From IMG/VR virus record IMGVR_UViG_3300027971_000160, positions 1 through 30,536 of that record: a DNA stretch of 30,536 nucleotides, one strand, 5' to 3'. Origin of the DNA: a virus. Position 1 is the first letter of the stretch. Every line of letters begins with the position of its first letter. The position numbers and the translations under genes were made by a program. The notes under the pieces are model-generated. The model made no database searches, had not been told where the DNA came from, and worked only from the letters and a program-made list of their open reading frames with translations. Positions 1 to 30,536 of the stretch are shown here, piece by piece.

Positions 1-126
1 CCACTCTGGATTGTGGTAATGGTCGGTTTGAATTGTCACCTTGGTATTTGAATTGTCAATGTCAACACCATTCACACGAAACCAAATGTCAACGTGTTGT
101 GTTGAATCACCAGACGTTCTATAAAT
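1..126. repeat. Terminal direct repeat closing the contig into a circle
   Basis: Bases 1-126 recur at 30411-30536 with one difference that I can see: T at position 5 against G at 30415. An overlap of this length at both ends of a phage contig is what an assembler produces from a circular or circularly permuted molecule. The minus-strand reading frame crosses the join intact, which supports true continuity. The unique genome length would be about 30410 bases. It is less likely to be a biological terminal repeat, because it lies inside a coding region, but sequence alone cannot exclude that. Confidence 0.9.
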
Positions 127-441
127 TTGCGCGCTGAATTGAACATTGTAAATGCCGTCTTGTTCAACAACCATTTTTGTTCCTTCATCAATTGAAACAT
201 TCTTTTCCGTTATCGTTTCTCTCATTCGCATAGGTGTCGGTGTGTTGGCTCTTGTTGTTTGTGTGTTCAAATCAATGAATGCTCCGAATGCATTCGGTGG
301 CTTGACCGATTCCATGACTTCAAGTCCAGTCACGCTTTTCGAAATGTAACCGTCCGATGTTTCTTCAGCAATGACAAACAAATCGGTGTCGGACAACGGC
401 GCGTCCTTCGGTGTTAATTGACTAATCTTAATTTGTCCCAT
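1..441 (-). CDS. Tail/fibre-like protein with C1q/TNF-like C-terminal domain, N-terminal part (gene spans the join)
   Basis: The gene starts at the ATG at 441 and is still open at base 1. It continues in frame at 30410 and stops at 30264, giving a 195-residue protein across the circle. The N-terminus (MGQIKISQLTPKDAPLSDTD) is typical of phage tail or fibre proteins that begin with a short structural adaptor. After about residue 95 comes a beta-rich segment (VEQDGIYNVQFSAQI, then a VNG turn) resembling the jelly-roll of C1q/TNF-like domains, which in phages often form the trimeric binding tip of a fibre. It lies between the 770-residue tail protein and the tape measure. The two copies of the terminal repeat differ here at one codon: Glu in this copy, Ala in the right-hand copy. 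Receptor binding is an inference. Confidence 0.75.
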   Translation of the reverse strand, partial: MGQIKISQLTPKDAPLSDTDLFVIAEETSDGYISKSVTGLEVMESVKPPNAFGAFIDLNTQTTRANTPTPMRMRETITEKNVSIDEGTKMVVEQDGIYNVQFSAQIYRTSGDSTQHVDIWFRVNGVDIDNSNTKVTIQTDHYHNPEW

Positions 442-443
442 GT

Positions 444-2756
444 TTATTGTTCTCGTATTATTGTGTTGTTTTCTACTTCGGTTATAATTGGCGAAGGCGT
501 TGTTCCTTCCGTTTCAAATGTATCTTCGGCGGGAATACCTTCACCACCAATTAATCGAAGCAATTCGATTTGAGTTGTTTTCTCCTTGGTCGAATCGTAG
601 TCGGCAATCTTTTGAAGTCGGTAAACCACCCCGTTGATGTTGATTAAATTTCTGAATTCAAGCGTGTTGATTATTGCCGTGTCAATCTTTGCATAACAAG
701 TCAATAGCTTTCCGTAACGTGACACCAATTCTTGAATGAACGTGTTGTGATATTGAAGTAAGTTGTTATTCGTGTACACGGTCGCTGGGTAATATACAAC
801 TTGCGGAACACCGAAGTTCAAATCAAATGTCGGGTGGTCGATGTCATCCAAATGACCGACATACGGGTAAGTTGTCAGGAAGTGCGGGTTGTTGAATTCG
901 TCGTGATAACGCCATGTAGCCGAACGCATTTCACCGAGGTGAACAATAAACGCCGTCCCTTTCTTCGGAACGACCTGACCGTTTGCATTGTCATCCAAGT
1001 TGATTTGGTACGATGCGGGAATCGTCAACGATGGGTGATTTTCAACCAATGGTTTTTGACTGAATGGCAAATCGAATTTCGTTACATCCGTTGCATATTG
1101 CGACTGCGACAAAATTTGAAATTCTCCGTAGTTGTCGAAGAATTCATTTGTATATTTTCCATTCCAAAAGTCCCCGTCTTGTTTGAAATTGAAATTGTAT
1201 TCCTTCGACGCATAGTTGATGGTAGGCGTCACCTTGACTTCTTTGGAAAAATCAACCAAGGGTGTCCAATTCAACGCGTCTTGTGACGAATTGTAAAAGT
1301 CCGCAAGCGGTTCGATTTCCAAAACGGTTGCATCCGACACCGATGGTTTTATCATGAAGTTGAACATCGTGGTCAATCCCTTCAAAAATACATCCCCAGT
1401 CATGTCGGGCAAAAACGAACCAATGGCAACCGTTCCCCCTGGTTGCAATTCCTGAACCCCTTTAATGAAGTTGACATTCACACCCGTGGATTGAAGTTCA
1501 ATTGTTCGGGTCAAGTTCCCCGTGAATCCGAGCGATTGCGCTTGACGGATTTGAAGGTTCACTTGAAACGTGATGTTGTCATTGATGTAACAATTCACTT
1601 GTCTATTGTAGTTGAATGAAAACGCCATCGAATAGTTCCCGAGGATGTTGTTCGCGGTGTCCGTGTAAATCAAATCGGTTGAAATGACCACGCCATTCTT
1701 CAAAATCAAAACGTAAAATTCAGCAATAAAATACTGAAGGATTGACGCGCTGAAGGTAACATCAAGTTGATGTGTTCCGTTGTATTCAAAATTGTAAACG
1801 CCATCCGAACCCGCGTTGATGACCAATGGACTTGACGTAACGACCTGACCAATTGGGTCACTGGTAATCGTTGCATCCACAATGTCAATCGTGTTCGTGT
1901 CGTTCCAAAAACAAATCGATGACGATGGTTGCGTTGTCGTTCCGTTAATGATGAATCCTGAAGCGTTGTTGTTTTCAGTTCCGTAAACCGAATCGTTCAA
2001 CGATTGTGCTGGGGTGATAGTTGGGAACAACCCGCCATAATACGCCATTAACAATCTTTTGAATCTTTGACTTTCCAAGAATGTAGATGACCATGTGATT
2101 CCCGCGTATTCGAATAACTTCTTCAAAATTTGATAAACAAAAATTTGCGGGGGGATTTCATCGCAATCAAACTTGTCGGGTGCGGTGTGATGTCGGTAAC
2201 CGTAATCAATCAACCCGTAGTAATAACCCAAACCATCCCAATTCGTTCCCGACTTTATTGGTGTCGAAACGCCGTTCACCTGATTGAATCCCGACCACGT
2301 TTCGAATTGATTCGCCTTCGTCAACGCATGGTCGTATTCGCTGAAGTCAAGTTCGTTGATTTTTATTTTGTTCAATCGACCAATATAGTCAATCGTGTCC
2401 GATACCAAAGTAATGTCGAATGACCACACCCCATTGACCAACGTACATTCCTGAAGTTGTGCGATTCCATTGAATTCAAGAATACCATTGTTGTAATATC
2501 GTGCCGTTGCTTTGATGCTGGGGTCGAAGTCAAGGAATGCCGAATTCGTTGCGGTCGTTTCATCCGAGTAAGTCAACAAGAAAATCGAACGGAAAATTGC
2601 GCTGTTCGAATTCGTTCCAGGAATCGTGATGGTCTTCGACTTATTCCCTTTCCGTGCTGACAAATCTTTGATGTCCGAAATGTTGAACGTCAATGGAAAT
2701 GGCAACGCTTGGTCAATGTCGATTAATCGGTTGTTAATGTAAAGTTCGCCCGCCAT
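444..2756 (-). CDS. Large tail protein (770 aa), probable tail hub/baseplate component
   Basis: This long structural protein starts where the 401-residue upstream gene stops (TAATG arrangement at 2756-2758) and ends just before the fibre-like gene at 441. The N-terminus (MAGELYINNRLIDIDQALPF, then SARKGNKSKTITIPGT) is the kind seen in large virion proteins of Bacteroidetes siphoviruses. The protein is rich in Asn, Thr, Tyr and aromatic beta-type segments, with no membrane segment and no enzymatic motif that I recognise. Size and position between other tail genes suggest a hub or tail-tip protein, analogous in place to Dit/Tal proteins of other siphophages. I see no direct motif for that, so the exact role is inferred from context. 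Confidence 0.8.
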   Translation of the reverse strand: MAGELYINNRLIDIDQALPFPLTFNISDIKDLSARKGNKSKTITIPGTNSNSAIFRSIFLLTYSDETTATNSAFLDFDPSIKATARYYNNGILEFNGIAQLQECTLVNGVWSFDITLVSDTIDYIGRLNKIKINELDFSEYDHALTKANQFETWSGFNQVNGVSTPIKSGTNWDGLGYYYGLIDYGYRHHTAPDKFDCDEIPPQIFVYQILKKLFEYAGITWSSTFLESQRFKRLLMAYYGGLFPTITPAQSLNDSVYGTENNNASGFIINGTTTQPSSSICFWNDTNTIDIVDATITSDPIGQVVTSSPLVINAGSDGVYNFEYNGTHQLDVTFSASILQYFIAEFYVLILKNGVVISTDLIYTDTANNILGNYSMAFSFNYNRQVNCYINDNITFQVNLQIRQAQSLGFTGNLTRTIELQSTGVNVNFIKGVQELQPGGTVAIGSFLPDMTGDVFLKGLTTMFNFMIKPSVSDATVLEIEPLADFYNSSQDALNWTPLVDFSKEVKVTPTINYASKEYNFNFKQDGDFWNGKYTNEFFDNYGEFQILSQSQYATDVTKFDLPFSQKPLVENHPSLTIPASYQINLDDNANGQVVPKKGTAFIVHLGEMRSATWRYHDEFNNPHFLTTYPYVGHLDDIDHPTFDLNFGVPQVVYYPATVYTNNNLLQYHNTFIQELVSRYGKLLTCYAKIDTAIINTLEFRNLININGVVYRLQKIADYDSTKEKTTQIELLRLIGGEGIPAEDTFETEGTTPSPIITEVENNTIIREQ

Positions 2757-3961
2757 TAAGTCAGTTGTGAATTGTATGAATAAGTTCTTTCGATGTTGAC
2801 GGTTTCACGAATCAACCCATCAACGCGTCGTTGTTTTTGAATCGATGAATTGTTCGTGACCTTCACTGGTTCGAACGCACCTGGGGTGACTTCAAGGTAA
2901 ACCTTTGGTGATTCGTACAAATCACGAACCAACCAATTTTGAACCTCGGGTGAAATCCAATCGGAATTCAAAACAAGGGTGTCGGTGGTGTACTTATTGT
3001 AAACCATTTGTTCACCCGAATAAAGAGAATAGTTCCAATTCGTTCCATCCCATCGACCACGTTCACGTTGATAGTCATTCATTTGAATGTTGCTCGAATC
3101 AATCGACACAAGCGTGAATGTGAAGGAATCCCAACCGCCCAACTTGTTCAACCAGTGAAGTCGGCGTGTTTCGTATCGATGACATTCGGTGTCCATGTAA
3201 AATATAAATGCTTCGGTGAATCCTGAATTCGTTCCCGTGTCAAGACCTTGAACTAAAATTTTATAGCACCCACAATTTTGGAAATCGAGCGCGGTCACGG
3301 TCGTGTTGGCAATCAAGTTTTGCGGGGATGCGTCAATCACCACCACGCGGTTGAACGACAAGGTTGTCGAATAACTTGTAATTAATGTTCCTCCTATTGT
3401 GTACAAATCTAAATAAAACGTGATGCCAGGATTCGAGTTCGTCAAGAATGTCAGGAACGCCGATTCGTAAAGTCCGACAAAATACTTATTCGCCCGTGGA
3501 AAATCCGTCAAGAATTTTATGTTCCCTGAATTCGGATTCGCTCTTGAAACCATCCAATCCAAATAATCGTAATTGATAAAGTCGGGGTGACGAAGCGAAG
3601 CATTCCATCCGACCGATGCCGACCCAGTCGCAAAGACACCCGACAACGCGGGCGGTGTTCCGTACCTTTCGTAAACACGAATGTTTACAAACGCGAACGC
3701 GGGGTCGTAGTAAGTTAGCAACGCGCCCGTTGTCACCATCTCGCTTGTAAGTAAACAACGAAGGTCACCGCTTGCGTCAAACTTCGCGTAATTGGAAACT
3801 TCATTGAACACCTGATGTGTCGAAACCAATGAACCGTCGACGTAAAGTTCAACAATAAAGCTGAAGTTCGGTTGCGCCGTTTGGTCACTGGAGAAAGTCC
3901 AAATGTACGGGTTCACCGCTGGTTGAAATCGTTGTGGTTGTTGGTGTATAGTTACTGCCAT
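2756..3961 (-). CDS. Virion structural protein (401 aa), tail module
   Basis: The 401-residue protein overlaps the HK97 gp10-like gene upstream by 10 bases and touches the 770-residue tail gene downstream. It is beta-rich (repeated V-x-I-Y and T-x-L type strands), contains CGCY and a later conserved-looking segment rich in Trp and Arg (MDTECHRYETRRLHWLNKLG, about residues 256-275). That Cys/Trp/Asn-Lys-Leu-Gly segment resembles a motif I associate with structural proteins of Bacteroidetes phages, but I cannot name the family. No enzymatic motif is visible. Placement suggests a tail tube, distal tail or hub component. Confidence 0.75.
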   Translation of the reverse strand: MAVTIHQQPQRFQPAVNPYIWTFSSDQTAQPNFSFIVELYVDGSLVSTHQVFNEVSNYAKFDASGDLRCLLTSEMVTTGALLTYYDPAFAFVNIRVYERYGTPPALSGVFATGSASVGWNASLRHPDFINYDYLDWMVSRANPNSGNIKFLTDFPRANKYFVGLYESAFLTFLTNSNPGITFYLDLYTIGGTLITSYSTTLSFNRVVVIDASPQNLIANTTVTALDFQNCGCYKILVQGLDTGTNSGFTEAFIFYMDTECHRYETRRLHWLNKLGGWDSFTFTLVSIDSSNIQMNDYQRERGRWDGTNWNYSLYSGEQMVYNKYTTDTLVLNSDWISPEVQNWLVRDLYESPKVYLEVTPGAFEPVKVTNNSSIQKQRRVDGLIRETVNIERTYSYNSQLT

Positions 3962-4479
3962 TCTTTTGTAGTTTTTTCAAAATTAACGGCGAAGGTCAAT
4001 CCCGTCACCGTTGCTAAATCTTTCGCAATTCTTTCGAGAACTTCTTCGGTAATGACATTGTCCACGATTCGTCGCGGTTTCAATCCATGTTGTTTTATCG
4101 AAGATGCAATCGCGAACGCGTGTTCCAAATCAACACCCGCCCATTCACCAATCGCTTTCGCCATGTTCCCCGAAACGAATGGGGTGCGGAATGAATACGA
4201 ACTGCCCTGGTTGTTTGTCCCCACCGCGTTCACCCCTTCGTCCATGAACTTGAAGTAAAAGTCCGCTTGAATTTCAAACGACAACGCACCCGTGGGAAAG
4301 TAGACAACCGATTGCGCTAACGCACCCGTGTGGTTGACCTTTTCTTTCACATAACTTCGAAGGTCGGCGGTGACTTGATTCCCAACATCAAGAATAAACT
4401 TTTCGTAAACATTCGCGGGTTCACTCGCTTCACTAACCGAAATCCCAAATGATTCAAGAAAATCGAATTCGTCAGCCAT
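3952..4479 (-). CDS. HK97 gp10-like head-tail joining/tail completion protein
   Basis: The 175-residue protein has a helical N-terminus, a central NHTGALAQSV motif and a segment ending in FKFMDEGVNAVG, followed by SYSFRTPFVSGNMAKAIGEW. The T-G-x-L-x-x-S-V then Y-x-x-F/Y-M-D-x-G-x-x pattern is characteristic of the HK97 gp10 family (minor tail or tail-completion proteins). Its start lies inside the end of the frameshifted tail-chaperone reading frame, which stops at 4472, so the two are translationally linked. Its downstream neighbours are tail proteins. Confidence 0.75.
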   Translation of the reverse strand: MADEFDFLESFGISVSEASEPANVYEKFILDVGNQVTADLRSYVKEKVNHTGALAQSVVYFPTGALSFEIQADFYFKFMDEGVNAVGTNNQGSSYSFRTPFVSGNMAKAIGEWAGVDLEHAFAIASSIKQHGLKPRRIVDNVITEEVLERIAKDLATVTGLTFAVNFEKTTKEWQ

Positions 4480-4735
4480 GCTTACTTAGTATGTATTTTT
4501 GTTCGTCATCTAATTTGAAGTAGTTCAACCAAAATAAAGTTTTTATGTAAGGTTGTCGTGTGATTCCGTCAACAGTTGTTCCAAGGTCTTTTGCGAGCCG
4601 AAGGAGTAATCTTGTCCATACGAACCAGTCATCATCTTTAATTGTTGATTTATTGTCTTCTGTTCCATCATCATCCGAATCATCTGAATCCCCAAGATAG
4701 CGTTCTTCCTCTTTTCGTAATCGCGCAAAAAAAAA
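4472..4735 (-). CDS. -1 frameshift extension of the tail assembly chaperone (long form about 261 aa)
   Basis: From the T9 run at 4735-4727 the -1 frame is open to a TGA at 4474-4472. The extension begins ARLRKEEERYLGDSDDSDDD, an acidic linker. It continues with a helical domain containing DDWFVWTRLLLRLAKDLG and ends in LFWLNYFKLDDEQKYIL plus SKHG. This Trp/Leu/Tyr-rich helical end is far too protein-like to be a chance frame, and resembles the T part of G-T type chaperones, which recruits the tape measure. It fills the apparent 63-base gap between 4543 and 4479 and ends inside the next gene's start codon region. No separate start codon is needed: slippage of T-TTT-TTT joins it to codons 1-176 of the 237-residue protein. 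The dual product is predicted, not measured. Confidence 0.72.
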   Translation of the reverse strand, partial: FFFARLRKEEERYLGDSDDSDDDGTEDNKSTIKDDDWFVWTRLLLRLAKDLGTTVDGITRQPYIKTLFWLNYFKLDDEQKYILSKHG

Positions 4736-5256
4736 CCGAAGAAGTCCAAGAATTCTTTGCCGTCGAAATTCTCCTTGAAAATTTTATATCTCTTTTCATT
4801 TGGGTTGATGACCTTTCCCCTTGCGTCTTCCTGACAATAAAGCATCCCTTCTTCGACATAGCAAATCGCAATCGCTTTAACGGGATCGGATGCGATGTCT
4901 TCAATAAGTTTCAAATCAATGATTTGACCCGTTTCGATTGCTCGAATGTCGGTGTCAAAAACATAGTTCACGCCGTCGATGGTCACCTTTCCTTTGGGTT
5001 CTTCGTAATTGTATTTTGACAACATTTCAAATAACGCGTTGCTTGATTTGTTGATGTCATCGATGCAACCCCGTTTGATTTCCTTCACTGGGACATCCGA
5101 AAAGATGGAAAGGATTTGACACCTGAATTCAATCATTCCAAGCAAATCTTCTTCGCTTATGTCCTTAATGTTTTCCGTAATCAACAACCATTTTGCCAAT
5201 TGGTCAGGTCGGCAATCGCTGACCGAAGACGGTAGTTTTATTGTAATGTTTTTCAT
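4543..5256 (-). CDS. Tail assembly chaperone-like protein, zero-frame product (237 aa)
   Basis: The zero-frame product starts at 5256 (overlapping the terminase stop by 4 bases) and ends at 4543. The sequence is helical and acidic, with a phenylalanine-rich stretch (LDFFGFF) encoded over a run of nine T residues (minus strand 4735-4727). In siphophages the gene ahead of the tail proteins makes a short chaperone and, by -1 slippage, a longer one (lambda gpG/gpGT model). The T9 run is phased as T-TTT-TTT in the zero frame, the canonical arrangement, and the -1 frame stays open to 4472. Unlike lambda G, the zero frame runs some 60 codons past the slip site, so two different C-termini are encoded over the same DNA. 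Confidence 0.7.
   Translation of the reverse strand: MKNITIKLPSSVSDCRPDQLAKWLLITENIKDISEEDLLGMIEFRCQILSIFSDVPVKEIKRGCIDDINKSSNALFEMLSKYNYEEPKGKVTIDGVNYVFDTDIRAIETGQIIDLKLIEDIASDPVKAIAICYVEEGMLYCQEDARGKVINPNEKRYKIFKENFDGKEFLDFFGFFLRDYEKRKNAILGIQMIRMMMEQKTINQQLKMMTGSYGQDYSFGSQKTLEQLLTESHDNLT
4727..4735 (-). promoter_or_regulatory. T9 slippery site for -1 ribosomal frameshifting
   Basis: The plus strand shows nine A residues, so the mRNA carries U9. In the zero frame the codons read GGT TTT TTT TTG, which places a perfect X-XXY-YYZ heptamer (T-TTT-TTT) at 4735-4729. Slipping back one base enters the long open -1 frame. I did not identify a definite downstream pseudoknot. A run of nine identical bases could also give transcriptional slippage. 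Confidence 0.65.
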
Positions 5257-6455
5257 AATCGTAAGGATTGATATTTCCCTTTGTGTTTGTTCGCTTTAAT
5301 CGAATGCCATGCCAACGCCAACGACATGACCCCATCGTCATGCATCCCCACTGGTGCGCTATATTGAACACCTCGGGTGTTTGGATTGTAAATATAAGTA
5401 AAACTTTCGAGTTCATCAACCAACCAACCCACGTCGTTGATTCCGATGGTTCGTTGTTCGAATGCCAACGCAAGGTCTTCAATCAATATCGGTTTCGATT
5501 TGGATGTGGTCACGAATGGAACAACCTTGGTCGGATGCATTTTGTGAAGCATTTCGTAAAACACGTCACCTTGGTTGTTGACTTCGACCGTGGTGATTAC
5601 ATTGTACTTACGAATCAAGTCAGCCACCTTGTCAATGATTCGCGACCAATCGTCGTGACGCCATCTTTCAACGTGAACCATTTTGCCTTGTTCATTCAGG
5701 ATGGTCAACACCGTGTAATCGTCAGCGCGTCCGATGTCAAGACCTCCGTAAGTTCGCGACGTGCGTTCCCCTTTACCGATGCTTTGACGAACATCCTTGA
5801 ACAACCCGCTCGCATTGTCGATAAATTCCGCAAGGTATTCTTGACGGTAAATGTGGTCGGGCAATGAGCGTTTCCTTTCTTCAAGTTCCTTCGGGTGAAT
5901 CATGGGGTTGTCGTACGAAGTAAAATGAAAGTAACGGTAACGGTCATCGTAGTTCGGTTGCATACATACGCGGTGAAAATGATTCTTTCCTTTCGGCGTT
6001 GAAATGAAGATGACCTTCTTTCCCTTGACCATGACCGTCGCGGACAAAACTTCATCCCACAATTCTCCACGGGTAAACGCGAATTCATCAATCACCATGT
6101 AGTCGAATGTATTTCCCCGAATGTTGTCAGGTCTTTCCCCTGAAAAGAATTCGATGGATGAACCGAACCCAGTGACCAACAAGTCCGACTTATTGAATTC
6201 GAACAACCCCGACTTCGCGACGGCGCGTTCAAGTTCCGCGAATACCTTCTTGCCTTGTTTGTACACGGGCGTGACCCATGCAATTTTGCAACCCTTGTCA
6301 TTGATTGCCCAATAAAGTAGTTGGTTGATTCCGAGTAATGTCTTTCCGAATTGCCGTCCGATGTTTAATGCAAAATACTTTTCGCTCCCATGGTTGATGG
6401 CGTTATGAATCTCGAGTTGCTTGACGTGTGGTTTGTAACCCTTAATCGTTGACAT
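5253..6455 (-). CDS. terL: Terminase large subunit (ATPase and packaging nuclease)
   Basis: The 400-residue protein is the DNA packaging motor. Visible motifs from the chosen ATG at 6455 are Walker A GRQFGKT (33-39), Walker B YMVIDE (119-124) and a coupling-type motif ISTPKGKNH (151-159). The C-terminal RNase H-like nuclease has GGLDIGRADDYT with acidic D240, EVNNQGD near 291-297, and MHDDGVMSLALAW with D373/D374. The frame is open further upstream to 6563, but starting there would overlap the small subunit by over 120 bases. The ATG at 6455 gives a 14-base overlap and begins just ahead of the family's N-terminal adenine-binding region, so I chose it. It lies directly after the small subunit and before the tail chaperone. 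Confidence 0.95.
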   Translation of the reverse strand: MSTIKGYKPHVKQLEIHNAINHGSEKYFALNIGRQFGKTLLGINQLLYWAINDKGCKIAWVTPVYKQGKKVFAELERAVAKSGLFEFNKSDLLVTGFGSSIEFFSGERPDNIRGNTFDYMVIDEFAFTRGELWDEVLSATVMVKGKKVIFISTPKGKNHFHRVCMQPNYDDRYRYFHFTSYDNPMIHPKELEERKRSLPDHIYRQEYLAEFIDNASGLFKDVRQSIGKGERTSRTYGGLDIGRADDYTVLTILNEQGKMVHVERWRHDDWSRIIDKVADLIRKYNVITTVEVNNQGDVFYEMLHKMHPTKVVPFVTTSKSKPILIEDLALAFEQRTIGINDVGWLVDELESFTYIYNPNTRGVQYSAPVGMHDDGVMSLALAWHSIKANKHKGKYQSLRL

Positions 6456-6849
6456 CGAAATCGAATCTTTCAACCGTTCGGGTTTCGACTTGTTGGCGGT
6501 CGTGCATCCCAAGTTTGTTCTTCGCATAGAAAATCCCCTTGCCTTCGTTCGCGACGATGTCACGCGCCAATGAGTTGAACAAATCGTCTATTCCTTTTAT
6601 AGTGTCAAACAATGGATGTGATTCGTCTTTCATCGCAATGTACCAATTCCCCCTGGTATAGAAATCAAAGTGTTCCCTTCGAAGCCAGTGAAGAAGAAAA
6701 TAAGACACGGTCGGAATGTGACGTTCCTTGACTTGCTTCACCCCTGAATTCGTGGCAATCTCTTTTGTCGAAGCGATGCAATAATCACAATAGCGATAAG
6801 CCATTTCAAGAAGTTCATCCTTATCAATGTTTTTGTGTTTGTTTGCCAT
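6442..6849 (-). CDS. terS: Terminase small subunit
   Basis: The 135-residue protein lies immediately upstream of, and overlaps, the large terminase. The N-terminus (DELLEMAYRYCDYCIASTKE) is helical, as in DNA-recognition domains of small subunits. The centre is aromatic (YFLLHWLRREHFDFYTRGNW), followed by a helical oligomerisation-type segment (LFNSLARDIVANEGKGIFYA) and the NKLGMHDRQQVET tail, which resembles the end of other small terminases that describe a 'K-x-x-gy-x-d-k' motif. Its job would be to recognise the packaging site and hand DNA to the large subunit. Confidence rests on both sequence pattern and position. Confidence 0.8.
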   Translation of the reverse strand: MANKHKNIDKDELLEMAYRYCDYCIASTKEIATNSGVKQVKERHIPTVSYFLLHWLRREHFDFYTRGNWYIAMKDESHPLFDTIKGIDDLFNSLARDIVANEGKGIFYAKNKLGMHDRQQVETRTVERFDFDVND

Positions 6850-6877
6850 ATGAATATAAGTTCCCCCTTTATTATGT

Positions 6878-7297
6878 TTACTTGTTCGAAAATAACCTAC
6901 CTATTGAACCAAGTAAATCAATCACGTCTTTGTTGTTATCGTAATGAATTGAAATGTTCAGTTCCTTAATCTTTTCGACCTTCGCTTTATTTGACCCAGT
7001 CGCAATGATGTGACTTCGGTCGATTCCTTCGAACTTGATTCCTGAATCACTTCTTCGCGCCGTAATGATATAAACCTCCGCGCCCTTGTCGATGAATGAT
7101 TGAATTAATTCTTTTCCTTTCTTTGTCGACCCCGTTCCGTCCCAATCAAATGAAACGCGTTCGGGTGCGAATTGCATCACACACACGGCGTATCTTTGAG
7201 ATTCTTCAGGATATTCGCTTTTCATCTTTTCGTCGGACATACAACGCGTGATGAAATCATTTTCAGCTTCATTTGGTGTTGGTTTTGGTATAGGCAT
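6878..7297 (-). CDS. HAD-like phosphatase with an N-terminal phage head-protein-type domain
   Basis: The 139-residue protein joins two parts. Residues 1-42 (EAENDFITRCMSDEKMKSEY, then QRYAVC) resemble the short Cys-containing domain found at the N-terminus of many capsid-associated proteins in Bacteroidetes phages and prophages. Residues 48-130 look like a small HAD hydrolase: FDWDGT (nucleophile D51, acid D53), VYIITAR (T79), Lys104/106 as the motif III lysine, and HYDNNKDVID (D120, D124) as motif IV. HAD members of this type are often nucleotidases or polynucleotide phosphatases. It overlaps the glycosyltransferase upstream and precedes the terminase genes. The substrate is unknown. Confidence 0.75.
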   Translation of the reverse strand: MPIPKPTPNEAENDFITRCMSDEKMKSEYPEESQRYAVCVMQFAPERVSFDWDGTGSTKKGKELIQSFIDKGAEVYIITARRSDSGIKFEGIDRSHIIATGSNKAKVEKIKELNISIHYDNNKDVIDLLGSIGRLFSNK

Positions 7298-7913
7298 AAA
7301 ATTGTAGATTTTTGAATTTATTAAATTGTGTCATTCCTTCACCATCCTTGATGTCGACCAACATCAATCCGTTTTCCTTCAGCGATGTAACGTGGATTTT
7401 CGCCTTTGCTCGTTTGACTTTATTCCATGAAATTTTGTCAAGTCCCCGATCCCGTGCGGTGTCAAATAAATTGTAATTGATTCGCTCCAAAAACGTCTTC
7501 GTGTAAACTTTCCCCGCACCCGCTGGTTCACCGATTCGGTTATTGGTGTAACCTTTCCAGTAATGAAGTTCGTTGTTATGCTGAAAGTAAATGTCTTTGA
7601 ATCCAATCATGTCGAAGTCAGGAATGGTTCGTTCAACGTAATCGATGAATGCTTCGTCAATGTAGTCATCCGAACCGAGTAAAACCACCGCATCGAAATC
7701 GATTTGTTCAAGCGTACGAATTGCCATGTTCCATTTGTACGACAACGGATTGTTTCTATATTTCGCCATGGCGAAGATGTCCTGACCTTCGAGGAACTTT
7801 CCATCGGCTTCGGTCGTGTAGATGTAAACCTTGTCGATGAATGGCATTCGGTCGATGCATTTCTTTACCGTGGCGTGTCGACCATGCATTGCGCTAACCG
7901 TTATTATTTTCAT
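7269..7913 (-). CDS. GT-A-type glycosyltransferase-like protein
   Basis: The 214-residue protein has an N-terminal Rossmann-like strand (MKIITVSAMHGRHATVKKCI), a second strand (KVYIYTTEADGKF) and a metal-binding-type motif VVLLGSDDYIDE (SDD at 81-83). This order fits a GT-A nucleotide-sugar transferase. Further residues include an EPAGAGKVYTK loop and an acidic/aromatic end. It lies three genes from a hexapeptide acyltransferase, next to a HAD phosphatase, in what looks like an accessory block before the terminase. A plausible role is modification of host surface glycan or of phage proteins or DNA; the acceptor cannot be told from sequence. Confidence 0.75.
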   Translation of the reverse strand: MKIITVSAMHGRHATVKKCIDRMPFIDKVYIYTTEADGKFLEGQDIFAMAKYRNNPLSYKWNMAIRTLEQIDFDAVVLLGSDDYIDEAFIDYVERTIPDFDMIGFKDIYFQHNNELHYWKGYTNNRIGEPAGAGKVYTKTFLERINYNLFDTARDRGLDKISWNKVKRAKAKIHVTSLKENGLMLVDIKDGEGMTQFNKFKNLQFYAYTKTNTK

Positions 7914-8067
7914 TTTGTTGTGTTACGTTGAAAGCGTGAATAAGCATTGCCAATTGGCGTGAATCGAACATCACTGAATTCAAGTCGATTTTTACTTTGC
8001 GATTCTTTTTTTCTAAAATGAACCTTTCGACTGCCAAACACATTTCGTGGATTTGCCGACCGTTCAT
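7894..8067 (-). CDS. Small hypothetical protein (57 aa)
   Basis: The ATG at 8067 overlaps the acyltransferase stop (ATGA), and the frame runs 57 codons to a TAG at 7896-7894, overlapping the glycosyltransferase start by 20 bases. The predicted protein begins MNGRQIHEMCLAVERFILEK, is amphipathic helical, has KVKIDLNSVMFDSRQLAM in the middle and ends in an Asn-rich tail. It fits the operon's stop/start coupling better than the longer alternative frame that starts at 8125. I do not recognise the family. Confidence 0.7.
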   Translation of the reverse strand: MNGRQIHEMCLAVERFILEKKNRKVKIDLNSVMFDSRQLAMLIHAFNVTQQNENNNG

Positions 8068-8546
8068 TTGTTATTGCTTCGAATGATTCTCGCGGGATTC
8101 CCAACCAAGACGGTGTTCGATTCAAGCGGTGTTTTCTTCGTTACGATTGCACCCATTCCGACCATACATTTCGATGGTATCGTCACGCGTTGGTGAATCA
8201 TTGAACCCATTCCGATGTTGGTGTCGTCGTGAATTTCAACGAATCCCCCAATCAATGAATGTGGCGCGATTGTCACCCCTTGATGAATCCTAACATCGTG
8301 ACCAATGTGAACGCCTTTCATGATGTAAGCATTGTCATCAATGATTGTCGGACGTTCGCACCCCGCATCGATTGTGGCGTGACCGTGAATGATGACATCG
8401 TTTCCAATGACCACCCCGAACCCATGTTGTCCTTCGTGACGTTTGGATTCAGCGGGCGCACCGATTATGCAAAATGCACCGATGGTGACGTTGTGACCAA
8501 GGGTGACACCTGGGTAAATTATTGCGGTTGGGTGAATGTTATTCAT
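8064..8546 (-). CDS. Left-handed beta-helix (hexapeptide) acyltransferase, LpxA-like
   Basis: The 160-residue protein starts MNNIHPTAIIYPGVTLGHNV and carries repeated hexapeptides ([LIV]-G-x-x-x-x), for example VTLGHN, VTIGAF, VVIGND, VHIGHD and NIGMGS. His residues at about 80 and 83 (GVHIGHDVRIHQGVTIAP) sit where LpxA and related O-acyltransferases place the catalytic His. The opening 'IHPTAII-PG-V-G-N-TIG' is the usual start of LpxA/LpxD-type enzymes. The ATG at 8546 is chosen because residues before it, in the longer open frame, do not fit the fold. It is short for LpxA (about 260 residues) and lacks the C-terminal helical domain, so it is a reduced acyltransferase. With the nearby glycosyltransferase it may modify a surface glycan. 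Confidence 0.85.
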   Translation of the reverse strand: MNNIHPTAIIYPGVTLGHNVTIGAFCIIGAPAESKRHEGQHGFGVVIGNDVIIHGHATIDAGCERPTIIDDNAYIMKGVHIGHDVRIHQGVTIAPHSLIGGFVEIHDDTNIGMGSMIHQRVTIPSKCMVGMGAIVTKKTPLESNTVLVGNPARIIRSNNK

Positions 8547-8907
8547 TTGAAAGGAATTCTTCAAGGTCTTGACGCGTCGTTGTTCGGGATGCTTTGAATC
8601 CTTTCTCCTTTGCTTCGTTGCGAAGTTCCTTGAATGTTTTGGTTTTAATACCAACGAAATGAAGCTTCGGAGGTTGTTCGGTCATGTGTGTGTCGACCAC
8701 TATTTTCGGCGCGATGACCTTGTCAATGTTTGCGTTCAATTTGTCCATTGCGATTCGAACACACGTTGAACAAGCTTTGTTTAACTTGCCGAATCCGAGC
8801 GACTTGTAATGAATGGAAAGTTCTTCTTTGAGTGACTCATTCAGGTGTGCGGAACGGATTCTTCCGAATTGTTCCAGTTGGTATCGTAGCGCGTTACTTA
8901 TGTTCAT
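8539..8907 (-). CDS. Hypothetical protein with CxxC and SAP/LEM-like C-terminus (122 aa)
   Basis: The 122-residue protein has a helical N-terminal half with a LNKACSTCVRIAMDKL segment (CxxC). Its C-terminal 33 residues (FKELRNEAKEKGFKASRTTT, then RQDLEEFL) resemble a SAP- or LEM-like helix-extended-helix module, which often binds nucleic acid. It overlaps the acyltransferase start by 8 bases and precedes a small membrane protein gene. I do not recognise the whole-protein family; DNA binding is an inference from the C-terminal pattern. Confidence 0.7.
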   Translation of the reverse strand: MNISNALRYQLEQFGRIRSAHLNESLKEELSIHYKSLGFGKLNKACSTCVRIAMDKLNANIDKVIAPKIVVDTHMTEQPPKLHFVGIKTKTFKELRNEAKEKGFKASRTTTRQDLEEFLSNE

Positions 8908-9097
8908 AGATTAAAATTAAATCCGAAATCAAATAGGAAAGGAATGCGAATGGCAACATCCTATAATCAACGAATGAGTAAAGACCAACCGCCGTCCAAA
9001 AGGACAAACACGATTGGCAATTGAAAGGTTTTGTGTTAGGTAACCTGAAGGTCATCATTGCCCTCGCAATTGCGATTGCTATAATTGAATAAATCAT
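8894..9097 (-). CDS. Small membrane protein with CQSCLSFW motif (67 aa)
   Basis: The 67-residue protein has two hydrophobic stretches: MIYSIIAIAIARAMMTF at the start, and LSFWTAVGLYSFVDY plus LPFAFLSYLISDLILIY later. Between them lies FNCQSCLSFW, which recalls the 'C-x-x-C-x-x-F/G-F/W' pattern of DUF1360-type small membrane proteins. It overlaps the sigma-like gene by about 60 bases, an unusually large overlap for this genome, so the true start could be one of the later Met residues near residue 14-15. Function unknown. Confidence 0.65.
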   Translation of the reverse strand: MIYSIIAIAIARAMMTFRLPNTKPFNCQSCLSFWTAVGLYSFVDYRMLPFAFLSYLISDLILIYEHK

Positions 9098-9527
9098 TTT
9101 TGAATTGTTTAATTGCGCGGTGAATAGTGTCCAAGGAAATCCCCGTGTTTTGCTGAATTTCTCTGAATGTCATACCGCAAAGATGCATTTTAGTAATTTC
9201 TTTTTTGAAGTTTTCTTGGTCATCCATTGAATCCGTTTCAATGAAATCCCTAAGAAGTTTTCGGTAATTGCTCTCGATGACTTCGGTTTCGATTTCAGCG
9301 ATTTCGATTAGTTCATCAAAGCTTGAACGGTAAAGTTTCCAAAATTCCGACCGTGACCACGTCCATTGATTCCATGCGATTCGTGAAAACATCGCGGGGA
9401 TGTCAGCTTCGGGGATGTCGTATCGGTACAAAATAATAAAGACGTGAGAAACCAGGTCAAAAGACAACGGGTTGTTTCCCGTTATCTTCCGAGCAATGGC
9501 ATATGCGTCACGTTCCCAAAAAATCAT
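9036..9527 (-). CDS. Sigma factor-like/HTH transcription regulator (163 aa)
   Basis: The helical protein of 163 residues has a C-terminal helix-turn-helix: MTFREIQQNTGISLDTIHRA at about 119-138, followed by IKQFKNDL. This arrangement (acidic linker, then 'G-x-T-x-x-E-I-x-x-x-x-G-I-S-x-x-T-I/V') is that of sigma-70 region 4 in small ECF-like factors. The N-terminal part (residues 1-95), rich in aromatics, may match a region 2-like domain but is divergent. Phages of this group often carry such a gene late in the early operon, so it is a candidate activator of late genes. It overlaps both neighbours. Confidence 0.7.
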   Translation of the reverse strand: MIFWERDAYAIARKITGNNPLSFDLVSHVFIILYRYDIPEADIPAMFSRIAWNQWTWSRSEFWKLYRSSFDELIEIAEIETEVIESNYRKLLRDFIETDSMDDQENFKKEITKMHLCGMTFREIQQNTGISLDTIHRAIKQFKNDLFNYSNRNCEGNDDLQVT

Positions 9528-9733
9528 TCGCTAAAATAACGAAACCAAGCGACAAAGAATTCTTGACTGACTGGTTTTTTATTGACAAACCGATAAAGCA
9601 TCGAATATTTTACCTTCATGTCTTCCGCTAAATGGGTCAACTTGTAGCGTTTATTCAACTTCGATTCCGTTGTCATTCGCATCCAGTCAACGACGTTATT
9701 TCCGTCAGAAAGGTAAATCGTCATCGACTTCAT
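9524..9733 (-). CDS. Small HTH-like DNA-binding protein (69 aa)
   Basis: The 69-residue protein includes LNKRYKLTHLAEDMKVKYSM followed by LYRFVNKKPVS, a probable helix-turn-helix in which the loop and recognition helix resemble XRE-type regulators. It overlaps the end of the SSB-like gene by 29 bases; the second Met (start 9724) would also serve. Its stop overlaps the start of the sigma-like gene (ATGA), so the two may be co-translated. It may be a phage regulator. No dimerisation domain is visible. Confidence 0.65.
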   Translation of the reverse strand: MKSMTIYLSDGNNVVDWMRMTTESKLNKRYKLTHLAEDMKVKYSMLYRFVNKKPVSQEFFVAWFRYFSE

Positions 9734-10025
9734 TTTGTTCTTGTTTGCTTGTTAATACTATTGACCACGCTTCGATTGTGTTAAAATACTTCGTCACACC
9801 TTCGGGTGAATTCCACTCACGACCACGAAGATTGTAACTTACTTCGACAACGTCACCTTTGTTCAGGTTCGCGACAAGGTCACATTTGTCGTTCACGACT
9901 TGAAAGGTGATAAATTGTGGATAACTTTCGTTTTCCGTCTTGATGGTCAATTCTTGTTTTTTGAATTTCTCCGACACCACATAAAGGGGTGTAATTTGGA
10001 CAACCGTCCCTTTTTCTTTGTTCAT
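9705..10025 (-). CDS. Single-stranded DNA-binding protein-like (DUF3127/OB-fold)
   Basis: The 106-residue protein opens with beta strands (GTVVQITPLYVVSEKFKKQE), carries FITFQVVNDKCDL and GDVVEVSYNLRGREWNS, all matching the DUF3127 OB-fold proteins found in Bacteroidetes and their phages. It ends in EQNEVDDDLPF, the acidic tail with terminal Pro-Phe that bacterial SSBs use to recruit partner enzymes. It lies at the end of the recombination module, close to an annealing protein and exonuclease, which fits binding of single strands during replication and recombination. Confidence 0.85.
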   Translation of the reverse strand: MNKEKGTVVQITPLYVVSEKFKKQELTIKTENESYPQFITFQVVNDKCDLVANLNKGDVVEVSYNLRGREWNSPEGVTKYFNTIEAWSIVLTSKQEQNEVDDDLPF

Positions 10026-10027
10026 AT

Positions 10028-10249
10028 TTACTTGTCTAAATTTACATTGTTTTCTTGAAGAATGGCATGAAATGAATCTCGAAGCCGTCCAAGGATGTTT
10101 GATTCGTCTTCATTCAATTCTTCGTATTTCCAAATCTTTCGAAGTTCGGAATTGATGTCCCAAAGGGCATTGTACATCCCGCTCGCATTGACCATCAAAT
10201 CGAATTCGTGCTGGTCTTCGGGTAGGTTAAATTCAAGTGTTGCTTTCAT
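10028..10249 (-). CDS. Small conserved phage-type protein (73 aa), function unknown
   Basis: The 73-residue protein begins MKATLEFNLPEDQHEFDLMV. This opening, followed by a helical Trp-containing body (NALWDINSELRKIWKY) and an acidic end, is a pattern I recognise from small phage and prophage proteins of unknown role. The start region is duplicated about 140 bases upstream (10372-10393), where it leads only into a short broken frame. Genes on its 3' side code for the SSB-like protein. Confidence 0.8.
   Translation of the reverse strand: MKATLEFNLPEDQHEFDLMVNASGMYNALWDINSELRKIWKYEELNEDESNILGRLRDSFHAILQENNVNLDK
10228..10249. repeat. 22-bp near-perfect direct repeat, copy 1 (gene start)
   Basis: These 22 bases cover the first seven codons of the 73-residue gene and recur at 10372-10393 with a single base difference. 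The pair brackets an AT-rich stretch of about 120 bases. This looks like a scar of insertion or recombination rather than a regulatory repeat, because it covers the coding start itself. Confidence 0.8.
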
Positions 10250-10423
10250 TGTTATTTATTTTTCATAGTAGCAATATCAGGATAAACCTGACAGCAATGA
10301 TACGAAACATAATTCTACAAGTAGTATTCATATTTACATTTATATAAGTTATAAATATAATTATTTTTTTCTAAATTCTAGTGTTGCTTTCATATCATTT
10401 CTATTTAAGTAATGGGGTAACTT
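10250..10423. other. AT-rich intergenic region with broken gene start and hairpin
   Basis: No intact gene lies here. The sequence is clearly richer in A and T than the coding DNA around it, with runs such as ATAAATATAATTATTTTTTTC. It contains the truncated duplicate of the downstream gene's start and ends in a GGGGTAA/TTACCCC inverted repeat. A promoter for the 73-residue gene could lie here, but I found no full TTG-N17-23-TAnnTTTG match on the minus strand. Confidence 0.6.
10361..10393 (-). pseudogene. Broken duplicate start of the 73-aa gene (MKATLEF remnant)
   Basis: On the minus strand from 10393 the sequence reads MKATLEF and then RKK and a stop at about 10361. The first seven residues are identical to the start of the intact gene at 10249, one synonymous base apart. 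It is the second copy of the 22-bp direct repeat (10372-10393) running into unrelated AT-rich DNA. I read it as the residue of a duplication or of a homologous exchange that inserted the DNA on its upstream side. Confidence 0.6.
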
Positions 10424-10430
10424 TTACCCC
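10414..10430 (-). terminator. Inverted repeat at gene end, possible weak terminator
   Basis: GGGGTAA and TTACCCC form perfect 7-base arms around a 3-base loop, overlapping the stop codon of the 70-residue gene. On the minus strand the following bases are AT-rich (ATTACTTAAATAG) but not a clean T tract, so terminator activity is uncertain. Confidence 0.45.
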
Positions 10431-10636
10431 TTATCATTAATTGATTTGTTAAAGGTTTCTTTATAGTAATGTTCTCCATCTTCATAGTCCCCAGTCCATT
10501 CCCAATCGTTATAAGCATTTACAATTTGCTCCTTCTCCATTTCTTTGGCTTGTTTAAGTATAGCATACCAAGAAAACTTATCCTTGTTTGTATTCCATAG
10601 CTTCTCAAATAACCATTCTACTGCTGTTTGTTTCAT
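10424..10636 (-). CDS. Small phage protein of unknown function (70 aa), AT-rich insert gene
   Basis: The protein begins MKQTAVEWLFEKLWNTNKDK and has the segment AKEMEKEQIVNAYNDWEWTG, a pattern I recognise from many small proteins of Bacteroidetes phages and prophages that have no known function. The gene is more AT-rich than its neighbours and uses codons such as TTA, ATA and AAT more freely; the rest of the genome favours TTC, AAC and CGA-type codons. Together with the adjacent duplicated gene start, this suggests recent acquisition. It touches the exonuclease gene upstream (ATGA overlap at 10633-10636). Confidence 0.8.
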   Translation of the reverse strand: MKQTAVEWLFEKLWNTNKDKFSWYAILKQAKEMEKEQIVNAYNDWEWTGDYEDGEHYYKETFNKSINDKG

Positions 10637-11253
10637 TTGTTATTCAATTTATTCATCCTTTCAATGTAGTATTCGGTTGCCAACTGACATCGTTCAATCA
10701 TTTGTGCTTCGATTTCCAAATCACGTTCAAACATCACCGAAGTGATTCTCAAATGGGGTTCGATGTGGTCAACTTTGTGGATGGTTTTATTGTCCCATTC
10801 GGACAAGAATTCATCCCATGTCGACACCAAACAATAAACCAATTCGAATTCAAAGCGGTTGTAAAGCATCATGTATGCGCGACCTTGCCATTCGTATTCC
10901 TTCGCGTCGATGTCTTCAGGTAACTCGGGAAACGTGTCAAGCGACCAAGGTGTTTTGACGTCGATAACCGAATCATTCGTAATGATGTCGCATTCCCCAG
11001 TGATGAAATCATTTTCAAGACGCAAGGTGTTTTTCTTGTGGTCAGTGAATCGAACCGCGTTCAACAAGTTGATTGATTCAAGTTCCTGGTTCGTTCCTTT
11101 GTCAAGGTATTTCGACGAAAGTTCGGTTGAATAACCGTAGAAATTCTCCTTCGCAATTTGATTGATGTACGACTTCGCCGTTTGCGATAACGCATCCGTT
11201 TTCGACCGTGACGTGGTCATCAATTTACCGATTTGTGATGCTCTCCATTTCAT
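10633..11253 (-). CDS. YqaJ-type (lambda exonuclease-like) recombination exonuclease
   Basis: The 206-residue protein starts MKWRASQIGKLM, a typical YqaJ opening (W/R-x-S-x-I-G). PD-(D/E)XK residues follow: FITGECDII with D89, then VIDVKTPW (D98, K100) and later YEWQGRAYMML with Q123, the lambda Exo-type 'motif III' Gln. E58 in the NQELES segment is the usual helical acidic residue. These enzymes digest one DNA strand 5' to 3' and load an annealing partner. The ERF protein two genes upstream is that partner, giving a complete two-component phage recombination system. Confidence 0.88.
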   Translation of the reverse strand: MKWRASQIGKLMTTSRSKTDALSQTAKSYINQIAKENFYGYSTELSSKYLDKGTNQELESINLLNAVRFTDHKKNTLRLENDFITGECDIITNDSVIDVKTPWSLDTFPELPEDIDAKEYEWQGRAYMMLYNRFEFELVYCLVSTWDEFLSEWDNKTIHKVDHIEPHLRITSVMFERDLEIEAQMIERCQLATEYYIERMNKLNNK

Positions 11254-11453
11254 ATTTCTTCAAGTTTTTGACGGACATTCAACCAATAAATAAAATCACG
11301 CGATTTGATATCGATGTCTTTCATCGTTTCTCGCAATAAGACAAGCGCACACGCTTTTCTTGTTTTGAGCGTTTTTTCATCCGAACTGAATTCCACGAAG
11401 GAAAACAAATCGAATAGGTATTGCGCCCGTTCTTCGGCATTCATTGTTGTCAT
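11250..11453 (-). CDS. Hypothetical protein between ERF and exonuclease (67 aa)
   Basis: The 67-residue helical protein (NAEERAQYLFDLFSFVEFSS at the start, MKDIDIKSRDFIYWLNVRQK near the end) is joined to both neighbours by ATGA overlaps, so it is co-translated with the annealing protein and exonuclease. No domain is recognised. Its position suggests an accessory role in recombination or just operon packing. Confidence 0.75.
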   Translation of the reverse strand: MTTMNAEERAQYLFDLFSFVEFSSDEKTLKTRKACALVLLRETMKDIDIKSRDFIYWLNVRQKLEEI

Positions 11454-11995
11454 TGTAGTAATGGGTGTTTCGATTGTTCATCGGTTAGTAAATAGGTAGC
11501 TTTCAATTTCTCAATTGTAAACTTTCCTTGTTGAATCGCATCCAAGGCGTTGATAAATCGGTTATTGTCAAGCGTTGGTTTCGCCGTAGGTTTCGAAGCT
11601 TCATTCCCATCGTCATCGATTGCTTGAAGCGACAACAATGATTGAAGCGTTCCACGTCTGAAGTACGTTATGCACGACAAAAGTTTTTGCGGGTCGACGA
11701 TGTTCACGGGAATTTCCATGCATGATTCGACAAGTTCCCCTGAATCGATGTCAATGATTTGAGTAAAGACCAGGTTCGCTTTGACTGGTTGCAAAAGTAC
11801 TAACCCATTCGCCAACAAAATTGGTTCAACGGTTTCAAGCAACGCGTTAATGTCAGCGTAACTTTTTTTGAAATGTGGATTGGTTGCATTCTTGGAAACC
11901 TTTCCAATTTGTTGCTTCGCTTGATGAAGCTTGTGGAACAACTTCTTCGGTTGTTCGGTTGTGACTTTCTCCGCCACGGGTTTTGTAATCGCCAT
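11450..11995 (-). CDS. erf: ERF-family single-strand annealing protein
   Basis: The 181-residue protein contains the ERF signature: LFHKLHQAKQQIGKVSKNAT, then HFKKSYADINALLETVEPIL and LANGLVLLQPV. This is followed by a strand pair (VFTQIIDIDSGELVE) and ITYFRRGTLQSLLSLQAIDDD, which matches the 'a-T-Y-a-R-R-Y-a-L-x-a-l-x-g-i-a-x-x-x-D-D-D' end of the ERF domain. It anneals homologous single strands for genome circularisation or repair. Lysine-rich N- and C-terminal tails flank the domain. The YqaJ exonuclease downstream is the expected partner. Confidence 0.9.
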   Translation of the reverse strand: MAITKPVAEKVTTEQPKKLFHKLHQAKQQIGKVSKNATNPHFKKSYADINALLETVEPILLANGLVLLQPVKANLVFTQIIDIDSGELVESCMEIPVNIVDPQKLLSCITYFRRGTLQSLLSLQAIDDDGNEASKPTAKPTLDNNRFINALDAIQQGKFTIEKLKATYLLTDEQSKHPLLQ

Positions 11996-12050
11996 AATTA
12001 ATGTTTTTAAGTTTCAGTAAAGATAAACATTTTTTTCATTCATAAAACAA

Positions 12051-12524
12051 TTAAAGTGATAAATCTTTTACACGAACAATCCATGTGTCACATTTGAATG
12101 GTTTCGTGAATCCCATTTCCCCTTTTTTCTTCAGTTGTTTAATAGAATCAAATCGACTTCGAGAAATCATTCCGACAATCCATCCCTTCGTAAAACTTGG
12201 ATGAATATGAACGAAGCAATAAAAATCACATTGTTGATTTGGATTGTAGTCAGGAACGTGACAAGTGTAAACGGGTGAAGGAATCGACCTTTGTTCTTGT
12301 GTCTTGATTTCAATTTTGAATTCATCAATCAACAAATCGAATTCGAAGTTTTGCGCGTGAACCACGTTGCTCCCTTTGTTCGTGTAATGGTCAAGAACAA
12401 GGATTTCACCCAGCGCACCAATTTCATTTCCTTCACCTTCACGAATAGAATTTTTCAATTTACCGAAGGAATAAAGTTCACGCGCTCGATTCACCTGGTC
12501 TTGTGTTATGGTCAGTTCAATCAT
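12051..12524 (-). CDS. PD-(D/E)XK nuclease-like protein (157 aa)
   Basis: The 157-residue protein has GNEIGALGEILVLDHY (E40 as the helical acid), FEFDLLIDEFKIEIKTQ (D63, E72, K74) and then CDFYCFVHIHPSFTKGWIVG, with a closing ISRSRFDSI. The E-(x)n-D-(x)8-E-x-K pattern plus the following beta-alpha elements are those of restriction-endonuclease-like folds. It lies directly after another nuclease of the same superfamily (ATGA overlap). It could be a phage defence, recombination or host-DNA degradation nuclease. The specific target is unknown. Confidence 0.75.
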   Translation of the reverse strand: MIELTITQDQVNRARELYSFGKLKNSIREGEGNEIGALGEILVLDHYTNKGSNVVHAQNFEFDLLIDEFKIEIKTQEQRSIPSPVYTCHVPDYNPNQQCDFYCFVHIHPSFTKGWIVGMISRSRFDSIKQLKKKGEMGFTKPFKCDTWIVRVKDLSL

Positions 12525-12973
12525 TGTTTCACAAATTTATCAAACCATTCAACGAATTCATCGAAGTCACGCGCAATAATGTAAATACCTCCAGCGCGTT
12601 CAATGGCGTCTTGATATTGTTTTTGATTGTCGCTTTGACGGTCTTTGCCAACTTTAACTTCAATCTTCACGGAACGACCACGAATAGTGGCTGAAATGTC
12701 CGCGCTCCCTTTGGTTGATGTTCCCTTTGTCCACGACCCTCCAATCAATTTTCCGTCGGTTGTTTTCTTTTCTCGATAAACACCCATCGTGTTGATTCGT
12801 TCCGCTTGGTAACCGCTAAATTGGATGAATGACACAATTGCCTTGGTCAATCCGTTCGCGGTCTTGTCGCTCCAAAGTGTTTTGGGATGGTAGTCAGGGG
12901 GAAAGTTCGGATGGCGTTCGATTTGATTTTCAAGCTTCAGCGCGTCCAATCGTTGTTTATTTTCTTTCTTCAT
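12521..12973 (-). CDS. VRR-NUC-like nuclease/Holliday junction resolvase-type (150 aa)
   Basis: The 150-residue protein shows GSADISATIRGRSVKIEVKV with D92, E105 and K107 (PD-(D/E)XK core), followed by GKDRQSDNQKQYQDAIERAG (Q117) and YIIARDFDEF. This matches the VRR-NUC family found in phages next to replication genes ('G-x-x-D-i-x-a ... i-E-v-K-x-x-x-x-x-q-s-x-x-Q'). The role is probably resolution of branched DNA or recombination-linked nicking. It overlaps both neighbours with ATGA joints and lies just after the primase/helicase and HTH genes. Confidence 0.82.
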   Translation of the reverse strand: MKKENKQRLDALKLENQIERHPNFPPDYHPKTLWSDKTANGLTKAIVSFIQFSGYQAERINTMGVYREKKTTDGKLIGGSWTKGTSTKGSADISATIRGRSVKIEVKVGKDRQSDNQKQYQDAIERAGGIYIIARDFDEFVEWFDKFVKQ

Positions 12974-13161
12974 TCTTCAATATAGTATTTGTAATAAATG
13001 TCACGATTCACGTTGTATTCAAGTGCCCGAAAAAGTTCAAAATACCGATAAACGGTTCTTTCACTGACATTCAAATATCTCGAAATCGACATTACCGTTC
13101 TTGGTTTTTCTTTCATTAAATCGATTAATTTAATGACGCGATACATTTTGTGTTGATTCAT
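12970..13161 (-). CDS. DeoR-like HTH regulator (63 aa)
   Basis: From the ATG at 13161 the protein begins MNQHKMYRVIKLIDLMKEKP and carries SISRYLNVSERTVYRYFELF, a winged-helix/DeoR-type helix-turn-helix, then a basic wing segment ending in KYYIEE. I preferred this start to the upstream frame opening because it follows directly after the 50-residue membrane protein's stop. It is likely a small DNA-binding protein for early gene control or replication. No effector domain is present. Confidence 0.75.
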   Translation of the reverse strand: MNQHKMYRVIKLIDLMKEKPRTVMSISRYLNVSERTVYRYFELFRALEYNVNRDIYYKYYIEE

Positions 13162-13162
13162 T

Positions 13163-13315
13163 TTACCCTCGTTTGTTACCATTTGCAATGTAAATGGTGA
13201 ATAAAGTTGATCCCGTGACAAGGGCAAGCGCACCCCATAAACCGAAGAAGTAAATGGTTGTCCACCACATTGCGATGAATAAAATGATTGTGATTGCGAT
13301 TAGTTTTTTGCTCAT
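13163..13315 (-). CDS. Small membrane protein (50 aa)
   Basis: The ATG at 13315 lies just after the primase stop (13319) and the frame ends at 13163, two bases before the next gene. The protein begins MSKKLIAITIILFIAMWWTT and has two hydrophobic stretches (residues 4-24, and GLWGALALVTGSTLFTIYIA), then a basic tail (NGNKRG). It looks like a two-pass inner membrane protein. It could be a lysis- or exclusion-related membrane peptide, but nothing in the sequence decides this. Confidence 0.7.
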   Translation of the reverse strand: MSKKLIAITIILFIAMWWTTIYFFGLWGALALVTGSTLFTIYIANGNKRG

Positions 13316-13318
13316 AGT

Positions 13319-15664
13319 TTATTGGTTTTGATTTGATGGTGAATTTTCTGATAAAACAAAATAGCGTCCCAGGTGACTTCTACCTTCGCTATATTTTAAC
13401 CCCTTGAAACTTGCATAGGCGCGAACCCATTTCAAGAATTTAACCGATGAAAGGTCTTTGAATGAATTCGTTTCGGATTGGAATTCCTGAAGTTTAGATT
13501 GGTTGTAATTGTATTCTTCAAGTTTCAAATGACCTTCTTTCGCGAATTCGTAAAAATCTTTGCACGTTACTTGAATCAATCGTTTTGCATCTGCGTTGAT
13601 GGATTTGGTTTTCAACAATCCTATGTTAAGATATTTTTGAAGGTTGGCAATCATGTAATTGTCAAAGCGTGACCATTCCTCCCCATCCCATTGGTCGAAT
13701 AGTAGTTTCCCGTATTCATCCAAAGGTGACCGTTCGGCATTGAAATACTGAAAAAATTCAAGTTCATGTCTTCGTCGGTCGTGGGATGAACCCGCACCCG
13801 CAATCACATAGTTGGTTGTTATTACAATTTTAGGTGAACGCTCGAAAGGAATCCAAACTTCGTCTTTGTTTTTTCGATTGACCGCGATTCCTTGCGTGAC
13901 AATGCTGAATAATTGCTCGAAATCGAAGTTCTTTTTTACATCGTCGAAAGCGAGAATCTGCGTGTCGAGGTTCACGCGTTGGTAAACAAAATCGTTTTTC
14001 AAAGAATTAAATTGCTTTCCATCAATCGTTACAATGTTCCTAAAGTAACCCAGCGCGGTCAACATCAATGATTTTCCCGAACCTCCGTTCGCGTTGTCAT
14101 CGATTTCTTGGTCGTTGAAAATAATTGCTTTTTGGTCGGTTTTGTCCTTAAAGGTGTGCATCAAATAACCAAGGGTGGATTCGAGGGCGTTTGTTCGGTC
14201 GGGGTCTTCGTTGCTTACCTTGGAAATGAAATTTTGAAAGTCGTTGTCATGTTCGTCAACAACCTTGAATTCACGGGTTAAAATTTGATTTTCCCAAATG
14301 TAACCGTCCACATCGATGTAACTAATCAACCGCGTTCCTTTCTTGCTGACTTCGACCACCCCATTGGTGAATGGAATAAACGAAATGTTTTGACGGTCTT
14401 GAAGCATCTTCAGGTTGATGGATTCAATCATGTTCAAATGATTCTCGCTAAATAAATAAGTCGACCTGGAACAATGATTCCAAACGGATATTTCACATCG
14501 CGATTCAAGATATTTCAATACAAAATCTTTAATTTGCTCCGCGCTTGACAGTTTTACTTTGTTTTCTTGAACGCGAACAAATGTCGGGGAAAGGGATTCT
14601 TCGGGGTAAAATTTTGCGAATCCGTGCTTTGATAAAAAATTGGAATAAAGGTTCGGTTCAATCGTTATTTTGTCGTTGTTTTTAATCCAAAAAAAATCAT
14701 CCGAAGTTGAAATGTCATCCTTGATTTCATTGATTTGTTCTTCGTCAACATTCAAGGAACTTTTTATTTCCTTGGTTGAAATCCCTTGTTTGATTTTCAT
14801 TTTCAAACGGGAAATTTTGTCCGAATCTTCGAAGTATTTTGACCTGAATTCGGCGGTTCGATAAGCGCTTTTGATGGTTGTCACCAATTCAAGTTGGGTG
14901 AAATCTTCACACACGAATGACCCCAGGTAATGTTCCGCGCTTTCCCTTTCGATTCCGTATTCGCATAAACAAGCGGAAAGCTTAAAAATATAAATGTTCC
15001 TTGAACCGCTGACGAACGAACAACCAAAATCGAACTTCATCACCCTTTCAATAATTTTGTTTTCATCCGTCAAGCGAACTACTGGGGGACGTTCAATAAA
15101 CTGAAAACCGACTTCGCTTTCAATGGTTTCAAAGGTTTCGCAAAACTCATTGATGTAAGCTTCGGGATCGAATGATTCAAAGCAAACCCGAGAAACATTC
15201 TTGGAGGTTGCATCGAAATGTTCGTTGTCAAAAAACTTTTCCAAAGCGTTGAATCTTCGCTTGTGTTCATCCTTATTTGATGGTGGGATTCGAACAATGA
15301 CTTTCAACCCATTTCCCGATGGGGAAACAAAGACCATAAACACAAACGGTAAACTTTGAAATTTTTTCCGTTCGCTTTGCATTGTCACCGCATCGGGGTA
15401 ATTGTCAAAATCCAAAACACACAACCCCGAATGTTCAATCAATCCGTTGTCGCTTCGTTCGGAGAATGTCCCATTGAACATAATTGCCAACAATGAATTT
15501 TTGACCGCGCTTGATTTTTCGTCTAAAGACCGAAGCTTGTTAATTTTTGAAATTAGGTCAGGATAACCGTTTTTTATTCGCTCGTAAACTTCCAAAACAC
15601 TCATTGTGTAGGGTGTTTCTTTGGAATTGAATAAGCTTTTGAAAATTGATATTTTGGGAATCAT
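13319..15664 (-). CDS. Primase/SF3 helicase fusion with VirE_N/BT4734-type N-terminus
   Basis: The ATG at 15664 gives a 781-residue protein. Residues about 55-180 match the VirE_N/BT4734 primase-like domain: NGLIEHSGLCVLDFDNYPDA (DFD at 85-87) and VSPSGNGLKVIVR (114-126). Near residue 528 a Walker A motif NGGSGKSL is followed by a Walker B-type LAFDDVKKNFDFEQL, and further on by SPKIVITTNYVIAG and SHDRRRHELEFF, the SF3 motif C and arginine finger. The family primes and unwinds at phage origins. The iterons and the DnaA-like gene lie immediately upstream, and a hairpin with a T tract ends 11 bases before the ATG. Longer frames open to 15697 but would put the start inside the hairpin's T tract. 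Confidence 0.9.
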   Translation of the reverse strand: MIPKISIFKSLFNSKETPYTMSVLEVYERIKNGYPDLISKINKLRSLDEKSSAVKNSLLAIMFNGTFSERSDNGLIEHSGLCVLDFDNYPDAVTMQSERKKFQSLPFVFMVFVSPSGNGLKVIVRIPPSNKDEHKRRFNALEKFFDNEHFDATSKNVSRVCFESFDPEAYINEFCETFETIESEVGFQFIERPPVVRLTDENKIIERVMKFDFGCSFVSGSRNIYIFKLSACLCEYGIERESAEHYLGSFVCEDFTQLELVTTIKSAYRTAEFRSKYFEDSDKISRLKMKIKQGISTKEIKSSLNVDEEQINEIKDDISTSDDFFWIKNNDKITIEPNLYSNFLSKHGFAKFYPEESLSPTFVRVQENKVKLSSAEQIKDFVLKYLESRCEISVWNHCSRSTYLFSENHLNMIESINLKMLQDRQNISFIPFTNGVVEVSKKGTRLISYIDVDGYIWENQILTREFKVVDEHDNDFQNFISKVSNEDPDRTNALESTLGYLMHTFKDKTDQKAIIFNDQEIDDNANGGSGKSLMLTALGYFRNIVTIDGKQFNSLKNDFVYQRVNLDTQILAFDDVKKNFDFEQLFSIVTQGIAVNRKNKDEVWIPFERSPKIVITTNYVIAGAGSSHDRRRHELEFFQYFNAERSPLDEYGKLLFDQWDGEEWSRFDNYMIANLQKYLNIGLLKTKSINADAKRLIQVTCKDFYEFAKEGHLKLEEYNYNQSKLQEFQSETNSFKDLSSVKFLKWVRAYASFKGLKYSEGRSHLGRYFVLSENSPSNQNQ

Positions 15665-15674
15665 GAAAATTCGT

Positions 15675-15728
15675 AAAAAAAAGGGGTGGGTTTTCACCGT
15701 GGCGCGCGGTTACTAACCCTTTCCCCTA
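15675..15728 (-). terminator. Strong GC-rich hairpin with T8 tract just before the primase start
   Basis: On the minus strand the RNA reads AGGGG-AAA-GGGTT, an inner hairpin (ACCG/CGGT), then AACCC-A-CCCCT followed by T8 (plus-strand A8 at 15675-15682). The stem plus T tract has the form of an intrinsic terminator, yet it ends about 11 bases before the primase ATG. It may separate the DnaA-like operon from the replication operon, with a promoter between them, or act as an attenuator or structured leader. Confidence 0.65.
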
Positions 15729-15768
15729 AAAAATTTGTTTGCGCCATAACAAATGTAACTAATTTATT

Positions 15769-15776
15769 CAAATATA
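15769..15776 (-). promoter_or_regulatory. Possible Bacteroidetes-type -7 box (TATATTTG) before primase
   Basis: The minus strand reads TATATTTG, an exact TAnnTTTG match. It lies next to the iterons and about 100 bases ahead of the primase start. No TTG sits at 17-23 bases upstream, so the -33 element is missing or degenerate. Initiation here would produce a leader containing the hairpin at 15675-15728. Confidence 0.35.
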
Positions 15777-15782
15777 AACAAT

Positions 15783-15956
15783 CCGTGACAAACTTTATTT
15801 TGTGTCACGCCCTTTGTCACGGCTATTTCCTTTATTGGCATTGGATTTGACCCCATCCGTGACAGCGTGACACAACTTTTTGACCCCTCCCCCTTGTTTT
15901 TGAGCGATGTTGTCAACGACATAAGGTTTGCGACGTTTTTTTCATTTGTGTCACGC
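15783..15956. repeat. Iteron-like cluster (6 copies of a CGTGACA motif), probable replication origin
   Basis: The motif occurs in two related forms. CCGTGACAAA-type copies lie at 15783-15792, 15813-15823 (opposite strand) and 15857-15864 (partial). GCGTGACACAAA-type copies lie at 15798-15810 (opposite strand), 15865-15875 and 15945-15956 (opposite strand). Six copies in about 175 bases is far above chance, and the gap lies between a DnaA-domain-IV-like gene and the primase/helicase gene. This is the usual design of a phage origin bound by its own initiator. A short run of AT-rich DNA (15721-15780) follows on the primase side. Confidence 0.75.
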
Positions 15957-15957
15957 G

Positions 15958-16365
15958 TCAAATCGTGTCGAAAATTGCTGAAATTTCCATTTTGTTCAAT
16001 GGTCGGTTTAGTTCTTCAAGCGTTTTTTTCGTGAATCGACCGCGAATCGTAACTGAATTTTCAGTGACCGTGCAATTGAAGTAACGTGTTTTCGGAAGTC
16101 GACCTTCGTCACCTACCAATTCGGGCAATGGATGGATTGCGCGAATGTATTCCTGGTCTTTCGTGAACGTCCATCGTTCGTGTTGTTTGAGCGCGTGAAT
16201 TACGCTTGTGTGGTTACGTCCGAAAAGCTTTCCGATTTCCGACAACGTCAAATCGGTTGTTCCGTGTAAAATGTGCATCAAATAAAAACGCTTGTAAACG
16301 TCTTCACGAATGCGACTTGGTTTATTTAATTTGAATTCTTCGATTAATTCTTCGATGTGGTTCAT
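15958..16365 (-). CDS. DnaA domain IV-like initiator/DNA-binding protein (135 aa)
   Basis: Residues 18-65 carry RIREDVYKRFYLMHILHGTT and TLSEIGKLFGRNHTSVIHAL plus KQHERW. This closely follows the DnaA domain IV signature (an Ile-Gly-x-x-Phe/Phe-Gly, then H-T/S-V-x-x-A pattern) that contacts DnaA boxes. The AAA+ domain of DnaA is absent, so this is a DNA-binding module only. The C-terminal half (TRYFNCTVTENSVTIRGRFT) is beta-type and may be for oligomerisation. It lies directly next to the CGTGACA repeats, which are its most likely binding sites. It overlaps the 47-residue gene upstream with an ATGA joint. Confidence 0.78.
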   Translation of the reverse strand: MNHIEELIEEFKLNKPSRIREDVYKRFYLMHILHGTTDLTLSEIGKLFGRNHTSVIHALKQHERWTFTKDQEYIRAIHPLPELVGDEGRLPKTRYFNCTVTENSVTIRGRFTKKTLEELNRPLNKMEISAIFDTI

Positions 16366-16505
16366 AGTTTCTCAATTTTGAATGTTCCTGATAAATGGGT
16401 TCGTTGCCCGATTAGTTGATTTCGTTTCCAAAACGCAAGTGCTTTGGTTGGGAATTCATAGGATTCGACAATCCTTGTTCCGTGTAGGTAGATTAATTTA
16501 TACAT
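16362..16505 (-). CDS. Small hypothetical protein (47 aa)
   Basis: The ATG at 16505 opens a 47-codon frame (MYKLIYLHGTRIVESYEFPT, then KALAFWKRNQLIGQRTHLS) ending at 16362, overlapping the DnaA-like start with ATGA. The protein is basic with a short hydrophobic start. Its tight coupling to the DnaA-like gene and good codon usage make a real gene likely. I do not recognise the family. Confidence 0.7.
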   Translation of the reverse strand: MYKLIYLHGTRIVESYEFPTKALAFWKRNQLIGQRTHLSGTFKIEKL

Positions 16506-16635
16506 TATTTTTGATTTTTATTTCACAAATTTTCAAGTAAAGTTTTACATCAAACGAACCACCCTTGTCGTTCGTGAAAGACTTCCGTTGCCACCAACGA
16601 ATGATGGCGGGAAGTGTTGGTTTATAGTCTGTCAT
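16498..16635 (-). CDS. Small hypothetical protein (45 aa)
   Basis: The ATG at 16635 overlaps the end of the 118-residue gene by 14 bases. The protein starts MTDYKPTLPAIIRWWQRKSF, is basic and aromatic (WWQRKSF) and ends in KICEIKIKNNV. Starting further upstream, at 16713, would give an Asn/Thr-rich N-terminus encoded over the neighbour's frame, which I rejected. Its stop is very close to the 47-residue gene start, so it belongs to the early operon. Function unknown. Confidence 0.6.
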   Translation of the reverse strand: MTDYKPTLPAIIRWWQRKSFTNDKGGSFDVKLYLKICEIKIKNNV

Positions 16636-16978
16636 CGAGGTATTGTTGAAGTTGGTATTCGTGCCACAAGTGCCATTCGTGTTGGTCATCTTCGGAGATA
16701 AATTCGTGCGCATTAAACATTTCAGGGTCTCGCATAATGATCATTTTTACTTCATTGGTCAGGATGTCAACCTCTTTTGAATTCAAGAAATGTTCCGTTT
16801 CTTTTCCGTCAATTTCCTTGAACGCCCATAGGTCATCCAGTTCAATTTCGATGTCTTTAATGATGTCGTGTTTCATCATAACGTAAAGGAATCTGAATTC
16901 CGCTTGTCCGCAAATGTCGTCTTCAATGGTGAAGAAAAATGTGGACGTTGTGTTGAATGTGATGTCGTTGATTTTCAT
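16622..16978 (-). CDS. Hypothetical acidic early protein (118 aa)
   Basis: The 118-residue protein starts MKINDITFNTTSTFFFTIED and is strongly acidic, with FRFLYVMMKHDIIKDIEIEL and a His/Trp-rich end (DQHEWHLWHEYQLQQYLDDR). It overlaps the start of its neighbour at 16978. Small acidic early proteins of phages often inhibit host enzymes or mimic DNA, but nothing in the sequence identifies a target. Family not recognised. Confidence 0.7.
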   Translation of the reverse strand: MKINDITFNTTSTFFFTIEDDICGQAEFRFLYVMMKHDIIKDIEIELDDLWAFKEIDGKETEHFLNSKEVDILTNEVKMIIMRDPEMFNAHEFISEDDQHEWHLWHEYQLQQYLDDRL

Positions 16979-17148
16979 GGTTTTTCAATTTTAAGTTTGT
17001 CAATAAGGTCATCAATAATGCACCACCTTGTAATGGCGCGTTTTGTTCCTTGGTCATCCAATCCGAAAGCTTCGAACATTTCGTTTCGTTCCGTCCATAG
17101 TTCTTGTTCGAACTGAAGGATTATTTCAATCATTTCATCTTGGTTCAT
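16975..17148 (-). CDS. Small hypothetical early protein (57 aa)
   Basis: From the ATG at 17148 the protein begins MNQDEMIEIILQFEQELWTE and is helical, with EAFGLDDQGTKRAITRWCII. I chose this start because the preceding gene stops at 17150; the Met at 17172 would overlap it. It lies second in the early operon, downstream of the 17.4 kb promoter. Function unknown. Confidence 0.65.
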   Translation of the reverse strand: MNQDEMIEIILQFEQELWTERNEMFEAFGLDDQGTKRAITRWCIIDDLIDKLKIEKP

Positions 17149-17149
17149 T

Positions 17150-17356
17150 TTATATGTTATTAAAAGTTTCAATTAATTTTCTTTCGCAGTGTGCCTGAGC
17201 TTCTTCTTGTTTTTCATGGTAATCTTCGTCATTCAAATAGTCGAATGCTTCGGAATCCGTTGTGATGCACGTTACTTCCATTCCATTGACCACACCAGTG
17301 ATACGATAGTGACCGTAAGATTTTGTTCTTTTGATTTCGATTTCAGTTACTTTCAT
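17150..17356 (-). CDS. First gene of the early operon, hypothetical (68 aa)
   Basis: The start is at 17356 (MKVTEIEIKRTKSYGHYRIT). A longer frame opens at 17404, but the predicted transcription start from the promoter at 17394-17422 lies downstream of that ATG, so only the 17356 ATG can be used by that transcript. It has the beta-type segment VVNGMEVTCITTDSEAFDYL and an acidic, Gln/Glu/Lys-rich end. As the first gene read from the strongest visible promoter it is probably made early and in quantity. Function not recognised. Confidence 0.65.
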   Translation of the reverse strand: MKVTEIEIKRTKSYGHYRITGVVNGMEVTCITTDSEAFDYLNDEDYHEKQEEAQAHCERKLIETFNNI

Positions 17357-17393
17357 TTTGTTTTGTTTTTTGTTATGTGCCTTATTGACCTTA

Positions 17394-17422
17394 CAAAGAT
17401 ACATTAATTTTCATAAGTGCAA
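17394..17422 (-). promoter_or_regulatory. Bacteroidetes-type promoter of the early operon (TTG-N18-TATCTTTG)
   Basis: The minus strand has TATCTTTG at 17401-17394, an exact TAnnTTTG -7 box, and TTG at 17422-17420 with 18 bases between. This is the best match in the window to the housekeeping promoter consensus of Bacteroidetes. The start of transcription would be near 17387, leaving a leader of about 31 bases before the ATG at 17356. A short GTGC/GCAC inverted repeat (17417-17434) overlaps the -33 box. Confidence 0.65.
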
Positions 17423-17456
17423 AACTTTACGCACAATTATTTTAAGTTTTGATGAA

Positions 17457-17475
17457 ATTTAGAATGATTCTAAAT
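17457..17475. repeat. Perfect 19-bp palindrome, operator-like
   Basis: ATTTAGAATGATTCTAAAT has perfect 9-base arms around a central G. Its size and symmetry are those of a dimeric repressor or activator site. It lies about 35 bases upstream of the -33 box of the early promoter. The small HTH proteins at 9524-9733 and 12970-13161 are candidate ligands, by inference only. Confidence 0.7.
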
Positions 17476-17577
17476 AAGAAAAACACTTAATGAAGGTGAA
17501 AAATGCTTAATTGAGCTATGATAAACGGACAAAATCCGATTACGACATACAATATTATCACAAAAAAAAATAAGGAA

Positions 17578-17597
17578 TTTGTGAAAAACATCACAAA
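17578..17597. repeat. Inverted repeat TTTGTGA-N6-TCACAAA
   Basis: Perfect 7-base arms flank a 6-base spacer (AAAACA). Half-sites TGTGA-N6-TCACA have the geometry of a CRP/FNR-family operator, so this could bind a host global regulator. It could equally be a phage regulator site. No promoter is seen directly next to it on the minus strand. Confidence 0.6.
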
Positions 17598-17609
17598 AAA
17601 CATAGATAA

Positions 17610-17659
17610 GTAAGGGAATAACCTTAAATAATCACCGCAAACGTAAGGGAATAACCTTA
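17610..17659. repeat. Two 17-bp direct repeats 33 bp apart
   Basis: GTAAGGGAATAACCTTA occurs exactly at 17610-17626 and 17643-17659. Each copy contains the inverted pair TAAGG/CCTTA. The 33-base period is about three helical turns, so proteins bound to both would lie on the same face. The second copy covers the stop codon of the metallophosphoesterase. They may be binding sites or weak terminator-like hairpins. Confidence 0.75.
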
Positions 17660-18691
17660 GAAAATATGCGTCAATCGAGCAATTTGCCCGTGCAAAGGAT
17701 GGTGAACGAATCCTTCAATCGCTTGTGGGTTGTGCTGGTAACCATTGCGGTGATGCCATGAATCCGTTCCCGACGGCGACCGTAAAGATTCAACAGTCAC
17801 ACCAATAAAGTCCTTTGCGACCTTATGATGGACGTGGTGGGTGTAGACGTAGCGGTGTTTTGTTCGCGCCCATTCCAGGGGGAATTCTTGAGCCATCAAC
17901 AATGGCAAATCGTGAAGCTTCGCGCCGTCCCCGTGGGTTGTTCCGATTAGGTTCTTTCCATAGATGAAACCCTTGCGATGGGCGATGGAACAATCGAAGG
18001 TAATGTTCGGAGAATTTCGAAACCATGATTGAATGACATCCGCTAAAAAGAATCCATTCGTGTAGTCGTGATTGGATGGATTGAAAGTAAAATGAACGTC
18101 AGCGATTGCGACAAGCTTTTCAAGTATGTCAACGTAAAGTCGTTTCGCGGTTAAAAAATTGTCGTACCACATGCCGTCCGTGTCTTGTGGTGTCCCTCCA
18201 GTCGTGGTTCGTTTGGGTGTGTCAATGTGAAGAATGTCATTGCCACCGATAAATAAAATTTTCTCGATGTTGAATCCTGAAGCTTTGTCAAGAATTCCTT
18301 GAATCCCTTCGTGAACGCGCTTCACCGCGATTTGTTGGTTGTAATCTTCACCCGTTTCGAATGCCGTTGCCAACTTACCTATGTGAATGTCCGCGGGATC
18401 GACAACCAAAAGATGACCGTCGGTTGATTTGGTTCGTGTTATGTTCGGGTAAATGGGTGAATGCGTCTTCAGGTCTTGAAGAATGTCATCCTTTAATTGT
18501 AAAAGTTTCGCTTCACCTTCGTTGACGTAGGCGGGATTCGTAAAGAACAACGAAGTTTTCTTTGATTTCAACCAACCGTGCTTCACTGATGTATGGTCGA
18601 TGTTTTGTTCATCGCAATTTTGTTTAATTGCGCGAAATTGTACGACAACGTCCATTTCCTCGGGCGTCAATCGTGGTCGAAATTTAGCCAT
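17657..18691 (-). CDS. Calcineurin-like metallophosphoesterase (344 aa)
   Basis: From the ATG at 18691 (a TTG one codon earlier is possible) the protein has a helical N-terminal domain of about 90 residues, perhaps a DNA-binding domain, followed by the metallophosphoesterase motifs. These are DPADIHIGK (D101, H103), GGND (149-152), NPSNHD (204-209), THGDG (H253) and THHVHH (284-289). This order is that of calcineurin-like phosphoesterases such as Mre11/SbcD-type DNA nucleases and phage homologues. It overlaps the spanin stop (TGATG). It may process DNA ends or cyclic nucleotide signals; the substrate is not decided by the sequence. Confidence 0.88.
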   Translation of the reverse strand: MAKFRPRLTPEEMDVVVQFRAIKQNCDEQNIDHTSVKHGWLKSKKTSLFFTNPAYVNEGEAKLLQLKDDILQDLKTHSPIYPNITRTKSTDGHLLVVDPADIHIGKLATAFETGEDYNQQIAVKRVHEGIQGILDKASGFNIEKILFIGGNDILHIDTPKRTTTGGTPQDTDGMWYDNFLTAKRLYVDILEKLVAIADVHFTFNPSNHDYTNGFFLADVIQSWFRNSPNITFDCSIAHRKGFIYGKNLIGTTHGDGAKLHDLPLLMAQEFPLEWARTKHRYVYTHHVHHKVAKDFIGVTVESLRSPSGTDSWHHRNGYQHNPQAIEGFVHHPLHGQIARLTHIF

Positions 18692-19119
18692 CAAAGGTGT
18701 TTTGTCAAGACAAGCTTGATTAATTTAGGCGAAAAGATACCAAGAATAAATGACAACAACAACCACCACCAATTGATTCGGTATTTTACGACTTCGTGAT
18801 TCTTCGTGATGGTCTTTCCTTTGATTCGCTGAATCTTAATGCGCTCCTTGTAAGCAATGCGTGTTTGAAACCTAGTCTTCGGAACATACACGTTTCGAAA
18901 ATTTATCACGGTGTCTTTGGTCGTAATGAATTTTTCGTATACAATCGAATCAAATCGTATCACGGGGAACGAATCAAGCGTTGTGATTCGAATGGTGTCA
19001 GTGTCCTGAATGACCTTCATCCCGTATTTCAATGCTTTCGAATAGTGACGTTGCGCCTTGCGTTCGGAGGAACATGAAACCATCAAGCAAACAATAAATA
19101 AAGCGATTAAATTTTTCAT
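18691..19119 (-). CDS. Unimolecular spanin-like lysis protein (lipoprotein plus C-terminal membrane segment)
   Basis: The 142-residue protein has a signal sequence ending in LMVSC, with the lipidated Cys at 16. A long charged beta-type region (residues 20-115) follows, and then a C-terminal hydrophobic anchor NWWWLLLSFILGIFS (116-130) with a basic end. An outer-membrane lipoprotein fused in one chain to an inner-membrane anchor is the definition of a u-spanin (T1 gp11 type), which fuses the two membranes in the last step of lysis. Its position, directly after the amidase and holin genes, fits. The length is close to that of T1 gp11 (131 residues). Confidence 0.72.
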   Translation of the reverse strand: MKNLIALFIVCLMVSCSSERKAQRHYSKALKYGMKVIQDTDTIRITTLDSFPVIRFDSIVYEKFITTKDTVINFRNVYVPKTRFQTRIAYKERIKIQRIKGKTITKNHEVVKYRINWWWLLLSFILGIFSPKLIKLVLTKHL

Positions 19120-19772
19120 AAATTTTTAAGCATTTCGATTAATCGTGGACACGGGTAAACATCCGATTTGTCGCGACGAACTGAATTATGGGTGTAAATT
19201 CCTTTTTTATTTTTCAATGCGTTCAAATCAATGTCCCAAATTTCTTCGTTGTATTCCTTCGGGATGTCATAAGTTTCGCAAAGATATTCAACAAGCTTTC
19301 GTAATGATTCGATTTGTTCGTCGGTGTAGCGATACCAGTGAAGGTGACCTTTGAATTTTTCATCCAAGGTGGTGACGTTCTCGGAAGGAACGACCTTATT
19401 GACGTAATTTAAGAATTTTCCGTTTACCGTTTTTAACGGTCCCCAGTTGGTCAATTCGATTCCGATGGATGTTTTATTCAGGTCAAGAAATGGAATTTTA
19501 TTCGCCTTGAAGATTTCAGTTCCCACACCAAGATGCCACCCCCAGTGCTTCGAGGAAAAACATTGAACGATTTCTCCACGTTCACCAATCACGAATGCCG
19601 TTCCAATTTTCGAGGAATTTCCATTCCAAAAACGCGCAACGGATTTCGCATCACCCCCACCCGCGGTGTGGTGAAGATAGATTTGTGATTTGGGATGTTC
19701 TTCAGCAATGAATTGACCAAGTGACAATCTTTCTTGAATAATTGAATCGATTTGCAATTTATTTGAATTCAT
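19116..19772 (-). CDS. N-acetylmuramoyl-L-alanine amidase endolysin (amidase_2)
   Basis: The 218-residue protein contains IYLHHTAGGGDAKSVARFW (metal-ligand-type H34/H35), FSSKHWGWHLGVG, TSIGIELTNWG (catalytic-type E near 104) and a C-terminal HNSVRRDKSDVYPCPRL. These are the conserved segments of amidase_2/PGRP-type enzymes, in the usual order. It cuts the bond between muramic acid and L-alanine in peptidoglycan. It lacks a signal peptide, so release depends on the holin gene upstream, which it overlaps. No cell-wall-binding domain is seen. Confidence 0.92.
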   Translation of the reverse strand: MNSNKLQIDSIIQERLSLGQFIAEEHPKSQIYLHHTAGGGDAKSVARFWNGNSSKIGTAFVIGERGEIVQCFSSKHWGWHLGVGTEIFKANKIPFLDLNKTSIGIELTNWGPLKTVNGKFLNYVNKVVPSENVTTLDEKFKGHLHWYRYTDEQIESLRKLVEYLCETYDIPKEYNEEIWDIDLNALKNKKGIYTHNSVRRDKSDVYPCPRLIEMLKNL

Positions 19773-20184
19773 CCATTTTTTGTTTTGAACGTGTTAAAAA
19801 TTTCTTGAAAGATTTCATGATGTCTTTTCCAGTGATGTCGAAGTAACTTTCGTTAATACTTTTAATTTCCACCATTACGCAAAAGAAGGTGAATGCCTTG
19901 GTCAACACCAAATCAACCGAAACAAACATTCCAATAATGTCGGCAATTACGAATTTTTCAAGGATGAACACCGCAACGATTCCACCCGAATAAAGCAAGG
20001 ATTTTGAAATGGTGCTTGACAACCTTCGCGACCGAATGGATTTCCACCCACCCAAATGAACACAACGCCAAATCCCGAAGACCATGTCAAGCCAAATGAA
20101 AAGAATCGCGATACAAACTAATGGTTTGATTGGGGACAAAATCGACACCAGGGAAAGCGCGAAAAGCAAAAGTTTATTCTTCAT
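19759..20184 (-). CDS. Holin (phage holin family 4-like, 141 aa)
   Basis: The 141-residue membrane protein has hydrophobic segments at about 4-15, 20-40 (LVCIAILFIWLDMVFGIW), 65-80 and 83-115 (KSLLYSGGIVAVFILEKFVI and later FTFFCVMVEIKS), with the pattern D-x-V-x-G and E-x-x-S-I-N-E of the bacteriophage holin family 4. The C-terminus is charged (KKFLTRSKQK). It overlaps the amidase start and lies downstream of a small membrane gene, giving a compact lysis cassette. It would make the inner-membrane lesion that lets the amidase through. Confidence 0.85.
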   Translation of the reverse strand: MKNKLLLFALSLVSILSPIKPLVCIAILFIWLDMVFGIWRCVHLGGWKSIRSRRLSSTISKSLLYSGGIVAVFILEKFVIADIIGMFVSVDLVLTKAFTFFCVMVEIKSINESYFDITGKDIMKSFKKFLTRSKQKMDEFK

Positions 20185-20368
20185 TGTCGTCTTGTTGTTG
20201 AAAATACATTTCCGTGAAAATTTGATAAAGGTTGTAAAAAAATAAAGCGAATCCCATTGCTTTCAAATAAAAAGATTCTTCGAACCACATCAAAAATGCG
20301 GTGATGAATGAACAAATAAAATACATCATTCCAAGTTGACGGAGGTGGTTGTGTTTAATCATTTTCAA
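20174..20368 (-). CDS. Small membrane protein, lysis cassette (64 aa)
   Basis: The 64-residue protein has two hydrophobic stretches (LGMMYFICSFITAFLMWF and LKAMGFALFFYNLYQIF), separated by an EESFY turn, and an acidic end (QQQDDNEE). Position directly before the holin, with 11 bases of overlap, suggests a holin partner or antiholin. No motif identifies it, so the lysis role is inferred from context. Confidence 0.7.
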   Translation of the reverse strand: MKMIKHNHLRQLGMMYFICSFITAFLMWFEESFYLKAMGFALFFYNLYQIFTEMYFQQQDDNEE

Positions 20369-20819
20369 AATTATAGTTGTCCATAGGAATTGCGCACCAA
20401 TCTTCGTTATCGTACACGTTCATCGCAATGTTCATTGTCCAGCCAGCCGTGACGTCGTGACTTCGGTTGATAAATGGGGATGTTGAAATTGAACCTTCGA
20501 CATCCAAGAATTCTTCGAATCTCCATTGCTTCAAAGTCGTGTGTATGTCTTTGCAAATGGACAAACAATCGGAATGTATTTCGTTAATTTGTCGGTATTC
20601 CTGAAGATTATATTTGTCAGCAATGGAAATGATTGCGTTGACTTGAACGCCGAAGTCGACAAGCGAACCAGGTTGCAAGGTCACAACCATCAACGGGTAA
20701 TCAATAGCATCACGCGAAACCGCATCCAAATAGTCACCTTGAAAGAAGCTATTTATTTGTCGATGCTCGTTTGCTATTATTTCGAATTCCCGCATCAATG
20801 CGTTTAATGTTCTGTCCAT
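20355..20819 (-). CDS. Head-tail connector/tail terminator-like protein (154 aa)
   Basis: The 154-residue protein opens MDRTLNALMREFEIIANEHR, has a mid-region strand AIDYPLMVVTLQPGSL, an alpha-helical IADKYNLQEYRQINEIHSDC and a C-terminal segment WTMNIAMNVYDNEDWCAIP. The combination of a long helix and strands ending in 'D-W-C-x-I-P' is one I associate with neck or tail-terminator proteins of Bacteroidetes phages. It lies between the connector gene and the lysis cassette. Specific role is uncertain. Confidence 0.65.
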   Translation of the reverse strand: MDRTLNALMREFEIIANEHRQINSFFQGDYLDAVSRDAIDYPLMVVTLQPGSLVDFGVQVNAIISIADKYNLQEYRQINEIHSDCLSICKDIHTTLKQWRFEEFLDVEGSISTSPFINRSHDVTAGWTMNIAMNVYDNEDWCAIPMDNYNFEND

Positions 20820-20877
20820 TTGTCAAATAAGTTTTAAGTTTTTCGATGTCCTTTTTATTCGCGACAAATTTTTTCAT
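20749..20877 (-). CDS. Possible small protein bridging connector and neck genes (42 aa)
   Basis: An ATG at 20877 overlaps the connector stop (ATGA) and opens a 42-codon frame to a TAG at 20749, overlapping the next gene by about 70 bases. The protein is basic, starting MKKFVANKKDIEKLKTYLTN and ending in IRNNSKRASTNK. The stop/start coupling is in its favour; the long overlap is against it. The 154-residue gene might instead start later. Confidence 0.4.
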   Translation of the reverse strand: MKKFVANKKDIEKLKTYLTNGQNIKRIDAGIRNNSKRASTNK

Positions 20878-21407
20878 ACAATCCATTGTAAAGGTGAATA
20901 ACCCGTTTTATCTTTCGTCACGTTGGTGTGACACAATGCGGGTGAACCATTCGGTGAACCACAACAATCAATGTACTCAGGAAAATGGTCACCGTTGTCA
21001 TCCATTAAATAACCAATTAATCGTTCTTTGTAAAACTGTGCATCTTTCAAAAGTTGATCCCGAAACACATAGGTATCGGGGGTGTTATTCGCTTGAATGT
21101 TTTCATCCCCAACACGACCAACTGATTTGTTGGTAAGCTTTTCGTTTAATAGTAACGCGCAACGATAGTCAACGTAAGCCACCAAACAAGGAACAACGTA
21201 ATCATTCATTAATGTAAGGTAGTTTGGATTCCAAGTGTTAGTCGCAACGCGTTGAAGTAACGCTCGGTAAAGCGGTGAACCCAACGCGGGTTGAACATTG
21301 ATGTCCTGACTTCGACGAATCGCAACCGCGAGAATCTTCGTGTCGGTGTTTTGGTGAATCAAACCCAATTTCTTCAGGTTTTCCACGGAAAGTAAATAGT
21401 TGTTCAT
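20874..21407 (-). CDS. Head-tail connector-like structural protein (177 aa)
   Basis: From the ATG at 21407 (overlapping the portal stop) the protein begins MNNYLLSVENLKKLGLIHQN and is mainly helical: DTKILAVAIRRSQDINVQPA, LGSPLYRALLQRVATN and LTLMNDYVVPCLVAYVDYRC. This layout (short helical protein after the portal, 'I-x-x-A-Q-x-x-x-I-x-P-x-L-G-x-x-L-Y') fits DUF6712-type head-tail connectors. The Cys-containing C-terminal loop (CCGSPNGSPALC) is unusual. An earlier Met at 21449 is possible but lies inside the portal end. Confidence 0.75.
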   Translation of the reverse strand: MNNYLLSVENLKKLGLIHQNTDTKILAVAIRRSQDINVQPALGSPLYRALLQRVATNTWNPNYLTLMNDYVVPCLVAYVDYRCALLLNEKLTNKSVGRVGDENIQANNTPDTYVFRDQLLKDAQFYKERLIGYLMDDNGDHFPEYIDCCGSPNGSPALCHTNVTKDKTGYSPLQWIV

Positions 21408-23365
21408 CATTGTCTTATTACTAATTGTTGAACCCATTCGTGTCGACAATAGGGTGTTGTTATTTTTGTTCGTGGATTCGTATATTCACCCCCACGATAA
21501 CGCCAAACGTCACGGTCAACGCGGTAACTGATTGCGTTTATGTCATCGCGTGAATACATTCGATTCAATTCTAAAAGTTTTATGCAAAATGGACGCGATG
21601 TTGTCTTCACTGGGGGAACGTCAGGACGTGTTCGGTACGAATAACGAACTTCAAACCTTTCCAATGGAATGTCAATGGCGTCCATTACGGACTTTCCCAA
21701 GCTATTCAATTCACCTCCTTGATTAATCATGTTCAAACCATCCAATTTTGCAATTGTTTCCGTTACGTTCTTTGTTGACGTGTTCAAAGCTTTCGCGATG
21801 CTTGGTGCATCTTCTCCGTCGTTCAATAGCTTCAAAATATCTTTGTCAGCACCCGTCAAGACCGCTTTGATTTCTCCGATTTTGTCGAATAGTTCCGTGC
21901 TTCGAGCAAACACGAATTCGCTTGGTGTGTTCCAATCAATTTTCTCGGTGTGAATGACCCTAAATTTTTTTTTATCTTCACCGTATTGCGCGAACACATC
22001 GATTTCATCTTCGTGTGAACACATTGAAAACGCCGTAGGTGTCATTCCGACAATCCTTCGGGCGGTTGCATCGTCGATGGTTGGGAATGAAGCAAGAACA
22101 ATTGACAATGCGCTTTCAGGCGTCAACAATCCTTCTTTAATTTTTGCAACCACATCAACAAGTGATGCGATTTGCGCTCCATTCAAGGCGCTTTTTGCCA
22201 CGTCAACAACGTCGGCGGTGGTGGTTGGTGTGTTCATGTCAGGCGTTGCGGTTGGTGTTGGTGTAATTACATCCTTTGGTAAAGGTGTCACGTCGCGAAG
22301 TTTAACTTTACCCGTGAAACCGCTTAATTCAACCATCATGTTCAACATCCATTCAACCCTTCTTTGACGCGCGTCAACGTAGGTTGATTTGAAAATGTTA
22401 AACAAGTCATCCGATTCCGCTGAATTAAACGAACCTTCGACTGTCACCCCGAACAATTGCGGTGATGTGATTGCGTGTGCAACCAAAATGTTTTGTTGAA
22501 CTGATTTCTCAGTCATCAAATAACGCTGGTCAAGGTTGTTGCCATTCAATGACATCACGGTGGGTGCTTCGTCTTTGCCGTTCGAGAATGTTAAAATAAT
22601 TTCCCCCGCATCTTCGACCGATTGCGAGCGACCCTTTACGTCCGATTTTATTCGATTCAATTCTTCGGTGGTTTCGGGGTAACCTGAAGGAAAGTTTATT
22701 AATGTTCCCGACTTGAAGCCGTTTTGCAATTCGTACATATGGAATTTCGAAATGTCCACGTCCGTTTGAATTGCCGTGATGCCACCGTAGTAGGTTGGTT
22801 TTGGGTAAATTCCAAGTTCTTTTCGACCGCGCAAATGTGGGTCTTTGTAATATAGCATAAACGAACCAACCGTGACGGTGTCATCGTATGCTTGAATAAC
22901 ACGAAGATTCGTTTTCTCGGGGGATTGGTTTAACGCCGTCCAATCGTCGGAAATGTAGTACGTTCTTTCATCCATTGACGCCCGTATGGAATCAAGACCA
23001 ATGTGTTCCCAACGAACAACGCGTGTTCCTTCTTTGTTCCAAGTTCCCTTTACGGCAAACCCGCCAAACATTTCACCATCGAATGCCATGCGTTCGGCAA
23101 GTTCATTCATGTCGAAGTCGCTCCACTGGTTGTCGATGAATGGTTGCAACATTCCCGAAACAATTTCCACACCACCACCCGCGATGTAATGCGTTTTATT
23201 TTTTATGATTCCTTGATGGTATGCGCTACCATTGTAAAGGTCAATTAAAAAAAATGGGTAATCGTTCTTTTTTCCCCATTTCACAAACCCTTGTGAACGG
23301 TCTTTTTCTTCGTCAGGTTTTTGAAAATCTTTTCGAAATGAAATCGATGTAAGCTTGTTATTCAT
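21407..23365 (-). CDS. Portal protein with C-terminal winged-helix and MuF-like domain (652 aa)
   Basis: The start at 23365 (MNNKLTSISFRKDFQKPDEE) is preferred because the upstream frame before it reads like leader. Portal features follow: GGFAVKGTW-like core, then VEGSFNSAESDDLFNIFKST and YVDARQRRVEWMLNMM, typical of portal proteins. The core ends near residue 385; a Thr/Pro-rich linker (TPTPTATPDMNTPTTTA) follows, then a helical repeat region. A winged-helix-like segment lies near 520-570 (GEDAPSIAKALNTSTKNVTE). The last 70 residues (TSRPFCIKLLELNRMYSRDD, then CRHEWVQQL) match a domain often fused to or encoded next to portals in Bacteroidetes phages, somewhat like the MuF head-morphogenesis domain. 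Fusion in a single chain is the notable feature. Confidence 0.85.
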   Translation of the reverse strand: MNNKLTSISFRKDFQKPDEEKDRSQGFVKWGKKNDYPFFLIDLYNGSAYHQGIIKNKTHYIAGGGVEIVSGMLQPFIDNQWSDFDMNELAERMAFDGEMFGGFAVKGTWNKEGTRVVRWEHIGLDSIRASMDERTYYISDDWTALNQSPEKTNLRVIQAYDDTVTVGSFMLYYKDPHLRGRKELGIYPKPTYYGGITAIQTDVDISKFHMYELQNGFKSGTLINFPSGYPETTEELNRIKSDVKGRSQSVEDAGEIILTFSNGKDEAPTVMSLNGNNLDQRYLMTEKSVQQNILVAHAITSPQLFGVTVEGSFNSAESDDLFNIFKSTYVDARQRRVEWMLNMMVELSGFTGKVKLRDVTPLPKDVITPTPTATPDMNTPTTTADVVDVAKSALNGAQIASLVDVVAKIKEGLLTPESALSIVLASFPTIDDATARRIVGMTPTAFSMCSHEDEIDVFAQYGEDKKKFRVIHTEKIDWNTPSEFVFARSTELFDKIGEIKAVLTGADKDILKLLNDGEDAPSIAKALNTSTKNVTETIAKLDGLNMINQGGELNSLGKSVMDAIDIPLERFEVRYSYRTRPDVPPVKTTSRPFCIKLLELNRMYSRDDINAISYRVDRDVWRYRGGEYTNPRTKITTPYCRHEWVQQLVIRQ

Positions 23366-23726
23366 AGATGTTAAAGTAAATAGGAGAATCGTATTCGTAA
23401 CTTGGAGAATCCGCTTCGACAACGTGCGCGCGTCCCGTTTCAACAAGTCCTTGCGAATTCACGGGATCTAAATTACCAGGGGAAGATTGCTGAAAAATGT
23501 TGTAAACGTAAAAACCATCGTAGATGAAATTTACATCGACGCCATCCGTCAAAACGAATTCATCGAATCGTTGGGTGGTCGTTGAAACATTCGTTAACAC
23601 ACACGTTTGGGTGTTGAACGATTGTTCGTGAATGAATTCAAATAGATAGTTCGGATTCGGGATTGTTGTCAATTCCGTCACCGTCACTATTAATGGCGTT
23701 GCTCCGTTTCTTTGTATTTTTAACAT
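23358..23726 (-). CDS. Small structural protein (122 aa) next to portal
   Basis: The 122-residue protein is beta-rich (MLKIQRNGATPLIVTVTELT, then VDVNFIYDGFYVYNIFQ) with no motif I recognise. It overlaps the portal start by 8 bases and the end of the 80-residue gene by 89 bases. In this position, between capsid and portal, it may be a decoration, head-stabilising or connector protein. Function unknown. Confidence 0.7.
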   Translation of the reverse strand: MLKIQRNGATPLIVTVTELTTIPNPNYLFEFIHEQSFNTQTCVLTNVSTTTQRFDEFVLTDGVDVNFIYDGFYVYNIFQQSSPGNLDPVNSQGLVETGRAHVVEADSPSYEYDSPIYFNIYE

Positions 23727-23880
23727 TGATTTTCTTTACTAAATTAGGTTCTTCAAGTTCAAAAATGTCCATCACTCCCAACGACAATAATAATTCCCCG
23801 TTGTTTTCTTCGACAAGGAACAAACGTCCCATCAATGGTGACCAAACTTTGCATCCGATAAATTCTTTTTTTATTTTCAT
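23638..23880 (-). CDS. Small structural/unknown protein (80 aa)
   Basis: The 80-residue protein starts MKIKKEFIGCKVWSPLMGRL and carries LLLSLGVMDIFELEEP, an N-terminal pattern I associate with small proteins in Bacteroidetes phage head modules. The last 29 residues (SNAINSDGDGIDNNPESELS region) run over the start of the next gene in another frame, suggesting that an earlier stop was lost and the C-terminus extended. The start lies 14 bases after a terminator hairpin. Confidence 0.6.
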   Translation of the reverse strand: MKIKKEFIGCKVWSPLMGRLFLVEENNGELLLSLGVMDIFELEEPNLVKKINVKNTKKRSNAINSDGDGIDNNPESELSI

Positions 23881-23893
23881 TTCGGCAAGTTAC

Positions 23894-23932
23894 AAAAAAA
23901 GGGGATAGGTTCAACCCCACCCCCTTAAAAAA
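23894..23932 (-). terminator. Intrinsic terminator (GGGG hairpin with T7)
   Basis: On the minus strand AAGGGGGTGGG pairs with CCTATCCCC around a GTTGAA loop, followed by T7 (plus-strand A7 at 23894-23900). The stem has nine pairs counting G-U. It sits after the 177-residue structural gene (stop 23945) and 14 bases before the next gene, so it should reduce transcription of the portal operon relative to the capsid genes. Confidence 0.78.
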
Positions 23933-23944
23933 GTTAGTAATTAA

Positions 23945-24478
23945 TTAGATAGATGGTGATTGCTGACCAATCAATGTCGCGTAAAGCACGGGTGACACGT
24001 CAGGCAATTCATCATTCTCCATTCCTTTCAACACGATAACGTGTCCTTTACGGTCGCTTTTCAAAATCCCTGAAGTGTATTCATTCGCGTCAGCTACCTG
24101 AAGACCTTCACCAAGACCAAGGGCAACGATTGTTCCGTCAGCATTTTCAACCAAACACATTACTTCGTTTTGTGCAAGCAAATGAATTTCGCTTCTTAAT
24201 TCTTTCGAATCCGATGCCAAAATCATGTTCAAAGTTTGTTCGTACCACAACGTCCCGTTGTTTTTGTCAACGCGAATGGGTGCAGTGTACGAAGATAAAT
24301 TTGATTTTAATTTGTAAAGGAAAGTTTCACCCGCCACCACAAGGGACATAAGTTCATTTGCTCCCGAAACCACCGCGCCTGAAGTTGCTCCCAAAGGAAA
24401 CAACAATACGCTTTTGATTCCGCCTTTTCCGTTGGTACACGTTCTGTCGTTGTACCCAGTTGTCATTTCACAAGCCAT
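23945..24478 (-). CDS. Virion structural protein (177 aa) downstream of major capsid
   Basis: The 177-residue protein starts MACEMTTGYNDRTCTNGKGG and continues IKSVLLFPLGA, a pattern seen in structural proteins of Bacteroidetes phages. The rest is beta-rich, with APIRVDKNNGTLWYEQTLNM and LRSEIHLLAQNEVMCLVENA, resembling tail-tube or decoration folds. It lies between two terminator-type hairpins, directly after the capsid gene, so it is probably made in large amount. Whether it is the tail tube or a head decoration cannot be decided from this view. Confidence 0.7.
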   Translation of the reverse strand: MACEMTTGYNDRTCTNGKGGIKSVLLFPLGATSGAVVSGANELMSLVVAGETFLYKLKSNLSSYTAPIRVDKNNGTLWYEQTLNMILASDSKELRSEIHLLAQNEVMCLVENADGTIVALGLGEGLQVADANEYTSGILKSDRKGHVIVLKGMENDELPDVSPVLYATLIGQQSPSI

Positions 24479-24494
24479 GTTTTATATTTTAATA

Positions 24495-24516
24495 AAGGGG
24501 TGATTTCCCACCCCTT
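24495..24516 (-). terminator. Terminator-like hairpin after the major capsid gene
   Basis: AAGGGGTG and CACCCCTT form perfect 8-base arms around a 6-base loop in the gap between the capsid stop (24530) and the next start (24478). On the minus strand the following bases are TATTAAAATATAAAAC, AU-rich rather than a clean T tract, so read-through is likely. It could also protect the capsid mRNA 3' end. Confidence 0.6.
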
Positions 24517-24529
24517 AATGATTAATTGA

Positions 24530-25495
24530 TTAAATTAAACCTTCGAATGTTCCGACTTGATTCAAGAATGGAACTTGAACACCCGCACGGAATTTTGAAC
24601 GTAAATAAATTACATCGTCATCGAATGAATACCACATATCGTAAGATTCGAAGTCAGACGTTAAGTCAGTTCCGAAGAAGAAATGTGATGCACGACCCGT
24701 GTAGATTTTTTTAGTTCCATTCAAACCGTTCACACGAACAACTCTCATGTTTGTACCTGGTAAAAGGATTTCGTTCAATGTTCCGATTTCATTTACATTG
24801 AAATGGTAAAGGTTTAAGTCAACCAAGTTTTTCAACAAGAAATTGAAATTCTCACGACCCGTGAAACAAATGAAATCTTCACCTTCAGCGATGTTCGATG
24901 GCGTGTTGGTAAACGCTTCGTAAAAGATGTCGAACGCGTTGGTTGCATCGATTGTAGTTGGACCGAATGTTTGATTCAAGTCAACGCATCCGTTCGCAAC
25001 GGTCAAGAATTGATTGAATCCATTCATGAAGGCAAGGTTACCCGTACCCGAAACTTTGTTACCTCTCCAAATCAATTTCTCCAATTCGAAAGAATGTAAT
25101 TTCAATAGGTAGTCAATCAATGTTTGTTCGAATGGCAAAGTTTTATCTTCAGCCATTGCACCTGGTCTAAGTGCCAATTGTGTCCAAAATCCCGCAAGGT
25201 CTTTTTGGCAAAATCTTTTTAAGTAACCGATTGTTTCAACGGAAATCGAACGGTCGGTGAAGATTGTGTCACCCGCTGGGGACATAGAACAATCACCAGT
25301 TTGATAAACGATTGAATCGTTCAACAATTTAAGGTCTTCAGTTCCTTTGATTCCTTGTTGGATTGCGATGTACTGAAGCGTTTGGGCTTCGGTCACCGAA
25401 CGGTGAATTAATTCTTCTCTTTGTTGGTCGATGTACGGAGAAAGTCCGTTTACATCATAGTCAAAATTTGACTTTACATAGTTTTTAATGCTCAT
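24530..25495 (-). CDS. Major capsid protein (321 aa)
   Basis: The 321-residue protein directly follows the protease and scaffold genes, in the order of HK97-type head modules. The N-terminus (MSIKNYVKSNFDYDVNGLSP) is followed by an alpha-helical stretch (IDQQREELIHRSVTEAQTLQ) and a long region with strands, ending RSKFRAGVQVPFLNQVGTFE. Such end sequences ('f-x-G-v-q') are typical of capsid proteins of this group. Size and position are the best evidence. There is no obvious N-terminal delta domain as in HK97, which agrees with a separate scaffold protein. Confidence 0.85.
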   Translation of the reverse strand: MSIKNYVKSNFDYDVNGLSPYIDQQREELIHRSVTEAQTLQYIAIQQGIKGTEDLKLLNDSIVYQTGDCSMSPAGDTIFTDRSISVETIGYLKRFCQKDLAGFWTQLALRPGAMAEDKTLPFEQTLIDYLLKLHSFELEKLIWRGNKVSGTGNLAFMNGFNQFLTVANGCVDLNQTFGPTTIDATNAFDIFYEAFTNTPSNIAEGEDFICFTGRENFNFLLKNLVDLNLYHFNVNEIGTLNEILLPGTNMRVVRVNGLNGTKKIYTGRASHFFFGTDLTSDFESYDMWYSFDDDVIYLRSKFRAGVQVPFLNQVGTFEGLI

Positions 25496-25498
25496 GGT

Positions 25499-26062
25499 TT
25501 ATATGTTTCTAAAGTTTTTCAAAAATAATTGTTTGGCTGTTAGGTTGCCAACCCTTGAAAATTTCTCGCTTTCTTTCGCTGGTTCGGATGGTTGCGCCTT
25601 GAAGCTTTCGAAGTCCGCTTTCAAAGATGCAATTGTTTCGTTTAGCGTTTTGTTGTTTTCGGAAATTGCATTCATCATTTCGGCAACCCCTTCGAGAACG
25701 GCTGTGAATGATTCAAGCTTTCCATTAACAATGGCTTCAACTTCTTCAGCTGACATTGATTGGTCAACTGGTGGTGTAACGTCATTATTTCCCCTTTCGT
25801 CAACCACTTCAGTAATGATTCCTTCAGCGTCAACGGTAACCGTAACACCTAAATAATCACCACCAAGGGCGTGTGTTCCTTCGGGTGCGGGGATGGAACC
25901 TGAATCGGTAACCACAAATAAAGGAAAACCAACTTCCAATGCTTCGAATTCAACGATGGTTGTTTCGTCAATCAATGTCGCTTGTTCAAATGTTTGGGGT
26001 GTCGCTTCAAATTTCGTTTTGAAATCGGAAAGAATCCCCATGATTTTATCGAATTTATTCAT
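25499..26062 (-). CDS. Head scaffold-like protein (187 aa)
   Basis: The 187-residue protein has an N-terminal segment MNKFDKIMGILSDFKTKFEA, an acidic middle (TVEADAEG and EVVDERGNNDVTPPVDQSMS), and a helical C-terminal half with ENNKTLNETIASLKADFESF and AKQLFLKNFRNI at the end. An acidic, helical, coiled-coil-prone protein between the protease and major capsid genes fits a scaffold. The C-terminal basic helix would be the usual capsid-binding part. It touches the capsid gene start (25495/25499). Confidence 0.78.
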   Translation of the reverse strand: MNKFDKIMGILSDFKTKFEATPQTFEQATLIDETTIVEFEALEVGFPLFVVTDSGSIPAPEGTHALGGDYLGVTVTVDAEGIITEVVDERGNNDVTPPVDQSMSAEEVEAIVNGKLESFTAVLEGVAEMMNAISENNKTLNETIASLKADFESFKAQPSEPAKESEKFSRVGNLTAKQLFLKNFRNI

Positions 26063-26079
26063 CTTAAAATTTTTCGTGT

Positions 26080-26694
26080 TTACTTATTATGTTTTGTTGT
26101 TCGGAATTTTATTCCTTGCAAAGCTTCAAGAATCGCTGACATCATTTGTTCTTCCGTCATTGTGCGCTTGGTGTCGATTAAATTGAACACACCTTCGATG
26201 CTGAATCCTTTGAACTTTCCTTTTTTCGCATCTTTCCAAAGTTGGTCGTCGTTTACTTTGTAGGACACCAACCACGAACCATCGTTCGCATCCTTGAACC
26301 TTTCGGGTGCGGTGAATCCACGTTCGTTGTCAATTTGGTAAGACATAATCATGTGTAACCCATCCACAACATTCTTCGAATTGTGTTCGATGTTTACGTT
26401 GTTGAAATTGTTTCTCCGAGCGTAATCAATCACGATGTCACGAATGGCGTCCTTCGTGAAAACAACGTAGTATTCTTCCTTGGTATTTTGGTCGAATCGA
26501 TAAATTGGTGTGTCGCTTGAAATGGCAATCCCAGTGATGACCATTTGTTCGTCGTTAAATTCGTATGCCATCTTGGAAAAGGTTTCAAAGTTCTTTTCGT
26601 GTGCGGGATATTCCACCAAAGAATTGAACGAAACCGTTGTTTCGGGATCATTTAAGTCGATGACGATTTCGTAAATTGGTAGGTCTTTTTTCAT
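26080..26694 (-). CDS. Prohead protease, XkdF-like serine protease (204 aa)
   Basis: The 204-residue protein matches the XkdF/peptidase S78_2 pattern: ITGIAISSDTPIYRFDQNTK, then VVFTKDAIRDIVIDYARRNN, FNNVNIEHN (H104) and later SWLVSYKVNDDQLWKDAKKG followed by KGFSIEGVFNLI. The mid His and the G-F-S-I-E-G motif are the usual conserved landmarks. It processes scaffold and capsid protein during head maturation, and the scaffold and capsid genes follow directly. Its start lies 26 bases from that of the opposite-strand glycosyltransferase gene. Confidence 0.85.
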   Translation of the reverse strand: MKKDLPIYEIVIDLNDPETTVSFNSLVEYPAHEKNFETFSKMAYEFNDEQMVITGIAISSDTPIYRFDQNTKEEYYVVFTKDAIRDIVIDYARRNNFNNVNIEHNSKNVVDGLHMIMSYQIDNERGFTAPERFKDANDGSWLVSYKVNDDQLWKDAKKGKFKGFSIEGVFNLIDTKRTMTEEQMMSAILEALQGIKFRTTKHNK

Positions 26695-26720
26695 ATTACT
26701 TTATTATGTATTTTTGTTCG

Positions 26721-27383
26721 ATGAATTTTGTTTACCCTTATCGAAGAAGTCGCAACGATTTCGACATTCTTCAATCAATGCGCTTTGTTGTCATGTCATT
26801 TCCTGAAGCATCCATCACCACGGTGGGTGACAAGGTCGAAGGAATCGACAACATCCCTTGCAAACAATTGAACAACATTCGGGGTGCGGACGTGACCAAC
26901 AAAATGTTGACGTATGCGCGTGAACGTGGTGGTGAATTTATCTACATGAACGATGACTTTTACGTTACGCCAAAACTTCGCGCCGACATTCCGATTCATT
27001 CAGGTGAATTGAAAATCGTTGACCAACATCCGAGCCATTACAAAATAGCGATGAAAAACACAATTGAATTGTTGAATAAATACGATTTGACAACATACAA
27101 TTTTGAAACGCATTCACCCATTCTAATTGATTCGGCAAAGCTGGTCACTTTATTCGATTCCCTTGATTGGCAAAATCACAATCATTTCATCAAGTCAATT
27201 TATTTGAATCACCATTTACCCGAGGAAATCCGTTTAGGTCACAACGTCAAGCTTCACATGGACAACATTCCAAAAGCTGAAGAATTACTTCGAACATACG
27301 GATGCTTTTCAACCAACGAAACATTCTTGACCCCTCGAGGTCGGTCATGGCTTACCAACTTGTTTTGGTTTCCTGAAGTTTGA
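26721..27383 (+). CDS. Stealth-like/GT-A glycosyltransferase on the opposite strand (220 aa)
   Basis: The only clear plus-strand gene. From the ATG at 26721 the protein begins MNFVYPYRRSRNDFDILQSM, with a conserved core GGEFIYMNDDFYVTPKL (NDD at 77-79), then YNFETHSPILIDSAKL (H131) and HNHFIKSIYLNHHLPEEIRL. The 'F-I-Y-x-N-D-D-x-x' motif is the CR2 signature of Stealth-type hexosamine phosphotransferases or related GT-A enzymes. The gene ends 32 bases inside the tape measure gene's 3' end and starts 26 bases from the protease start, so it fits tightly between two minus-strand genes. A TATTTTTG box 5 bases before the ATG would give an almost leaderless message. It is probably a cargo gene (moron). 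Confidence 0.82.
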   Translation: MNFVYPYRRSRNDFDILQSMRFVVMSFPEASITTVGDKVEGIDNIPCKQLNNIRGADVTNKMLTYARERGGEFIYMNDDFYVTPKLRADIPIHSGELKIVDQHPSHYKIAMKNTIELLNKYDLTTYNFETHSPILIDSAKLVTLFDSLDWQNHNHFIKSIYLNHHLPEEIRLGHNVKLHMDNIPKAEELLRTYGCFSTNETFLTPRGRSWLTNLFWFPEV

Positions 27384-30261
27384 CCTTGTTTTGTGTTTGA
27401 CTAATGTCGCTTTCCAAAACAAAAACTTGTGAAACGGGTGCTTGATTGACTGCATTTCCCAATAATCCCTCGGTTGATGTTCCATTGTTCGTTGGTGGTT
27501 GTGCGCTGAATGAAGATGCACCCGCGCCCGCCATACCACCACCACCACCGCCACCCGACAATGAAGGCATCGATGGTGCTGACCCCCCTTTGTATTGTGT
27601 TGACGCGATTGCTCCGATTTGTGCCAACCCCATTGCACCCGCTAACACCCCGAATGGAATTCCCAACGGAATACCACCGTTGTCGGCGATTGATTTTACA
27701 ATTGCGCTCGCGGTGTCAATGGTTGCCTGGGCGATTCGCAATGCTTTGTCGCGATTGAATTGCGCCTTCTTAATTTTTTCTTCTTCGTTGAACGCTTTCA
27801 ATTGGATTTGATATTTCGCAATGGCATATTTTTGAGTTATTTGATTTCGTTGTTCCTCCGTTAAATTAGTGTTTTCAAGTTCCGCTTTTTGTTTTTCATC
27901 CAGGTCAGCAAGGTCAGTTTCACGCGATGCCTGAATGGATGCCAATTTGTTTTCTTCGTATTGTTTTGCTATGTTGTTAATTTCCCCCAACTTGTCAACC
28001 ACTTGTTGTGCGGTTTCAATTCCTTTGGTCAATCCTTCGGTGTCTTCTTGGAATTTCTTTTTATTCGCTTCAGTTATTTTGTCATTCTTTTTCTTGTTGA
28101 TTTCGACAATTTTATTTGCGTAATCGGTTTCAAGTTTTTCCTGAGCTTTGAGATATTCTTCGTCACTAATCAAACCTTCTTGATGCGCTTCATTCAACGC
28201 TTGGATTTGTTTCTTTTGTTGGTCTTCGAATGCTTTCAATTCTTTGTCGTATTCGGATGCAACGGTTTGAAAGTATTGACCCAACAATTCCGCGCGTTTC
28301 AATTCTCGTTTCGCGGTGGCATCCAAAACGATTTGCGTTTTTTCCGTTTCAAGTTCCGCCATCTTTTGCGCCATCAATTCCTTTTCCTTGTCCGTCAGGT
28401 TGTTCACCCCATTAATCATGATTTCTTCAAGTTGCTTTCGATATTCTTCTTCCGACATTTTTTGTGTCAAGAACTTTTGGTCGAGCGCGTCGATTTCTTC
28501 TTTGTTTGCGGTTTGAATTAATTGGGTTCTCCAGTCGCCGAATTGTTCTTCGAGAATGGCGATTTGTTTCGCGCTCCCTTCTTCAAGGTTTTTCAACTTG
28601 GTGTTTTCAAGTTCTTCAAGAATTTTCCCTTCTTCTTCTACCGATGACTTGATGACCGACAATTGCGCCTTTCTTCTTTCCGCTTCGGATTTCGCGCTGT
28701 CTTCAGCGATTTTCTTTTGGTCTTCAGCGGACTTCTTTTTGATTTCTCTGATTTGCAATTCACCCCCATCAAGTTCGGATTGCATTTGGTCAACCGTCGA
28801 TTGAAGTTCTTCGATTCCTTTTTTGCCGTCTTTCTTAATTTCTTCGGTGTCGAAAATCAATCCCGCACCCCAATCCGCAATCCCCGAAATGCTACTATTT
28901 AATGCGCCCGCGAGATTCGTTCCTTTCAATCCTTGAATCGTTTCGTTCACCGCTTTGGTCGTTGACTTCGCGACTTCGGTAATGTCACTCATGATTGATT
29001 TAGCGTTGATGCTTCCAAGACCCAACGCCTTGGAAATTTCGTTTGCTCCTTTCAATGCGATGTCGATGGGCGCAACCAATAATCCAATCATTAACCCTTG
29101 GAATTTTTGCGTGAAGTTATTCGCCATTTTCATCAAGGAAATAATTCCCGCCGAAATGCCATCAATGGCATAGGCAATCCCCAAAGGAATAAGATTGGCA
29201 ACCGTACCAATCGCCTTCAAAATTTGTTTCGTTAAATTGAAGTTACGAATCGATGCTTTTTCACTGCCTTGTTGAATGGCGATTTGCGCTTCAAGTTGTG
29301 CCTTCGCATCCTTCAGGGCGACGCGTTGTTTCTCCATTCGTATCTTCAAAATTTGTTCTTCGGATTTTCCCTGAAGCTTCAAAGAATTTTCTTGATATTG
29401 GAAATTGTCGACTTCTTTTTTTGATTGTTCCGCACGCGACGTAGTTATTGCTAATTGGTCTTTCATTCCTGAAGTCACACCACTAACCGCCGACTTGATG
29501 TCATCCCAGTAAGCGACAACCAAACCGAGCGCGACAATAAGCAAACCAATTCCCGTGGATGCAATCGCCAACTTCAATCCTTTCATCAAACCCGTGGATG
29601 TTCCGACAACCATTTGGTAGCTTTTTTCAGCAATGGTTCGTGCCGTAATTGAAGCAACCGCGCTTTCACCATCCTTCACGGTCAACGCCGTTCGTAACTG
29701 AATTCCAAGAATGGAATCCGAATTCAAATTGTTGGCAATGGTTTGAACCGCATTCACCAACCCTTGAACCGCTTGAAGCTTTACCATCGTTTGAACCAAT
29801 GCTTCATTCTCCACACCCGCCAACGCCATTGCCGACTGCATTCCTTGGAAGACCGATGCACCCGTGGAAATTCCCGCCATTGCTGTGTCAAGACCTTTGA
29901 AGTCGGATGACAACGCTTTGGTTTGCGCTTTCAAATCACCAATTTCATCCTTTAATGAAGATGCATTTTTCAAAGCTTGTGAACCGATGGGCGTTTCAAC
30001 ACCCGCCTGAATGGCGATGTTTTGATATTCCTTCATCGTCTTGGTCATTTCTCGCATCGACAACCCACCCGCTTTCATCTTTGCGTCAAGGTCAGCAAGG
30101 TTCTTTTCGAGCGCATCCATGCCCGTTCCTGAAGATGCCGTTTGTTGGGTTGCTTTCAAATCTTTGTTGAAATCATTCAACGCCTTGTCGGTTGCTTTGA
30201 TGTCGTTCGCGGAATTTCCCGTGTTGACCTTCAGCGTAAAAACTGCTTCTTTATTCGCCAT
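27352..30261 (-). CDS. Tape measure protein (969 aa)
   Basis: The 969-residue protein has the usual features: a long helical N-terminus (EKNLADLDAKMKAGGLSMRE and following), hydrophobic segments at about residues 230-255 and 350-400 (ASTGIGLLIVALGLVVAYWD, LIPLGIAYAIDGISAGIISL), and a charged coiled-coil from about 470 to 830 rich in Glu, Lys and Gln. The C-terminus has a glycine run and PSMPSLSGGGGGGG-type repeats. Tape measure length sets tail length; about 1.5 angstrom per residue would give a tail of roughly 145 nm (an estimate). The fibre-like gene crossing the join lies just upstream and the Stealth-like gene is convergent at the 3' end. Confidence 0.9.
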   Translation of the reverse strand: MANKEAVFTLKVNTGNSANDIKATDKALNDFNKDLKATQQTASSGTGMDALEKNLADLDAKMKAGGLSMREMTKTMKEYQNIAIQAGVETPIGSQALKNASSLKDEIGDLKAQTKALSSDFKGLDTAMAGISTGASVFQGMQSAMALAGVENEALVQTMVKLQAVQGLVNAVQTIANNLNSDSILGIQLRTALTVKDGESAVASITARTIAEKSYQMVVGTSTGLMKGLKLAIASTGIGLLIVALGLVVAYWDDIKSAVSGVTSGMKDQLAITTSRAEQSKKEVDNFQYQENSLKLQGKSEEQILKIRMEKQRVALKDAKAQLEAQIAIQQGSEKASIRNFNLTKQILKAIGTVANLIPLGIAYAIDGISAGIISLMKMANNFTQKFQGLMIGLLVAPIDIALKGANEISKALGLGSINAKSIMSDITEVAKSTTKAVNETIQGLKGTNLAGALNSSISGIADWGAGLIFDTEEIKKDGKKGIEELQSTVDQMQSELDGGELQIREIKKKSAEDQKKIAEDSAKSEAERRKAQLSVIKSSVEEEGKILEELENTKLKNLEEGSAKQIAILEEQFGDWRTQLIQTANKEEIDALDQKFLTQKMSEEEYRKQLEEIMINGVNNLTDKEKELMAQKMAELETEKTQIVLDATAKRELKRAELLGQYFQTVASEYDKELKAFEDQQKKQIQALNEAHQEGLISDEEYLKAQEKLETDYANKIVEINKKKNDKITEANKKKFQEDTEGLTKGIETAQQVVDKLGEINNIAKQYEENKLASIQASRETDLADLDEKQKAELENTNLTEEQRNQITQKYAIAKYQIQLKAFNEEEKIKKAQFNRDKALRIAQATIDTASAIVKSIADNGGIPLGIPFGVLAGAMGLAQIGAIASTQYKGGSAPSMPSLSGGGGGGGMAGAGASSFSAQPPTNNGTSTEGLLGNAVNQAPVSQVFVLESDISQTQNKVKLQETKTSW

Positions 30262-30263
30262 AA

Positions 30264-30536
30264 TTAGTTGATTCGATTAATTGTTGCAATAACTGACGGA
30301 ATCGCGGGATGAATTGAACTTCCATTTTCATAAATCAATTCGATTGTGTTTGTCGTTGTCGCCCACATAATTTCGACATAATCACCTGAATTCAATCGAA
30401 TGAAAAAATTCCACGCTGGATTGTGGTAATGGTCGGTTTGAATTGTCACCTTGGTATTTGAATTGTCAATGTCAACACCATTCACACGAAACCAAATGTC
30501 AACGTGTTGTGTTGAATCACCAGACGTTCTATAAAT
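30264..30536 (-). CDS. Tail/fibre-like protein with C1q/TNF-like domain, C-terminal part
   Basis: This is the C-terminal piece of the 195-residue gene whose start is at 441. It is open at the right end and stops at 30264, two bases before the tape measure start at 30261. Bases 30411-30536 duplicate 1-126, so 90 codons are present here, of which 48 lie outside the repeat. The sequence NFFIRLNSGDYVEIMWATTT and SVIATINRI is the end of a jelly-roll, like the G and H strands of a C1q/TNF-type domain. The two copies differ by one codon (Ala here, Glu at position 4-6). Confidence 0.75.
   Translation of the reverse strand: MYRTSGDSTQHVDIWFRVNGVDIDNSNTKVTIQTDHYHNPAWNFFIRLNSGDYVEIMWATTTNTIELIYENGSSIHPAIPSVIATINRIN

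Follow-up and report, generated by a model that had tools for sequence, protein, structure and literature searches.

The tail genes G/GT of phage lambda and gp13/14 of HK97 each specify a short product and a -1 fusion product with a common N-terminus, and in both phages the pair belongs to the structural operon, ahead of the tape measure gene. In chaperones of this type G binds the tape measure protein and T the tail tube, and the proteins are missing from the virion. The slip sites are GGGAAAG and GGGAAAA, respectively, and the zero frame runs on past them for 18 nt in lambda G and for 19 nt in HK97 gp13 (with the heptamer nearest the gene end taken as the HK97 slip site). Phage P2 makes its tail fusion protein E+E' by a -1 slip at a T-rich site, T_TTT_TTG, and its E zero frame ends 21 nt further on. 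The overlap averages 26 nt in annotated SEA-PHAGES genes, and PRFect, one of whose features is how far away the zero-frame stop lies, finds few sites beyond 51 nt (PMC10885494). Nine-base homopolymers that join two frames occur in Thermus dnaX (9A) and in IS elements (9A/9T), and a homopolymer run joins two frames by transcriptional slippage in Shigella mxiE; unlike the presumed role of the locus described here, none of these is a tail gene.

The locus lies in the window, the whole 30,536-nt stretch of viral DNA that was analysed, and is a variant of lambda G/GT-type frameshifting with a far longer double use of DNA (~190 nt) than lambda, P2 or HK97. Like the lambda and HK97 pairs it would yield a short and a -1 fusion product with a common N-terminus, and it lies upstream of the tape measure gene on the same strand, though 4.6-6.2 kb from it in the window and relatives; its slip site is T-rich, as in P2, and is a nine-base homopolymer, as in dnaX and the IS elements. 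It departs from lambda and HK97 in slipping at T9, in adjoining the terminase large subunit gene (TerL) rather than the tape measure gene, and in having no detectable sequence homology to either. The reading that we favor, with a probability of roughly 0.78, is that of a G/GT-type pair with a doubly selected overlap of ~61 codons, most likely a tail-assembly chaperone, whose expression, product ratio and role we infer from sequence. In outline, the locus would belong to a Bacteroidota phage and be a gene of the G/GT type: most translation would stay in the zero frame and give the 237-aa protein G, while at T9 a minority product would shift to the -1 frame and give a fusion, GT, ending in an acidic linker and a small helical T domain. 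The likeliest role of the two proteins would be in tail assembly, as a pair of chaperones that work with the tape measure protein.

Read base by base, the 237-codon zero-frame ORF occupies minus-strand positions 5256-4543, and its product comprises a conserved domain (residues 1-177), a predicted helix to ~209 and a low-confidence tail (210-237). The T9 slip run (4735-4727, minus strand) is read GGT TTT TTT TTG, and its heptamer T_TTT_TTT (4735-4729) falls at codons 174-176, the phase given in the preliminary description. The -1 frame that continues from it, the T extension (4735-4472, minus strand), encodes an FFFAR helix, then an acidic linker and then a W/L/Y-rich helical domain; the octapeptide DDWFVWTR is present in its translation. 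It is 87 codons long and is closed by a TGA at 4474-4472, which overlaps the ATG (4479) of the next structural gene (3952-4479, minus strand, 175 aa; ATGGCTGA); it thus fills the 63-base gap 3' of the zero-frame stop, and the earlier estimate of some 85 codons open to 4472 holds. The zero frame runs 61 codons beyond the slip heptamer (about 60 had been claimed), making a dual-coded stretch of ~61 codons past the T run (4726-4543, minus strand). It ends at a TAA (4545-4543, minus strand) placed inside the -1 codons TAC ATA AAA, the Y-I-K of QPYIK.

The relatives speak for the generality of this arrangement. A protein search of IMG/VR yielded 25 loci, and profiles of the N-terminal part and of the -1 domain extended these to 183; the 110 that are distinct and complete form the set for tests of selection. 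All 182 fetched relatives that match in the -1 frame have T9 in identical register (two seeming exceptions are truncated alignments, and both carry T9). The slip codons TTT, TTT and TTG are each invariant (110/110), yet TTC makes up about half of the Phe codons. The -1 ORF retains the pattern FFFAR...E..RY, acidic linker, EWFTWT, QPY[VI]KTLFW, EQ.YI, and its stop lies at or over the start of the next gene across relatives, which are arranged like the window. The zero frame stays free of stops in each of the 110 distinct sequences, and nearly all relatives close it at the same position. Close relatives were checked for loss of the -1 frame, which had been named beforehand as an observation that would count against frameshifting, and no such loss was seen; the comparison of related phages instead finds the T run and both frames conserved, and the proposal of two C-termini encoded over the same DNA is supported by the conservation of both frames and the selection on them. 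One of the two loci with truncated alignments (L123:2565-3000) has its zero frame disrupted upstream of the run, with part of G lost, and represents an assembly error or a defective phage. The sole match in a bacterial genome (RGVP01000218.1) comes from the MAG of an unclassified bacterium; the matching contig, 3.3 kb long, is probably one of a phage that was binned along.

A BFVD structure search with G led to gp38 of Nonlabens phage P12024S, whose G domain is homologous to that of the window (hhalign E=9.6e-11). P12024S and P12024L resemble the window in having TerL directly upstream, a T9 run and a -1 domain of helical type, annotated in P12024S as gp39; they differ from it in an overlap of only ~26 codons and in being annotated as two unrelated hypothetical genes. 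Searches from P12024S gp38 yielded 223 loci, 184 of them distinct and with both parts; the run is T9 in 168 and T10 in 16, and all have the -1 domain. The overlap spans at least 55 codons in 181 of the 184, short ones (18-27 codons) being confined to the Nonlabens group and one relative. At the level of sequence, this distant family shares the design of the window family: slip run, -1 domain and long overlap. Between the two families the T domains give an in-register but weak alignment (hhalign probability 18%, E=0.0013), and they are likely to be homologous. In P12024S (NC_018271, 23136-23830), gp38 and gp39, which are assigned to PHROG 32199 and 38404 (function unknown), very likely form a single pair joined by frameshifting. 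The BFVD list also named a protein of Flavobacterium phage 6H (taken as gp10 by its length), which was dropped for want of a clear slip site.

The manner in which the frames are joined admits two mechanisms. The preliminary description spoke of programmed -1 slippage; a conserved -1 transition at T9 bears this out, but the ribosomal nature of the slip is less secure, because RNA-polymerase slippage becomes a serious rival in view of a run that is always at least nine long and of the lack of conserved RNA structure. Ribosomal -1 slippage of the lambda G/GT and P2 E/E' kind, here of tRNA-Phe on T_TTT_TTT, has perhaps an even chance of being the mechanism. The heptamer is in zero-frame register in every member of both families and most known tail-gene frameshifts are ribosomal, but U_UUU_UUU is far less shift-prone than A_AAA_AAG in E. 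coli (PMC5009743), and T7 and T8 forms are absent from all members. Nor does RNA folding disclose a conserved stimulator: RNAalifold places 0 pairs, folding of the window gave z=+1.8, and a search of Rfam produced no match. Consensus folding does not support a stem-loop (AGCG...CGCT) noticed by eye downstream of the T run. A stimulatory RNA structure is usual, but not obligatory, in ribosomal -1 frameshifting.

For slippage by RNA polymerase, to which we assign somewhat less than an even chance, an extra U incorporated at T9/T10 (U10 in the transcript) would put ribosomes in the -1 frame without any ribosomal slip. A one-base insertion yields exactly that frame; slippage on A/T runs mostly produces insertions, and the RNA:DNA hybrid has a length of nine (PMC5574713). 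Selection against A/T runs is seen at length nine in many bacterial genomes, and 9A/9T runs serve the expression of IS elements (PMC1088944). In the T9 of the whole window family and the T9 or T10 of the distant one there is no shorter form, yet a ribosome could make do with seven Ts (T_TTT_TTT); moreover, the two families build their nine-long run from different codons, GGT TTT TTT TTG as against NTT TTT TTT Txx. The absence of conserved RNA structure downstream also accords with a shift made by polymerase. On the other side, each T has a coding reason, in hydrophobic zero-frame codons and in TTN as the first -1 codon, and any T9 includes T_TTT_TTT, so that phase cannot separate the two mechanisms. 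A mixture of ribosomal and polymerase slippage is possible. Tentatively, and with the odds tilted against the proposal as a whole, we would suggest that one group among the Bacteroidota phages, large and mostly uncultured, makes a G/GT tail-chaperone pair via RNA-polymerase slippage at an obligatory T9/T10, with the overlap stretched to 55-100 codons and with order and disorder traded between the frames. Among the papers covered by a literature search, none describes a tail chaperone made by transcriptional slippage.

Purifying selection acts on both reading frames of the shared DNA; the long extension of the zero frame is itself selected, including the position of its stop. Four tests bear this out, among them the codon-position pattern described below. 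The first is based on tree simulations, which allow for the relatedness of the sequences and in which codons evolved with the -1 protein alone constrained (200 runs). A zero-frame stop within the overlap was expected in a mean of 94 of the 110 sequences (minimum 65) and is observed in none; no simulation left the zero frame open in all 110, and the openness of the zero frame is thus not due to chance. (Synonymous reshuffling of the -1 frame of single sequences leaves the zero frame open in a median of ~18%.) The distant family behaves similarly, with zero-frame stops expected in 38.9 of 39 sequences and seen in none, and an accident of codon bias is rejected on simulation in both families. The zero-frame stop is formed on the -1 Val/Ile codon of QPY[VI], which is GTG, GTA or ATA in 106 of 110 sequences; these three codons make up a fraction of at most 0.64 in other -1 Val/Ile columns, and the stop-forming state has survived no fewer than 17 third-base changes along the tree. 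Synonymous (third-base) changes in the -1 frame amount to 0.35 and 0.39 of expectation in the first two parts of the overlap and to 0.68 in the last, and rebound to 1.19 right past the zero-frame stop; the depression ends where the zero frame ends. The null for these rates already forbids zero-frame stops and takes its calibration, within the same loci, from the part read in the zero frame only and from the next gene; the pairwise counts ignore relatedness.

Two other accounts of the extension have to be weighed against these numbers. That the zero frame is kept open for retention of ribosomes on the mRNA and translational coupling to the next gene, rather than for the tail, is unlikely, although it has points in its favor: the zero-frame stop lies ~60-70 nt ahead of the next start, and constraint in the second half of the overlap is weaker and mostly a matter of openness. 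Yet the second half still shows only 0.68 of the expected changes under a null in which stops are already forbidden. That the extension is a mere by-product of -1 coding, without a function of its own, is highly improbable: its last ~25 residues are poorly conserved, as this account would have it, but the avoidance of stops in both families, the end of synonymous suppression at the zero-frame stop and the selection on the stop codon itself all contradict it. Conserved Gly211 and Gly214 of the zero frame fit that account in being shadows of -1 Trp codons, and are discounted as evidence of function. The notion that the T domain is a separate gene with a start of its own, as annotated for P12024S gp39, which begins at an ATG in the -1 frame, can hardly be upheld, since no ATG, GTG or TTG precedes the folded -1 domain in the -1 ORF of any of the 110 window-family relatives, which leaves a frameshifted fusion as the only plausible route of expression.

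For a doubly coded and doubly selected overlap, AlphaFold models (of moderate confidence, pLDDT about 70) suggest a division of labor. The zero-frame product is predicted to be helical to residue 209, with pLDDT <50 from 210 onward; the -1 extension is predicted to have pLDDT <50 at residues 15-32 and helices at 31-86. One frame is thus predicted to be folded where the other is linker or tail, and the prediction matches the profile of selection: the fastest codon position is the third base of the zero frame in the linker and the third base of the -1 frame in the T domain. Early in the overlap, the zero frame would contribute the last helix of G and the -1 frame a flexible acidic linker; late in the overlap, the -1 frame would encode the folded T domain and the zero frame a low-confidence tail that has to remain open and to end at a fixed position.

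The G/GT-like layout, the flanking TerL gene and a tape measure gene downstream on the same strand together suggest a tail-assembly chaperone, and by this analogy the gene probably is one. The original designation as a tail chaperone gene fits the architecture and the gene order, but no named chaperone family bears it out: searches of Pfam, PHROG, NCBIfam and PDB gave no named tail-chaperone match for G or T. The phrog_166 'tail protein' profile appears only at E ~0.04, and neither a PDB fold search with G nor a viral-library search with the T domain returned anything significant. G also matches PDB entries in a short, repeat-like fashion, but this is put down to chance, as the match fails when assessed stretch by stretch. 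TerL is directly upstream of G/T (5253-6563, minus strand; phrog_2 E=1.2e-47, Terminase_6N E=9.1e-18), and the tape measure protein gene is at 27352-30261 on the minus strand (phrog_24676 E=3.9e-15), a position ~4.6 kb downstream from G/T, provided that the end repeat joins the record into a circle. Taking the window and its relatives together, the order is TerL, G/T, three to four genes, then the tape measure gene, 4.6-6.2 kb downstream of G/T on the same strand. Relatives of a primase-like gene point to a Bacteroidota host.

The arrangement matters in several respects. A long, doubly selected overlap within a phage structural gene is repeated in two very distant families and in hundreds of phages; a literature search that took in only a minority of subscription papers found no description of such a case. 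The overlap is invisible to annotation, which lists both parts as unknown or misses the -1 part, and such genes will probably escape frameshift finders that are tuned for short overlaps. The further question is raised whether RNA polymerase, instead of the ribosome, can set the proportions of a phage tail, and the isolated phages P12024S and P12024L provide a system in which it can be tested.

Some features of the record itself may be added. Its last 121 bases (30416-30536) repeat bases 6-126, and because of this end repeat it probably represents a complete genome of ~30.4 kb, circular or circularly permuted, wrapping between a 770-aa gene and the tape measure gene. The gene order at 20355-30261 is unusual (tape measure, then protease, capsid-like protein and portal, with TerL and G/T lying across the early genes). 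A second T9 run, at 17562-17570 on the minus strand, is seemingly intergenic, and an A9 run at 21965-21973 (minus strand) in the portal gene ORF (21407-23446) is a possible further slippage site.

Follow-up and report, generated by a model that had tools for sequence, protein, structure and literature searches.

Lineage-specific repeats in a conserved layout beside a phage primase-helicase gene: a probable iteron origin with the primase-helicase as its likely reader

The repeat array and its flanking genes

The window, by which we mean the whole stretch of DNA analysed here, is a complete IMG/VR virus record of 30,536 bases. Two genes on its minus strand concern us: a primase-helicase gene (13319 to 15664; 781 residues in the form used here), recognised by BT4734-like_N, PriCT_1 and SF3-type motifs and the likely reader of the repeats described below, and a stand-alone DnaA-domain-IV-like gene of 135 residues (DnaA-IV; 15958 to 16365; PF08299, E=2e-10), which we take to be an accessory neighbour. 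The gap between them spans 15665 to 15957 if the primase begins at the ATG at 15664. This is probably its start, rather than GTG 15697: many relatives align with the longer frame only from its residue 13 onward, and GTG 15697 would fall inside the leader hairpin. An Erf-like annealing protein (11450 to 11995, minus strand) and an exonuclease-family protein (17657 to 18694, minus strand) bracket the replication genes.

An earlier note on this DNA had described six copies of two related motifs, in both orientations, within about 175 non-coding bases, with a 135-residue DnaA_C helix-turn-helix (HTH) protein on one side and the primase on the other. Both descriptions hold: exact CGTGACA occurs at 15784, 15803 (minus), 15815 (minus), 15858, 15866 and 15949 (minus), within about 175 bp, and the flanking proteins match PF08299 and BT4734-like_N plus PriCT_1, respectively. 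Eight further copies lie elsewhere in the window, giving 14 in total where shuffles predict 5.84 (a total of 14 is reached in 2 of 100 shuffles). Within the gap, 42 repeated 7-mer pairs were counted against a shuffle mean of 8.1, a number reached by none of 200 dinucleotide shuffles, and the most repeat-rich 300-bp stretch of the window sits here (score 45; median 11, 95th percentile 22). The note was also right that the motif is not a classical DnaA box: TTWTNCACA has no exact match in the gap and only two in the window, at 9916 and 17580.

The window word can be written GTGACA(CA)AA. Its two flavours, CCGTGACAAA and GCGTGACACAAA, are present but not cleanly so, since there is also a single GCGTGACACAAC, ending in AAC, and a single CCGTGACA (at 15857), without the AAA end. 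Because two flavours recur in related groups that use other words, the arrangement looks like a design feature. Going from the DnaA-IV gene towards the primase, the motif scan places the outermost GCGTGACACAAA at 15945 to 15956 (minus), followed by a G-tract noted by eye (GGGGGAGGGG, 15884 to 15893, minus) that lies 5' of the tandem sites. The tandem pair, CCGTGACA and GCGTGACACAAC (starting at 15857 and 15865; 15857 to 15876, plus), has cores 8 bp apart, as do its counterparts in relatives. A conserved spacer element (15823 to 15856, minus), located with a model trained on the gaps, leads from the tandem pair to an inverted CCGTGACAAA (15813 to 15822, minus), whose place is also supported by the layout in relatives. 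A further GCGTGACACAAA (15799 to 15810, minus) and a last CCGTGACAAA (15783 to 15792, plus), both from the motif scan, complete the array. Runs of about 7 to 13 G, roughly 20 to 30 bp 5' of the tandem sites, were seen by eye in several relatives of different word classes, examples being the window itself and loci L003, L029, L264, L280 and L344.

The last site adjoins a promoter-like sequence for the primase gene, TTG-N21-TACATTTG (15750 to 15781, minus), which we take to resemble the Bacteroidota promoter consensus. Next comes a leader RNA (15675 to 15746, minus) that, by eye, may form an H-type pseudoknot ending in a U run, with stems UGGCGC/GCGCCA and AGGGG..GGGUU/AACCC.CCCCU. A scan for H-type pseudoknots whose second stem runs into a U run found them in 67 of 224 leaders, with 31 different stem sets, against 2 of 300 in the shuffle control (60 leaders, five shuffles each). 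The stems vary in sequence while pairing is kept (e.g. L003, L036, L276, L286, L344). By eye the window leader has these parts too, interrupted by internal loops, but it is not among the 67; as a plain hairpin its energy does not stand out (z -0.64), and Rfam gave no gathering-score match in the window and only chance-level matches to the leader. The pseudoknot leader is a possible attenuator, copy-control RNA or primer.

The AlphaFold model of the DnaA-IV protein (pLDDT 84.4) has DnaA domain IV as its best PDB matches (3pvp and 1j1v; probability 1.00, E only 5.8e-3 and 6e-2). An AAA+ domain for melting is absent from the 135 residues, in which the HTH alone was matched. R26 and H52 of the HTH are invariant in 53 aligned sequences, so the family probably binds DNA somewhere. 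The primase-helicase contains GGSGKS, FDDV and ITTN, which we take to be motifs of SF3/D5-type helicases; no Pfam helicase model matched, and its helicase part is 35% identical to Salinibacter primase-helicases. Winged-helix-like patterns were noted at residues 281-335 and 690-772. Given a poor structure model (pLDDT 63, worst in the helicase) and a structure search in which no match reached E<=0.001 (the best, at 2.4e-3, was a phage PrimPol) and none to a winged helix was convincing, "winged helix" here is our reading of a predicted helix-hairpin pattern.

Conserved layout and changing words among relatives

Relatives were gathered in four primase-query scans of viral contigs; adding one locus from a previous scan and the window itself brought the total to 256 loci. 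Many of these are stretches of one and the same contig, which were merged only if gap and primase agreed; merging left 108 distinct loci with both genes, the window included. In every one of these 108, all with sufficient DNA upstream, the DnaA-IV gene comes before the primase; the loci having been found via their primases, this count says nothing about distant primases. It is absent from no locus having at least 1,100 bases upstream, while 45 of the 256 (no DnaA-IV hit and less than 1,100 bases upstream) were classed as too short, so that a true absence there would be hidden. A nucleotide search of phage records found no match.

Gaps are 190-488 bp long, with one of 904 bp. The earlier note suggested looking in related phages for the same repeat beside the homologous gene. 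Richness in repeats is kept: 101 of the 108 gaps, the window's included, have an excess of repeated 7-mers at p<=0.005, the others being L015, L066, L069, L072, L073, L077 and L174 (in this last, only the final 400 of the 904 bases were scored). The word itself changes by lineage. In the window's nearest primase group it is GTTACAAA with GCGACAAA, and in other lineages GTGACGATA, ATGACGATA, ATGACGCAA with ATGACAAG, CACTACGATA and others.

Across these lineages the layout is kept: two tandem cores lie at a distance of 8 bp, an inverted core stands 42 bp from the nearer of the two, and the spacer has the consensus CTGAAAGTCAATACCACATTGGTTTATAGC. The tandem-spacer-inverted element was recognised in 98 of 108 gaps by a model trained on those same gaps; it is missing from L137 and from nine gaps with ATGACAAG only, in which the right half is rearranged. 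Of 75 distinct elements, 45 have an inverted core at 42 bp, 43 have one at 50 bp and 10 have one at 41 bp; the median for other distances is 0.

Might the repeats instead serve as operators through which the primase-helicase, or some other regulator, controls the primase promoter, with the origin elsewhere? The last site does adjoin the promoter-like sequence, and a leader RNA with a terminator follows in many relatives. However, the array spans about 170 bp, its core layout is kept in relatives, and Pedobacter L262 and both Salinibacter plasmids discussed below carry it downstream of the gene. We therefore regard an operator with the origin elsewhere as unlikely, although the array could be both origin and operator at once. 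As to the earlier note's suggestion of a probable phage origin, conservation, fixed layout, position and analogy give it partial support; GC skew is weak (downstream greater than upstream in 54 of 73 loci and 7 of 11 primase clusters).

The neighbouring proteins as candidate readers of the repeats

The earlier note had the DnaA-IV protein as the reader of the repeats, and a DnaA-IV initiator with the repeats as its boxes would be in keeping with the unbroken synteny, the DnaA-IV fold, the invariant R26 and H52, and one word class (TTTATCGTCACG) that resembles the DnaA box (TTATCCACA). Natural recombinants speak against it. The DnaA-IV protein of L003 is 86% identical to that of the window and keeps both its basic loop (PSRIRE) and the NHTSVI of its recognition helix, although 10 of 52 HTH residues differ; identity to the window is 53% for the L003 gap and 72% for the L003 primase. 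L003 uses the words of L007, L009, L019 and L024, to which its primase is 94-98% identical and its DnaA-IV only 64-67%. Similarly, L133 and L134 nearly have the DnaA-IV HTH of cluster P8, yet have another word and another primase. Words also differ with an identical HTH stretch in L225/L227, L076/L112 and L078/L081, and with few HTH changes in the window/L003 and L106/L133. Since the primases too are close in the three pairs with identical HTHs, these count against DnaA-IV and not for the primase.

Repeats and gene also occur apart. In a count of more distant loci (100 of 125 distinct loci, 25 being skipped for little upstream DNA), a cluster lies by the primase in 34 without any DnaA-IV hit in the locus (upstream in 26, downstream in 8), 13 show DnaA-IV immediately upstream but no cluster, and both are present in four. 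A further 43 lack a DnaA-IV hit as well as a cluster passing the test, and six have DnaA-IV elsewhere in the locus, one of these with a cluster; AT-rich loci, e.g. L353-L357, may pass the cluster test by composition alone. Arrays of GCAACAC lie upstream of the primase in L263, L264 and L337, and the tandem-spacer-inverted order is kept, by eye, in L264 and L338. In Pedobacter L262 the array is downstream of the primase and no DnaA-IV gene was found nearby. In the genomes behind L262-L265 and L267, the DnaA-IV profile matches only in frames of 465-507 residues, the size of full-length DnaA, and the match in MT837670 also sits in an open frame of DnaA length; the genome behind L266 has no DnaA-IV profile match, and that behind L261 has the stand-alone form. 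In a Flavobacterium Moomin phage and in MW202828, DnaA-IV-like genes lie several genes from the primase, with no clear array in the stretches examined.

Several observations were made along the way. In L374-L390 the DnaA-IV gene abuts the primase with no array, and in some of these loci (e.g. L377, L384) another DnaA-IV-like gene lies at about 4-5 kb from the start of the primase. In L261, about 700 bp upstream of the primase, iteron-like words (GTGACAAC) are found within the coding sequence of DnaA-IV as well. L284, L304, L305 and L316 have separate arrays of AATAAAGAA-like repeats downstream of the primase. Upstream of the primase in L355 there are 13 tandem copies of AGTTGGC, perhaps, as a guess, repeated coding sequence and not iterons.

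The two proteins might also share the array, DnaA-IV binding the common word half or the spacer and the primase-helicase reading the variable half. Both genes flank the gap in every one of the 108 distinct loci, the spacer is conserved and a TGAC half is widely shared; against this, similar arrays with traces of the spacer (by eye) are found without a DnaA-IV gene in the locus, e.g. in L264, and we think such a division of labour improbable.

Co-variation of words and proteins was assessed by Mantel tests on 24 units built from 105 loci (2,000 permutations, lowest p 0.0005). Word similarity correlates with similarity of the DnaA-IV HTH at 0.015, PrimPol at 0.206, the C-terminal domain at 0.347 and the middle domain at 0.489. 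The partial correlation is 0.289 for the C-terminal domain (p=0.0005; PrimPol, SF3 and DnaA-IV held constant) and 0.447 for the middle domain (p=0.0005; the same and the C-terminal domain held constant), as compared with 0.117 for PrimPol (p=0.051) and -0.031 for the DnaA-IV HTH (p=0.66). Linkage alone does not account for this, since PrimPol is the part closest to the gap and yet shows a lower correlation. Both domains stay at p=0.003, here the lowest possible, for words of 5, 6 and 7 bases and for 18, 24 and 43 units. For DnaA-IV the partial lies around or below zero with 18 and 24 units; with 43, the finest grouping, it is 0.15 for 6- and 7-mers (p=0.010), a point in favour of a DnaA-IV initiator. 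Taking together the words that change under identical or nearly identical HTHs, the null correlation at the main grouping and the separate occurrence of repeats and gene, we reject DnaA-IV as the reader in our main model and consider a DnaA-IV initiator quite improbable.

A second primase group, in which few loci have a DnaA-IV hit, points the same way as the partial correlations of the two primase-helicase domains. Eleven sequences with the GCAACAC word and 24 with AGTACAC (32 of the 67 loci being left out, 7 for carrying both words) differ without overlap in 12 columns, 9 of them within the two domains (Fisher p=1.9e-4, compared with variable columns outside these; as the sequences are related by descent, p-values here are guides only). 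Contrasts between clusters of the window's group are in part of the same kind. Clusters P6 and P9 share a word and differ in 6% of C-terminal columns (PrimPol 26%), P6 and P7 have different words and differ in 35% (PrimPol 15%), and P8 and P10, of the same DnaA-IV type with different words, differ in 55% (PrimPol 20%). P0/P1 and P3/P4 do not agree with the primase reading, and a pooled winged-helix ratio did not separate same-word (8) from different-word (70) cluster pairs (p=0.116, with word classes assigned by hand, at most three sequences per cluster and cluster P11 left out).

Neither protein accounts for some of the word changes within a single phage cluster. The two word classes of P8 are not told apart by any column of the primase or of DnaA-IV, and the same words occur with two types of wing; a neighbour gene downstream of the primase is a candidate reader of the P8 words. 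L230 has a GG-type C-terminal domain but ATGAC words.

On sequence comparison, the cleanest contrast of word and protein is that of the Salinibacter ruber plasmids pSR14 and pSR31. Their primase-helicases, which match the window protein only in the helicase part and the C-terminus, are 94% identical to each other, and each gene has an array directly downstream on a shared scaffold. The word is TGGTCCA (nine copies) in pSR14 and TGTCACA (11 copies) in pSR31, neither occurring in the other's gap. The proteins differ at 4 of 418 positions in residues 321-738 and at 9 of 34 in residues 739-772, the C-terminal wing (Fisher 1.5e-8), and the N-terminal primase also differs (30 of 320 positions, residues 1-320). 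No DnaA-IV match was found in the two plasmid records in a search without a known positive, which makes the empty answer uninformative. A Persicobacter plasmid had no repeat cluster in the stretch examined.

A proposed iteron origin, its parallels and its significance

Here, we propose that the repeats are probably iterons of the phage's replication origin, bound by its own SF3/D5-type primase-helicase via winged-helix domains. What the comparison itself provides is a conserved place and layout, lineage-specific words, and co-variation with two primase-helicase domains. As in iteron arrays, several copies of a short word lie in non-coding DNA beside a helicase gene, in the 101 repeat-rich loci, the window among them, and the helicase is of SF3/D5 type by the three motifs read in its sequence and by its Salinibacter match. 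The primase-helicase would bind through its C-terminal winged-helix domain, and probably also through one before the helicase. Helicase rings may then assemble across the tandem and inverted sites, the DNA would melt and the helicase would load itself. As the last site adjoins the promoter-like sequence, the primase-helicase would likely also autoregulate the adjacent promoter. The DnaA-IV protein would be a partner that can be separated from this system, and may regulate the replication operon or help melting.

How does this compare with known systems? Phage P4 alpha protein is a primase-helicase fusion that binds origin repeats. Set beside it by description, the window's system is alike in its fusion and origin repeats and unlike in its host group, and we know of no DnaA-IV neighbour of P4 alpha. 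With chromosomal DnaA and oriC it shares the domain IV fold of the neighbour; unlike them, the window protein has no AAA+ domain, the array has no exact classical box, and the words do not follow the protein.

The SaPI Rep and SCCmec Cch2 proteins recognise iteron origins with C-terminal domains (PMC7581432), and by analogy we read our array as the iteron origin of an SF3/D5-type initiator of this kind. The systems are alike in being mobile-element helicases with a C-terminal DNA-binding domain and iterons in adjoining non-coding DNA. They differ in that the system described here joins primase and helicase in a single protein, has its array in most cases upstream of the gene and, in the window's group, a stand-alone DnaA-IV gene ahead of it, and uses words that vary widely among close relatives. 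RepA iterons of another satellite are treated in PMC7145576. For a small-protein gene followed by a replication gene, the nearest parallel is pRN1, where the copy-control gene orf56 precedes the replication gene orf904 (PMC4234260); its authors state that they could not identify an origin by iterons and suggest a downstream stem-loop. The open-licence literature searched yielded the SaPI, SCCmec and pRN1 systems and no Bacteroidota phage origin of this kind.

A tempting annotation is also corrected by our findings, since a DnaA-like gene beside repeats is not necessarily their reader. The specificity of initiators for their origins is usually learned one system at a time. About 100 natural pairs of primase-helicase and origin word would allow a direct test of the recognition rules, and pSR14 and pSR31, with nine differences in the C-terminal wing, would serve the same test. 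More tentatively, and with rather more doubt than confidence, we suggest a widespread origin module in Bacteroidota phages, in which two winged-helix domains of a single primase-helicase each read one half of the word, the origins are orthogonal and the pseudoknot leader provides a primer or copy-number control. All iteron copies would then be replaced in step with the winged-helix domains and, if this two-domain module is true, its natural variants would be a set of mutually orthogonal origins.
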